This document shows positions 1 through 45,534 of a DNA stretch of 45,534 bases, in pieces. Origin of the DNA: an uncultured Oscillospiraceae bacterium (GTDB lineage: Bacteria > Bacillota > Clostridia > Oscillospirales > Oscillospiraceae); NCBI GenBank assembly GCA_947627715.1, contig CANQXK010000019.1, positions 1-45,534 on the forward strand, written 5' to 3'. Made by a program: the position numbers and the translations under genes. Numbering within the stretch: position 1 is the first letter of the stretch; every line of letters starts with the position of its first letter. A model generated the notes under the pieces. That model was not told where the DNA came from. It did no database searches and saw only the letters and a program-made list of their open reading frames with translations.

Positions 1-321
1 GGGGACCTCAACGACATCCGCAAGCTGCTCCCCAAAAAGCTGAAGCTGGAGGAGTGCCTTGACTCCGCCGCCTTCTTTTCGCGCATCAAGCCCTGGATCC
101 TGGCGTTCGGCGCGTCGGTGATCCTCACCGGCGCGGTGGGGGCCATGGAGGACCTGAAGTTAGGGATGCCCCACGCGGTCTATCTGGCGGCGCTGGGCCT
201 GTGCATCGCGGCGGCGGCGGCCTTCGTCATCAATCTGCGCCGCGCCGTGGAGAAGTTCTGGGAGTTGGAGGAAGAGGAGGACGAGCCGCCGCGGCCACCC
301 CGCCTGGGGCGGAGGAGATGA
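1..321 (+). CDS. C-terminal part of an unknown membrane protein
   Basis: The frame is open from the first base of the window and stops at 319-321, so the start lies outside. The visible 106 residues begin GDLNDIRKLLPKKLKLEE, a basic/acidic cytoplasmic-looking stretch. Two hydrophobic segments follow: roughly residues 33-47 (WILAFGASVILTGAVGA) and 60-77 (VYLAALGLCIAAAAAFVI). The protein ends in an acidic run (ELEEEEDEPP) and a short Pro/Arg tail. It therefore looks like a small integral membrane protein with a cytoplasmic tail. I do not recognise the family. The next gene starts 144 bases downstream. Confidence 0.6.
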   Translation, partial: GDLNDIRKLLPKKLKLEECLDSAAFFSRIKPWILAFGASVILTGAVGAMEDLKLGMPHAVYLAALGLCIAAAAAFVINLRRAVEKFWELEEEEDEPPRPPRLGRRR

Positions 322-465
322 CCGCGCTTTATGTCCATTATACCCGAAAAACGCGGGAAAGCAAGAGCCTGACCGATTTTTCCCCCTCCGCCCCCCCGCC
401 GTCACGGGTTTTTTCCGGCGGCGTAACAGGGCGGCGGGCGAATCCCTTTTTAAGGAGAAGACGCC

Positions 466-3312
466 ATGACCATTCGTTTTTCCGATACCGCGCCCCTTTT
501 CTGTGTGGAGGACACCGCCTTTCCCGGCGTTTTGCGGGTCTGCGGCCTTGTGGCGGGCGACGTGGAGCGCGTGACGGGCTTCCGGCCCTCCGTATCCGGC
601 GCTCTCCCCTCCGGCGGAGAGGCCGTCATCGCCGGGACCGCCGGGCGGAGCGCGTGGCTTGACGCGCTGGACGCGGCGGGCAAGATCGACCTCTCCCCCA
701 TCCGGGGCCGGTGGGAGCGCTACCTGTTCGCCCTCGTCCAGGACCCGTTCCCGGGGGTCGAGCGGGCGCTGGTCATCGCCGGCAGCGACAAGCGCGGCAC
801 CATCTACGGGCTTTTTCATCTGAGCGAGCTTCTGGGCGTGTCGCCCCTGGTGGACTGGTCGGACGTACACCCCGCAAGGCGCGGGGAGGTGGTCCTTGAC
901 GCCTCGGTGAACACAGTCTCCAAAGAACCCAGCGTCCGCTACCGGGGCATCTTCCTCAACGACGAGTGGCCGGCCCTGGGGACGTGGGCCGAGACGCACT
1001 TCGGCGGCTTCAACGCCAACTTCTACGCCCATGTCTTTGAGCTGATCCTCCGGCTGCGGGGCAACTACCTGTGGCCGGCCATGTGGCACAGCTGCTTCAG
1101 CCTGGATGGGCCGGGGCTGGAGAGCGCGGCCCTGGCAGACGAGCTGGGGATCGTCATGGGGACCTCCCACCACGAGCCATGTATGCGCGCCGGGGAGGAA
1201 TACGGCCTGATGCGCGGCCCGGACAGCGTCTACGGCGACGCCTGGAGCTTTCCCGCCAACCGCCAGGGCATCCTGCGTTTCTGGGAGGACGGGCTTAGGC
1301 GCAACGCCGCCTTTGAGAACATCATCACCGTCGGGATGCGCGGCGAGCAGGACACCCCCATTTTGGGGCGGGAGGCGACGCTGGCCGACAACATCGCCCT
1401 TCTGCGGGACGTACTCCATGAGCAAAACCGCCTCATTCGCCAGTGCGTTGACCCCGATTTAGAGCGTGTGCGGCGGCTTTTCGTGCTGTTCACCGAGGTG
1501 GAGGCGTTCTACTACGGGGACAGCGGCACGCCGGGGCTGATGGGCGACCCGGAGCTGGACGGCGTGACGCTGATGCTCTCCGACGACAACTTCGGGAATC
1601 TCCGCTCCCTGCCCACGGAGGAGATGAAGCGGCACAGGGGCGGCTTTGGACTATACTACCATTTGGACTTTCACGGCGGGGCGTACGCCTACGACTGGAT
1701 GAACACAAACTTCCTCCCCAAGCTGTGGGAACAGCTGACCACCGCCTATGAGGGCGGCATTCGGGAGGTGTGGATCGCCAACGTCGGGGACGTCTGCTTC
1801 CTGGAATACCCGCTGTGCTACTTCATGGATCTGGCCTACGACATGGACGCATACGGCGCGAAGGCCCCCAACAACACCGTGGCCTGGACGCGGGAGTGGG
1901 TGGCGCGCCAGTTCGGGGGCGTCTTTTCCCAGGGGGACCTCCGGGAGATCCACGGGCTTCTGGACGCCTACACGCACATCAACCACAACCGCAAGCCGGA
2001 GGTCATGAACGCGGACGTCTACCACCCCGTCCACTACGGGGAGACGGAGGCGCTGCTTTCGCTGACAGAACAGATAGAGAAGAGGGCGGACCGCCTGCGG
2101 GAGGTGTGCCCGAAGGAGGCCCTCCCGGCCTTCTGGGAGCTTCTCTACTACCCCGCCGCGGCCTCGGCCAACCACTGCCGGATGTGGCTTTGCGCCACGC
2201 GCAATCAGTTCTACGCCGGGCAGGGCCGGGTGGAGGCCAACAGCTGGGCAGACGCGGTCAAACGGTGTATCCTGCGCGACCGGGAGTTGACGCGGGCCTA
2301 CCACGCGGTGGGCGGCGGCCGGTTTTACGGCATGGCCCTCAGCGAGCACGTGGGCTTCCGGGCATGGTGCGAGGACGGGAACGTCTACCCGCTGATGGTC
2401 CGGGTGGAGGGGGCCAACAAGCCGCGCCTTTTGGTGGCGGACACCCTCAGCGCCCAATTCACCATCGGCAGCCGGTGGACCGGGGACACGCTCTGGCTGA
2501 GGCACGCCATGGACCCGTCGGTGAACGCTCTCCGGGTGGATCTGGCGTGCGGCAGCCGGGAGCCGGTGGCCTACACGCTGGAGACGGATTGCCCGTGGCT
2601 GCGCCTCTCCCACACCTGCGGGTGCGTCTCGGAGAAGGACGTGCTGACCATCGAGATCGACCGGGAGAAGCTGGACGGGTACGGCGAGGGGGTCATTCTG
2701 GTGCGGTCCTGCACCACGTCGAAGATCGTCGTCCAGGCGCAGACGCTCAAGGCGGAGGGCTGTCCCGCCGGGTGCTATCTTGAGTACGAGGGCGTTATCT
2801 GCATGGAGGCCGACGGCTTCACCGCAAAGCACGACGCGCCGGACAGCGCCTTCCTCGTCCTGAAGCCCTACGGGCGCACGGGGAGCGCCGTCAAGGCGAT
2901 GCCGCCGGAGAGGGATGTGAGCGCAAGCGCCCACCGGCCCTGGGTGGAATACACCTTCCGGGCGGACAGCGCCGGAGCATATGAGCTTTTGATCTACATG
3001 GCGCCCTCCAACACCGCCACCATGGCCCACGAGCTTCTCTTCGGGCTTCAACTGAACGGCGGCCAGCGCGTGGAGGTAAACGGCGTGGGCCGGGACTTTC
3101 GTTCGCTGGACCTTACGTGTATGGAGTGGGACGCCTGTGTGCGCAGCAACATCCGGGTCAAATCCGTCCCGGTGGAGTGCCGCAGGGGCGTGAACACCCT
3201 GCGCGTCTATGCCGGGTCGCCCCTGGTGGTCTTTGAGCGGTTCGTTCTGCACCCGGCAGGCCGCCCGCTCCCCGCCTCATACCTGGGTCCCAGAACCAGC
3301 GTCCGCGTGTGA
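466..3312 (+). CDS. Glycoside hydrolase family 115 (xylan alpha-1,2-glucuronidase type)
   Basis: The 948-residue length is normal for GH115. These enzymes remove (4-O-methyl)glucuronic acid side chains from xylan, including from internal xylose residues. The family signature is clear from about residue 160: YRGIFLNDEWPALGTW, then FGGFNANFYAHVFELILRL and GNYLWPAMW. It continues with VGMRGEQDTP and the DHKP-type region replaced here by LSDDNFGNLRSLP. The C-terminal third (about 650-948) is beta-rich and matches the accessory C-terminal domain of the family. No signal peptide is seen, so the enzyme is probably intracellular and acts on imported oligosaccharides. The start ATG has AAGGAG 8-9 bases upstream. 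With the GH27 enzyme at 5130 it suggests use of plant hemicellulose side chains. Family assignment is confident; exact substrate is inferred. Confidence 0.88.
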   Translation: MTIRFSDTAPLFCVEDTAFPGVLRVCGLVAGDVERVTGFRPSVSGALPSGGEAVIAGTAGRSAWLDALDAAGKIDLSPIRGRWERYLFALVQDPFPGVERALVIAGSDKRGTIYGLFHLSELLGVSPLVDWSDVHPARRGEVVLDASVNTVSKEPSVRYRGIFLNDEWPALGTWAETHFGGFNANFYAHVFELILRLRGNYLWPAMWHSCFSLDGPGLESAALADELGIVMGTSHHEPCMRAGEEYGLMRGPDSVYGDAWSFPANRQGILRFWEDGLRRNAAFENIITVGMRGEQDTPILGREATLADNIALLRDVLHEQNRLIRQCVDPDLERVRRLFVLFTEVEAFYYGDSGTPGLMGDPELDGVTLMLSDDNFGNLRSLPTEEMKRHRGGFGLYYHLDFHGGAYAYDWMNTNFLPKLWEQLTTAYEGGIREVWIANVGDVCFLEYPLCYFMDLAYDMDAYGAKAPNNTVAWTREWVARQFGGVFSQGDLREIHGLLDAYTHINHNRKPEVMNADVYHPVHYGETEALLSLTEQIEKRADRLREVCPKEALPAFWELLYYPAAASANHCRMWLCATRNQFYAGQGRVEANSWADAVKRCILRDRELTRAYHAVGGGRFYGMALSEHVGFRAWCEDGNVYPLMVRVEGANKPRLLVADTLSAQFTIGSRWTGDTLWLRHAMDPSVNALRVDLACGSREPVAYTLETDCPWLRLSHTCGCVSEKDVLTIEIDREKLDGYGEGVILVRSCTTSKIVVQAQTLKAEGCPAGCYLEYEGVICMEADGFTAKHDAPDSAFLVLKPYGRTGSAVKAMPPERDVSASAHRPWVEYTFRADSAGAYELLIYMAPSNTATMAHELLFGLQLNGGQRVEVNGVGRDFRSLDLTCMEWDACVRSNIRVKSVPVECRRGVNTLRVYAGSPLVVFERFVLHPAGRPLPASYLGPRTSVRV

Positions 3313-3384
3313 GCAAAGGCGGCGCGCCGCGCGAACACCGCACGAAAGGCATATGAACATCGCACGAAAGGCACACAAGACGCA

Positions 3385-3418
3385 AAATATGGCCATGCGG
3401 AGGTCTCCGCACGGCCAT
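3385..3418 (-). terminator. Rho-independent terminator of the DUF1508 operon
   Basis: On the minus strand a 13-bp stem (3389-3401 with 3406-3418, one G-U pair, loop GACC) is followed by a short T run. It lies directly downstream of the small helical protein gene. Just upstream on the plus strand, CGCACGAAAGGCA occurs twice (3339 and 3361), a minor direct repeat. Confidence 0.7.
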
Positions 3419-3443
3419 TGAATTGATGAGTTTTGATGAGTTT

Positions 3444-3677
3444 TTAAAAGAGCTTCTTGAGCTTATCCTTGATGTCGCCGGCGGCGTCGCCCAGCTTGTC
3501 AAGGGAGATCTTCGCCTTGACGCCCTCCACCACCTTGCCGACGGCCTCGTCGGGGAGGTCAACGCCGATGAGCTTCTCCACGGTCTTGACCGGGTCGGAC
3601 TTGAAATTCTCCATCAGAGACTTGTCGCCCTTGAGCTTGGCGACGATCTCCTCGATCTTCTCCTTGATGTTCTCCAC
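3444..3677 (-). CDS. Small acidic/basic helical protein, 77 aa, unknown function
   Basis: This is an almost entirely charged amphipathic helical protein: it starts MENIKEKIEEIVAKLKGDK, has a central DPVKTVEKLIGVDLPDE, and ends GDIKDKLKKLF. It has no signal peptide, no membrane segment and no cysteine. Similar short proteins with a DP..AVEKLLGVDLPDE core are, from memory, common in Clostridia as hypothetical proteins, loosely resembling Nif11-type leader domains. That resemblance is not proof of function. The gene follows the DUF1508 gene with only 3 bases between them, so the two are certainly co-transcribed and probably translationally coupled. A terminator follows at 3385-3418. Confidence 0.75.
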   Translation of the reverse strand: MENIKEKIEEIVAKLKGDKSLMENFKSDPVKTVEKLIGVDLPDEAVGKVVEGVKAKISLDKLGDAAGDIKDKLKKLF

Positions 3678-3680
3678 GGC

Positions 3681-4052
3681 TTACTCCTCTTCCACCACGG
3701 GCGCGTCCGCGCTGTTTTTCCGCACGGACTCGATGCCGTTGAGGCAGCTTTCCTTGCGGGTGTAGCCCTCGGAGACGGCAATGATCTCGCCGTTGGGGGC
3801 CTTCAGGCGGAAACGGTACTCGCCGGCCTTGTCGGTATACACCTCAAACTTGGGGTGCTTGGCGGGGGTGTACCCCTCGACGGTCTGGTCCTCCAGATTG
3901 GCGACGGGGGCGTTTTTGGCGACGGAGGCCGCGCCGGCGCGGCAGGCGTCCTCAGTCTTATAAATCTCGCTGGTGGCGATGATCTCGCCGTTACCTGCCT
4001 TGAGGTTGAACCTCGCGCCGCTGGCGGTCTTATGGATGACGAATTTACCCAT
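3681..4052 (-). CDS. DUF1508 (YegP-like) tandem-repeat protein
   Basis: The protein has 123 residues and two copies of the YegP/DUF1508 fold. Repeat 1 is about residues 1-52 (GKFVIHKTASGARFNLKAGN, GEIIATSEIYKTEDACRAG) and repeat 2 about 62-115 (KFEVYTDKAGEYRFRLKAPN, GEIIAVSEGYTRKESCLNG). The family folds into small beta-beta-alpha units; its biochemical role is unknown, and E. coli YegP is only loosely tied to stress. A consensus promoter lies at 4088-4116 and AAGGAGG sits 8 bases before the ATG. It leads a two-gene operon with the 77-aa protein downstream. Confidence 0.9.
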   Translation of the reverse strand: MGKFVIHKTASGARFNLKAGNGEIIATSEIYKTEDACRAGAASVAKNAPVANLEDQTVEGYTPAKHPKFEVYTDKAGEYRFRLKAPNGEIIAVSEGYTRKESCLNGIESVRKNSADAPVVEEE

Positions 4053-4087
4053 GGGAATGCCTCCTTATATTTTTCTTGGATAAATTC

Positions 4088-4116
4088 ATTATACGACAGG
4101 CCGCGCCATTATTCAA
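4088..4116 (-). promoter_or_regulatory. Sigma-A promoter of the DUF1508 operon
   Basis: On the minus strand, TTGAAT (4116-4111), a 17-bp spacer and TATAAT (4093-4088), 36 bases upstream of the start codon. Confidence 0.8.
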
Positions 4117-4244
4117 GGATTTTTTTCATTAAAGGGAGCGCCTTTTCCCCCGGGAAAAAGTTTTTTAATTTTTTGAAAATCTATGCCTTTTTGATGCACT
4201 TTGGATGTATAATGAAGTCATCTTACAAAGGGGAGGCAGACGCC

Positions 4245-4985
4245 GTGCCGGATTTTGAAAGTCAGTTACGCGAATTTGAGGCCAGAGACGAGCTTCGCGC
4301 AAGGCGGGAGCTTCTCATCCAGGCCCGCAGAAAACGGCACCGGCAGCAGATCGTGCTCGCGGTCCTGGCCGTGCTCTTCATCGCGGTGACGCTGACCCTC
4401 GTTTTGGTCACCGTCCGCCGGGGAAGCGGCTCCGGGGCCGGCGGGACGAAGGGGAAGGACAAGGACGAGGACGCGACCGGGGAGACGCTGGAGACGCCGG
4501 ATTGGATCACGGAGGACCTGCTCACCGTCAACGAGTACTCCCGGCCCGGCACGCCCCTGGAGGAGGTGCGGGCGGTCGTGGTCCACTACGTGGGCAACCC
4601 CGGCACCACGGCCCAGCAGAACAGGAATTACTTCCAGAACCTCTCCCTGACCCATGAGACCTCCGCCAGCAGCCACTTCGTGGTGGGCCTTGAGGGGGAG
4701 ATCATCCAGTGCGTCCCCCTTGACGAGTGGAGCTACTGCTCCTCCTCCGCCAACGCCTGGTCCGTGGCCATCGAGGTGTGCCACCCGGACGAGACGGGCA
4801 AGTTCAACCGGGAGACCAGGGACTCCCTGGTGAAGCTCCTGCGCTGGCTTGTGGAGCTGTACGGCCTTGACCGGGACGGCGTTATCCGCCACTACGACGT
4901 GACCGGGAAGATCTGCCCCAAGTACTACGTGGAGAACCCCGACCAGTGGGAGAAGCTGCTGGACGACGTCTTTGAGGAAAATTGA
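4245..4985 (+). CDS. Membrane-anchored N-acetylmuramoyl-L-alanine amidase (Amidase_2)
   Basis: The 246-residue protein starts at GTG 4245, chosen because GGGGAGG lies 8 bases upstream. An in-frame ATG at 4212 lacks such a site. A charged N-terminal cytoplasmic helix (1-34) precedes one membrane segment at about 35-57, then an extracytoplasmic Gly/Lys/Asp linker and an amidase_2/PGRP-type domain at about 95-245. The expected zinc ligands are visible: His114 (VVVHYVG), His216 (IRHYDVTGK) and Cys224 (KICPKY). Such enzymes cut the amide bond between muramic acid and the stem peptide, so this is probably a cell-wall remodelling or recycling enzyme. It is single-gene, ended by a strong terminator at 4993-5029. 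Confidence 0.85.
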   Translation: MPDFESQLREFEARDELRARRELLIQARRKRHRQQIVLAVLAVLFIAVTLTLVLVTVRRGSGSGAGGTKGKDKDEDATGETLETPDWITEDLLTVNEYSRPGTPLEEVRAVVVHYVGNPGTTAQQNRNYFQNLSLTHETSASSHFVVGLEGEIIQCVPLDEWSYCSSSANAWSVAIEVCHPDETGKFNRETRDSLVKLLRWLVELYGLDRDGVIRHYDVTGKICPKYYVENPDQWEKLLDDVFEEN

Positions 4986-4992
4986 CCGCTTT

Positions 4993-5029
4993 CGCCCCCC
5001 TTTCCGTCAGGAAAAGGGGGCGGTTTTTT
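4993..5029 (+). terminator. Rho-independent terminator after the amidase gene
   Basis: A 12-bp GC-rich stem with one mismatch (4993-5005 with 5010-5022, loop GTCA) is followed by six T residues. Confidence 0.88.
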
Positions 5030-5069
5030 GCCCTGTGGGGGAATTTTTCAGGCCGGGGGTGCGAAGCTC

Positions 5070-5098
5070 TTGCGCCGGGGGAGAAAATGAGGTAGAAT
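5070..5098 (+). promoter_or_regulatory. Candidate promoter of the GH27-rhodanese gene
   Basis: TTGCGC (5070-5075), a 17-bp spacer and TAGAAT (5093-5098), 31 bases before the chosen start. The -10 box is good and the -35 box moderate. Confidence 0.5.
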
Positions 5099-5129
5099 CA
5101 GGGGAGACAGATGCATGGGAGGCGGCGCG

Positions 5130-6596
5130 ATGGGGAGAAAAACGCCTATTATGGGCTGGGCGTCCTGGAACTGCTTTCGGACGGACATCAGCGAGGAGAA
5201 GCTGAAGGCCCAGGCGAAGGCCATGGTGGACACGGGGCTTGCCGCGGCGGGGTACACGTATCTCAACGTGGACGACGGCTTTTTCGGCGGCCGCGACGGG
5301 GACGGGAGGCTTCTCTTCCACAGGGACCGCTTCCCCCACGGCATCGGGCCGGTGGCGGACTACGCCCACGCCCTGGGCCTGCGGGCGGGCATCTACACCG
5401 ACGCCGGGGACTGCACCTGCGGGCATTACTACGACGGCGAGGGACAAAACGGCGCCGGCGTGGGCCTATTCGGGCATGAGGAGCAGGACCTGCGGCTCTA
5501 TCTGGAGGAGCTTGGGTTCGACTTTATCAAGGTGGACTGGTGCGGGGGGCTGAGGCTCTGCCTGGACGAGCGGGAGCAGTACAGCCTCATCGGGGAGCTG
5601 ATCGACGCCATCCGCCGGGAGACCGGGCGGGAGATCGTCTACAACATCTGCCGCTGGCAGTTCCCCGGCACCTGGGCGGCCCGGACGGCGGACTCCTGGC
5701 GTATCGGGTGCGACATCGCCCCGGATTTCCGCTCCGTCCTCCATCAGATCGACCTGTGCAAGCCCCTGCGGCGGTTCTGCTCTCCGGGGCACGTGAACGA
5801 CCCGGACATGATGGAGCTGGGCAACGGGCTGAGCCACGCCGAGGAGCGGGCGCACTTCGCCCTGTGGTGTATGCTCTCCGCGCCCCTGATCGTCGGGTGC
5901 GACTTGACGAAGCTCTCCCCGGCCACCCTGGGGATCCTGAAAAACGCCGCCCTCATCGCCGTGGATCAGGACCCCGCCTGCCGCCAGGCGTGCGTGGTGC
6001 GGGAGGTCCGGGACGGCGGCGAGCTTCTGGGCGAGGTGTGGGCCAAGGAGCTGGGGGACGTGTCCTCCGGCCTTCGGGCGGCGGCGCTGCTCAACAGGAG
6101 CGGCGCGCCATTGGAGATGGAGCTGACCCCGGCGCTCCTGGGCCTTCAGGGGCCGGTACGGGCGCTGGACCTGTGGACGGGCGAGCCGGTTTCCCTCCCG
6201 CTGCGCGTCACCGTCAACGCCCACGACGCGCTGGTGTTCCGGGCGGAGGGCCGCGGCGGGTCGCCCCTGGCGGACGTCAACGCCTCCACGGCCTACGGGG
6301 AGGACTGGCAGGGGCCGCAGTGGGCGGAGCGAGACGAGTTTGAAAAGGCGCTCAGGGAGGGCGCGACGCTGATCGACGTGCGGACGGCGGAGGAGTTTCG
6401 GCGCGGCCATCTAAAGGGCGCTGTGAATCTGCCCTGGGACGGCATCCACTTCACCGTCGCCTCCGCCTGTCCCGACAAGTCGTCGCCCCTGCTCCTCATC
6501 TGCGCCACGGGCAAGCGGAGCGCCCAGGCGGCCCGCTCCCTCCACAACATGGGGTATCAAAACGTGCGGTGCGCCCAGGGCGTACTGCCCTTCTGA
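5130..6596 (+). CDS. GH27 alpha-galactosidase fused to a C-terminal rhodanese domain
   Basis: The start is ATG 5130, which has GGAGG 7 bases upstream; an in-frame ATG at 5115 would add five residues. Residues 1 to about 385 form a GH27 (melibiase) domain: PIMGWASWNCF near the N-terminus, nucleophile Asp136 in FIKVDWCGG, acid/base Asp226 in NDPDMMELGNG, then SAPLIVGCDL and VDQDP. These enzymes release terminal alpha-galactose (some act on alpha-GalNAc or beta-L-arabinopyranose). Residues about 400-488 are a complete rhodanese-like domain: LIDVRTAEEFRRGHLKGAVN, then active-site Cys458 in ICATGKRSAQAA. No signal peptide is present. The fusion is unusual, and I know of no pathway joining sulfur transfer to galactoside hydrolysis. 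It is followed 9 bases later by threonine aldolase. Confidence 0.88.
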   Translation: MGRKTPIMGWASWNCFRTDISEEKLKAQAKAMVDTGLAAAGYTYLNVDDGFFGGRDGDGRLLFHRDRFPHGIGPVADYAHALGLRAGIYTDAGDCTCGHYYDGEGQNGAGVGLFGHEEQDLRLYLEELGFDFIKVDWCGGLRLCLDEREQYSLIGELIDAIRRETGREIVYNICRWQFPGTWAARTADSWRIGCDIAPDFRSVLHQIDLCKPLRRFCSPGHVNDPDMMELGNGLSHAEERAHFALWCMLSAPLIVGCDLTKLSPATLGILKNAALIAVDQDPACRQACVVREVRDGGELLGEVWAKELGDVSSGLRAAALLNRSGAPLEMELTPALLGLQGPVRALDLWTGEPVSLPLRVTVNAHDALVFRAEGRGGSPLADVNASTAYGEDWQGPQWAERDEFEKALREGATLIDVRTAEEFRRGHLKGAVNLPWDGIHFTVASACPDKSSPLLLICATGKRSAQAARSLHNMGYQNVRCAQGVLPF

Positions 6597-6605
6597 GGTG
6601 ACTGT

Positions 6606-7646
6606 ATGCTGACTTTTGAAAACGACTACGCCCAGGGGTGCCATCCCCTGGTCCTGAAGAAGCTGTGCGAGACGAACCTTGTCCCCCAGCCGGGGTACGG
6701 GGCGGATGAGTACTCCCGGCGCGCCCGGCAGCTTATCCGGGAGGCGTGCCGCGCCCCGGAGGCGGACGTCTTTTTTCTGGCCGGAGGAACGCAGGTCAAC
6801 GCCGTGGCCATCGGCGGCCTTCTGCGCCCCTGGGAGGGGGTGTACGCCGCCTCCACCGGGCACATCCAGTGCCACGAGGCCGGGGCGGTGGAGTTTACCG
6901 GCCACAAAGTCCTGCCCCTCGCGCCTTCCCACGGGAAGATCGACCCTGCGCGTCTGCGCCGGGAGCTGGAGGGCTTCTACGCCGACCCCAACCACGAGCA
7001 TATGGTCTTCCCCGGCATGGTGTACATCTCCCACCCCTCGGAGTACGGGACGCTCTACACCCGCGCGGAGCTTACGGCGCTCTCGGACATTTGTAAAAAG
7101 TTCCGCATCCCCCTCTATATGGACGGGGCGCGGCTGGCCTACGCCCTGGCGGCGGACAACGACGTGACGCTCCCGGACATCGCGCGGCTCTGCGACGTCT
7201 TCACCATCGGCGGCACCAAGTGCGGGGCGCTGTGCGGGGAGGCGCTGGTCTTCACCAAGGGCGCGCCGGAGCATTTTTTGACGCTCATCAAACAGCGGGG
7301 CGCGCTCTTGGCCAAGGGGCGGCTTTGCGGGGCGCAGTTCGAGGCGCTTTTTGAGGACGGGCTTTACTTTGAGCTGGGGCGGAGCGCCGTGGCGCTGGCG
7401 ATGGCGCTTAAAGAGGGCCTGCTGGCGCGGGGCTTTGCCCTCTTTGAGGACTCCCCCACCAACCAGCAGTTCCCCGTGGTGCCGGACGCCCTGCTGCCGG
7501 AGCTTTCCAAAAGCGCGGCCTACTCCTTCTGGGAAAAGCGCGGGGACGGCGCAAGCGTCATACGCCTGGCCACCAGCTGGGCCACAGGACCCGAGGACGT
7601 AGAGGAGCTTTTCAAAGTGCTTGACAATCTGCGCGGGCAAGGGTAA
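6606..7646 (+). CDS. ltaE: Low-specificity L-threonine aldolase (PLP-dependent)
   Basis: The 346-residue fold-type I PLP enzyme cleaves L-threonine or allo-threonine to glycine and acetaldehyde. Seen in sequence: FENDYAQGCHP at the N-terminus, SRRARQLIREAC, the PLP-stacking region STGHIQCHEAGAVEF, Asp173 in YMDGARLAYA, and the Schiff-base Lys205 in TIGGTKCGALCGEAL. Length and motif order match the family. It starts 9 bases after the GH27-rhodanese gene and is therefore probably co-transcribed with it. Its last bases carry the promoter of proS: the TAA stop forms part of the -10 box. Confidence 0.9.
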   Translation: MLTFENDYAQGCHPLVLKKLCETNLVPQPGYGADEYSRRARQLIREACRAPEADVFFLAGGTQVNAVAIGGLLRPWEGVYAASTGHIQCHEAGAVEFTGHKVLPLAPSHGKIDPARLRRELEGFYADPNHEHMVFPGMVYISHPSEYGTLYTRAELTALSDICKKFRIPLYMDGARLAYALAADNDVTLPDIARLCDVFTIGGTKCGALCGEALVFTKGAPEHFLTLIKQRGALLAKGRLCGAQFEALFEDGLYFELGRSAVALAMALKEGLLARGFALFEDSPTNQQFPVVPDALLPELSKSAAYSFWEKRGDGASVIRLATSWATGPEDVEELFKVLDNLRGQG

Positions 7647-7649
7647 AAT
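7621..7649 (+). promoter_or_regulatory. Sigma-A promoter of proS, overlapping the previous stop codon
   Basis: TTGACA (7621-7626), a 17-bp spacer and TAAAAT (7644-7649). The stop codon of threonine aldolase (7644-7646) lies inside the -10 box. Confidence 0.75.
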
Positions 7650-7687
7650 AAACAGACAAAATCATTTGAAAAACGGGAGTTTTTGCT

Positions 7688-9121
7688 ATGGCAAAGGATA
7701 AAAAGGTAGAACAGATCACCGATATGGACGTGGACTTCACCCAGTGGTACACCGACGTTTGCACCAAGGCGGAGCTGATCGACTACTCCAGCATCAAGGG
7801 TATGTTCATCTACCGCCCCTACGGCTACGCCATCTGGGAGAACATCCAGCACATTCTGGACGCGGAATTTAAAAAGCTGGGCCACGAGAACGTCTATCTG
7901 CCCATGCTGATCCCGGAGTCCCTCCTTCAGAAGGAGAAGGACCACGTGGAGGGCTTCGCCCCGGAGTGCGCCTGGGTCACCATGGGCGGGTCGGACAAGT
8001 TGGAGGAACGCTATTGCATCCGCCCCACCTCCGAGACGCTTTTCTGTGAGCATTATAAAAACGTCATCCACTCCTGGCGGGACCTGCCCAAGCTCTACAA
8101 CCAGTGGTGCAGTGTGCTGCGCTGGGAAAAGACCAGCCGGCCCTTCCTGCGCCACCGGGAATTTCTCTGGCAGGAGGGCCACACCATGCACGCCACCGAG
8201 GACGAGGCCCGCGCCGAGACCCAGCAAATGCTCAATGTCTACGCCGACTTCATGGAGAACGTGCTGGCTATGCCCGTTATCCGGGGCCGCAAGACCGACA
8301 AGGAGAAGTTCAACGGCGCGGAGGAGACCTACACCGTGGAGTGCATGATGCACGACGGCAAGGCCCTCCAGGGCGGCACCAGCCACTACTTCGGGGACGG
8401 CTTCGCCCGCGCCTTCGACATCACCTTTACGGGGCGCGACAACCAGCTCCACCACCCCTATCAGACCAGCTGGGGCGTGTCCACCCGGATGATTGGCGGC
8501 ATCATCATGACCCACGGCGACAACTCCGGCCTCGTTCTGCCCCCGAAGATCGCGCCCATCCAGGTCATCGTCGTGCCTGTGGCGATGCACAAGGAGGGCG
8601 TGCAGGAGGCGGCGGAGAAGCTGCTGGAGACCCTGAAGAAGGCCGGCATCCGGGCGGAGATCGACCTTAGCGACCAGTCCATGGGCTGGAAGGCCGCCCA
8701 GTACGAGATGAAGGGCGTGCCTGTTCGGCTGGAGCTGGGACCCAGGGACATCGAAAACGGCGTCTGCGTGGCGGCCAAGCGCACCGGCGGCGAGAAGCTG
8801 ACCCTGCCTTTGGAGAACGTGGCCGAGGCCGTCAAGACCGTTCTTGACGACGTGCAGAAGGAGATGTATGAGAAGGCCCTTCGGAATCTCCACGACCACA
8901 CCTTCGACGCCCACAGCGTGGAGGAGGTCCGGGACGGGTGCGCCGGCGGCGGCTTTGCCCGGATGATGTGGTGCGGCGACGAGGCGTGCGAGGTCAAAAT
9001 GAAGGAGCAGGCCGGCGTCACCAGCCGCTGCATCCCCTTTGAGCAGGCGCACATCGGAGATACCTGCCCCGTCTGCGGCAAGCCGGCGAAGCACATGGTC
9101 ATCTGGGGCATCGCCTATTAA
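7688..9121 (+). CDS. proS: Prolyl-tRNA synthetase, archaeal/eukaryal type
   Basis: The 477-residue class II synthetase charges tRNA-Pro with proline. It is the short form without the bacterial editing insertion. The N-terminus has DFTQWYTDVCTKAELIDYS and GMFIYRPYGYAIWE (motif 1 region). Motif 2 is WCSVLRWEKTSRPFLRHREF, and LWQEGHTMHA follows. The dimer/motif 3 area has GTSHYFGDGFARAF and SWGVSTRMIGGIIMTHGD. The anticodon domain follows, and the C-terminal zinc-like domain typical of this type ends in CPVCGKPAKHMVIWGIAY with several cysteines. This type is frequent in Firmicutes and in Oscillospiraceae in particular. It has its own promoter and a strong terminator at 9165-9194. Confidence 0.95.
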   Translation: MAKDKKVEQITDMDVDFTQWYTDVCTKAELIDYSSIKGMFIYRPYGYAIWENIQHILDAEFKKLGHENVYLPMLIPESLLQKEKDHVEGFAPECAWVTMGGSDKLEERYCIRPTSETLFCEHYKNVIHSWRDLPKLYNQWCSVLRWEKTSRPFLRHREFLWQEGHTMHATEDEARAETQQMLNVYADFMENVLAMPVIRGRKTDKEKFNGAEETYTVECMMHDGKALQGGTSHYFGDGFARAFDITFTGRDNQLHHPYQTSWGVSTRMIGGIIMTHGDNSGLVLPPKIAPIQVIVVPVAMHKEGVQEAAEKLLETLKKAGIRAEIDLSDQSMGWKAAQYEMKGVPVRLELGPRDIENGVCVAAKRTGGEKLTLPLENVAEAVKTVLDDVQKEMYEKALRNLHDHTFDAHSVEEVRDGCAGGGFARMMWCGDEACEVKMKEQAGVTSRCIPFEQAHIGDTCPVCGKPAKHMVIWGIAY

Positions 9122-9164
9122 AAGCCCGTCCCTCCGCCGGGCGGCGGGTTTTATACGTCCTGAT

Positions 9165-9194
9165 AAAAAAACGCCCCCTGCGGGGCGTTTTTTT
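9165..9194 (+). terminator. Rho-independent terminator of proS
   Basis: A run of A, a 6-bp CG-rich stem (9172-9177 with 9182-9187) and a run of seven T make a 13-bp hairpin. A second GC hairpin (about 9133-9150, ending GGGTTTTA) directly precedes it. Confidence 0.9.
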
Positions 9195-9232
9195 CGGATA
9201 AATTCCGTCTTTCCCTCCGCCCCTCGGTAAGC

Positions 9233-9238
9233 TATAAT
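9233..9238 (+). promoter_or_regulatory. Candidate -10 box of the malic enzyme promoter
   Basis: TATAAT 58 bases upstream of the start codon. No good -35 box is visible at the right distance, so this promoter may need an activator or may simply be weak. Confidence 0.5.
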
Positions 9239-9295
9239 GGAACACGGTAAAGAAAGCCCGCTCTCGACACAAAATCAGATTCAGGAGGATCCCAA

Positions 9296-10468
9296 ATGGA
9301 TTACGCCAAAGAGTCCCTGCGCCTCCACGGTGAGTGGAAGGGTAAGATCCGTATCAATACCGCCGTCCCCGTCGCCTCCAGGGAGGACCTGAGCCTCGCC
9401 TACACCCCCGGCGTTGCCCAGCCGTGCCTGGAGATCCAGAAGGACGTCTCCAAGAGCTACGACCTGACGCTCCGCCACAACCTGTGCGCGGTGATCACCG
9501 ACGGCACCGCCGTTTTAGGGCTTGGCGACATCGGCCCTGAGGCCGGTATGCCCGTGATGGAGGGCAAGTGTGTGCTCTTCAAAGCCTTCGGCGGCGTGGA
9601 CGCCTTCCCCCTCTGCGTAAAAACTAAGGACGTGGATGAGTTTGTCAACACCGTGGCCCTGATCTCCGGCTCCTTCGGCGGCATCAACTTGGAGGACATC
9701 TCCGCCCCCCGGTGCTTTGAGATCGAGCGGAAGCTCAAGGAGCGGTGCGACATCCCCATCTTCCATGACGACCAGCACGGCACCGCCGTCATCACCCTGG
9801 CGGGCCTCACCAACGCCCTGAAGGTGGTGGGGAAACGCCGTGAGGACGTGAAGATCGTCACCTCCGGCGCGGGCGCGGCGGCGGTGGCTATCGTGAAGCT
9901 CCTCCTCAGCGCGGGCTTTAAGAACATCATCATGACGGACCGCACCGGCGCTATCTACGCCGGGCGCGAGAACTTGAACTGGATCAAGGCCGAGATGGCC
10001 CAGGTCACGAACCTGGAGCGCAAGGCCGGGAAGCTGGCCGACGTGATCGCGGGGGCCGACGTGTTCATCGGCGTCTCCGGCCCCGGCACCCTGACCTGTG
10101 AAATGGTGAAGTCCATGAACCGGGACGCCATCATCTTCGCCTGCGCCAACCCCACGCCGGAGATCTTCCCGGAGGACGCAAAGGCCGGCGGCGCGAAGGT
10201 CATCGCCACGGGCCGGTCCGACTACCCCAATCAGATCAACAACGTCCTGGCCTTCCCCGGCATCTTCCGCGGCGCTTTCGACGTGCGCGCCTCCGACATC
10301 AACGAGGAGATGAAGATGGCCGCCGCGAAGGCGCTGGCGGAACTCATCTCCGACAACGAGCTCTCCGCAGACTACATCATCCCCACCGCCTTTGATAAGC
10401 GCGTGGGACCCGCCGTGGCCGCCGCCGTGGCCGAGGCCGCCCGCCGCACGGGCGTGGCGCGGATTTGA
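9296..10468 (+). CDS. Malic enzyme, short bacterial type (oxaloacetate-decarboxylating malate dehydrogenase)
   Basis: The 390-residue enzyme converts malate to pyruvate and CO2 with reduction of NAD(P). Seen: the N-terminal substrate half with LSLAYTPGVAQPC, VITDGTAVLGLGDIGP and MPVMEGKCVLFKAFGGVDAF; the metal/substrate segment FHDDQHGTAVITLAG; the Rossmann part TSGAGAAAVAIVKLLL; then IFACANPTPEIFPEDA and ATGRSDYPNQINNVLAFPG. Length fits the about 400-aa Firmicutes form without a phosphotransacetylase domain. Cofactor preference cannot be read reliably. Ribosome binding site AGGAGG is 7-8 bases before the ATG. It is monocistronic, its terminator overlapping its stop codon. With PPDK (29555-32191) it fits interconversion of C3 and C4 acids. 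Confidence 0.93.
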   Translation: MDYAKESLRLHGEWKGKIRINTAVPVASREDLSLAYTPGVAQPCLEIQKDVSKSYDLTLRHNLCAVITDGTAVLGLGDIGPEAGMPVMEGKCVLFKAFGGVDAFPLCVKTKDVDEFVNTVALISGSFGGINLEDISAPRCFEIERKLKERCDIPIFHDDQHGTAVITLAGLTNALKVVGKRREDVKIVTSGAGAAAVAIVKLLLSAGFKNIIMTDRTGAIYAGRENLNWIKAEMAQVTNLERKAGKLADVIAGADVFIGVSGPGTLTCEMVKSMNRDAIIFACANPTPEIFPEDAKAGGAKVIATGRSDYPNQINNVLAFPGIFRGAFDVRASDINEEMKMAAAKALAELISDNELSADYIIPTAFDKRVGPAVAAAVAEAARRTGVARI

Positions 10469-10489
10469 AAAAGCCCTGACGGGCTTTTT
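10468..10489 (+). terminator. Rho-independent terminator of the malic enzyme gene
   Basis: Five A, GCCC, loop TGAC, GGGC, five T. It begins at the last base of the stop codon. Confidence 0.85.
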
Positions 10490-10574
10490 CAGACAAGGAG
10501 AACGTGCGGGGAGTTTCCCAAGGCTCATGTCCTTGGAAAAAATATTTGAACGTGAGTTTTTTGACAATCTGTAA

Positions 10575-10602
10575 GGCCGGGACCGCGTAAGCGGTCCCGG
10601 CC
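10575..10602. terminator. Strong perfect hairpin between malic enzyme and yabR, probable terminator
   Basis: A 12-bp perfect stem (10575-10586 with 10591-10602, loop GTAA). It lies 22 bases downstream of the end of the minus-strand S1-domain gene and after the malic enzyme terminator. T-richness is modest on both sides, so it probably works as a two-way block. Between 10490 and 10574 I see no convincing gene; a 15-codon ATG frame at 10527 lacks a proper ribosome site. Confidence 0.6.
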
Positions 10603-10623
10603 TTTGGTTTATCTTCTATGTTT

Positions 10624-11067
10624 TTATCTTCTTCTTTTTGAGCTTCCCCGCTCGGTTTTGCGCATGGCGTCGGAGATCTTGCTCTCCGAGTCCTTCATGA
10701 AGCGCTTGAGCTTGTCCTCAAAGTCCGCATCCACCGGCCCTTCGGACGGGACGGCGGCGTACGGCTCCGGCGGGCGGGACGCCTGAGGGGGGTGATGGGG
10801 CGCGGGGCGCGGGGTCCTGGGGGCCTCCTGCCGGGGCAGGGCCTGCTTTATGGAGAGGTTGATCCTCCCCTGCTCGTCAATGCTGATGACCTTGACCCGG
10901 ACCTCCTGTCCCACCTGGAGGAAGTCCGCCACATTGGAGACGAAGGTATTGGCGATCTCCGAGATGTACACAAGGCCCGATTTCCCCGGCGCGAGCTGTA
11001 CAAACGCGCCGAATTTGGTGATGCCGGTGACCTTGCCCGTCAGCACCTCTCCCTTTTGAATGTCCAT
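10624..11067 (-). CDS. yabR: S1-domain RNA-binding protein, YabR-like
   Basis: The 147-residue protein has one S1 (OB-fold) domain at residues about 6-76: [50 protein letters not shown] Pro-rich linker and a charged C-terminal tail ending SSKRRR follow. Such single-S1 proteins (YabR, GSP13) bind RNA or ribosomes. Identification as YabR rests on context: it follows divIC by 21 bases, and yabQ and yabP lie upstream, the same order as yabP-yabQ-divIC-yabR in Bacillus subtilis. The tail is specific to this lineage. A hairpin at 10575-10602 ends the operon. Confidence 0.85.
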
Positions 11068-11088
11068 GTATTGTCCTCTCTGAAGCGG

Positions 11089-11358
11089 TCAGCCCGCGTA
11101 ATATATCTCTTCGTCGGGATTGGTGAAGCCCTGGTCGCGGGCGATGTCTCTGAGGACATCCTCATCTGTGCTGTGCTCGATGGCGTACTGCATACCGTCT
11201 ACCTCCTGGGCGAGCTGGGCCTCGTAGTCCTTCAGCTCCTGAAGCTCCCGCGCCTTTTGGTTTTGCAGGTCCGACTGGCCGATCCTGGTCACCAGCACGT
11301 AAACCAGAAGCACCGCCAGCACGATCTTCGTAAGAATACCTGTACGTCTTAACCGCAT
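11089..11358 (-). CDS. divIC: Septum formation initiator, DivIC/FtsB family
   Basis: The 89-residue bitopic membrane protein has a short basic N-terminus (MRLRRTGILTK), one membrane helix at about 10-27 (IVLAVLLVYVLVTRI) and an extracytoplasmic coiled coil (about 30-62, LQNQKARELQELKDYEAQL). The C-terminal motif is DVLRDIARDQGFTNPDEEIYY, typical of DivIC/FtsB (D..IE..AR..LG...PGE). The protein acts with FtsL and DivIB at the division septum. The start ATG lies within the 3-prime end of the yabQ reading frame, so the two genes overlap in different frames. Confidence 0.9.
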   Translation of the reverse strand: MRLRRTGILTKIVLAVLLVYVLVTRIGQSDLQNQKARELQELKDYEAQLAQEVDGMQYAIEHSTDEDVLRDIARDQGFTNPDEEIYYAG

Positions 11359-11833
11359 GATCTTCTGTCCCCGTTTCAGGCGCGTGAGAGCGCCGGTTTT
11401 TTGTTCTTTCTATTTTAAACCATTTGAGCGCAGAAGAAAAGGTTTTTTTTAAAATTCGTCGAAATTTTTCAAAAATTCTTCCTAGAAGCCGGAACGGGAG
11501 AGCCAAAAAGGCCAAAATCCGGCCCGCGACGGAGGAGAGAAACGCCCCGAACTCCAAAATCAGGGGGCTTGCGGTGAGGAAATACAGCGCCGCGCCCAGC
11601 GCGGCCATGACCTGGATGAAGAGCCGCTGCCGTCCCCCGCCCGCCGAAAGCCCCAGGGCGAACAGCAGCGCGGCGCACACCGTCCAGAAGAGGATGTCCG
11701 AGAGGAACGTCACCGCCTTCGACATCACGGACCTGCGGATCACCCGCAGGAAGTCGTACAGCACGCCGGCAAACACGCCGGTCAGCAGCGACGCCGCCGC
11801 CTCGGCGGCCTGAGATGTGACTGTTACCTCCAT
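11162..11833 (-). CDS. yabQ: Sporulation membrane protein YabQ, with an unusual out-of-frame overlap into divIC
   Basis: The first 158 codons encode a YabQ-type protein: TSQAAEAAASLLTGVFAGVL, YDFLRVIRR, then three hydrophobic helices (about 38-60, 68-92, 95-115) and a basic tail (GRIFEKFRRILKKTFSSALK). In B. subtilis YabQ sits in the outer forespore membrane and is needed for the spore cortex. The frame has no stop before divIC and runs on for about 65 codons inside that gene. This extension is Gly/Ala/Arg/Pro-rich and looks like read-through of a shadow frame, so the functional protein may end near residue 160. An A8 tract (minus strand, inside the codons for LKKT) could allow slippage; both other frames stop within about 12 codons after it. 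It starts 3 bases after yabP. Confidence 0.82.
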   Translation of the reverse strand: MEVTVTSQAAEAAASLLTGVFAGVLYDFLRVIRRSVMSKAVTFLSDILFWTVCAALLFALGLSAGGGRQRLFIQVMAALGAALYFLTASPLILEFGAFLSSVAGRILAFLALPFRLLGRIFEKFRRILKKTFSSALKWFKIERTKNRRSHAPETGTEDHAVKTYRYSYEDRAGGASGLRAGDQDRPVGPAKPKGAGASGAEGLRGPARPGGRRYAVRHRAQHR

Positions 11834-11836
11834 CGT

Positions 11837-12124
11837 TTATCGGAAAAGCCGGGCAAAGAAGCCCTCGCCCTTCACCGGCACGTCCTCGTACTCAAGGGCG
11901 TCGATCTCCCCGGTCACCACCACGTCGCCGCTGTCCACGCTGAGCTTCTCCATGTGCAGATCCTCCCCCTGGACGGTGAGCGTCCCCATGGTGGTCCCCA
12001 TGATGACCTCCTGCTCGTTGAAGCTCTCCACGTCCGTGACGCCGGAGACAAGCAGCCTCCTGCGCCCGTCCAGACTGAGACTATGAGGCCCCTGGGCCTC
12101 CGGGCGCCTGTCCTCCATGACCAT
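11837..12124 (-). CDS. yabP: Sporulation protein YabP
   Basis: The 95-residue protein has the YabP/YqfC fold: HSLSLDGRRRLLVSGVTDVE, SFNEQEVIMGTTMGTLTVQG, EDLHMEKLSVDSGDVVVTGE, IDALEYED. In B. subtilis YabP is recruited to the outer forespore membrane and is required for cortex formation together with YabQ. It is the first gene of a four-gene minus-strand operon (yabP, yabQ, divIC, yabR). AAGGAGGGGG lies a few bases before the ATG. A candidate sigma-E promoter is present upstream (12174-12202), which fits mother-cell expression. This is direct evidence that the organism belongs to a spore-forming lineage. Confidence 0.92.
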   Translation of the reverse strand: MVMEDRRPEAQGPHSLSLDGRRRLLVSGVTDVESFNEQEVIMGTTMGTLTVQGEDLHMEKLSVDSGDVVVTGEIDALEYEDVPVKGEGFFARLFR

Positions 12125-12173
12125 GTGCCCCCTCCTTCATATCAGGTTCCGGCCATTGCGGCCTGTACGCTTC

Positions 12174-12202
12174 ATTGTACGGGCCTGACGGGAGGAATAT
12201 TT
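12174..12202 (-). promoter_or_regulatory. Candidate sigma-E promoter of the yabP operon
   Basis: On the minus strand AAATATT (12202-12196), a 14-bp spacer and CGTACAAT (12181-12174). The sigma-E consensus is roughly KMATATT, 14 bp, CATACAHT, so agreement is 6/7 and 7/8. The position, 50 bases before yabP, and the known sigma-E control of yabP/yabQ support it. Confidence 0.6.
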
Positions 12203-12232
12203 GACTTTTTTTACATTTTTCCGTCGAGGGTG

Positions 12233-12261
12233 TTGACAATTTCCCCGGAAAGGTGTATATT
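12233..12261 (+). promoter_or_regulatory. Sigma-A promoter of the M23 peptidase gene
   Basis: TTGACA (12233-12238), a 17-bp spacer and TATATT (12256-12261), 57 bases upstream of the start codon. Near-consensus. Confidence 0.85.
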
Positions 12262-12318
12262 ACGTTTCGTTACTTTTTGTAACTTGATTGTAACCTTTTT
12301 GCCATAAGGAGTTTATTC

Positions 12319-13377
12319 ATGATTTTTGGGAAAGGAACCGAAAGACTCACCGCCTCCGCGAAGAGCGCCAGGGCGCGGGTCCTGATATGTTTTGCCTCCG
12401 CCGGGCTGGGGCTGGCCCTGCTTGCGGTCTCCCCCGGACTTCTGACGGCCCGCGCCGCGCACGTGGAACCCGCCCCCGTGGAGGCCTGCGCCATCACGGT
12501 GGACGGCGGCAGGGCCGTTGTGCTGGCCTCTCAGGAGGAGGCCCAGGCGGTGCTTGACGCCATTCTAAAGGAGGCCGCCCGGCCCGGCACCGAGGTGGCG
12601 GCGTTCTCAAGGTCCGTGGACACCGTGCCCTGTCTTGTGAGCGCGGAGGAGATCACGGGCTCCACCGAGGCCCTTGCGCTTCTGGACCCGTCGGAGGGCG
12701 GCGCGCCGTTCTCCATTCTGACGCAGGAGACACAGACCGAGGTGCAGACCATCCCCTACTCCACGGAGACGGTGCTTGTGGAGGACGGCTACTCTGACGA
12801 GGTGGAGCTTGTGCAGGAGGGGCGGGACGGCGAGCAGGTGTGCACCTACAGCGTCCTTCTGCGCGACGGGGAACCCGTCCTCAAAACGCTCAAGTCCACC
12901 CGCGTCACGGTCCCCGCAGTCACCGAGATCGTCTCCCGCGGCGCGCTTCCCGGCTCGCGGACCGACTCGAAGGGTACGTATATCTGGCCCACCACGGGCA
13001 TCATCACCTCCTACTTCGGACGCCGCAGCGTCAGCGTGGGGTCCTCCAACCATCAGGGGCTGGACATCGCCAACGTTGACGGCACGGACATCTTCGCGGC
13101 GGACGGCGGGACGGTGATCTACGCCCGGTCCAATTCCAGCGGCTACGGGAATCTCATCAAGATCCAGCACGACGACGGCACGGTCACCTACTACGGCCAT
13201 CTTCAAAAATTCCTTGTATCGGAGGGCGAAAAGGTGGCGCAGGGCCAGCTCATCGCCAAAATGGGCCGCACCGGCATTGTCACCGGCTCCCATCTGCACT
13301 TTGAGATTCGTCCCGACGGGACCACCCCCGTCAACCCCCTCCCCCGTATGACGGGAGAGCTGCAAACGGGAAGGTAA
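12319..13377 (+). CDS. Secreted G5-domain M23 metallopeptidase
   Basis: The 352-residue protein has an N-terminal basic region and a hydrophobic segment at about 25-47 (VLICFASAGLGLALLAVSPG), acting as signal peptide or anchor. An N-terminal region with QEEAQAVLDAILKEA (YpeB/LysM-linker-like) leads to a G5 domain at about 135-210 and a LytM/M23 domain at about 225-345. Metal ligands are visible: His245 and Asp249 in NHQGLDIA, catalytic His294 in YYGH, and His325/His327 in SHLHFE. M23 enzymes cut peptidoglycan cross-bridges, and the G5 domain binds wall or amino-sugar material. It is probably active in cell-wall turnover. It has its own promoter and a perfect terminator at 13393-13430. Confidence 0.93.
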   Translation: MIFGKGTERLTASAKSARARVLICFASAGLGLALLAVSPGLLTARAAHVEPAPVEACAITVDGGRAVVLASQEEAQAVLDAILKEAARPGTEVAAFSRSVDTVPCLVSAEEITGSTEALALLDPSEGGAPFSILTQETQTEVQTIPYSTETVLVEDGYSDEVELVQEGRDGEQVCTYSVLLRDGEPVLKTLKSTRVTVPAVTEIVSRGALPGSRTDSKGTYIWPTTGIITSYFGRRSVSVGSSNHQGLDIANVDGTDIFAADGGTVIYARSNSSGYGNLIKIQHDDGTVTYYGHLQKFLVSEGEKVAQGQLIAKMGRTGIVTGSHLHFEIRPDGTTPVNPLPRMTGELQTGR

Positions 13378-13392
13378 TCCTTTAAAAGCAGA

Positions 13393-13430
13393 AAAAAATC
13401 CCTGAATTTCGCGAAATTCAGGGATTTTTT
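13393..13430. terminator. Perfect 19-bp palindromic bidirectional terminator
   Basis: The arms 13393-13411 and 13412-13430 are exact complements, with A6 on one side and T6 on the other. It serves both the plus-strand M23 gene and the convergent minus-strand YihY gene. The inner stem TCCCTGAATTT/AAATTCAGGGA recurs in the typA terminator (43651-43682). Confidence 0.93.
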
Positions 13431-13467
13431 GTACGTTTTCTCCTGCCGGGAGGGGGGTTGCCCTTTT

Positions 13468-14376
13468 CTACTCTGTCTCCCCCGTCTGGGCCGCGTCCCC
13501 GATCTCCGGGGTCCTGCCCGGCATCAGCTCCGGGTGCTCCACCTTCAGCTTCTCCGGCTCCTCCCGGACGAAGCGGTTGATATACGCGCCCACCAGCAGG
13601 ATAAAGAAGCAGTAGTAGAGCCACAGAAGGGCCACGATGACGGTGCCCAGTATCCCGTACACGCCGTAGCGGTCGGAATAGCTCACGTACAGGGAGAACA
13701 CCCAGGAGAACACCAGCCACGCCACGGTGGCGAACAACGCCCCCGGCCACTGGCGGTTCATCTTCCGCCGCCCCGCGGGCATCCAGGTGTACAGCACCAG
13801 GAACACCAGGTAGAGGAACAACATCATCACCGGGTAGCGGGCGATTCGGACGATGGCAAACAGCAGGTCCTCCGCCCAGGAGCCACCCAGGTGCGCGGCG
13901 ATCAGGTCGATGATCTTTCCGCCGTAGACGATGCCGCACAACGTGAGCAGTACGGCGGCCAGGGCGATGATCATGAAGAAAATGGCCCGCAGACGGAACA
14001 CCAGGAAATTTTCCTTCCTTGTCAGGTCGTGGGCCGCGTCCATGCCACGCATCAGGGACAGCATGGAGAGACTGGCAGACCATACGGAGACCACGGCGGT
14101 GATGGAGAGCGTGGCGGCGTTGCTGTCATAGATGCTGGTTATGATCCCGGCCAGGATGGAATACAGCTCCGGCGGCGCGAAGCGCTGGAGGAAGCCCAGG
14201 AAGATCTCCTCCGTCAGGGGCGTATACGGCAGCAGCGAGCAGACAAGGCCCAGGATCGGCACCAGCGACAGGAACAGATAGAACGCCGCCGCAGCCGCGA
14301 AGGTCCAAATTTTCCGCGCGCCGATCCCGTCAAAAAAGTCCACCGTGACGGCGAAGGCCCGTTTGATTTTTTTCAT
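13468..14376 (-). CDS. YihY/BrkB-family integral membrane protein
   Basis: The 302-residue protein has six predicted membrane helices in the YihY (virulence factor BrkB, formerly RNase BN) pattern. Typical segments are FAAAAAFYLFLSLVPILGL near residue 27, SITAVVSVWSASLSMLSLM, the RAIFFMIIALAAVLLTLCG helix, and YGVYGILGTVIVALLWLYYC near the C-terminus. An acidic cytoplasmic tail ends the protein. The true function of the family is unknown; transport roles have been suggested, and the old RNase assignment is wrong. It follows the M20 dipeptidase gene by 51 bases on the same strand and may be co-transcribed with it. Confidence 0.9.
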   Translation of the reverse strand: MKKIKRAFAVTVDFFDGIGARKIWTFAAAAAFYLFLSLVPILGLVCSLLPYTPLTEEIFLGFLQRFAPPELYSILAGIITSIYDSNAATLSITAVVSVWSASLSMLSLMRGMDAAHDLTRKENFLVFRLRAIFFMIIALAAVLLTLCGIVYGGKIIDLIAAHLGGSWAEDLLFAIVRIARYPVMMLFLYLVFLVLYTWMPAGRRKMNRQWPGALFATVAWLVFSWVFSLYVSYSDRYGVYGILGTVIVALLWLYYCFFILLVGAYINRFVREEPEKLKVEHPELMPGRTPEIGDAAQTGETE

Positions 14377-14427
14377 AAGCCGGATTCCTCCCAGTTCGCT
14401 CCGTTGTGCGGCCCGCGGCCCCGGACC

Positions 14428-15729
14428 TCATTCCCCGCAGAAGAGCTTGACGGCCTCGGCGTACATCTCGCCGCCCAACAGCAGCTCCGCCACGTCCACC
14501 CGCTCGTCCGGCTCATGCATATGCACGTCCGAGCCGGGGAACTCCGCGCCGAAGGCGACGCCGCCCTCGATCTCGTGGACATACGTGCCGCCGCCCATGG
14601 ACTGGGCCTGGCACCGCTCCCCTGTGTACTCCTCGTAAATCTTCAAAAGTCCCGTCACAAGGTCCGACTCCGCCGGCGTGTGGTGGGGCGCGGAGATACT
14701 GGCCGCCTCAAGCTTCACCGCGCCGCCCAGCGCCGCCTGAAACGCCCCGGCGATCTTCTCCGCGTCGCCGCAAACGGGGACGCGGCAGTCCACGTGGGCC
14801 GTCAGGCCCTTGTCGCCGTACTCCATCACGCCCAGATTCACCGTCAAGGCCCCTGAGAGCGCGTCAGCGCACGCGGCGCCCACGGCGCGGCCCGCATTGT
14901 CCCCGTGGGGAAAAGCGCGGCACAGCGCACGGAAAACGTCAAATCCGCCGCCCTCCATGGCGGCCAGCCGCTCCACCATGGCGGTCACGGCGTTGTCGCC
15001 CTCGTCGGGGGTGCTGGCGTGAGCGGCGCGGCCCACGGTCTCAAGCGTCTCCCCGTCGCTGAGGGCGCACCGGCACACCGCCGGGACGGCGTTCACCACC
15101 GACCCGCCGGACAGGGAGAGGACGCGCCGCCCCTCCCCGGTATACGCCGGGGCGGTCAGCACAAAATGCGCCCGGCCCTTCTCGGTATTCACCACGGGGA
15201 ACGAGCCGTCCGGGGTGAACACCCTCGGCGGCATCGCGTAATGCTCCATATACCACGCCACATCGGAGGACCCGCACTCCTCATCCGAGCCGAGGATGAG
15301 CTGCACCTTGCGCTTCACAAGCCCCAGCTCCCTGGCGCACAGCAGGGCGTACAGGGCGCACACCGCCGGCCCCTTGTCGTCGATGACGCCGCGTCCGTAG
15401 ATTTTCCCGTCCACGCGCTTCATCTCCCACGGCCCGGTGACCTTCCACTCGCCTGCGGGCGGCACCACGTCCAGATGCGCCAGGATCCCCAGCTCCGGCT
15501 GGCCCTCGCCCAGCTCCACCAGCAGCACCCGGTCCCCCAGGACCCGGCCCTCCAGCCCGTGGGCGCGGGCGATCTCCAGCGCCTTTTCCAGCGCCCGCCG
15601 TGGTCCCGGCCCGTAGGGCGCGCCCGGCGCGCTCTCGCCCCGTGCACTGTCCACCGCCACAAGCGCGGCGATGTCCGCCAGCATCCGCTCCTCGTTGGCC
15701 TCAAAAAATTCTCTGATCCGTCTGTCCAT
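14428..15729 (-). CDS. M20-family dipeptidase (PepV/Sapep-like)
   Basis: The start is ATG 15729 (MDRRIREFFEANEERML), supported by GGAGG 5-6 bases upstream. The frame extends further upstream but would pass through the promoter. The 433-residue di-zinc peptidase shows LGILAHLDVVPPAGEW (first His and Asp), GRGVIDDKGPAVCALYAL (bridging Asp), GSDEECGSSDVAWY (Glu/Asp) and AEFPGSDVHMHEPDERV (last His). A lid/dimer domain lies between. PepV-type enzymes cleave Xaa dipeptides in the cytoplasm, so this is a peptide catabolism enzyme. A near-consensus promoter lies at 15758-15786. YihY follows downstream. Confidence 0.93.
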   Translation of the reverse strand: MDRRIREFFEANEERMLADIAALVAVDSARGESAPGAPYGPGPRRALEKALEIARAHGLEGRVLGDRVLLVELGEGQPELGILAHLDVVPPAGEWKVTGPWEMKRVDGKIYGRGVIDDKGPAVCALYALLCARELGLVKRKVQLILGSDEECGSSDVAWYMEHYAMPPRVFTPDGSFPVVNTEKGRAHFVLTAPAYTGEGRRVLSLSGGSVVNAVPAVCRCALSDGETLETVGRAAHASTPDEGDNAVTAMVERLAAMEGGGFDVFRALCRAFPHGDNAGRAVGAACADALSGALTVNLGVMEYGDKGLTAHVDCRVPVCGDAEKIAGAFQAALGGAVKLEAASISAPHHTPAESDLVTGLLKIYEEYTGERCQAQSMGGGTYVHEIEGGVAFGAEFPGSDVHMHEPDERVDVAELLLGGEMYAEAVKLFCGE

Positions 15730-15757
15730 ACGCGCCTCCGAACAAAAAAGTGTAATT

Positions 15758-15786
15758 ATTGTACCACGTCCAGAGAAAATAATCAA
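15758..15786 (-). promoter_or_regulatory. Sigma-A promoter of the M20 dipeptidase gene
   Basis: Minus strand TTGATT (15786-15781), a 17-bp spacer and TACAAT (15763-15758). Confidence 0.8.
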
Positions 15787-15931
15787 GCACTTGGAAATAA
15801 CTGGATAATACACGCGCAAGGTCGCCGCCTTTCGCGCAAATCCGTGAAAAGATTCCGAAATCCCCGAAAAACCGTCAGAAAACGCTGTCGAATCCGTCCG
15901 AAACTTCCTGTTTTATTCTTCCATGTGTTTC
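15787..15931 (+). other. Upstream region of the first SLH gene, no clear promoter
   Basis: This stretch precedes the first SLH gene. The only promoter-like element is GATAAT at 15804-15809, without a good -35 box. CCGAAA-type words repeat several times between 15850 and 15905. No structured leader is visible, unlike the second SLH gene. Confidence 0.4.
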
Positions 15932-15998
15932 TAAGGAGGAAACACTACATGAAGACTCTGAAGAAGACCCTGTGCTTGGTCTTGGCGGTAGTCATGGT
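15932..15998 (+). repeat. Left arm of a 67-bp perfect inverted repeat (RBS and signal peptide of SLH gene 1)
   Basis: This is identical at all 67 bases, including silent codon positions, to the reverse complement of 22459-22525. It covers TAAGGAGGAAACACTAC, the start codon and the first 16 codons plus two bases. Identity stops sharply on both sides. Confidence 0.92.
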
Positions 15999-18666
15999 AG
16001 TTGGCGTGCTTATCATCCCCGCGGGCGCCGCTGACTACAAGGACTATACCGACAAGGAAGACATCAAGCACGAAGAGGCCGTCAAGGTCCTGACCTATCT
16101 TGAGATAGTGTCGGGCACCGGGAGCGGCTTCGATCCCAACGGGAAGCTGAACCGTGCGGCGGGCGCTACGATGCTTGCACGTATGATGCTGACCCGTAAA
16201 GGAGCCGATGGGCTTCCCGTATCGGAAACGTTTGACGATGTAGAATCCGCCGGTTACAGTTGGGCCGCCGGCGCGATTTCCTACGGCGTGATGAACGGGT
16301 ACATCAGGGGCCACGGGAACGGCAAGTTCGATCCTGCTGGCGCTCTGACCGGGTATCAGCTGGCGAAGATGCTGCTGGTCGCCATTGGCTACGCCGAGCC
16401 TGAGAAGTATGACGGCGCTGGCTATGAGACCAAGGTTTATCTGGACGCCACCAATGCCGGCCTGTTCGACGGACTGACCAGCTTCGACCCGACCAAGGGC
16501 ATGACCCGTGACGACGCTGCCCAGATGATGTTCAAGGCCATGAACTGGAGCAAGGTCGCCGGCACCACCAAGGCTTATGCTGCCTTCAATGCTACAAATG
16601 ATCAGCAGGGCACCATTACCTTCGATTCCTTCATCGAGGCGTATCTGTATGTGGATCAGCACAATGACGATCCGGCAAATGTGAGCGATCAGTGGCACGT
16701 TGGAAGCGTTGATCCCAAGACCGGCGCTATCATCGGCGACAAGTACGGCCTTGTTGAAAGCACCTACTCTGATCCGTTCCAGCGCGTGTCCAAGAGCTGG
16801 CAGAAAAACGGCAAGAACGTTGTTGTTCTCGACTTCGCTGCTAACCTTGAGTACGAAGGTGCGGTCAGGGTCAACACTGTTCTTTCCGCAATGGGCATTA
16901 CCACTCCGGGCAAGCAGGTTGACTTCACCGTCTACGAGGACGGCGGCGTGGCGGATACCTCCACTTATGCGGACCAGCAGAATCAGTCCACCAACACTCG
17001 GAGCTTCGGCCATGCCGGATCCACTGTTCAGGTCGTGATCGATTCCGAGACAGCCGCTACTGTCTATGTCATTAATACCTATGCGTATCAGCTGAAGAAG
17101 GCCAATATCACCCCCGCGAAGGCCGCCACTGGAACCGATCCTGCCGTGAAGGCTTCGGTCCAGCTTCCCAATTCCACGAACGCAGCGGCCGGTACCACTA
17201 CGGCTATGCTTACGTTTGAGACGGCGGACTTCAAGGAGAACGATGTTGTCCTCTATAACATCAGCCTTGGCGGCGCAGCGGCGGGAACTTCCGAGTCCGT
17301 TGTCAGCGCGGTAAAGGCCCCGATGCTGGATTCCGGCGCTGTGGTGCGCAGAGCCGCTAACGGCACTGTTACCATCAACAGCAAGAATTATGCCGCTTCT
17401 TTCAAAGCGCCTACCACCGGAACGACGAATACAGCTCTTAACACCATCGACGGCACCAAGTATGTCTTCTACGGAGACCTCCAGGGCAACATCATTCTTG
17501 CCACTGACACTCCCAGCGATGATGACAGCGATACCCTTGCCAACTACATCTATGTGTTTGATTTTGCCACAAAGCCCGCCAGCAGCACCGGCGGTTCTGA
17601 CCTCTTCAACACCGGCGCTACCACCAACGCGGCTCAGGCTCAGGCCAAGGTCGTTTACCTTGACACCGGCGTTGTCGATGTCGTTGATGTGGCTGTTGTC
17701 CAGTCCAGCGGCAAATGGTATCTGATGAATCCCAACGGCACTGCCAATACGGATCTTGAGATCACCGATACTTTTGCCACAGCTCATCCGTTTACTTCTC
17801 AGGTTGGCCTCCATGCGTACACTGTCCGCAGTGACGGAACCTACGCCATGAGCTTCACGGCGGCCGCTGATAATTCCGGCAGCTTCACCGGCACTACCCT
17901 GAGCATCAAGAAGGATCAGGTTGATACCGGCCTTACTGTTACGAGTGGGTCAAAGCATCTGCTTGCGAACAGCAAAACCGAGGTCATTGTCGCCACTCTG
18001 GCTCAGACCGATGGCGTGATCGTCGGCGCTGACATCGACAAGTATGTCGGAGTCTCCCAGTTCCCGAACAACGCGATCACGGTCAATCGTGCTACTCATA
18101 CTGGTACGACCCTTATCATTGACGAGAAGGACGGCTTTGCGACTCGCATCGTTATCCTCAACAATGCTCCCGACACCGCCGAGGATGTGTCTCTTGCCGT
18201 TTACCTCGGACTGGGCGGCAAGGTTCTGAATGAGGAAGGCAACGGCTCTGATCAGCTCTACAGGTTCCTCATTGACGGCGAGGTCGTTGAGGTCGCTGAC
18301 GGCGGTAGCTTCATGACCGACTTCACCGGCACCAACAACGTCGGTAATGTTTACAGCCTTACCGTTGACGGCGGCAAGATCACGGCCGCACCCAGTTCGA
18401 AGACCGCTGCAAGCAGCCTCGAGGATAAGGCGATCGTCGTGGCCGAGTCCAACTACATGGTTATCGGCACTGACAACACCTACGTGAAGCTCGCTTCCGA
18501 CTGCGTGTTCGTCTACAGAACGGGTAGTAGTGCTTCCGACTATAGGTTCAGCGTTGTGACCGATGTTGACGTTGATGCCTACAAGGTTGCGTCTGTCTAC
18601 ACCGATGGCACTGATGATGCTACCAAGGATGCTCACCTGGTTGTCCTCGTTGCTAAGTCTGCCTAA
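15949..18666 (+). CDS. Large SLH-domain surface protein 1 (S-layer-like)
   Basis: The start is ATG 15949, 8 bases after AAGGAGG; the frame is open further upstream but without signals. The 905-residue protein has a signal peptide at 1 to about 27 (MKTLKKTLCLVLAVVMVVG, cleavage after AGA). Three SLH repeats cover about 35-200 (for example FDPNGKLNRAAGATMLARMM, GNGKFDPAGALTGYQLAKML, MTRDDAAQMMFKAMNW) and anchor it to wall polymers. The remaining 700 residues are Thr/Ser/Asp/Ala-rich beta-type sequence without a recognised enzyme domain, as in S-layer proteins. Codon use is more AT-rich and even than in neighbours, as is common for very highly expressed or variable surface genes. Its 5-prime end is identical to that of SLH gene 2. 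A strong terminator follows. Confidence 0.9.
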   Translation: MKTLKKTLCLVLAVVMVVGVLIIPAGAADYKDYTDKEDIKHEEAVKVLTYLEIVSGTGSGFDPNGKLNRAAGATMLARMMLTRKGADGLPVSETFDDVESAGYSWAAGAISYGVMNGYIRGHGNGKFDPAGALTGYQLAKMLLVAIGYAEPEKYDGAGYETKVYLDATNAGLFDGLTSFDPTKGMTRDDAAQMMFKAMNWSKVAGTTKAYAAFNATNDQQGTITFDSFIEAYLYVDQHNDDPANVSDQWHVGSVDPKTGAIIGDKYGLVESTYSDPFQRVSKSWQKNGKNVVVLDFAANLEYEGAVRVNTVLSAMGITTPGKQVDFTVYEDGGVADTSTYADQQNQSTNTRSFGHAGSTVQVVIDSETAATVYVINTYAYQLKKANITPAKAATGTDPAVKASVQLPNSTNAAAGTTTAMLTFETADFKENDVVLYNISLGGAAAGTSESVVSAVKAPMLDSGAVVRRAANGTVTINSKNYAASFKAPTTGTTNTALNTIDGTKYVFYGDLQGNIILATDTPSDDDSDTLANYIYVFDFATKPASSTGGSDLFNTGATTNAAQAQAKVVYLDTGVVDVVDVAVVQSSGKWYLMNPNGTANTDLEITDTFATAHPFTSQVGLHAYTVRSDGTYAMSFTAAADNSGSFTGTTLSIKKDQVDTGLTVTSGSKHLLANSKTEVIVATLAQTDGVIVGADIDKYVGVSQFPNNAITVNRATHTGTTLIIDEKDGFATRIVILNNAPDTAEDVSLAVYLGLGGKVLNEEGNGSDQLYRFLIDGEVVEVADGGSFMTDFTGTNNVGNVYSLTVDGGKITAAPSSKTAASSLEDKAIVVAESNYMVIGTDNTYVKLASDCVFVYRTGSSASDYRFSVVTDVDVDAYKVASVYTDGTDDATKDAHLVVLVAKSA

Positions 18667-18699
18667 GTAAATCTCCCCGCGTAAAATTCCACAGCACCT

Positions 18700-18735
18700 C
18701 CCGCCCCCGGGCTTCGGCCCGGGGGCGGGTTTTTT
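18700..18735 (+). terminator. Rho-independent terminator of SLH gene 1
   Basis: A perfect 13-bp GC stem (18700-18712 with 18717-18729), TTCG tetraloop and six T. Confidence 0.95.
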
Positions 18736-18834
18736 CTCCTTTTTTCCCTCTGCGGGGATTATGTCACGCGGCGGGAACATTGCGCCCAATTTACGTGTCT
18801 TGCGCGTGAATTATAAAATCCGGCGTAAAAAGGC

Positions 18835-18863
18835 TTGAAAATTTCCCAAAAAGCCCTCATAAT
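18835..18863 (+). promoter_or_regulatory. Sigma-A promoter of the recombinase gene
   Basis: TTGAAA (18835-18840), a 17-bp spacer and CATAAT (18858-18863). A short inverted repeat TTTGC/GCAAA (about 18869-18887) lies between promoter and gene and could be an operator or recombinase site; this is a guess. Confidence 0.7.
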
Positions 18864-18911
18864 GCTCATTTGCCGTAAATTTTGCAAATACTGAGTATGG
18901 AGGGTTGATTT

Positions 18912-20000
18912 ATGAGAAATCCAAACGGCTACGGCGGCATATCGAAGCTGCCGGGAAACCGCCGCCGCCCATTCCGGGCCAGGGTGACGGTGGGGTGGAC
19001 CGAGCGCGAGGGGGGGCGGGTGCAGCGTTACGCCACCATCGGCTATTTCGCCACGCGGGGCGAGGCCATGATGGCGCTGGCGGACTACAACCGCGCCCCG
19101 TGGGACACCAACGCCCGGTCCATGACCTTCAAAAACGCCTTTGAGCAGTGGAGTCCCGCGTACTTCGAGAAGTACCCCAGCACCCGGCGGGTCACCGAAT
19201 GCGCCATGGTGTTTTGCCGCCAGATCTGGAACCTGCCCATCCGCGATCTGCGGGCGTGGCACCTTCAGGAGGTCATTGCGGGGATGGACGACAAATCGCG
19301 GGGGTATCAGTCCAAGGTGCGGTCGCTGATGCATATGCTCTACCGCTGGGCCATGAGCCGGGACATCACCCAGCGGGATATGTCCCAGTACGTGGAGCTG
19401 ACGGCGGCGGAGCGCGAGTCGCCCCGCCGGGTGTTCACGGCGGAGGAGGTGGGGCTTCTGTGGCGGAAACTCCGGGAAGGCGAGAGCGGCGTTGTGGCGT
19501 CGCGGTACTACACGGGGCTGGGGCTGCTGGAGTCGGTGCTGGTGCTGCTCTACACGGGGATGCGCGTGGGGGAGCTGCTGTCGCTCCGGCGGGAGGACGT
19601 GTACACCCAGGCGCGGTACATCGACCTGCGGGGGACCAAGACGCGGGCGGCCCGGCGGACGGTGCCTCTGCACCGGCGGATCGTCCCGGTGGTGGAGCGG
19701 CTGCTGGCCCTGCCGGAGTCGGACTTTCTGCTCCCTGGGAACGACGGGCAGGGCATGACGTACAGCGCGTATAAGGGCTGGTTCGACAAGGCGATGCCGG
19801 CCCTGGGGATGAGCCACACGCCCCACGACGCGCGCCACACCTTCATTTCCGCGCTGGACACCGCCGGAGTCCGCCGGGGGGCGGTGAAGTTTATCGCCGG
19901 GCACAGCCAGCACGACGTGACGGACCGTTACACCCACAAGGACCTGGCGGAGCTGATCCGGGAGATCGACAAGATGGAGTACGGCTGCCCCGGCGACTGA
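18912..20000 (+). CDS. Tyrosine site-specific recombinase between the two SLH genes
   Basis: The 362-residue protein has three parts: an N-terminal arm-type DNA-binding domain (1 to about 62, NGYGGISKLPGNRRRPFRAR), a SAM-like core-binding domain (about 75-170) and the catalytic domain (about 180-360). All catalytic residues are present: Arg218 (TGMRVGELL), Lys243 (GTKTRAAR), His305-x-x-Arg308 (HDARHTF), His331 (GHSQHDV) and nucleophile Tyr340 (RYTH). It therefore looks active. GGAGGG lies 7 bases before the ATG. No other phage or conjugation genes and no excisionase lie nearby. Standalone integrases with this N-terminus are, from memory, common in Clostridia. It is placed inside a 6.5-kb segment bounded by the 67-bp inverted repeats, which makes a role in S-layer gene inversion a testable idea. 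Confidence 0.93.
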   Translation: MRNPNGYGGISKLPGNRRRPFRARVTVGWTEREGGRVQRYATIGYFATRGEAMMALADYNRAPWDTNARSMTFKNAFEQWSPAYFEKYPSTRRVTECAMVFCRQIWNLPIRDLRAWHLQEVIAGMDDKSRGYQSKVRSLMHMLYRWAMSRDITQRDMSQYVELTAAERESPRRVFTAEEVGLLWRKLREGESGVVASRYYTGLGLLESVLVLLYTGMRVGELLSLRREDVYTQARYIDLRGTKTRAARRTVPLHRRIVPVVERLLALPESDFLLPGNDGQGMTYSAYKGWFDKAMPALGMSHTPHDARHTFISALDTAGVRRGAVKFIAGHSQHDVTDRYTHKDLAELIREIDKMEYGCPGD

Positions 20001-20012
20001 GCCGGAAATGAG

Positions 20013-20045
20013 AAAACCCGCCCTGCGGCAGTGCCGCAGGGCGGG
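20013..20045 (-). terminator. Rho-independent terminator of SLH gene 2
   Basis: A 13-bp perfect stem (20017-20029 with 20033-20045) followed on the minus strand by TTTT. It also separates the convergent recombinase gene. Confidence 0.9.
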
Positions 20046-20078
20046 AGTGCTATTGGGTCAGGGTTGCGCGGGGGGGGA

Positions 20079-22508
20079 TTACTCGGCGTCTGCGGTCACA
20101 TAGATGAGGTCAATGGTCTTCGCATCCTTATCATAGGAAACCGCGATCTTAAGATTATCGTTGTCTTTGTTCGCCTTCAGGAGATCAGCCATGGTCTTAA
20201 TCTCATCGGGAGGAGTGGTCTTTGTGCCGCGAAGATCAACAACCTTCGCATTAGTGGCATCGTACAGATCGGTACCGAGTGTCACATAGTAGATGCTGTT
20301 GACAAAAACAATCTTGTCCTTGTAATTCTCCTCGGCGGCAACACCGATCTCCAGCTTTGTAAGCGAGTAACCGCCGGTCGTGCTGTTGATCGTGTAGGAG
20401 TTCCAACCGAGTTTGCTAGTGAGATCGCTGTCAGAGCAATTGAACTCGATCTTTTCGCCGTCCACATAAGCCTCAAACACGTTGATCTCTTTGCCGTCAT
20501 CGCCAAGGGCTGTTCCGATCTTATCCTTCTTGACAACGTAGAGGATCTTGTCGCCCTTTACAGGATCAACGGTGTTGTCGTCGTCGATAACATAGACGGT
20601 GGTAACGAGCTTGTTGCCGTTGGAGTCCTCGGTCAGCACGACGAAGTCCTCGCCGCTCTTATCCTTCTCGTACTTAAGCGCAACACCCTGAACGCCGGTC
20701 TTGACATCAACCGTAAGGCCAGCCTTGGAGCCGCTGATATAGACGAACTTGACGTCGCTGGAGAAGAAGTTCTTGGCGCCGGTCTTAATGACCTGCATCT
20801 GCTTGTCGCCGGAATTGATCTCAAGCGATGCCCTGTCGGTCTCCTTGGTGACCTTGTAGACGCCGCCCTTGGTAATAGTGGTGGGGATGTTAGCATCGGC
20901 CCCCGTGAACTTGTAGGCGCCGTCAGCGATCTCGTAGGTGTAAGCACCGGGATTTGCAACCGTGGCAACGCTATCCGCATCAACCTTGCCGGTGACAACA
21001 GTGCCGTCGGAGAGAACGCCCTGGAACATGGTGTCCGTGGACTCGCCGTACTCGGTCACGGGCTTATATGTGGCAGTGAGATAGATAGCTTTGATGGAGT
21101 TGTCAGTGGCCTTCACTGCGCTGATGAAGTCCATGATATAATTGTTCGCATCGGTCAGGAAGATGACATCCACTGTTGCGCTGAGTTCAGGATTCGTTGT
21201 ATAGTTTTTCATTTTTACAGCCGATTCCTCGTACTTCTTGCCATCAACAGTATACACAAAAGAGGTGGATTTCTGCGTGAGCTTGCCCTGCACCATATTG
21301 GCGGGTTCAACGCTGAGGATTTCGTTCTCGCTGTTGAGGACAACGATCACATAGCTGTTCACGGAATAGGACGACAGAGCGTTGTAGAAAGCATGGTTTT
21401 TACCATCGGCCTTGCTCTCGACTTCGATCGGCTGATCATAGTTTGCACTGCCGCAACCATGCCCCAGGGTGACCACATCGGCGGTGGGGGCAGCCGTCAC
21501 CTTGGCAAGCTCAGGCTTGATCACCACAACATCAGTAATCTTGCCATCTTTGGCATAAACCTCGACGGTCTTGCCGTGACCAGTGAGGCCCTCAATCTTA
21601 GTGGCTTCATCGGCAGATGTAGAACCCTCGGTTCCATTCTCGGTGGCCACAAGGCTGGTCTCATATGTATAGCCCTTAAGGTCCTTCTCCACGGTGCTGC
21701 TCTTGTCGGTGTAAACCTTCACAGGGGTCTCAACAACCTCGTAAACGACATCATCGCCATCCTTATACTGATAGGCGATAGGACGGCCAAAGTCATCTGT
21801 CTCGTCGGTAGTAGGTGTCTTTTTGAGTCCGAGATTATCCTCAATGAGCGCAGGGGCATCTTTCTCGTCAGAGACATATGTGCCGCTGTCCTTATCAAAC
21901 TTGGTGGTGTTGCGCGTTACGGTGATAGCGTTCATAGCCATCTGAGCGGCCTGCTCACGGGTGAGCACAACCTCTTTTGTGAGATTAAGCCCGTCCATAA
22001 GCCCGGCTTTGCGGGCGGCAACGTAAACGCTGGTCGGCCAATAGGAGCTGTAGTCATCGTTGATGCCCATGGCGATAAGCAGCATCTTCGCAAACTGGAA
22101 GTTGGTCAGGGTCCCGTCAGGAGCAAAGCTTCCGTCCGGGTTGCCGGCGATAACGCCCTTTTCACTGGCAAAAGCGATGACGTTGCTGGCCCAATGGGTT
22201 ACAGGAACGTCGTAGAACTTCGTCGCGGAAGCGGGAAGATCTTTGGCCAGGTCGGGACCGACCATGACACGCGCGATGATGGTCGCGCCCTCAGCGCGGG
22301 TGAGATGGCCCTTCGGGGAGAAGTAGCCGTTGGCGCCCTGCAGCACCTTGAGAACGTTGAGTAAGTCAACCGCCTGACTGTACTCTTCGCTGATCTGGGC
22401 ATCGTCCTTGAAGGTGTCATCGTCCGCGGCAGCCGCCGGGAGGACAAGAACACCCACAACCATGACTACCGCCAAGACCAAGCACAGGGTCTTCTTCAGA
22501 GTCTTCAT
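20079..22508 (-). CDS. Large SLH-domain surface protein 2 (S-layer-like)
   Basis: The 809-residue protein has a signal peptide almost identical to that of SLH protein 1 (MKTLKKTLCLVLAVVMVVG, cleavage after AAA). SLH repeats cover about 33-195: YFSPKGHLTRAEGATIIARV, HWASNVIAFASEKGVIAGNP, SFAPDGTLTNFQFAKMLLIA, LTREQAAQMAMNAI. The rest is a Lys/Asp/Thr/Val-rich beta-type ectodomain with no recognised enzyme motif and differs completely from SLH protein 1. Codon use is less GC-biased than in flanking genes. It is transcribed towards the recombinase. Its upstream region carries a consensus promoter, a long structured leader and a repeated RNA-like element, none of which is seen at SLH gene 1. It may be the expressed copy; this is inference. 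Confidence 0.9.
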   Translation of the reverse strand: MKTLKKTLCLVLAVVMVVGVLVLPAAAADDDTFKDDAQISEEYSQAVDLLNVLKVLQGANGYFSPKGHLTRAEGATIIARVMVGPDLAKDLPASATKFYDVPVTHWASNVIAFASEKGVIAGNPDGSFAPDGTLTNFQFAKMLLIAMGINDDYSSYWPTSVYVAARKAGLMDGLNLTKEVVLTREQAAQMAMNAITVTRNTTKFDKDSGTYVSDEKDAPALIEDNLGLKKTPTTDETDDFGRPIAYQYKDGDDVVYEVVETPVKVYTDKSSTVEKDLKGYTYETSLVATENGTEGSTSADEATKIEGLTGHGKTVEVYAKDGKITDVVVIKPELAKVTAAPTADVVTLGHGCGSANYDQPIEVESKADGKNHAFYNALSSYSVNSYVIVVLNSENEILSVEPANMVQGKLTQKSTSFVYTVDGKKYEESAVKMKNYTTNPELSATVDVIFLTDANNYIMDFISAVKATDNSIKAIYLTATYKPVTEYGESTDTMFQGVLSDGTVVTGKVDADSVATVANPGAYTYEIADGAYKFTGADANIPTTITKGGVYKVTKETDRASLEINSGDKQMQVIKTGAKNFFSSDVKFVYISGSKAGLTVDVKTGVQGVALKYEKDKSGEDFVVLTEDSNGNKLVTTVYVIDDDNTVDPVKGDKILYVVKKDKIGTALGDDGKEINVFEAYVDGEKIEFNCSDSDLTSKLGWNSYTINSTTGGYSLTKLEIGVAAEENYKDKIVFVNSIYYVTLGTDLYDATNAKVVDLRGTKTTPPDEIKTMADLLKANKDNDNLKIAVSYDKDAKTIDLIYVTADAE

Positions 22509-22525
22509 GTAGTGTTTCCTCCTTA
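22459..22525 (-). repeat. Right arm of the 67-bp perfect inverted repeat (RBS and signal peptide of SLH gene 2)
   Basis: Exact reverse complement of 15932-15998. The arms are 6.46 kb apart and enclose both SLH bodies and the recombinase. Confidence 0.92.
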
Positions 22526-22609
22526 ATAAAAATTATTGATTAATTTTTAGCCCGTTACATGAACCGGGCCGAAGTTTATGTAAACGCCAGCCGAAGCCGG
22601 CAGTTACAT
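22526..22609 (-). promoter_or_regulatory. Hairpin-rich proximal leader of SLH gene 2
   Basis: Reading the minus strand towards the gene, three hairpins follow each other: ATGTAA...TTACAT around a CCGGC-TTCG-GCTGG stem (about 22577-22609), GCCCG...CGGGC (about 22551-22570), and TAAAAATTA...TAATTTTTA (about 22528-22552) just before the ribosome binding site. They could control mRNA stability or translation of an abundant surface protein. Confidence 0.55.
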
Positions 22610-22718
22610 CGTCGTCGCAGAACACGCTTTACCTCACCCTCCCTTACGGTCGGGTTCAGGCGCTGTGTTCGCTCCTCCTCTCCCCAAACGATCTTCGATC
22701 GTCCGGGGTCCCCGTTTT
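22610..22718 (-). ncRNA. Structured element R, copy A (leader of SLH gene 2)
   Basis: This 109-nt element matches copy B at 41056-41166 in order, spacing and conserved words (AGAGGAGGAGCGAAC, GCGCCTGA, GCGACGACG). Helix 1 (22682-22708) is CCCCGG-ACGATC-GAA-GATCGT-TTGGGG, where copy B has quite different but still complementary bases. Helix 2 (22665-22670 with 22620-22625) is GAACAC/GTGTTC, while copy B has GAACCC/GGGTTC, a compensatory change. G-U pairs form only on the minus strand, giving the sense of SLH gene 2. The family is unknown to me. Confidence 0.6.
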
Positions 22719-22773
22719 CGCTCGTTACGCCCTTTTGACTTTGCGGGTCTTCCGTTTGTTCCCCCTCTATTCA

Positions 22774-22967
22774 AGAAAAATTTTAGAAATTTTTCTGAAA
22801 GGAGGAGTACGGCGAAGGCACAGGGTTGGGCGGTTCCATGAACCTCCGCCGTACACTTACATAATGAAGACTGTCACCGTTTGGCTTGCGCCGCCCGGCT
22901 CGGTCGACCCTATCAGGTGGTTTGCGGGCGGGGAGGGGGGCGTCAAATACCCGTCTTCCCCGTATTC
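22774..22967 (-). ncRNA. Candidate structured RNA or distal leader directly after the promoter
   Basis: About 195 nt from the predicted transcription start. Helices on the minus strand: CCGCCCG/CGGGCGG (22925-22931 with 22891-22897), GTACGGCG/CGCCGTAC (22847-22854 with 22807-22814), an inner GGTTC-ATG-GAACC hairpin (22832-22844), and a final AT-only hairpin AGAAAAATTT/AAATTTTTCT (22774-22796). It could be a free small RNA (size similar to 6S or raiA RNA) or the distal part of the SLH leader. I could not assign a known family. A plus-strand ATG frame at 22864 lacks a ribosome binding site and is probably not coding. Confidence 0.4.
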
Positions 22968-22973
22968 AAGCCC

Positions 22974-23002
22974 ATTCTATCACATAGTTATCCCAATGTC
23001 AA
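22974..23002 (-). promoter_or_regulatory. Consensus sigma-A promoter upstream of SLH gene 2
   Basis: Minus strand TTGACA (23002-22997), a 17-bp spacer and TAGAAT (22979-22974). The predicted start near 22967 leaves a leader of about 460 nt before SLH gene 2. Confidence 0.85.
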
Positions 23003-23276
23003 CATTTTAGACGAAATTGGTTACAACGCTGTAACTCCCTGGGCTGTGCCCCGAAACCCTTGCGCCGCAAGGGTTTTGAGATTTCAGCCGAAAAAATTAC
23101 GGAAAAATTATGATATTTTGTTACAATAAATCTCAAAAATTTTTTGAAATTACGTCGATTTTTCCCGCACTTCCCCGGCTATAAAAGTATTTTACACGTT
23201 TTCAAAGATTTTGCAAGAGTTTTTTGAAATTTTTTGGAGAAATTTTTTGCTTTGGGGCAGAAGCCGCCCCTTTGGC
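23003..23276. other. AT-rich intergenic stretch between SLH gene 2 promoter and the pheT end
   Basis: No gene is seen. A perfect hairpin (AAACCCTTGC-GCC-GCAAGGGTTT, about 23054-23076) with TTTT on the plus side is the only strong structure. The rest is AT-rich with several TTTTTTGAAATT-like words. No classical terminator is evident for pheT. Confidence 0.5.
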
Positions 23277-25970
23277 TCACCTCAAAACGGCCCCAAGCTC
23301 CTTTTTCAGGGCCGCCAGAATGTTCGCCACGGTCTCTTCGGCGTGGTCGTCGGTCAACGTGCCCTCGTCGGAGCGCATCACCAGGGAGTACGCCGTGGAG
23401 CGCGTCCCCTCCGGCACGCCCGGCCCCTCGTAGATGTCAAAGAGCGCCACATCACGAAGATACTTGCCTCCGGCGGCTTTTATGCACTTTTCGATCTGCC
23501 CCACGGTGACCGCGTGGGGCGCGACCAGCGCCAGATCGCGGGTGACGGACGGATAGCGGGGCAGGGGCCTGTACACCGGGTCGGCCCCCTGGCTTTGAAG
23601 GAGCTGCCCGAAGTCCAGCTCGGCGCAGTAAATCTCCCCGTCCACGCCGTAGTTCTTCGCCACGGCGGGGTGTATCTGCCCCAGAACGCCGATGAGGCGG
23701 CCCCCGGCGCGGACCTGGGCGCAGCGGCCCGGATGGTAGGAGGGGTTGGAGGGGACAGGCTCAAACTCCACGTTCTCCGCCCGGATGCCCTTCAGTATGG
23801 CCTCCACCGCGCCCTTGAGGGTATAGAAGTCCATGCCGTCCCCGTAAGCGCCCAGGGTGAGGACGCGGTCCTCCACCGCAAGCTCGCCGCCGGGGTCGGG
23901 CAGGTAGACGCGGCCCAGCTCGTAGAGCTTCACGTCCCTGTTGCGGGCGCTCCAGTTCCGGGCCAGAATCTCCAGCATGGAGGGCAGGGTGGTGGTGCGC
24001 ATGATGGAGGTGTCCTCCCCCAGGGGGTTCAAAATTTTAAAGGACTGGCGGCGGGGAGCGTCAGCCGCCCAGCCGATCTTATCGTAGGCCGTGGGGGAAA
24101 TGAAGGAGTAGGTGATGATCTCGTCATAGCCGCACTGGCGGGCAAGCTCCCCCAGCTTATTCTCCAGCTTCTGCTCGCGGTTGTAGCCGCCGCGCGTGGT
24201 CTGGCCGCGCATGAGGGTGGTGGGAATGTTGTTGTAGCCGTGGAAGCGGGCCACCTCCTCCGCCAGGTCCGCCATCCGGCGCACGTCGCCCCGGAAGCTG
24301 GGGACCGTGACGCGCCGCCCGTCCACCTGGAAATCGAGCTTGCGCAGGATGCGGACCATCTCGTCCTCGGAAACATCGGTGCCCAAAAGGGCGTTGATCT
24401 TCTCCGGCTCCAGCTCCATGTGCCAGGGTTCGGGGATGCGGTTTTGAATGTCGATAACGCCGTCCAGCACCTCCCCCGCGCCCAGAAGCTCCACCAGCTC
24501 ACAGGCCCGGTCCACGGCGGGGAGGGTGTTCATCACGTCCAGGCCCTTTTCAAATTTCGCGCTGGCCTCGGTGCGCATACCCAGGGCCAGCGCGCCCCGG
24601 CGTATGCAGGTGCCGTCGAAGTTGGCCGATTCAAAGACCACGTCGGCGGTGTCGGCCACGATCTCGGAGTTAAGCCCGCCCATGATGCCCGCCAAGCCCA
24701 CGGCGCGGGTGTCGTCGGCGATGACCAGGTGATTGGCGTTGAGCTTTCGGACGTTCCCGTCCAGCGTGGTCAGCTCCTCGCCCTCCTTCGCCCGGCGGAC
24801 GATGATCTTGCCGCCCTTGACGTAGCGGTAGTCGAAGGCGTGCATGGGCTGGCCGTATTCCAGCATCACATAGTTTGTGATGTCCACGATGTTGTTGATG
24901 GGCCGCACGCCCATGGAGCGAAGGCGCTCCCGCATCCACTTGGGGGACGGGGCGATCTTCACGTTTCGCACCATCCGGGCGGTGTAGCGCGGGCAGAGGT
25001 CCGGGTCCGGGGTCTCCACCTTCAGAAGCTCGGCGAGGACGCCGGGGCCGCCGCCCCGCACCGTGGGGGTGTGGAGCGTCAAAGGTTTGTCAAATGTCGC
25101 GGCGGCCTCCCGCGCAAGCCCGATAACGGAGAGGCAGTCAGGCCGGTTGGGGGTGATCTCGAACTCCACCACGCGGTCGTCGGCGTTGATCACGGGCTTG
25201 ATGTCGTCGCCGGGGGCGATCCCCTCCTCCCGGAGGATGAAGATACCGTCCTCGATGCAGTGGGGGAACTCCCGCTGCTCGGCCCGGAGGTCGGCGAGGG
25301 TGCAGACGGACCCGGTTTTGGTGTTGAAGGCCACCATGTCGCCCTCATGAATGTTCTGGCAGGGGGTGAGGATCGACTGCGCCCCGCTCCCGGCGTCCAC
25401 GCCGCAGGGGTAGAGGCCGTTTTCGTCCGCGCCGCCGGCATTGAGTACCCTGGCCGCCACCACGGGGCCGTAAATCTTGTCGCCGGGCTTGATGTCCGCC
25501 GGAATCGACGGCTTTTCGGGGTCGATGGGGTGGTAGTCATTTAAAAGTGCGGCGGCGGTAATGGCGGCGTAGGGGAAATCCCGCTCGTCCAGGCCCAGCT
25601 CCCGGAGGGAGCAGAGCATCCCGTTGGACAAAACGCCCCGGAGCTTGCCCTTCTCGATCCTCTTGCCGCCGGGGAGGGTGGAGCGGTGGAGCGCCACGGG
25701 GACCAGGTCCCCCGCGTGGACGTTCCACGCGCCGGTGACGATCTGGACAGGCTCCTCCCTGCCCACGTCCACCGCGCAGACCCACATATGATCGGAGTTG
25801 GGGTGCTTCTCCATGGAGACGACCCGCCCCACCACCACGCCGGCAATCTCCGCGCCCAGGTCGTGGGTCAGCTCCACCTTGGACCCGGAGAGGGTCATCG
25901 CCTCGGCGAAGTCGCGGTCGCCGGCGTCTATCCGCACGAACTCATTGAGCCATTTTCGTGATAAATTCAT
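23277..25970 (-). CDS. pheT: Phenylalanyl-tRNA synthetase beta subunit with an extra tRNA-binding-like domain
   Basis: The protein has 897 residues, against roughly 790-830 usual for bacterial PheT. The expected parts are present: MNLSRKWLNEFV start, EMAP-type tRNA-binding domain (about 40-130, VVVGRVVSMEKHPNSDHMWV), B3/B4 editing core (VEFEITPNRPDCLSVIGLAR; GIMGGLNSEIVADTADV), B5 domain, catalytic-like fold and C-terminal ferredoxin anticodon-binding domain. The excess sits between GMLCSLRELGL and FPHCIEDGIFIL. It resembles a second, degenerate copy of the tRNA-binding domain (IYGPVVAARVLN, GLYPCGVDAG, QNIHEGDMVAFN). The subunit pairs with PheS as an alpha2-beta2 enzyme and edits mischarged Tyr. 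It follows pheS by 12 bases and is controlled by the T-box upstream of pheS. Confidence 0.95.
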   Translation of the reverse strand: MNLSRKWLNEFVRIDAGDRDFAEAMTLSGSKVELTHDLGAEIAGVVVGRVVSMEKHPNSDHMWVCAVDVGREEPVQIVTGAWNVHAGDLVPVALHRSTLPGGKRIEKGKLRGVLSNGMLCSLRELGLDERDFPYAAITAAALLNDYHPIDPEKPSIPADIKPGDKIYGPVVAARVLNAGGADENGLYPCGVDAGSGAQSILTPCQNIHEGDMVAFNTKTGSVCTLADLRAEQREFPHCIEDGIFILREEGIAPGDDIKPVINADDRVVEFEITPNRPDCLSVIGLAREAAATFDKPLTLHTPTVRGGGPGVLAELLKVETPDPDLCPRYTARMVRNVKIAPSPKWMRERLRSMGVRPINNIVDITNYVMLEYGQPMHAFDYRYVKGGKIIVRRAKEGEELTTLDGNVRKLNANHLVIADDTRAVGLAGIMGGLNSEIVADTADVVFESANFDGTCIRRGALALGMRTEASAKFEKGLDVMNTLPAVDRACELVELLGAGEVLDGVIDIQNRIPEPWHMELEPEKINALLGTDVSEDEMVRILRKLDFQVDGRRVTVPSFRGDVRRMADLAEEVARFHGYNNIPTTLMRGQTTRGGYNREQKLENKLGELARQCGYDEIITYSFISPTAYDKIGWAADAPRRQSFKILNPLGEDTSIMRTTTLPSMLEILARNWSARNRDVKLYELGRVYLPDPGGELAVEDRVLTLGAYGDGMDFYTLKGAVEAILKGIRAENVEFEPVPSNPSYHPGRCAQVRAGGRLIGVLGQIHPAVAKNYGVDGEIYCAELDFGQLLQSQGADPVYRPLPRYPSVTRDLALVAPHAVTVGQIEKCIKAAGGKYLRDVALFDIYEGPGVPEGTRSTAYSLVMRSDEGTLTDDHAEETVANILAALKKELGAVLR

Positions 25971-25982
25971 GTTGACCCCTCC

Positions 25983-27008
25983 TTAAAACTGCTCTAAGAA
26001 CCGCACGTCGTTCTCAAAGATCAGGCGCAGGTCGTCGATCTTGAACCGGCGCATGGCCAGCCTCTCCAAGCCGAAGCCGAAGGCCCAGCCGGACCACACC
26101 TCCGGGTCGATGCCGGCCATCTCCAAGACGTGGGGGTGGATCATCCCCGCGCCCAAAAGCTCGATCCAGCCCTCGCCCTTGCAGGTGGGGCAGCCCGCGC
26201 CGCCGCACTTGTGGCACTGGACATCCATCTCGCAGGACGGCTCGGTGAAGGGGAAGTGGTGGGGGCGGAAGCGGGTCTGCGTGTCCTCGCCGTAGAGGCT
26301 CTTCACCACGGTGTTCAGCGTGCCCTTGAGGTCTGCCATGGTCACGCCCTTATCGATGACCATGCCCTCCACCTGGTGGAACATGGGGGAGTGGGTGGCG
26401 TCCACCTCGTCCTTGCGGTAGACGCGCCCGGGGGCCACCATGCGGATGGGCAGGGGCAGGCTGTCCATGGCCCGCACCTGCATGGGGCTTGTCTGGCTGC
26501 GGAGCATCACCCGCCCGTCCCGGTCGAAGTAGAAGGTGTCCGACCAGTCGCGGGAGGGGTGGCCCTCCCCGGCGTTGAGGCGGTCGAAGTTAAGCTCCGC
26601 AAGCTCGATCTCCGGCCCGTCCACCACCGTGAAGCCCATGCCGATGAAGATCTCCTTCATCTCGTCCAGGGCGATATACATGGGGTGCCGGTGGCCCGTC
26701 TTCACGCTCTTTCCGGGGACGGTGACGTCCACGGCCTCCGCCCGGAGCTTCTGCTCCAGCGCGCCGGCCTCGATCCGCGTCTTTGCCTCGGCGAGCTTCT
26801 CCTCGATGGCGGCGCGGACCTCGTTGGCCAGCTTGCCCATCTCCGGCCGCTCCCCGGCGGGGAGCGCGCCCATCTGCTTCAGAACTGCGGTAAGCTCGCC
26901 CTTCTTGCCCAGATAGCGCACGCGAAGCTCCTCTAACTGCGCTCCCCCCGCCACGGCGGAGAGGCGCGCCAGGGCCTCCTCCCGGATTTTTGCCAGTTGT
27001 TCTCTCAT
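25983..27008 (-). CDS. pheS: Phenylalanyl-tRNA synthetase alpha subunit
   Basis: The start is ATG 27008 (MREQLAKIREEALARL), with GGAG 10 bases upstream; the longer open frame runs into the T-box leader. At 341 residues it has the normal size. The N-terminal coiled coil (1 to about 85) binds tRNA. The class II catalytic core follows: GHRHPMYIALDEMKEIFIGM, FNFDRL-type FDRLNAGEGHPSRDW, DTFYFD, LRSQTSPMQVRAM, PGRVYRKDEVDATHSPMFHQ (motif 2), and GWAFGFGLERLAMRRF (motif 3). The CXXC-like CHKCGGAGCPTC insertion before motif 3 is common in Firmicutes. Expression is set by a T-box riboswitch that senses uncharged tRNA-Phe. Confidence 0.97.
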   Translation of the reverse strand: MREQLAKIREEALARLSAVAGGAQLEELRVRYLGKKGELTAVLKQMGALPAGERPEMGKLANEVRAAIEEKLAEAKTRIEAGALEQKLRAEAVDVTVPGKSVKTGHRHPMYIALDEMKEIFIGMGFTVVDGPEIELAELNFDRLNAGEGHPSRDWSDTFYFDRDGRVMLRSQTSPMQVRAMDSLPLPIRMVAPGRVYRKDEVDATHSPMFHQVEGMVIDKGVTMADLKGTLNTVVKSLYGEDTQTRFRPHHFPFTEPSCEMDVQCHKCGGAGCPTCKGEGWIELLGAGMIHPHVLEMAGIDPEVWSGWAFGFGLERLAMRRFKIDDLRLIFENDVRFLEQF

Positions 27009-27078
27009 GGTATCACTCCGTATACAGTATTTTGTATTTATATAATGTATGTCTCTGGCAGACCGCCGGACGCGGGGC

Positions 27079-27302
27079 AAAAAACAGCTCCCCCATCCCG
27101 CTTGGGACGGAAGGAGCTTCCGCGGTACCACCCAAATTCGCGCTTTCGCGCGCACTCGACGCCCTTAACGCGGGCTTCACGCCGGGGATTGGCCGGAGCT
27201 CGGAGGCGAACAGGCGCGGCGTGTCCGGGGGACTTTCAGCCGGTGGTCTCCCCTCTCTGCGGGAACGCTTTTGCGCCATTTTCCTCGTCATTGCCGTATC
27301 TT
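27079..27302 (-). ncRNA. T-box riboswitch leader of pheST
   Basis: On the minus strand the diagnostic T-box sequence TGGGTGGTACCGCGG (around 27119-27134) is followed by an intrinsic terminator: stem AGCTCC...GGGAGCT within 27086-27118 and T6 at 27084-27079. Upstream are AGAGAG-type stem I features (GCAGAGAGGGGA). A TTC triplet at 27210-27208 is a plausible phenylalanine specifier, but I place it only by analogy. Binding of uncharged tRNA-Phe would form the antiterminator and allow pheS-pheT transcription. The leader ends 71 bases before pheS. Confidence 0.93.
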
Positions 27303-27307
27303 TGATG

Positions 27308-27336
27308 ATTCTACCACATACCTTCGGCGTTTTCAA
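27308..27336 (-). promoter_or_regulatory. Sigma-A promoter of the pheST T-box transcript
   Basis: Minus strand TTGAAA (27336-27331), a 17-bp spacer and TAGAAT (27313-27308). Confidence 0.85.
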
Positions 27337-27395
27337 GGCTTTTTTCGGGCTTCGCCCCGTGTTTTTTCCCGGACGGCCCCCGCGCCCGCCCCTTC

Positions 27396-28502
27396 TCAGG
27401 GGGCGCTGCGCTCGTGGAACTCCTCCTTCACGCCCCTTCCGGCGTTGATGAGCAGGAGCTTCACGCACTCCATCACCGCCCGGCGGGTCCCCTCGTCCAT
27501 CTCCCCCACCGACCGCATGACGCTCATGACCGTCTCCCGCAGATTTTCCCGCATCTGATGGAGGGTCCTGGCGTTGGTGTCCTCCATCACCTTGTAGATG
27601 GCGTCCGCGAACAGCTCAAACTGCTCCGGGGTCATTTCGGCGATCCACGCCTTCAGGGCCGAGTCCACGAATTTGCTCCCGCCGGTGACGGTGCCCATAT
27701 GCACGAACCCCGGCCCGCGCATCTCCCAGGAGTACATATCGTGCTGGTGGAGGCCGTTTTCCGTGCTGTGGACCACGGACGACTTCTCGCCCCGGCCCAG
27801 GAGCATCCCCACCACGGAGAATTGCGGGATAAAGGTATGTATCTTCCCGCAGATGCCCCGGTATCCATCGCTCTGGAGCACGTCCTCAAAGAACCCCGGC
27901 CCGTCGTAGTTGTACACCGCGTCGATGCGCTCCTGGATCGCCTCCCCGCAGAAGGCCCCGGCGTACACCGCCAGATTCCCGCCCTTGGAGTGGCCGCAGA
28001 GGATCAGCCGCCCCTCCGTCAGAGCCGCCATGCGCCGGACGTAGTCCGCCGCCGTGATCTGGCCGGGGATGGGGCAGAGGTAGGACATATTCAGGTCCTC
28101 CTTCCACCCCACGATGGTGTTGTCCGTGCCGCGAAAGTCGATGACCGCCCGCCCGTCCGGCAGGCGCACCGTCACGGCGGCAAACTGCGTCTGGAGCTTC
28201 TCGTCAAACCGGCTGAAGCTGTACCCGGCCTGAAGCCCGCCGAACCGGCGGCTTGCCGCCATGGCCTCCATCAGCTCCCGGTCCCGGAGCTTCCAGCGTT
28301 CCAGCTCAACGAGCCTCCCGTCCGTCAAGGATTGGGCCGCCAGCTCCCGCACCGTGGTAAAGCCGTCCTCCGGCGGGGTCTGGAAGTCCTCAAAGGGCAT
28401 ATACGCAAACCTCGCCAGGATCGCCCCGTCCGCCTCGTTGAAACCGTCCGCCTCCATGGGCAGGTCCCCCCGCCAGGCGATGTAGTCGAGCATATCCGCC
28501 AT
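27396..28502 (-). CDS. DUF2974 (Mbeg1-like) alpha/beta-hydrolase
   Basis: The 368-residue protein starts MADMLDYIAWRGDLPMEADG, the typical N-terminus of the family. It has an alpha/beta-hydrolase core with ITAADYVRRMAALTEGRLIL leading into the nucleophile elbow GHSKGGNLAVYAG. A class 3 lipase-like strand (AVIDFRGTDNTIVGWKEDLN) precedes it. The family (Pfam DUF2974, related to a lipase-like Mbeg1 group) is common in Clostridia; substrates are unknown and a lipase/esterase role is inferred. No signal peptide is present. A promoter lies at 28531-28559. Confidence 0.88.
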   Translation of the reverse strand: MADMLDYIAWRGDLPMEADGFNEADGAILARFAYMPFEDFQTPPEDGFTTVRELAAQSLTDGRLVELERWKLRDRELMEAMAASRRFGGLQAGYSFSRFDEKLQTQFAAVTVRLPDGRAVIDFRGTDNTIVGWKEDLNMSYLCPIPGQITAADYVRRMAALTEGRLILCGHSKGGNLAVYAGAFCGEAIQERIDAVYNYDGPGFFEDVLQSDGYRGICGKIHTFIPQFSVVGMLLGRGEKSSVVHSTENGLHQHDMYSWEMRGPGFVHMGTVTGGSKFVDSALKAWIAEMTPEQFELFADAIYKVMEDTNARTLHQMRENLRETVMSVMRSVGEMDEGTRRAVMECVKLLLINAGRGVKEEFHERSAP

Positions 28503-28530
28503 CTCCGCGCCTCCTCAATCCGTTTTCCTT

Positions 28531-28559
28531 ATCATACCACCCTTCGCCAGAGAAAACAA
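28531..28559 (-). promoter_or_regulatory. Candidate promoter of the DUF2974 gene
   Basis: Minus strand TTGTTT (28559-28554), a 17-bp spacer and TATGAT (28536-28531). A stem CCCCGC/GCGGGG (about 28560-28590) just upstream may end the XRE transcript. Confidence 0.6.
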
Positions 28560-28599
28560 CCCCGCGCCGTCTTAACTGACAGAGCGGGGCATACTATTG

Positions 28600-28860
28600 T
28601 CACTTAATGATGCTGTCCGGGAACATGGCGGCCTTGATAAGGTCGGCGGGATCGATCTCCAGCGCGTCCGCGATGTTAAAGAAGGTATCTATCGACATAC
28701 CGGCGGCCATATTTGGGGCCTCGATCGTACTGAGATGCCCCCGGCTTATCCCGGCCTTCTCCGCAAGCTGTTCCTGAGACATACCGCGCATCCTTCGGAG
28801 CATCCCGATAGCGATGCCAAGTTGAATAACTCTGTCCCGATTTTTGAAGCTGACCGACAT
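28600..28860 (-). CDS. XRE-family HTH transcriptional regulator
   Basis: The 86-residue protein is a single Cro/C1-type helix-turn-helix: IQLGIAIGMLRRMRGMSQEQ, LAEKAGISRGHLSTIEAPNM, then IDTFFNIADALEIDPADLIK. It has no further domain and is probably a dimeric repressor acting on its own divergent region. A TATAAT box on its strand lies at 28892-28887. The divergent neighbour (29008-29460, unknown) has a consensus promoter in the shared 147-bp region and is the obvious candidate target. Confidence 0.88.
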   Translation of the reverse strand: MSVSFKNRDRVIQLGIAIGMLRRMRGMSQEQLAEKAGISRGHLSTIEAPNMAAGMSIDTFFNIADALEIDPADLIKAAMFPDSIIK

Positions 28861-28932
28861 TTTTCCGCACCACCTTCTCTGCGTAAATTATAGTATGTGC
28901 AGGAAAAATACTCAGTCATTCGATGATAGCTA

Positions 28933-28961
28933 TTGACTAATTTACATAGCAAGTATACAAT
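28933..28961 (+). promoter_or_regulatory. Sigma-A promoter of the 150-aa gene
   Basis: TTGACT (28933-28938), a 17-bp spacer and TACAAT (28956-28961), 46 bases before the start codon. It is AT-rich compared with the rest of the window. Confidence 0.75.
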
Positions 28962-29007
28962 TATCGTAACATATGCGTATCATCAATTACAAATCGGAGG
29001 CGGAACA

Positions 29008-29460
29008 ATGAAAAAGACGTTGTATTCCATTCGTCACCCTGAGAGCCGGGAGCCGGAGAACGGGGCGGCAGGCCCCGGCAAGGGGGAGCTGCGCGCCAAA
29101 TTTGAAAAGCTGCTGGACGATGTTGAAAAGAACAGCGTGTATATCCCCGTGCCGGAGCGCATCGAGAGGGCGGAGGAGCTGATTAGCCGGGCCGTGGCGG
29201 CCGCCGGAGACATGGAACTCGACGTGGATATTGAGCGGTACGATGACCGGGTGGAGCTTTGCTTCTACGACGACGCGGGCGTCTATTGCGGGGAACTCAG
29301 GCAATTTTTTGGGGAGATATTTCTCGTTTGCGATAACGTTATGATGTACCCGCCCAAAAACGCCCCCTCCTCCCCGTCGAAATTTCATTGGAACATTATT
29401 TTTACGTACTACACCCACCGCCGCCTTGTCTCAGGGAAGGAGATAAAGAATTTTGAATAA
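29008..29460 (+). CDS. Unknown 150-aa protein divergent from an XRE regulator
   Basis: The start is ATG 29008, supported by CGGAGG 9 bases upstream. The N-terminus (MKKTLYSIRHPESREPENGA) is polar. A helical stretch follows (LRAKFEKLLDDVEKNSVYIP, PERIERAEELISRAVAAAG), then a beta-type half (LDVDIERYDDRVELCFYDDA, FFGEIFLVCDNVMMYPPKN) and WNIIFTYYTHRRLVSGKEI. It has no signal peptide, membrane segment or recognised motif. It could be a small cytoplasmic alpha/beta domain. It has its own promoter and is probably regulated by the divergent XRE protein. I do not recognise the family. Confidence 0.75.
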   Translation: MKKTLYSIRHPESREPENGAAGPGKGELRAKFEKLLDDVEKNSVYIPVPERIERAEELISRAVAAAGDMELDVDIERYDDRVELCFYDDAGVYCGELRQFFGEIFLVCDNVMMYPPKNAPSSPSKFHWNIIFTYYTHRRLVSGKEIKNFE

Positions 29461-29478
29461 ACGTATATAAAGCAAAAG

Positions 29479-29510
29479 CCGGGGTGTACCGATTTCGCGG
29501 TACACCCCGG
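29479..29510. terminator. Bidirectional terminator between the 150-aa gene and ppdK
   Basis: A 13-bp perfect stem (29479-29491 with 29498-29510). On the minus strand it is followed by CTTTTGCTTTAT, serving ppdK; on the plus strand the T tract is weaker. Confidence 0.8.
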
Positions 29511-29554
29511 TTAACTTATTCGTCAAACAGGCTTTTTAAGGGCAGCGCCTTCGC

Positions 29555-32191
29555 TCACATCTCCTTGATCGCGGCCTGGGCGGCGGCGAGACGGGCGATG
29601 GGGACGCGGAAGGGGGAGCAGCTGACGTAGTCGAGACCGATGCTGTGGCAGAACTCCACGCTGGAGGGGTCTCCGCCGTGCTCGCCGCAGATGCCCACAT
29701 GGAGCTTGGGATTCACGGGGCGGCCCAGCTCAATGGCCATCTTCATGAGCTTGCCCACGCCCACCTGGTCGAGCTTGGCAAACGGGTCGCTCTCGAAGAT
29801 CTTGGCGTCGTAGTACGCGCCCAGGAACTTGCCGGCGTCGTCGCGGCTGAAGCCGTAGGTCATCTGGGTGAGGTCGTTGGTGCCGAAGCAGAAGAAGTCG
29901 GCCTCCTTTGCGATGTCGTCGGCGGTGAGGGCGGCGCGGGGGATCTCGATCATGGTGCCCACCTGATACTTGAGGGAGACGCCGGCCTTGGCGATCTCCT
30001 CATCGGCGGTCTTGACCACGAAGTCCTTGACGTATTTAAGCTCCTTGACCTCGCCCACCAGCGGGATCATGATCTCAGGCTCCACATTCCAGTCGGGGTG
30101 CTTGGCCTGGACGTTGATGGCGGCGCGGATGACGGCGCGGGTCTGCATCACGGCGATCTCAGGATAGGTGACCGCCAGACGGCAGCCGCGGTGGCCCATC
30201 ATGGGGTTGAACTCGTGGAGGGAGGCGATGAGGGCCTTGATGGTCTCAACGCTCTTCCCTTGGGCCTTCGCCAGAAGCTCGATGTCGGCCTCCTCGGTGG
30301 GGACGAACTCGTGAAGCGGGGGATCCAGGAAGCGGATGCAGACGGGGGTGCCCTCCAGAGCCTCATAGAGGCCCTCGAAGTCCGCCTGCTGCATGGGCAG
30401 GATCTTGGCAAGGGCGGCCTCGCGCTCTTCCACCGTCTCGGCGCAGATCATCTCGCGGAAAGCGTCGATGCGGCCCTCGCCGAAGAACATATGCTCGGTG
30501 CGGCAAAGTCCGATGCCCTCAGCGCCCAGCTCGCGGGCCTTCTTGGCGTCGGTGGGGGTGTCGGCGTTGGTGCGGACCTTCAGCTTGCGGTACTTGTCGG
30601 CCCAGCCCATGATCCGTCCGAAGTAGCCGGAGATGGTGGCGTCCACGGTGGGGATCAGCCCGTCATAGATGTTGCCGGTGGAGCCGTCGATGGAGATGCA
30701 GTCTCCCTCGTGATAGGTCTTGCCGGCCAGGGTGAACTTTTTATTGGCCTCGTCCATGTTGATGTCGCCGCAGCCGGAGACGCAGCACTTGCCCATGCCG
30801 CGGGCCACAACGGCCGCGTGGGAGGTCATGCCGCCGCGCACCGTGAGGATGCCCTGGGCGGCCTTCATGCCCTCGATGTCCTCCGGGGAGGTCTCCAGCC
30901 GGACGAGAACGACCTTCTCGCCGCGGGCCTTCCACTCCTTGGCGTCCTCGGCGGAGAAGACCACCTTGCCGCAGGCCGCGCCGGGGGAGGCGCCAAGGCC
31001 CTTCCCGATGGCCTCCGCCTTCTTCAGGGCGGCGGGGTCAAACTGGGGATGGAGCAGGGTGTCCAGGTTCCGGGGGTCGATCATGGCCACGGCCTTCTTC
31101 TCGTCGATCATGCCCTCGTCCACCAGGTCGCAGGCGATCTTCAGGGCGGCGGGGGCGGTGCGCTTGCCGTTGCGGCACTGGAGCATGTAGAGCTTGCCGT
31201 TCTCCACGGTGAACTCCATGTCCTGCATATCGCGGTAGTGGTTCTCCAGGGTGTCGCAGACCTTCACGAAGTCGGCATACGCCTCAGGGAACTGCTCGGC
31301 CATCTGGGAGATGGGCATGGGGGTGCGCACGCCGGCCACCACGTCCTCGCCCTGGGCGTTCACAAGGAACTCGCCCATGAGCTTCTTCTCGCCGGTGGCG
31401 GGGTCGCGGGTGAAGGCCACGCCGGTGCCGGAGTTGTTGTTGAGGTTGCCGAACACCATGGGCATGACGTTGACGGCGGTGCCCCAGCTGTAGGGGATGT
31501 CGTTGTCACGGCGATACACGTTGGCGCGGGGGTTGTCCCAGGAACGGAACACCGCGCGGATGGCTTCGTAAAGCTGGACCTGGGGGTCGGAGGGGAAGTC
31601 CTGACCCAGCTGCTTTTTGTACTCGGCCTTGAACTCCTCGGCCAGCTCCTTCAGATCGGCGGCGGTAAGCTCCACGTCGAACTTCACGCCCTTGCGCTCC
31701 TTCATCTGGTCGATGAGCTGCTCGAAGTACTTCTTGCCCACCTCCATGACCACGTCGGAGAACATCTGGATGAAGCGGCGGTAGGAGTCATAGACGAACC
31801 GCTCAAACTTGGGGTCGGGGTTTCCGGCGATCATGGCGGCCACCACGTCGTCGTTGAGGCCCAGATTCAGGATGGTGTCCATCATGCCGGGCATGGAGGC
31901 GCGGGCGCCGGAGCGGACGGAGACCAGCAGGGGGTTCTTGAGGTCGCCGAACTTCTTGCCGTTCATCTCCTCCATCTTCTTGACGTACTGGTTGACCTCG
32001 GCCATGATCTCGTCGTTGATGGTGCGGCCGTCCTCGTAGTACTGGGTGCAGGCTTCGGTGGTGATGGTGAAGCCCTGGGGGACGGGCAGGCCGATGTTGG
32101 TCATCTCGGCCAGGTTCGCGCCCTTGCCGCCCAGCAGCTCACGCATATTGGCGTTGCCCTCGGAGAACAGATAGACATATTTTTTTGCCAT
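29555..32191 (-). CDS. ppdK: Pyruvate, phosphate dikinase
   Basis: The 878-residue enzyme interconverts PEP, AMP and PPi with pyruvate, ATP and Pi. In anaerobes it often serves PPi-based glycolysis or gluconeogenesis. Domains: N-terminal ATP-grasp nucleotide-binding domain (about 1-340; MRELLGGKGANLAEMTNIGL, SVRSGARASMPGMMDTILNL), central phosphohistidine domain (about 390-510) with GILTVRGGMTSHAAVVARGM containing the catalytic His, and C-terminal PEP/pyruvate TIM barrel (about 520-878; GLCRTEHMFFGEGRI, MIPLVGEVKELKYV, FCFGTNDLTQMTYGFSRDDA, GICGEHGGDPSSVEF). Length is normal. It is monocistronic with a consensus promoter and a terminator. Confidence 0.98.
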   Translation of the reverse strand: MAKKYVYLFSEGNANMRELLGGKGANLAEMTNIGLPVPQGFTITTEACTQYYEDGRTINDEIMAEVNQYVKKMEEMNGKKFGDLKNPLLVSVRSGARASMPGMMDTILNLGLNDDVVAAMIAGNPDPKFERFVYDSYRRFIQMFSDVVMEVGKKYFEQLIDQMKERKGVKFDVELTAADLKELAEEFKAEYKKQLGQDFPSDPQVQLYEAIRAVFRSWDNPRANVYRRDNDIPYSWGTAVNVMPMVFGNLNNNSGTGVAFTRDPATGEKKLMGEFLVNAQGEDVVAGVRTPMPISQMAEQFPEAYADFVKVCDTLENHYRDMQDMEFTVENGKLYMLQCRNGKRTAPAALKIACDLVDEGMIDEKKAVAMIDPRNLDTLLHPQFDPAALKKAEAIGKGLGASPGAACGKVVFSAEDAKEWKARGEKVVLVRLETSPEDIEGMKAAQGILTVRGGMTSHAAVVARGMGKCCVSGCGDINMDEANKKFTLAGKTYHEGDCISIDGSTGNIYDGLIPTVDATISGYFGRIMGWADKYRKLKVRTNADTPTDAKKARELGAEGIGLCRTEHMFFGEGRIDAFREMICAETVEEREAALAKILPMQQADFEGLYEALEGTPVCIRFLDPPLHEFVPTEEADIELLAKAQGKSVETIKALIASLHEFNPMMGHRGCRLAVTYPEIAVMQTRAVIRAAINVQAKHPDWNVEPEIMIPLVGEVKELKYVKDFVVKTADEEIAKAGVSLKYQVGTMIEIPRAALTADDIAKEADFFCFGTNDLTQMTYGFSRDDAGKFLGAYYDAKIFESDPFAKLDQVGVGKLMKMAIELGRPVNPKLHVGICGEHGGDPSSVEFCHSIGLDYVSCSPFRVPIARLAAAQAAIKEM

Positions 32192-32246
32192 TTGTGTATC
32201 CTTCCTCGTAAAAAAAATATTTTTTCAGTCTTGAAAAACCACCGTT

Positions 32247-32275
32247 ATTATATCAGCAGTATTTCCCGTTTTCAA
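32247..32275 (-). promoter_or_regulatory. Sigma-A promoter of ppdK
   Basis: Minus strand TTGAAA (32275-32270), a 17-bp spacer and TATAAT (32252-32247), 56 bases before the start codon. Confidence 0.87.
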
Positions 32276-32299
32276 GCTCTTTCCGGGAAAAATTCAAGA

Positions 32300-33667
32300 T
32301 TATTTCCCGACGCAGAAGCGTTCAAAGATCCTGTCCGTCACGTCGGAGGCCAGGGCGCGGCCCGAAAGCCTCCCCAGCGCCTCCATCGCCTCCTCCAAAA
32401 GCGTCAGGACCGCGTCGGGGGTCACCCCGTCCCGGATGGCCTCTCCGGCCTCCCGCAGGGCGTCCAGCGCCGTCTGGACCTCCCCGGCCTGGCGGGCGTT
32501 GGTCAGGATCTCCCCCTCCGCCACGCCCTCCGGCCTGGGGAAAAGCCCCTCCACCAGCGCCGAAAGCTCCCGCGTCCCCTCCCCCGTCCTGGCGCACAGC
32601 GCCGCGCGGGGCAGCGCCCGCGCCTCCGGCGGCAGGACGAGCTTTTGGGGGAGGTCCGCCTTGTTCAGGACCAGGACCGTCCTGGCTGTCGAGGCCGCTC
32701 TTTCCACGATCCGGGCGTCCTCCTGGGTGAAGGGGGCCGAGAGGTCCAGCACCGCCAGAATAAGCTCCGCCCGCTCCATGGCGTCCAGGGAGCGTTCCAC
32801 CCCCAGTTTTTCCACCGCGTCGTCCGTCCGGCGAAGTCCCGCCGTGTCCGCGAGGCGCAGCTTCACGCCCCCTAAAACGCACGTCTCCTCCACCGTGTCG
32901 CGGGTGGTCCCCGGAACGTCGGTGACGATGGCCCGGTCAAAGCCCACGAGGGCGTTCAAAAGGGAGGACTTCCCCACGTTGGGGCGGCCCACGATGGCGG
33001 TCCTCACGCCGTCCCGCAGGAGCCTGCCCCGTTGGAAGGTGTCCAGAAGCCCCCGGAGGGTCCTTTCCCCCCGCTCCAAAGTCCCCCGGTACGCCTCCAG
33101 CCGGAAGTCCTCGATGTCCTCGTCGGGCCAGTCCACCACCGCGTGGAAATGGGCGGCGACGTCCAAAAGCTCGGAGTACACCGCGTCGGTTTTCCGCGTC
33201 ACCGCCCCCGTGAGCTGCCCCGCGGCGTTTTTCGCCGCCGCCTGCGTGTCCGCGTCGATGAGGTCGATGACGGCCTCGGCCTCGGTGAGGTCCAGCTTTC
33301 CGTTTAAAAAGGCGCGTTTTGTAAATTCCCCCGGCCGCGCCTGCCGCGCGCCGTTCTCAAAAAGCGCCGTCAGCACCGCCGCCAGGGCCGCCGGGGAGCC
33401 GTGGCAGGAAAGCTCCGCCGTGTCCTCCCCGGTGTAGCTGCGGGGGGCGCGGGAGACGGTGCAGAGGCAGGTGTCCAAAAGCGCCCCGTCCGCGCCGTAG
33501 ACCCCGCCGTAAACGCTCCTTCCCGGCGGGGTATCCGCCATTTTTCGTCCGCGCCGGGCGCGGAACACGCGGTCAACGCAGTCGATGGCCCCCTCGCCGG
33601 ACAGCCTGACGATACCCACGGCCGCCCGGACAGGCCCGGTGGCCACGGCGGCGATCAGCTCAGACAT
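32300..33667 (-). CDS. mnmE: tRNA modification GTPase MnmE
   Basis: The start is ATG 33667 (MSELIAAVATGPVRAAVGIV), with GGAGG 6 bases upstream; it overlaps the 3-prime end of nadE by 8 bases. The 455-residue protein has an N-terminal tetrahydrofolate-binding domain (about 1-120), a helical domain, and an inserted GTPase domain with G1 GRPNVGKSS, G3 DTAG and G4 NKAD. The invariant C-terminus is FCVGK, whose Cys is needed for catalysis. With MnmG it installs the (carboxymethyl)aminomethyl group on wobble uridine 34 of certain tRNAs. It is the last gene of the glyQS operon, and translation is probably coupled to nadE. Confidence 0.97.
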   Translation of the reverse strand: MSELIAAVATGPVRAAVGIVRLSGEGAIDCVDRVFRARRGRKMADTPPGRSVYGGVYGADGALLDTCLCTVSRAPRSYTGEDTAELSCHGSPAALAAVLTALFENGARQARPGEFTKRAFLNGKLDLTEAEAVIDLIDADTQAAAKNAAGQLTGAVTRKTDAVYSELLDVAAHFHAVVDWPDEDIEDFRLEAYRGTLERGERTLRGLLDTFQRGRLLRDGVRTAIVGRPNVGKSSLLNALVGFDRAIVTDVPGTTRDTVEETCVLGGVKLRLADTAGLRRTDDAVEKLGVERSLDAMERAELILAVLDLSAPFTQEDARIVERAASTARTVLVLNKADLPQKLVLPPEARALPRAALCARTGEGTRELSALVEGLFPRPEGVAEGEILTNARQAGEVQTALDALREAGEAIRDGVTPDAVLTLLEEAMEALGRLSGRALASDVTDRIFERFCVGK

Positions 33668-35573
33668 ACAGCTCCTCCAGCTCGTCAAGCCACGCCTTGG
33701 CCGCGGCATCCGAGGGCATCCGCCAGTCGCCCCGCGGGGACAGGGCCACCGACCCCACCTTCGGCCCGTCCGGCAGGCAGGACCGCTTGAACTGCTGGGC
33801 GAAGAAGCGGCGGACGAAGATCTTGAGCCACTTCAGGACCGTCTCGCCGTCGTAAACGCCGGCGAAGGCGTATTTTGCCAATCGGAAGATCTTCTTCGGC
33901 CCCATGCCGAAGCGGACGAAGCAGTAAAGGAAGAAGTCGTGAAGCTCGTAAGGCCCCACCAGGTCCTCGGTCTTCTGGCTGATCTGGCCGTTCTCCGCCG
34001 GCAGAAGCTCCGGCGAGACGGGGGTAGCCAGGATGTCGTTCAGCACGGCGGCCAGCCCCTCATCGCCGCAGGTCCCGGCGTACCAGCCCACCACGTAGCG
34101 CACCAGGGTCTTGGGCACCCCGGCGTTGACGCCGTACATACTCATGTGGTCGCCGTTGTAGGTGGCCCAGCCCAGCGCCAGCTCCGAGAGGTCCCCGGTG
34201 CCCACCACAAGGCCGTCCACGCCGTTGGCAAGGTCCATGAGCACCTGGGTGCGCTCCCTGGCCTGGGCGTTTTCATAGACCACGCTGTGGTCGCCCTCGT
34301 CGTGGCCGATGTCCTCAAAGTGCTGTCTCACCGCTTTCGTGATGTCCGCCACCCGAAGCTCCGCCCCCAGGCGCTCCGCCAGGACCGTGGCGTTGGACCT
34401 GGTGCGGGCGGTGGTGCCGAAGCAGGGCATGGTGACGGCCAGAAGAGCGCCCGCCGGAAGGCCCAGCTCCCGGACCGCCCTGGCACTGACCAGCATCGCC
34501 AGGGTGGAGTCGAGGCCGCCGGAGACGCCCACCACCAGCTTTTTCGCCCCGGTGTGCTCCATGCGCTTTTTGAGGCCCTGTGTCTGGATGGAGAAGATCT
34601 CGCCGCATCGCTCGTCCCGCTGGCCGGGATCGGCGGGGACGAAGGGACTGCGGGCCACGGGGCGGGTCAAAACGGTGTCCTCGGCCTCCAGGGAAAACTC
34701 CGTGGACCCGTACCCGTCCCCCGATGTGCCTGTGAAGGTGGTGTTGCGGCGGCGGTCGAACATCAGGCGCTGAACGTCGATCTCCGAGACGGTAAGGCCC
34801 GTCTTAAAGCGGCTCTCCGCCAGCACCGTGCCGTTTTCGGCGATGAGATCGTGTCCCGCGAACACAAGGTCGGTGGAACTCTCCCCCTCCCCCGCGTCGG
34901 CGTAGATATAGGCGCACAGAAGCCTTGCGGACTGGTTCTTCACCAGCTCCCGGCGGTAGGCCGCCTTGCCCACCAGCTCGTTGGAGGCGGACAGGTTCAA
35001 AATCACCGTGGCCCCGGCCCGCGCAAGACCGGTGGAGGGCGGGTCGGCGGCCCACAGGTCCTCGCAGATCTCCACCCCCACCGTGAGGCCGGGGACGGAC
35101 GTACACTCAAAAAGGCTCCGTCTGTCGATCACCGCGGGGCATCCCGCAAGCTCGGTGTAAATATTCGCCCCCGCCCCGGAGGTAAACCATCTCTGCTCGT
35201 AAAATTCCCCGTAGTTGGGAAGATAGCTCTTGGGGACCAGCCCCAGAAGCTCCCCGCCCCGGAGGATCGCGGCGCAGTTGTAGAGTTCGCCGCCTCCCCG
35301 CACGGGCAGCCCCACGGCGATGAGCATATCAAGCGCCGCCGTCTCGTCAAGGATGCGCCGGAGCGCCTTTTCCGCCGCGTCCAAAAGCGTATCCTGCAAA
35401 AAGAGGTCGCCGCAGGTGTAGCCGGTGACGCAAAGCTCCGGGAAAACCAGGAGCTTCACCCCCATCCCCGCCGCCTCGCGGCAGAGCGCGGCGATGGCCC
35501 CGGCGTTATACGCGCAGTCGGCCACCCGGATCTTCGGCGTGGCCGCCGCGACCTTTACAAAGCCGTCCCTCAT
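33660..35573 (-). CDS. nadE: Glutamine-dependent NAD+ synthetase
   Basis: The 637-residue two-domain enzyme makes NAD+ from deamido-NAD+, glutamine and ATP. The N-terminal nitrilase-type glutaminase (about 1-290) shows the full triad Glu46 (FPELCVTGY), Lys115 (LVPKSYLPN) and Cys170 (VGVEICEDLW). The C-terminal synthetase domain has the PP-loop LVVGVSGGLDSTLAML, then VGTGDLSELALGWATYNGDH, typical of the glutamine-dependent form. The start overlaps the stop of the preceding small gene by 4 bases (ATGA type), and its end overlaps mnmE, so expression is tightly coupled. Confidence 0.96.
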   Translation of the reverse strand: MRDGFVKVAAATPKIRVADCAYNAGAIAALCREAAGMGVKLLVFPELCVTGYTCGDLFLQDTLLDAAEKALRRILDETAALDMLIAVGLPVRGGGELYNCAAILRGGELLGLVPKSYLPNYGEFYEQRWFTSGAGANIYTELAGCPAVIDRRSLFECTSVPGLTVGVEICEDLWAADPPSTGLARAGATVILNLSASNELVGKAAYRRELVKNQSARLLCAYIYADAGEGESSTDLVFAGHDLIAENGTVLAESRFKTGLTVSEIDVQRLMFDRRRNTTFTGTSGDGYGSTEFSLEAEDTVLTRPVARSPFVPADPGQRDERCGEIFSIQTQGLKKRMEHTGAKKLVVGVSGGLDSTLAMLVSARAVRELGLPAGALLAVTMPCFGTTARTRSNATVLAERLGAELRVADITKAVRQHFEDIGHDEGDHSVVYENAQARERTQVLMDLANGVDGLVVGTGDLSELALGWATYNGDHMSMYGVNAGVPKTLVRYVVGWYAGTCGDEGLAAVLNDILATPVSPELLPAENGQISQKTEDLVGPYELHDFFLYCFVRFGMGPKKIFRLAKYAFAGVYDGETVLKWLKIFVRRFFAQQFKRSCLPDGPKVGSVALSPRGDWRMPSDAAAKAWLDELEELYV

Positions 35574-35917
35574 TCAGGCACCTCCGTAAATTCAAAGAGA
35601 TCCTCGTCAAAATAGTGGATGATGGCAAGCCTGGCGTTGTGGAGCGCGCCCTTCGGCCCGGAGACCCGGATAACGCCCTCTGAAAGCGTCAGCTCCACGC
35701 CCTCCGCGTCGATCTTCGGCAGGATCCGCTCCCGGATCTCCCCGGCCAGCGCCTCCGGATGCTCCCTATAGTATTCCGCGCTCTCCGCCGGGGCGTACCC
35801 CTCCACAGGCGTCCCCCTGGCGGTAAACAGCAGGGCCGTGGCCACCACCGCCAGCACCAGCACGGCCACGCACCCGGCAGGCCGGAGGCGTTTGGCAAAT
35901 TGCGAACCTGTCTCCAT
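35570..35917 (-). CDS. Unknown 115-aa membrane-anchored protein
   Basis: The start is ATG 35917 (METGSQFAKRLRPAG), 1 base after the stop of the LtaS-like gene; the frame is open further upstream only inside that gene. One hydrophobic helix at about 14-34 (GCVAVLVLAVVATALLFTA) is followed by an extracytoplasmic domain with EYYREHPEALAGEIRERILP and a beta-alpha end (ELTLSEGVIRVSGPKGALHN, ARLAIIHYFDEDLFEF). The family is not recognised; the C-terminal part vaguely resembles small KH- or BON-like folds, which is not firm. Position between an LtaS-like enzyme and nadE, with tight coupling, suggests an envelope role connected with the former. Confidence 0.75.
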   Translation of the reverse strand: METGSQFAKRLRPAGCVAVLVLAVVATALLFTARGTPVEGYAPAESAEYYREHPEALAGEIRERILPKIDAEGVELTLSEGVIRVSGPKGALHNARLAIIHYFDEDLFEFTEVPE

Positions 35918-35918
35918 G

Positions 35919-37781
35919 TCAACCCCCCAAAAGTTCCCCATAGGAGAAGTGTTTCTTTGTGTAATATCCGGCATAGAGGACGCCGTTTACAAGCTCCCTC
36001 TGTTCCCCGGTAAGCTCATGGAGTATCTGCCCGTCCACCACCGACACGTCAAAGGAGGTGTTGATGACGCTGACGCGCAGCGCGGCGTCGTGGAGGATCT
36101 GGCCGTAGGCGCTTCTGCCCCAACCGCACTCCTCAAATACCTTGTCCATCAAAAAGCACGCGGATACATCGCCGCCCTCGCCGGTAAAGTCCCCGCCTGT
36201 GGCGCGCCTGGCGGCGTCGTTGGCCCAGATCAGATAGGGCGTGGAGCAGTAGTTGTAAAAGCCCTCCCCGGCAGCCGGATCAAGATCGACTCCAAGCTCA
36301 TCATAAGCGGTGTCCAGATACGGCTTGTGGTCGCCGTAAAAAACCACCACAAAGGGTTCCGGGTCGTCCCGCAGGGAGTTTACAAAATCAAGCATCCTCC
36401 GGCTCGTGTCGGCAATGCCGGTGAGATAGTTGTTCACCGTGTTGTATACCGGCTCGGGCTTGTCTCCACGGACGAGGTACGACTTCTCCCCCGTTGAGGC
36501 GCTGTCGTAGCTGCCGTGATTCTGGAAAGATATGGAGTAGTTAAAATAGGGTACAGACTTGTCCCGGTTCTCTATGAGCGCGGTAAGCTCCGAGAAGAAG
36601 AAGCTGTCGCTCCTGTCGCCCGTTCCGAAGTCCTCCAGGAAATAATACTTTTCAAAGCCCAGATTCCTCTCCACGTTTTCCCTGTCGTAGTACCAGTTGT
36701 TTCCGGGGTGAAGCCCCTCCGTATAGTAACCGTTGCGGCGCAGGAACCAGGCGTATGAGTCGGTTTTCTCCCGGAACTCCTCCGTCTCGGCGAAACCCGT
36801 CAAAAAGCAGCGTTCGGAGTCCACCGTCCCGCCGCCGAAGGTGTTGGAGACGATATGCCCGTGAAGGCTCTCCGCCTGAAGCTCATGGAGCGGCGCGTAA
36901 ACGTCCTCGTCCACGCCTATCTGGGGGTATTCCGAAAGGTCGCAGTATGCCTCCAGCATCACGGCGATCAAATTGACGCGCCGTTCCTCCTCAATGGAGC
37001 CGTCGCTGTACCCGGCAAGCGTCTTCGCGGCCTCATCCTCGTCGTACCCCTCCGGGGGCTGGGGGATGGCTTCGGATACGGAGTGGAGGAAGGAGTATAA
37101 AAAGCCCTTCGAGGCGTAGACCTGCTGCTCCATCCATATGTTGTATTCCGCAGTGTTGTTCACCGCGCGGTCATACACGGCGTCACTGGCATAGAGGGTG
37201 AAGATCAGCGTCACGAGCACGCCCAGGCTCAAGACCGCGCCAACGACGCGGACCCAGGCCTTTTTCAGCGCGCCGCGTGCCAGGAGCGCCGCCAGCGCCG
37301 TCCCCAAAACGACAGCCAGTATGGAGATGACCGCCCGTCCCGATATGACGATCGTGTAATTTGAAATGATCCCGGCCGCCTCGCCCACCAGCCCCAGATC
37401 CGAAGCCTTAAAGGTCTCGTTCCTGATGGCGAGCTTGTAAAAATCCACGATGGCCAGCGCCAGCACGGTGAGGGACGAACCCAGATACGCTATCCACGCC
37501 CTCCCGGTGGAAAAATACAGCGCCGCAGTGAGAAGAAGCACCGGGAGAATATTGAGGAAGAGGATCCACGGCTCGGAAAAATAGCTCCACTGAAAATTCG
37601 CGTCCTTTATCCCCGGATAGACGCCCCCCACCACCAGCGCCAGGCTGCCTGCGGCGGCGCTCAGCGCCGTCAGAAGCGCGCCCACCCAGACATAGTGCCA
37701 TATGGTGAGCCGCCGCCAGTAGTTGTTGCCGTCGGCCGGTCCCCGGCCGCCGTTATACCAAATCGCGTCAAACAGCTTCAT
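35919..37781 (-). CDS. LtaS-like membrane sulfatase-fold phosphoglycerol/phosphotransferase
   Basis: The 620-residue protein has five membrane helices in the first about 205 residues (for example VWVGALLTALSAAAGSLALV, ILFLNILPVLLLTAALYF, SILAVVLGTALAALLARG). An extracytoplasmic alkaline-phosphatase-fold sulfatase domain follows (about 255-560). The likely nucleophile Thr lies in FGGGTVDSERCFLTG. Further motifs are GLHPGNNWYYDRENV, FNYSISFQNHGSYD and FVVVFYGDHKPYLD (metal-binding Asp-His). This is the architecture of lipoteichoic acid synthases and related phosphoglycerol transferases. Which polymer it builds is not readable. It sits 3 bases after glyQS and 1 base before the 115-aa gene. Confidence 0.9.
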   Translation of the reverse strand: MKLFDAIWYNGGRGPADGNNYWRRLTIWHYVWVGALLTALSAAAGSLALVVGGVYPGIKDANFQWSYFSEPWILFLNILPVLLLTAALYFSTGRAWIAYLGSSLTVLALAIVDFYKLAIRNETFKASDLGLVGEAAGIISNYTIVISGRAVISILAVVLGTALAALLARGALKKAWVRVVGAVLSLGVLVTLIFTLYASDAVYDRAVNNTAEYNIWMEQQVYASKGFLYSFLHSVSEAIPQPPEGYDEDEAAKTLAGYSDGSIEEERRVNLIAVMLEAYCDLSEYPQIGVDEDVYAPLHELQAESLHGHIVSNTFGGGTVDSERCFLTGFAETEEFREKTDSYAWFLRRNGYYTEGLHPGNNWYYDRENVERNLGFEKYYFLEDFGTGDRSDSFFFSELTALIENRDKSVPYFNYSISFQNHGSYDSASTGEKSYLVRGDKPEPVYNTVNNYLTGIADTSRRMLDFVNSLRDDPEPFVVVFYGDHKPYLDTAYDELGVDLDPAAGEGFYNYCSTPYLIWANDAARRATGGDFTGEGGDVSACFLMDKVFEECGWGRSAYGQILHDAALRVSVINTSFDVSVVDGQILHELTGEQRELVNGVLYAGYYTKKHFSYGELLGG

Positions 37782-37784
37782 GGC

Positions 37785-39182
37785 TCAAAACGCCACGCGC
37801 TGGGCGATGTAGCTCTCCAGCTCGCCGATGGGGATGCGCACCTGCTCCATGGTGTCCCGCTCCCGGACGGTGACGCACCCGTCCTGTTCAGAGTCGAAGT
37901 CGTATGTCACGCAGAAAGGCGTGCCGATCTCGTCCTCCCGGCGGTAACGCTTGCCGATGGACCCGGCGTCGTCGAAGTCCACCATGTAGGACTTCGCCAG
38001 CTCGTTTCTTATCTCCATGGCCTTGTCGGAGAGCTTCTTGGAGAGCGGCAGCACCGCGCATTTGTAGGGGGACAGGAACGGGTGGAGCCGCAGCACCACG
38101 CGCACGTCCTCCTTGCCCTTGGCATCGACTAAATGCTCCTCGTCGTACGCCTCGCAGAGAAACGCCAGGGCCACCCGGTCGCAGCCAAGGCTGGGTTCGA
38201 TGACGTAGGGGATAAAATGCTCGTTTGCCTCCTGGTCGTAGTAGGTGAGGTCCTTGCCTGACGCCTCCTGATGGCGCGTCAGGTCATAGTCGGTCCTGTC
38301 GGCGATGCCCCACAGCTCCCCCCAGTCGGTGAAGGGGAAGGCGTACTCGATGTCCGTGGTGGCCTTGGAGTAGAAGGCCAGCTCCGCCGGCTCGTGGTCC
38401 CGGTAACGCATGTTCTCTTCCTTCAGGCCCAGGGATTTCAGCCAGTCGATGCAGAACTTTTTCCAGTAGGCGAACCACTCAAGGTCCGTGCCCGGCTTGC
38501 AGAAGAACTCGCACTCCATCTGCTCAAACTCCCTGGTGCGGAAGGTGAAGTTGCCGGGGGTGATCTCGTTGCGGAAGGCCTTGCCCACCTGGCAGACGCC
38601 AAAGGGGAGCTTGCGGCGGGTGGTGCGCTGGATGTTGGGGAAGTTGACAAAGATGCCCTGGGCCGTCTCCGGACGGAGATAGCAGGTGGAGGAGGAGTCC
38701 TCCGTCACGCCGATGGCGGTCTTGAACATCAGGTTGAATTTGCGGATGGGGGTGAAGTCGTGCTTGCCGCACACGGGGCAGATGACGTCCTCGTGTCCGG
38801 CGATGAATTTGTCCATCTCGTCAAAGGTCATGGCGTCGGTGTTGACCTCCGGGTGCTCATCGCCGATGAGCTTATCCGCCCGGTGGCGGGACTTGCAGGC
38901 CCGGCAGTCCAAAAGGGGGTCGGAGAAGCTGGAGACGTGCCCCGTGGTCACCCACGTCTGGGGATTCATGATGATGGCCGCGTCCAGCCCCACGTTGTAG
39001 GGGGACTCCTGCACGAATTTCTTCAGCCACGCCTTTTTCACGTTGTTCTTAAATTCCACTCCCAGGGGGCCGTAGTCCCAGGAGTTGGCAAGGCCGCCGT
39101 AGATCTCACTTCCGGCGTAGATGAAGCCGCGGCTCTTGCACAGGTTTACGATCATGTCCAGGGTCTTTTCGCTGTTTTTCAT
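37785..39182 (-). CDS. glyQS: Glycyl-tRNA synthetase, single-chain (alpha2) type
   Basis: The 465-residue class II enzyme is of the eukaryal/archaeal-like homodimeric type, not the alpha2-beta2 GlyQ+GlyS type. Seen: [20 protein letters not shown] and [16 protein letters not shown] at the N-terminus; the zinc-like [13 protein letters not shown] and [45 protein letters not shown] (motif 2); and [18 protein letters not shown] (motif 3). The C-terminal anticodon domain contains [19 protein letters not shown]. No T-box motif is visible upstream, unlike pheS. It leads a coupled operon: glyQS, LtaS-like, 115-aa protein, nadE, mnmE. Confidence 0.97.
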
Positions 39183-39410
39183 ACGATGTCCTTCCCGCGG
39201 CTGGCTGCCGCGTCTTATTTTTTGGCGCTTTTGGCGCGTTGTGGTTATTATATACCCTTGTTTCCTCTTTTTCCACAGTTTTTTTCATTTCCGGCGTCAA
39301 AAGCCCGCGCTGTATGGCCGCGCCCCGGAAGGGATATACTATTTCCGGCCCCGGCTTTGCCCAAGGCTCCGCCCGGCCCCGGCCTTTTTCGCCGCCCGGA
39401 CCATCCTTTA
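39183..39410 (-). other. Leader region of the glyQS operon with a second promoter
   Basis: About 230 nt between the distal promoter and glyQS. A second promoter is present on the minus strand: TGGAAA (39275-39270), a 17-bp spacer and TATAAT (39252-39247). A 39-codon ATG frame (starting [17 protein letters not shown]) shows no convincing ribosome site and overlaps this promoter. No T-box sequence is present. Confidence 0.5.
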
Positions 39411-39415
39411 TTCCG

Positions 39416-39444
39416 ACTATAGCACAAATATAAAGCTTTGTCAA
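39416..39444 (-). promoter_or_regulatory. Distal sigma-A promoter of the glyQS operon
   Basis: Minus strand TTGACA (39444-39439), a 17-bp spacer and TATAGT (39421-39416). The same bases (39438-39443) read TTGTCA on the plus strand and may form a -35 for the divergent ldhA gene. Confidence 0.82.
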
Positions 39445-39489
39445 GTATTATTTTTAAATATTTTAAATTATTTTTTTGGAGGCAGCTCT

Positions 39490-40494
39490 GTGAACAAAAT
39501 CGCCTTTTACGACGCCAAAAGCTACGATCGGACGTGGTTCGACCGGGCCGGCCCCAGGGCGGGGCTTACGCTTTTGTATCTTGAGACGCGCCTGACGCCG
39601 GACACCGCCGTCCTGGCGCGGGGGTGCGACGCCGTCTGCGCCTTTGTCAACGACGACCTGGGGGCGAGGACGCTCTCCGTCCTCGCGGAAAACGGCGTGA
39701 GGGCTGCGGCGCTGCGGTGCGCGGGGTACAACAACGTGGACCTGGCCGCGGCGGCGGCCAACGGCATCCGGGTCTTTCGGGTCCCGGCCTACTCCCCGGC
39801 CAGCGTGGCCGAGCACGCCATGGCGCTGCTCCTCACCCTCACCCGCCGGACGCACCGGGCCTTCACCCGCACGCGGGAGCGGAATTTCAGCCTTGAGGGG
39901 CTGGTGGGCATGAATTTGGAGAACAAAACCGTGGGCGTGGTGGGCACGGGCAAGGTGGGCCTCCGCTTTGCGGGGATGGCCGCCGGCTTCGGCGCCCGCG
40001 TCATCGCCAGCGACCCGGAGCCGAAGTGGGGCGCGGGGATCGAGTATACGCGCCTGGACGAGCTTATCCGCCGCTCCGATGTCATCTCCCTGCACTGCCC
40101 GCTGACCCCCTCCACCTATCACCTTCTCGGCCGCTCCGCCTTTCACCAGATGCGCGACGGCGTTGTGATCGTCAACACCTCACGGGGCGCGCTCATCGAC
40201 TCCGAGGCCCTTTTGGACAACGTCAAGTCCGGCAAGGTGGGCGCGGCGGGCCTGGACGTCTACGAGGAGGAGGCGGACGTTTTTTACGAGGACGTGTCCT
40301 CCAGGGTCATGCGGGACGACACCCTGAATCTGCTCCTCAGCCAGCCCAACGTGCTGGTGACCAGCCACCAGGCGTTTTTGACCCAGGAGGCCCTTCAGGC
40401 CATCGCGGAGACAACGGCGGAGAATCTGCGAAAATTCTTCGCCGGGGAAGCGTCCGAAAACGAGCTTCACGCCCGCGACCCTCAGCCGGTGTGA
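39490..40494 (+). CDS. ldhA: D-lactate dehydrogenase family protein
   Basis: The start is GTG 39490, with GGAGG 7 bases upstream; the longer open frame has no signals. The 334-residue D-2-hydroxyacid dehydrogenase has the NAD-binding motif GTGKVG at 152-157 followed by Asp175. The catalytic residues Arg232 (NTSRGALID), Glu261 (LDVYEEEADVF) and His293 (TSHQAFLT) sit at the positions expected for D-LDH. YNNVDLAAAAANGIRVFRVP and YSPASVAEHAMALLL fit fermentative D-LDH. It reduces pyruvate to D-lactate and regenerates NAD+, consistent with a fermenting anaerobe; specificity for another 2-oxoacid cannot be excluded. Its end overlaps the convergent 70-aa gene by 13 bases. Confidence 0.92.
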   Translation: MNKIAFYDAKSYDRTWFDRAGPRAGLTLLYLETRLTPDTAVLARGCDAVCAFVNDDLGARTLSVLAENGVRAAALRCAGYNNVDLAAAAANGIRVFRVPAYSPASVAEHAMALLLTLTRRTHRAFTRTRERNFSLEGLVGMNLENKTVGVVGTGKVGLRFAGMAAGFGARVIASDPEPKWGAGIEYTRLDELIRRSDVISLHCPLTPSTYHLLGRSAFHQMRDGVVIVNTSRGALIDSEALLDNVKSGKVGAAGLDVYEEEADVFYEDVSSRVMRDDTLNLLLSQPNVLVTSHQAFLTQEALQAIAETTAENLRKFFAGEASENELHARDPQPV

Positions 40495-40694
40495 CCGCCC
40501 CCTTTACGCAGCTTTCGCGCCTGGGCTTTCTCGTACCTCCGGCCCCGGATAAACCCGTAGTTATACGCCGCCGACACGGCTTTTATTTGGTCGCCCATGT
40601 CTGCCAGCGTCACCGCCTCCAGCAGCGTAGGCGCATACCCCGCCGGCGGCTTCTCCCTGAACATCTCCTCCGCCCAGTCTTCGTCATGTTTCAT
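40482..40694 (-). CDS. Unknown 70-aa protein next to an XRE regulator
   Basis: The protein starts MKHDEDWAEEMFREKPPAGY and ends ARKLRKGGGHTG. The middle (LLEAVTLADMGDQIKAVSAA, YNYGFIRGRRYEKAQA) is helical and charged. No domain is recognised; such proteins are typical of small regulatory or phage-derived loci. CGGAGG lies about 8 bases before the ATG, and a good promoter (40745-40774) lies in the shared region with the divergent XRE gene. The pair could be a self-regulated module, but evidence for a toxin-antitoxin role is lacking. Confidence 0.7.
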   Translation of the reverse strand: MKHDEDWAEEMFREKPPAGYAPTLLEAVTLADMGDQIKAVSAAYNYGFIRGRRYEKAQARKLRKGGGHTG

Positions 40695-40744
40695 CGTATA
40701 CCTCCGTGTATTGCATATTGTTAGTATGTATATTTGTAAGGGGT

Positions 40745-40774
40745 ATTATATTATACTGATAGATATAATGTCAA
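40745..40774 (-). promoter_or_regulatory. Promoter of the 70-aa gene with overlapping dyad, likely XRE operator
   Basis: Minus strand TTGACA (40774-40769), an 18-bp spacer and TATAAT (40750-40745). The spacer holds an imperfect dyad (ATATTATACTGATAGATATA at about 40748-40767), a likely binding site of the adjacent XRE protein. Confidence 0.6.
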
Positions 40775-40790
40775 TAGGCGGGTGAAAAAA

Positions 40791-41000
40791 ATGTTCAGAA
40801 AAAGGCTCAGGCAGGCGCGGATAGACGCGAACCTTACTCAGCAGCGAATGGCGGACCTGCTGGGTATATCCCTCAACGGCTATCAGAAGTATGAGCAGGG
40901 CGAGACTCAGCCGCCGCTGGATACGCTCGTCAAGCTGTCCCGCATACTGAACGTCACAACGGATCACCTCCTTTGCAACGACGCCGTTGACAAGAAGTAG
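40791..41000 (+). CDS. Small XRE-family HTH regulator
   Basis: The start is ATG 40791, chosen over GTG 40782 because the G-rich GGCGGGTG lies 6 bases upstream of the ATG. The 69-residue protein is a single Cro/C1-type HTH: RKRLRQARIDANLTQQRMAD, LLGISLNGYQKYEQGETQPP, LDTLVKLSRILNVTTDHLLC. It has no effector domain. It is divergent from the 70-aa gene and probably represses the shared promoter region. A weak hairpin with TTTT at 41020-41036 may terminate it. Confidence 0.85.
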   Translation: MFRKRLRQARIDANLTQQRMADLLGISLNGYQKYEQGETQPPLDTLVKLSRILNVTTDHLLCNDAVDKK

Positions 41001-41019
41001 ATGTCGGTGGGATATGGTT

Positions 41020-41036
41020 GCGGCTTCGCCGCTTTT
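41020..41036 (+). terminator. Weak terminator of the small XRE gene
   Basis: GCGGC-TTC-GCCGC stem followed by TTTT. Confidence 0.5.
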
Positions 41037-41055
41037 CTCACCTCATCCGTCGCCG

Positions 41056-41166
41056 CGTCGTCGCGGAACCCGCTTAACCTCGCGTCCCCGCAGAGCGTGA
41101 ACGCTCAGGCGCAGGGTTCGCTCCTCCTCTCCCCAGCGGGCCAAGGCCCGCCGGGGACCCCGTTTT
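41056..41166 (-). ncRNA. Structured element R, copy B
   Basis: This 111-nt relative of 22610-22718. Helix 1 (41131-41156): CCCC, GCGGGCC-TT-GGCCCGC, GGGG with a G-U pair on the minus strand. Helix 2 (41114-41119 with 41066-41071): GAACCC/GGGTTC. A third hairpin GAGCG-TTCA-CGCTC (41093-41106) lies inside helix 2. No promoter is seen directly upstream on the minus strand, so this copy may be part of a repeat rather than a transcribed gene. Confidence 0.55.
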
Positions 41167-41169
41167 TTC

Positions 41170-41430
41170 CCACCTTCCCCGCCCTGCGTGGAAGGCATTT
41201 CCTTTGTCGGCGGCCTGTCCTGTATACGCAGAAGGCCCGTAATTTGCAGAGCAAAAAGCCTTCCCCACTTGTGGGGAAGGTGGCCCCCGAAGGGGGTCGG
41301 ATGAGGCCGACGAGCGCCAAGCTCCCCTCCGGCCCTCCGGGCCACCTCCCCTCAGAGAGGGGAGGCGGTTCCCACCTCATCCGTCGCCTCCGGCGACACC
41401 TTCCCCGCCCTGCGGGGAAGGCATTTTGCT
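41170..41430. repeat. Cluster of palindromic (REP-like) intergenic repeats
   Basis: Successive perfect or near-perfect hairpins: CTTCCCCACTTGTGGGGAAG (about 41259), GGCCCCCGAAGGGGGTC, CCTCCCCTC-AGA-GAGGGGAGG (about 41346-41370), GTCGCCTCCGGCGAC, and CCTTCCCCGCCCTGCGGGG (about 41399). A degenerate copy of the last one sits near 41178. Words such as CACCTCATCCGTCGCC recur at about 41039 and 41373. Similar repeats are, from memory, widespread between genes in gut Clostridia. Confidence 0.7.
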
Positions 41431-41475
41431 CTCGACGATAGCCGATGCTCCGTTTGTGCGTCCCCCGGGGGTGTG

Positions 41476-41660
41476 TCCAGCGGGGGGAAAATCGAAATCC
41501 CCCCGCTGGTTCTTTTTTCTCCTTTGTTACTTTCTCTCTTTTTGGGAATCCAAAAAGAGGAAAGTAAATGCCCGCCGGGCCTCCCCGGCGCTCCCCGTCC
41601 GCCCTCCAGGCGGACACCTCTTGCCGTGTCCACGGCAACCTCCCCCTCTCCCCTGACTGG
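41476..41660. repeat. Second group of intergenic hairpins upstream of typA
   Basis: Four long dyads in a row: AGCGGGGGG/CCCCCCGCT (about 41478-41506), an approximately 19-bp TTACTTTC...GAAAGTAA stem with GAAT loop (about 41527-41570), GTCCGCC/GGCGGAC (about 41598-41616) and GCCGTG/CACGGC (about 41623-41636). No gene is supported here; open frames are repeat shadows. Function unknown. Confidence 0.6.
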
Positions 41661-41717
41661 TGGGCAGATTTGACGAAAAAAACACGCAAACCTCCCGCCG
41701 CTTTTCCGTTTCGTGTC

Positions 41718-41747
41718 TTGAAAAAGGATTGACAGGCGTTATATAAT
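41718..41747 (+). promoter_or_regulatory. Sigma-A promoter of typA
   Basis: TTGAAA (41718-41723), an 18-bp spacer and TATAAT (41742-41747), 43 bases before the start codon. Confidence 0.78.
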
Positions 41748-41790
41748 ACATCGGTTAAACTTTTTAGTGCGCAGAAAGAGAAGTGTTACC

Positions 41791-43620
41791 ATGGGAAAAA
41801 ACATCCGCAACGTCGCCATCATCGCCCACGTTGACCACGGGAAGACCACCCTGGTGGACGAGATGCTCAAGCAGTCCGGCGTTTTCCGCGAAAATCAGGC
41901 GGTGCAGGAGCGCGTCATGGACTCCAATGACTTGGAGCGCGAGCGCGGCATCACCATCCTCGCCAAGAACACCGCCGTCCAGTACGGCGACATCAAGATC
42001 AACATTGTGGACACGCCGGGCCACGCCGACTTCGGCGGCGAGGTGGAGCGCATCCTGAAGATGGTCAACGGCGTTATCCTCTTAGTGGACGCCGCCGAGG
42101 GACCCATGCCCCAGACCCGTTTCGTCCTCTCCAAGGCCCTGGAGCTGGGCCACCGGGTCATCGTGGTACTCAACAAGATAGACCGCCCCGACCAGCGGAT
42201 GCTGGAGGTGGTGGACGAGATCTTGGAGCTGCTCATCGAGCTTGGCTGCACCGACGAGCAGATCGACTCCCCCATGCTCTTCTGCTCAGGCCGTCAGGGC
42301 ACGGCCAGCTACTCCGCCGACGTGCCGGGGACGGACTTGAAGCCCCTCTTCGACACCATTGTGGACTACATCCCCGCCCCGGAGGACCACGACGGCGAGC
42401 CTTTGCAGATGCTGGTCTCGTCCCTGGACTACAACGACTACGTGGGGCGCATCGCCATCGGGCGCATCGAGCGCGGCGTTATCAGGCAGAATCAGGACCT
42501 CAGCGTGGTCAACTACCACGACCCCGACGCCGTGCCCAAAAAGGCCCGCGCCGTCAGCCTCTACGAGTTCTCCGGCCTTGCCAGGACCCCGGTCACCGAG
42601 TCGAACTCCGGCAACATCATCGCCCTCTCCGGCATCCCGGACATCTCCATCGGCGACACCATCTGCGCCCCGGAGGCCCCGGAAGCCCTGCCTTTCGTGA
42701 AAATTTCCGCTCCCACCATGGAGATGACCTTCTCCGTCAACGACTCCCCCTTCGCCGGGCGGGAGGGCAAGTACGTCACCTCCCGGCAGCTCCGGGACCG
42801 GCTCTTTCGGGAGACCATGAAGGACGTGTCCCTCCGGGTCTCCGAGGTGGAGGGGTCCGACCACAGCTTCAACGTGGCGGGGCGCGGCGAGATGCACCTC
42901 AGTATCCTCATCGAGACCATGCGGCGGGAGGGCTACGAGTTCGCCGTCTCGCCCCCGCGTGTGCTGATGCGGGAGATCAACGGCGAAAAATGCGAACCCA
43001 TCGAGCGCGTCGTGGTGGACGTGCCGGAGGATTCCGTGGGCGCTGTCATTGAGAAGCTCAGCTCCCGCCGGGGCGAGTTTGTGGAGATGAACCCCGTGGG
43101 CAGCCGCATGAAGATGACCTTCTTCGTCCCCTCCAGGGGCCTCTTCGGCTACCGCAACGAGTTCTTGACCGACACGCGGGGCGAGGGCATCATGAGCTCC
43201 GTCTTTGAGAAGTACGAAAAGTACAAGGGCGAGCTGTCAAGGCGCGGCACCGGCTCCTTGGTCGCCAGCGAGACCGGCGAGGCCGTGGCCTACGGCATCT
43301 TCGGCGTGCAGGACCGGGGCGTCATGTTCGTCTCCCCCGGCGTGCAGGTCTACGGCGGCATGGTGGTGGGCGAGACCCCCAAGGACGAGGACATCACCGT
43401 CAACGTCTGTAAGAAGAAGCAGCTGACCAATATGCGCGCCGCCGGCTCCGACGAGGCGCTGCGGCTGGTGCCCCCCAGGACGATGAGCCTGGAGCAGTGC
43501 CTGGAGTTTCTGGCCGACGACGAGCTTTTGGAGGTCACGCCCCAGTCCCTGCGCATCCGCAAGGCCATCTTAGACCACGCCCTCCGCATGAAGGCCCTGA
43601 AGGGCGCGAAGAACCTGTGA
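41791..43620 (+). CDS. typA: Translational GTPase TypA/BipA
   Basis: The start is ATG 41791 (MGKNIRNVAIIAHVDHGKTT); upstream in-frame codons lack signals. The 609-residue ribosome-associated GTPase of the EF-G family shows G1 AHVDHGKT, switch I RERGITILAKNTAV, G3 DTPGHADFGGEV and G4 NKIDRPDQR. Beta-barrel, domain III and V follow (ERVVVDVPEDSVGAVIEKLS), then the BipA-specific C-terminal domain (LTNMRAAGSDEALRLVPPRT). It assists 50S assembly and translation under stress or cold. Own promoter and strong terminator; no operon partners. Confidence 0.97.
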   Translation: MGKNIRNVAIIAHVDHGKTTLVDEMLKQSGVFRENQAVQERVMDSNDLERERGITILAKNTAVQYGDIKINIVDTPGHADFGGEVERILKMVNGVILLVDAAEGPMPQTRFVLSKALELGHRVIVVLNKIDRPDQRMLEVVDEILELLIELGCTDEQIDSPMLFCSGRQGTASYSADVPGTDLKPLFDTIVDYIPAPEDHDGEPLQMLVSSLDYNDYVGRIAIGRIERGVIRQNQDLSVVNYHDPDAVPKKARAVSLYEFSGLARTPVTESNSGNIIALSGIPDISIGDTICAPEAPEALPFVKISAPTMEMTFSVNDSPFAGREGKYVTSRQLRDRLFRETMKDVSLRVSEVEGSDHSFNVAGRGEMHLSILIETMRREGYEFAVSPPRVLMREINGEKCEPIERVVVDVPEDSVGAVIEKLSSRRGEFVEMNPVGSRMKMTFFVPSRGLFGYRNEFLTDTRGEGIMSSVFEKYEKYKGELSRRGTGSLVASETGEAVAYGIFGVQDRGVMFVSPGVQVYGGMVVGETPKDEDITVNVCKKKQLTNMRAAGSDEALRLVPPRTMSLEQCLEFLADDELLEVTPQSLRIRKAILDHALRMKALKGAKNL

Positions 43621-43650
43621 CCCGGCGGCGAGGGCCGCGTATGAGAAGAA

Positions 43651-43685
43651 AACTCCCTGAATTTTACGAAATTCAGGGAGTTTTT
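43651..43685 (+). terminator. Rho-independent terminator of typA
   Basis: A 14-bp stem (43651-43664 with 43669-43682, loop TACG) followed by T5. Its core is the same word as in the 13393-13430 terminator. Confidence 0.9.
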
Positions 43686-43761
43686 GCGCATATTTCGCCG
43701 GGGCCGGGCGAAGGCCCTTTGTCCTCCCGCCCCTCCGGCGGGGCGATTTTGGCATAGAAAA

Positions 43762-43848
43762 AACGAGGGCATCTCCCGGCGGGTGCCCGCAGGCGCGATT
43801 TCGGCCGCTGGTTGCAGCCTAATGTTGCCGCCGGGAGATGTCCTCGTT
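43762..43848 (-). terminator. Large hairpin, probable terminator of the 48-aa gene
   Basis: Arms 43762-43782 and 43828-43848 pair over 21 bp with one mismatch around a 45-nt loop. On the minus strand the stem is followed by T6, which suits termination. The long loop is unusual and could also mark a small transposon-derived element. Confidence 0.55.
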
Positions 43849-43857
43849 TCTCGCTGT

Positions 43858-44004
43858 TTACGCTTTGCTTTTCTTTTTGGCTTTCAGATAATCCGCAAGG
43901 TCCTTGTCCTCCACGTAAGCGCCGGAATTTGAGTCCCGGCGGAGGACTGTAAGCACACGGTCGGCAAAAAGCCGATGCAGACTGCGGGTCAACCCTTTGA
44001 ACAT
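43858..44004 (-). CDS. Unknown 48-aa basic protein
   Basis: ATG 44004 is preceded by AAGGAGTGAGG at suitable distance and a TATAAT box at 44099-44094 on the same strand. The stop TAA is at 43858-43860. The peptide begins MFKGLTRSLHRLFADRVLTV and ends DYLKAKKKSKA: an amphipathic basic N-terminal helix, a polar SNSGAYVEDKDLADYL middle and a lysine-rich tail. It has no membrane helix or signal. It is too short for most automatic gene calling. Ribosome site, promoter-like box and downstream hairpin together make it a credible small gene. The function is unknown. Confidence 0.6.
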   Translation of the reverse strand: MFKGLTRSLHRLFADRVLTVLRRDSNSGAYVEDKDLADYLKAKKKSKA

Positions 44005-44189
44005 ACCGCCTCACTCCTTTTGCTCGGTTCACTCGGTTCAACTGTTGGTGTTGGCGGCCCCTTCATTGGGACCTTTCTCTTGCTTACAGGTGCATTATAC
44101 GCCGCCTCGCGGAAAAAATAAACGGCCTAATCTGACAAATCGCACAAAATCAGAAGATTATTTTTGTGCAACGTGTCAAGCAAACCCTC

Positions 44190-44219
44190 TTGACGCGGCG
44201 GCGCGGCGGCGGGTATAAT
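44190..44219 (+). promoter_or_regulatory. Sigma-A promoter of the NUDIX gene
   Basis: TTGACG (44190-44195), an 18-bp GC-rich spacer and TATAAT (44214-44219), 31 bases before the start codon. Confidence 0.72.
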
Positions 44220-44250
44220 ACGGGTATCATCAGAGAAAGGCGGAGACACC

Positions 44251-44808
44251 ATGACCTTTTACGAAAAGCCCCTTAAAAGCGACGTCATCTACGAGGGCCG
44301 CATCCTGCGGGTGCGCCGCGACACGGTGGAGCTTCAAAACGGAAAGACGGCTTTCCGGGAGGTGGTGGATCACACCGGCGGCGTGGGCATTCTCGCCCTG
44401 ACGGCCGGCGGCGCCGTCCCCATGGTCCGCCAGTTCCGCTACCCGTTCATGGCGGAGACGCTGGAGATCCCCGCCGGCAAGCTGGAGCAGGGGGAAGATC
44501 CCCTGGACTGCGCCGTCCGAGAGCTGAACGAGGAGACCGGCTTCACCGCCGGGCGCATGATCTCCCTGGGGTCCCTCCTCCCCTCCCCCGGCTACTGCGC
44601 CGAGACGCTGTATATCTACCTCGCCCTGGAGCTGACGCCGGGCCGCGCCCACCTGGACGAGGATGAGTTTTTGAACGTGGAGTATTATCCCCTGGAGGAG
44701 CTGCACAAAATGTGTATGTCCGGCCAGCTCGTGGACGCCAAAACCGTCCTGGCCGTGCTGAAGGCGGAGAGCTTCCTCCGGGAAAATAATCTTGGGGAAT
44801 TGAAATAA
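44251..44808 (+). CDS. NUDIX hydrolase, ADP-ribose pyrophosphatase type
   Basis: The 185-residue protein has a complete Nudix box: Gly76, Glu82, Arg90-Glu91-Leu92, Glu94-Glu95 and Gly97-Phe98 (GKLEQGEDPLDCAVRELNEE). The N-terminal YEGRILRVRRDTVELQNGK, FREVVDHTGGVGILAL and the LGSLLPSPGYCAETLYIYLA segment after the box are typical of the NudF/ADP-ribose group, which splits ADP-ribose into AMP and ribose-5-phosphate. It is cytoplasmic housekeeping. AGAAAGGCGG precedes the ATG. It ends 65 bases upstream of tRNA-Ala. Confidence 0.92.
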   Translation: MTFYEKPLKSDVIYEGRILRVRRDTVELQNGKTAFREVVDHTGGVGILALTAGGAVPMVRQFRYPFMAETLEIPAGKLEQGEDPLDCAVRELNEETGFTAGRMISLGSLLPSPGYCAETLYIYLALELTPGRAHLDEDEFLNVEYYPLEELHKMCMSGQLVDAKTVLAVLKAESFLRENNLGELK

Positions 44809-44813
44809 AAGAC

Positions 44814-44841
44814 TTTACAAAAAGAAAAATCGTGGTATAAT
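44814..44841 (+). promoter_or_regulatory. Promoter of the tRNA-Ala gene
   Basis: TTTACA (44814-44819), a 16-bp spacer and TATAAT (44836-44841), 33 bases before the tRNA. Confidence 0.8.
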
Positions 44842-44873
44842 AATTAAGCTGTCCGCTTTCGGGGCAGCTAAAA

Positions 44874-44949
44874 GGGCCTGTAGCTCAGCTGGGAGAGCGT
44901 TCGGTTCGCATCCGAGAGGTCGAGAGTTCGAGTCTCTTCAGGTCCACCA
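44874..44949 (+). tRNA. tRNA-Ala (anticodon CGC)
   Basis: A complete cloverleaf: acceptor GGGCCTG/CAGGTCC with the G3-U70 pair that specifies alanine, D stem GCTC/GAGC, anticodon stem TTCGG/CCGAG with loop TTCGCAT (anticodon CGC), variable loop AGGTC, T stem GAGAG/CTCTT with TTCGAGT loop, and encoded CCA. CGC reads GCG codons, which are frequent in this GC-rich genome. Confidence 0.93.
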
Positions 44950-44970
44950 TCCAATAGGTATACGAACACC

Positions 44971-45285
44971 ATGACCAATGGCCGTTTTGCCGTATACCGC
45001 AACGTGTTCGCCCTCATAGTCGAGATAGACGACTATGAGGGCGAAACGCATTTACAGACCAAACGCGCCACATACAAGCAAATCCGGGCGTGGGTCAAGA
45101 AGCACTACGGCCTGCACGTCAGCAACCTTGCTATTTCGTGGACAAAAGACCTCTGCGGGCTTGCGAAAGTCCAGCATAAGGGCCCAAAAGGAGTCCACGG
45201 GCCGTATGCCGCAGAGCTTACGCCGGAGAAAGCGAACGCCATCCGCGAGGCGTTCCGCTGGTTTGGAATCATTGAAGGCGAATAA
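44971..45285 (+). CDS. 104-aa protein resembling a C-terminal domain of mobile-element methyltransferases
   Basis: ATG 44971 lies 21 bases after the tRNA-Ala gene; no strong ribosome site is seen. The core HLQTKRATYKQIRAWVKKHY, GLHVSNLAISWTKDLCGL and TPEKANAIREAFRWFGII resembles, from memory, a small domain found fused to the C-terminus of RumA-type RNA or DNA methyltransferases on conjugative elements of Clostridia (ATYKQIKEYVLEKFGLKVS-like). Here it stands alone, without the methyltransferase. Its place directly 3-prime of a tRNA gene, a common integration site, suggests transfer. Function is unknown; DNA or RNA binding is a guess. A terminator follows. Confidence 0.7.
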   Translation: MTNGRFAVYRNVFALIVEIDDYEGETHLQTKRATYKQIRAWVKKHYGLHVSNLAISWTKDLCGLAKVQHKGPKGVHGPYAAELTPEKANAIREAFRWFGIIEGE

Positions 45286-45293
45286 AACAAGAA

Positions 45294-45319
45294 GAAGGGC
45301 GGCCACGTGGTCGCCCTTT
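45294..45319 (+). terminator. Rho-independent terminator after the 104-aa gene
   Basis: AAGGGCGGCCAC/GTGGTCGCCCTT, a 12-bp stem with one G-U, then TTTG. Confidence 0.75.
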
Positions 45320-45392
45320 GCACGGTATCTTGCGGCAGGAACGGCGGGAACAGGCCCCGCGCAGGGCGCAGGACGTAGAGTTGTAAAATGGC

Positions 45393-45425
45393 AAACCTGC
45401 GGGCAGATGAACCGCCCGCAGGTTT
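45393..45425. terminator. Perfect hairpin, probable terminator of the right-edge gene
   Basis: The 12-bp arms AAACCTGCGGGC (45393-45404) and GCCCGCAGGTTT (45414-45425) form a perfect stem. T tracts are weak on the minus side (CCATTTT after six bases). Confidence 0.6.
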
Positions 45426-45477
45426 TACATTATAGGCATTTCATCGGCCCTTCAAATGGGAATTTATCTATTCAATA

Positions 45478-45534
45478 TTAGGAATATGCCTTGAGCTCTT
45501 CTAAAAATTCCCTGTATTCGTCCTCAGACCAATA
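45478..45534 (-). CDS. C-terminal end of a minus-strand gene cut by the window edge
   Basis: Eighteen codons and a TAA stop (45478-45480) are visible, encoding YWSEDEYREFLEELKAYS. The acidic, helical composition looks coding, and a perfect hairpin follows downstream at 45393-45425. Nothing more can be said about its identity. Confidence 0.45.
   Translation of the reverse strand, partial: YWSEDEYREFLEELKAYS

Follow-up and report, generated by a model that had tools for sequence, protein, structure and literature searches.

The locus described here is probably a DNA-inversion switch of the Xer1/Vpma kind acting on S-layer-type (SLH) proteins. It lies in a 45,534-nucleotide stretch of DNA from an uncultured Oscillospiraceae bacterium, called the window in what follows, and this reading was built on features observed directly in the DNA: the arms, the gene order, one promoter-bearing type of leader, both orientations of a segment among assembled species, and frozen silent sites. 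In the proposed mechanism an expression site, P, which in the window lies beside pheT, would provide a strong promoter followed by a long, structured leader that ends at a recombination site spanning the ribosome binding site (RBS), the start codon and the first codons. The remaining SLH genes would open with the same site and, having no promoter, would be silent. A recombinase, INT, encoded between two convergent SLH genes, would act on inverted sites two at a time. With the crossover located in the 5' end that the genes have in common, neither reading frames nor signal peptides would be disrupted, and the SLH body behind P would be exchanged. In the window, a 6.6-kb segment would flip between P-gene B/M20-gene A and P-gene A/M20-gene B, and in relatives the switch seems to involve, in addition, a second segment of about 18.4 kb as well as dispersed genes. 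The elements of the locus are as follows.

14428-15819, minus strand: flank F1, an M20 peptidase gene divergent from the left arm (Pfam Peptidase_M20; ORF as listed, start approximate).
15932-15998, plus strand: left arm, a 67-bp perfect inverted repeat with RBS, start codon and 16 codons (exact comparison).
15932-15986, plus strand: candidate recombination site, left (arm positions 0-54), near-invariant in 18 INT-bearing genomes.
15949-18666, plus strand: SLH gene A, 905 aa (ORF, Pfam SLH), on the same strand as INT and behind the promoter-poor M20-side leader.
18700-18729, plus strand: terminator-like hairpin past gene A (8 such sites found, 8.0 expected by shuffling).
18912-20000, plus strand: tyrosine recombinase INT, 362 aa (Pfam Phage_integrase, E 3e-22), one copy in the genome.
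20017-20045, minus strand: terminator-like hairpin 3' of gene B (likewise 8 such sites found, 8.0 expected by shuffling).
20079-22508, minus strand: SLH gene B, 809 aa (ORF, Pfam SLH), joined in the assembly to the promoter-bearing leader.
22459-22525, minus strand: right arm, a 67-bp perfect inverted repeat (exact comparison).
22471-22525, minus strand: candidate recombination site, right (arm positions 0-54; column counts).
22509-22966, minus strand: structured 5' leader of P (genus-conserved motifs in the part of the leader alignment listed; fold).
22974-23002, minus strand: promoter-like site of P, TTGACA-N17-TAGAAT with TG (consensus scan; type present in 29/29 scored P leaders).
23277-25970, minus strand: flank of P, pheT (Pfam tRNA_synthFbeta, B3_4 and others).

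The preliminary description had claimed two identical arms covering the 5' ends of two SLH genes, and this was confirmed: positions 15932-15998 and the reverse complement of 22459-22525 agreed at 67 of 67 bases in an exact comparison, and both next positions differ. Each arm contains TAAGGAGGAAACACTACATG and codons 1-16 of a full-length SLH gene, RBS and start codon included, and the window arms reach 104 nt when 10% mismatch is allowed. Among the matches listed, the exact inverted 30-mers of the window were the arms and one at 13393; exact direct repeats of 30 bp were absent from the window. Pfam detected SLH domains in both genes, at the N-terminus of the proteins, with no other family above its cut-off, and the signal peptide was read off the sequence by eye. 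These proteins would build an S-layer. In the assembled arrangement gene B is presumably expressed and gene A presumably silent, as would be the other SLH genes that do not lie behind P. A genome-wide search for more copies of the 67 bp yielded a third perfect one on a different contig (C9:47106-47172), which opens a third SLH gene. The left and C9 copies are the same over 113 bp, and each has 67 bp in common with the right copy.

The upstream regions of the two genes had been described as unequal, with a promoter and a structured leader on the right and no clear promoter on the left, and our scans agree. On the right, TTGACA-N17-TAGAAT with an extended TG (23002-22974) matches the consensus at 11 of 12 positions, whereas the best coding-strand site in the 600 bp upstream of the left arm reaches 8/12. 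The fold of the right leader was more stable than that of 100 out of 100 shuffles (z -6.0), and no Rfam family matched the P leader at the gathering threshold. Leaders of the P type are found throughout the genus, and no genome has more than one: a leader with the P motif was found once in each of 26 genomes and twice in none, one chance match (G013 C71, on the M20 side) having been shifted to non-P by hand before counting. In a consensus scan of promoters, for which 13 of the 85 arm copies were not scorable, a score of at least 10.5 (maximum 12.5) was reached by 29/29 P leaders as compared to 1/43 others; the leaders of G003, G008 and G029 were assigned to class P manually, on the strength of promoter and position, and the count without them is 26/26. 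A perfect promoter-like site is borne by the non-P leader of G012 C103. Across species, P is joined to differing SLH bodies (U, D, Q1-side and K7-side).

The arm was found in 33 of the 34 genomes of the genus, and 85 copies were compiled. Every one of the 22 multi-copy genomes has an identical 5' block; the intersection of these blocks is 36 bp, positions 0-35 (15932-15967), a size set by one G005 copy. This common block may well be the recombination site. In the 18 INT-bearing genomes, third positions were invariant at 9 of 11 codons between codons 2 and 12, as compared to none of 11 between codons 13 and 23 (Fisher 2e-4). The freezing of silent sites extends over 55 bp in INT-bearing species, ending at arm position 54, whereas the same sites are mostly variable in nine single-copy genomes that lack INT. 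At least two arm copies were present in 18/18 INT-bearing genomes and in 4/16 INT-lacking ones, a comparison that ignores kinship, INT presence and copy number not being phylogenetically independent; genomes with one arm copy have no INT. We also weighed the palindrome AAGACC-8 bp-GGTCTT within the arm as a crossover point but do not claim it as the core, because the G005 branch at arm position 36 would locate the crossover left of it.

The recombinase between the SLH genes had been credited with all its catalytic residues. R218, K243, H305, R308, H331 and Y340, which we take to be the catalytic set (RKHRHY), are invariant in 18/18 INT proteins of the genus. At E <= 1e-30, INT is single-copy in 18 of the 34 genomes and has no match in the other 16, several of these bins being incomplete. 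In 12 of the 18 INT-bearing genomes a single contig carries INT flanked by two arm-bearing SLH genes that converge on it; among the remaining six, four are broken by contig ends, G033 has INT with one arm-bearing gene, and the INT contig of G010 has no arm copy. INT scores under the curated cut-offs of all seven NCBIfam models that it matched. Outside the genus, among 394 genomes sampled from the order, six relatives were found (36-41% identity, E <= 1e-60). Within the 16.9-19 kb surrounding them there was neither an SLH profile match nor an exact inverted repeat of at least 22 bp, so that INT looks recruited. For the same reason we rejected a mobile element carrying INT; scans of viral_contigs gave nothing. 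INT is the putative catalyst of inversion.

The same promoter-swapping inversions could be produced by RecA-dependent homologous recombination at the near-identical 5' ends, INT being a passenger with another job. The preliminary description had placed RecA on an equal footing, and we keep it as a rival, given arm identities of 67 bp in the window and as much as 479 bp (G032) and 508 bp (G027); the 18.4-kb segments without INT and the outside-genus INT relatives, which are not SLH-linked, would suit it as well. Other observations speak against it. Across the 22 multi-copy genomes the shared block measures just 36 bp, and the G005 branch point would put the crossover inside it, silent sites are frozen in INT-bearing species and mostly free in the nine single-copy INT-lacking genomes, INT stays intact and single-copy, and genomes with one arm copy do without it. 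The frozen silent sites and the 36-bp block lead us to favour a site-specific enzyme, and we consider the RecA explanation unlikely, though by no means negligible.

Inversion by such an enzyme predicts a segment that turns between constant neighbours, as the earlier reading of the locus had implied. The comparison was run among species of the genus, where the M20 and pheT flanks were both located, and the INT segment occurs in both orientations between them. In 7 of the 12 genomes scored the M20 side has the INT-convergent gene and/or P has the co-oriented gene, and in 5 the reverse is found. The INT tree needs five orientation changes, at least four of them forced by well-supported branches, on a labelling in which 6 of 18 INT rows are unlabelled, the labels of G001, G002, G018 and G022 come from one arm or a cut contig, and that of G001 depends solely on the similarity of a 33-bp leader. 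Shuffled labels did equally well in 500 of 500 cases; therefore, orientation is not clustered on this tree. Regions were assigned by marker mapping, and tblastx clustering of 5-kb flanks merged most of them; the second arm of G032 adjoins region Q1, not the M20 flank. Body orthology was rejected as a test of flipping, since the bodies diverge too fast. Bodies at orthologous positions are often unrelated, which inversion alone would not yield.

These changes of orientation and of flank adjacency are the reason why pure gene conversion, which had been offered as an equal alternative for the arms, is rejected. In that explanation there is no programmed switching: conversion homogenises the 5' ends, these are retained because translation or secretion needs them, and INT is a stray mobile-element gene. 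Identity within genomes combined with differences between species does resemble concerted evolution, and dispersed genes carry copies too. However, gene conversion accounts neither for an INT segment that is turned around while its flanks stay put nor for the differing downstream anchors of P, a comparable promoter occurs in just 1 of the 43 scored non-P leaders, and the freezing of silent sites stops at arm position 54. We regard this explanation as extremely unlikely.

Most orientation calls in relatives depend on assembler phasing, because the junctions contain repeats of at least 77 bp (101-111 bp in G005, 103-122 in G021, 95 in G024, 96 in G002, 479 in G032 and 508 in G027); the assembler k was inferred from relatives and is presumed for G000 and G011. 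The M20-side junction is shared with a third copy over 113 bp in G000 and 82 bp in G006. Junctions below 77 bp are P-gene B of G000 (67 bp shared), P-U and M20-D of G011 (59-72 bp) and P-D of G018 (51 bp). With the shorter junctions alone the INT tree requires fewer than four changes; on them, G011 and G018 have opposite states inside one well-supported clade.

Contig ends cluster at the arms: 36 of the 85 copies lie within 80 bp of one, and a hand tally assigned 23 of these 36 to plain repeat collapse. Seven contig ends, in five genomes (G001, G005, G006, G018 and G019), carry leader-unique bases in the terminal 77-mer and terminate at the point of divergence between two known bodies. Two contig pairs of G019 share an overlap of exactly 77, and the reciprocal junction of a simple inversion is not visible in the assembly; the graph signal of G006 is ambiguous because its P contig abuts the partner with no overlap. 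For the leader-unique ends in G003, G011 C19 and G017 no alternative body is known, and the G016 C145 contig end fits no explanation. Contig ends in several relatives are consistent with one leader joined to two gene bodies.

Assemblers may have joined flanks through repeats of 50-500 bp and so created the apparent orientation changes among species, and both the contig ends that fit repeat collapse and the many junctions with long repeats are what such an artefact would give. The shorter junctions (G000 at P, G011 and G018), however, already include opposite states, and misjoining would not arrange a single promoter type, a frozen site and INT as found, which makes an artefact very unlikely. 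A further explanation accepts the inversions as rare events on an evolutionary time scale and denies that populations switch phase reversibly. Two facts fit such slow evolution: the assembled window contig shows no break at either arm, so that one orientation is seen in its sample, and the changes on the tree count events between species. The contig ends of G001, G005, G018 and G019 speak against it, as they fit mixed junctions within single samples, which strain mixtures could also give. We judge slow evolution alone to be quite unlikely, and the window species probably switches at present.

A wider extension, to which we give somewhat less than an even chance, is a chromosome-wide shufflon, in which one INT acting in trans would invert 6.5 kb, 18.4 kb and even large stretches between dispersed arms. 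One promoter would then reach every SLH gene of the family, new bodies would be recruited, and the N-terminal SLH regions would evolve in concert. The second segments of about 18.4 kb in relatives contain no INT, therefore action in trans must be assumed for them. If the switch is real, a genus of uncultured gut Oscillospiraceae alters its surface coat by programmed inversion, as reported for mycoplasmas and Campylobacter fetus, with likely effects on phage attack and host recognition. It would also help account for the frequent assembly breaks at SLH genes of this genus (36/85 copies). With its 55-bp site overlapping the start codon and signal peptide and present at genes throughout the chromosome, the system would serve as a compact model of promoter capture that can be tested.

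In the titles and abstract openings of the literature searched, no such switch is described for SLH proteins of Oscillospiraceae. The sap locus of C. fetus encodes S-layer proteins and reportedly has a single promoter on an invertible segment. Its conserved 5' regions are long and its mechanism is largely linked to RecA, RecA-independent inversion being said to occur as well. S-layer inversion and a single promoter are the likeness; in the present locus the segment itself contains a tyrosine recombinase gene, and the proteins, whose Pfam content is SLH alone, are probably unrelated to SAP. In Lactobacillus acidophilus, active and silent S-layer genes, slpA and slpB, are reportedly exchanged by inversion of a chromosomal segment; there are two genes, probably of another protein family. 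Chromosomal inversion is mentioned in one report (PMC5893755). Unlike slp, the present locus has its recombinase within the segment, extra dispersed copies and a promoter site recurring genus-wide. For cwpV of Clostridioides difficile, a 195-bp segment upstream of one gene is reported to be turned ON or OFF at 21-bp repeats by RecV, encoded elsewhere; there too a tyrosine recombinase governs a clostridial cell-wall protein through inversion (PMC2784873). Here, by contrast, entire genes would exchange behind one promoter.

The likeness to Vpma and its tyrosine recombinase Xer1, and to vsp of M. bovis and vsa of M. pulmonis, consists in a single promoter, promoterless genes with a shared 5' site and a recombinase encoded at the locus. 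The alternative arrangements typical of a Vpma/Xer1 switch were found here among assembled species, with one arrangement in the window sample. In Mycoplasma agalactiae, a unique promoter, silent surface-protein genes with putative 5' recombination sites and a recombinase gene lie at one locus, and inversion connects the promoter to a silent gene (PMC2268961). The putative Vpma site, as given there, extends from -1 to -72 relative to the start codon in one locus of lipoproteins, whereas the site proposed here would lie over the RBS, start codon and signal-peptide codons of Oscillospiraceae SLH proteins, with copies on several contigs.

The two arms, described beforehand as a perfect inverted pair, matched at 67/67 bases on exact comparison, and the neighbouring bases differed on both sides. 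The outer span of the pair is 6594 bp, and with mismatches allowed the arms lengthened to 104 nt at 90% identity. They cover, as also proposed, the ribosome site, the start codon (ATG) and 16 codons at the head of two genes that converge (905 and 809 aa), both of which contain SLH domains. The tyrosine recombinase gene between them (INT) matched Phage_integrase; matches to seven Xer and integron-integrase models each fell below the curated cut-off. The features are as follows.

15932-15998, forward strand: left arm
15949-18666, forward strand: gene A, SLH gene, 905 aa
18912-20000, forward strand: INT
20079-22508, reverse strand: gene B, SLH gene, 809 aa
22459-22525, reverse strand: right arm

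The genome-wide search for further 67-bp copies proposed in the preliminary description gave three copies in the window's own genome (G000; 100 contigs, 2.64 Mb), all perfect, the third of which opens an SLH gene on contig C9. Since the same genome holds 52 SLH-domain matches, the arm is restricted to a subset of SLH genes. A further exact inverted 30-mer, apart from the arms, occurs from window position 13393 onward. Two SLH-matching stretches of this genome, on C4 (L035, 7991-8825) and C26 (L036, 5736-6557), share 835 bp at 93% identity; the arm search of the genome found no arm at either.

A 112-bp arm query was searched against 60 genomes including G000 (34 of the genus, 26 outside). The arm was present in 33 of the 34 genus genomes, was not found in G004, a genome 83% complete, and was found in 0/26 genomes outside the genus. 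From the fetched stretches 85 copies in 33 genomes were compiled. Arm genes with a complete frame code for 750-1472 aa, with the exception of one of 255 aa in G009; copies truncated at contig or stretch ends are partial. In G032 (C13) and G027 (C4) the arm identity extends over 479 and 508 bp, far above that of the window, and spans much of the SLH region, likely through recent conversion or exchange.

When each of the 18 INT-bearing genomes was represented by one majority consensus, positions 28, 31 and 44 were the only variable ones among arm positions 0-54; some individual copies depart from this, such as the right copy on G005 C41 at 36, and the left copy on G001 C5 and that on G018 C72 at 47-49. 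Third positions were invariant in 9/11 of codons 2-12, as compared to 0/11 of codons 13-23 (Fisher 2.2e-4). In the nine single-copy genomes lacking INT, which may be more divergent, 10 of the first 11 third positions vary. This freezing of silent sites indicates a constraint at the DNA level that coincides with INT, and supports, as far as sequence comparison goes, the view of the arm as a putative recombinase site rather than a segment merely conserved for translation. The block identical among the copies within each of 22 multi-copy genomes has positions 0-35 as its intersection, and a single copy in G005 determines the right limit. If the branch seen in G005 at position 36 is due to recombination, the crossover must lie to its left.

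INT is present as a single copy in 18 of the 34 genus genomes (E <= 1e-30), its products being about 65-80% identical to that of the window, and R218, K243, H305, R308, H331 and Y340 are kept in all 18 proteins. In 12/18 it lies on a single contig between two convergent arm-bearing SLH genes. In G012 it is flanked by two SLH-like stretches on a contig that stops short of the arms; in G002, G016 and G018 the cassette is cut on one side; in G033 the order is a single arm-bearing gene, INT and then the peptidase (M20) flank; and in G010 no arm copy was found on the INT contig. At least two arm copies were counted in 18/18 INT-bearing and in 4/16 INT-lacking genomes (raw counts that ignore kinship, the 16 bins being 72-99% complete). 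In these four (G013, G014, G023 and G030) the pheT-side and M20-side copies both stop at a contig end, so that the bin may lack a segment. Position, conservation and co-occurrence point to INT as the putative catalyst. Six recombinases from other genera of the order (L170-L175) are 36-41% identical to INT; near their genes there was no SLH profile match and no exact inverted repeat of at least 22 bp.

Orientation was scored against two fixed points, namely the pheT flank with the promoter-bearing expression site (P) and the M20 flank. In agreement with an inversion, the INT segment was found both ways between these flanks among related species. The SLH gene convergent with INT (D) is on P, or the co-oriented one (U) on M20, in G000, G032, G018, G022 and G002; the reverse state occurs in G006, G005, G021, G024, G011, G027 and G001. 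G000 and G006 form a sister pair (99/95), and their M20-side flank DNA is 90% identical over about 2.2 kb. In G019 two contig pairs overlap by exactly 77 bases, and the first 77-mer ends at copy divergence in 10/13 contigs starting at the arm, from which a k of 77 is inferred for the assemblies concerned. A value of 127 suits G013 and G023, and G000 and G011 lie outside this inference. Junction repeats shorter than 77 bp would be spanned by single 77-mers; these are P-gene B in G000 (67), both arms in G011 (59-72) and P in G018 (51). As they include P-U (G011) and P-D (G018, G000), both states remain. The M20-side junctions share 113 bp (G000) and 82 bp (G006) with a third copy, and the junction repeats of G005, G021, G024, G002, G032 and G027 measure 95-508 bp. 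On the INT tree the orientation label needs five changes, at least four of them forced by well-supported branches, a count that depends largely on these weaker junctions phased by the assembler; 500/500 shuffled labels were as low, so the label does not cluster.

P is recognised by TTCATGT, a motif from the conserved block GTCCGGTTCATGTAACGGGC (or a close form), within the last 50 leader bases; 26 genomes each have one such copy and, with a chance match in G013 disregarded, no genome has two. The P leader of G006 is divided between two contigs, those of G003, G008 and G029 were assigned by hand, and none was found in G015, G016 and G017. P adjoins pheT (assigned by Pfam in the window) in most genomes, and the marker region K3 instead in G001, G002, G011, G012 and G018. 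A consensus scan found upstream TTGACA, 17-18 bases, TG and TAaAAT or TAgAAT in 29/29 scored P leaders, and a score as high in 1/43 other leaders, with 13/85 copies having too little upstream sequence to score. In the one exception, G012 C103 (L107), the promoter-like site is near-perfect (TTGACA-16-TATAAT with TG); it may mark a second expression site or be the promoter of another gene. In the window, the promoter and structured leader claimed for the right side were borne out by a promoter-like site at 23002-22974 and a 458-nt leader with z -6.0 (0/100 shuffles as stable), which matched no Rfam family. Judging from the promoter scan only, gene B would be expressed and gene A silent in this assembly. 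Window positions 22609-22713, about 105 bp inside the P leader, match short stretches elsewhere in many genus genomes, often several per genome; since most P leaders lack these positions when aligned, they look like a dispersed repeat that was inserted here.

The contig of the window is unbroken, with no contig end at either arm; among the 85 copies, 36 are no more than 80 bp away from a contig end. Plain repeat collapse fits 23 of these (tallied by hand). At seven other ends, from five genomes (G001 C5, G005 C41 left, G005 C51, G006 C12, G018 C72, G019 C11 and G019 C71), the terminal 77-mer includes bases unique to the leader, and the contig breaks off at the point of divergence between two known bodies (SLH gene parts 3' of the arm) of the same genome, as expected if the leader were joined to both bodies within the sample. 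Strain mixtures could also be the source of this picture. Other points also speak against a simple reading: the partner contig in G006 abuts with no overlap, G019 shows no reciprocal junction, and the assemblers evidently used more than k-mers to resolve several of these long repeats. G005 C41 right and G019 C36 begin where leaders diverge, and the remaining four ends (G003, G011 C19, G017 and G016 C145) have no known alternative body or explanation.

Among species, the partner of P is U, D, a body followed by marker region Q1 (G012, G033) or a body followed by marker region K7 (G001). In the close relatives G005 (C41, L073) and G019 (C11, L075) a further segment, about 18.4 kb long, lies between inverted arms, with no INT seen inside it, and partners have changed among related bodies and the M20 flank. 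The right body of G005 C41 is 97% identical to the left body of G019 C11 in its C-terminal part, and the P-linked body of G005 is 80% identical to the right body of G019 C11. Three contig ends around this segment in G005 fit coexisting orientations. The arm-bearing SLH genes on G000 C9 (L034) and G006 C1 (L098) lie between flanks that are orthologous (identity up to 92% and 87%) and have C-terminal bodies whose best matches are elsewhere; bodies are thus replaced, or change rapidly, at a place with no known second arm.

Taken together, an inversion switch is the most likely reading of the locus, and a fairly probable one. SLH domains, promoter and leader suggest that the SLH proteins of the window form an S-layer. 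In Mycoplasma agalactiae, the Vpma/Xer1 system has a unique promoter, putative recombination sites at 5' ends and a recombinase gene at the locus (PMC2268961), and the window system is of the same design. In protein class and outcome it resembles Campylobacter fetus sap and Lactobacillus acidophilus slp. CwpV of C. difficile is described as an ON/OFF flip with the recombinase encoded elsewhere (PMC2784873). Unlike in these known systems, here the proteins are SLH proteins of Oscillospiraceae, the putative site covers the start codon and signal peptide, INT lies within the segment proposed to flip, and the partner genes are dispersed.
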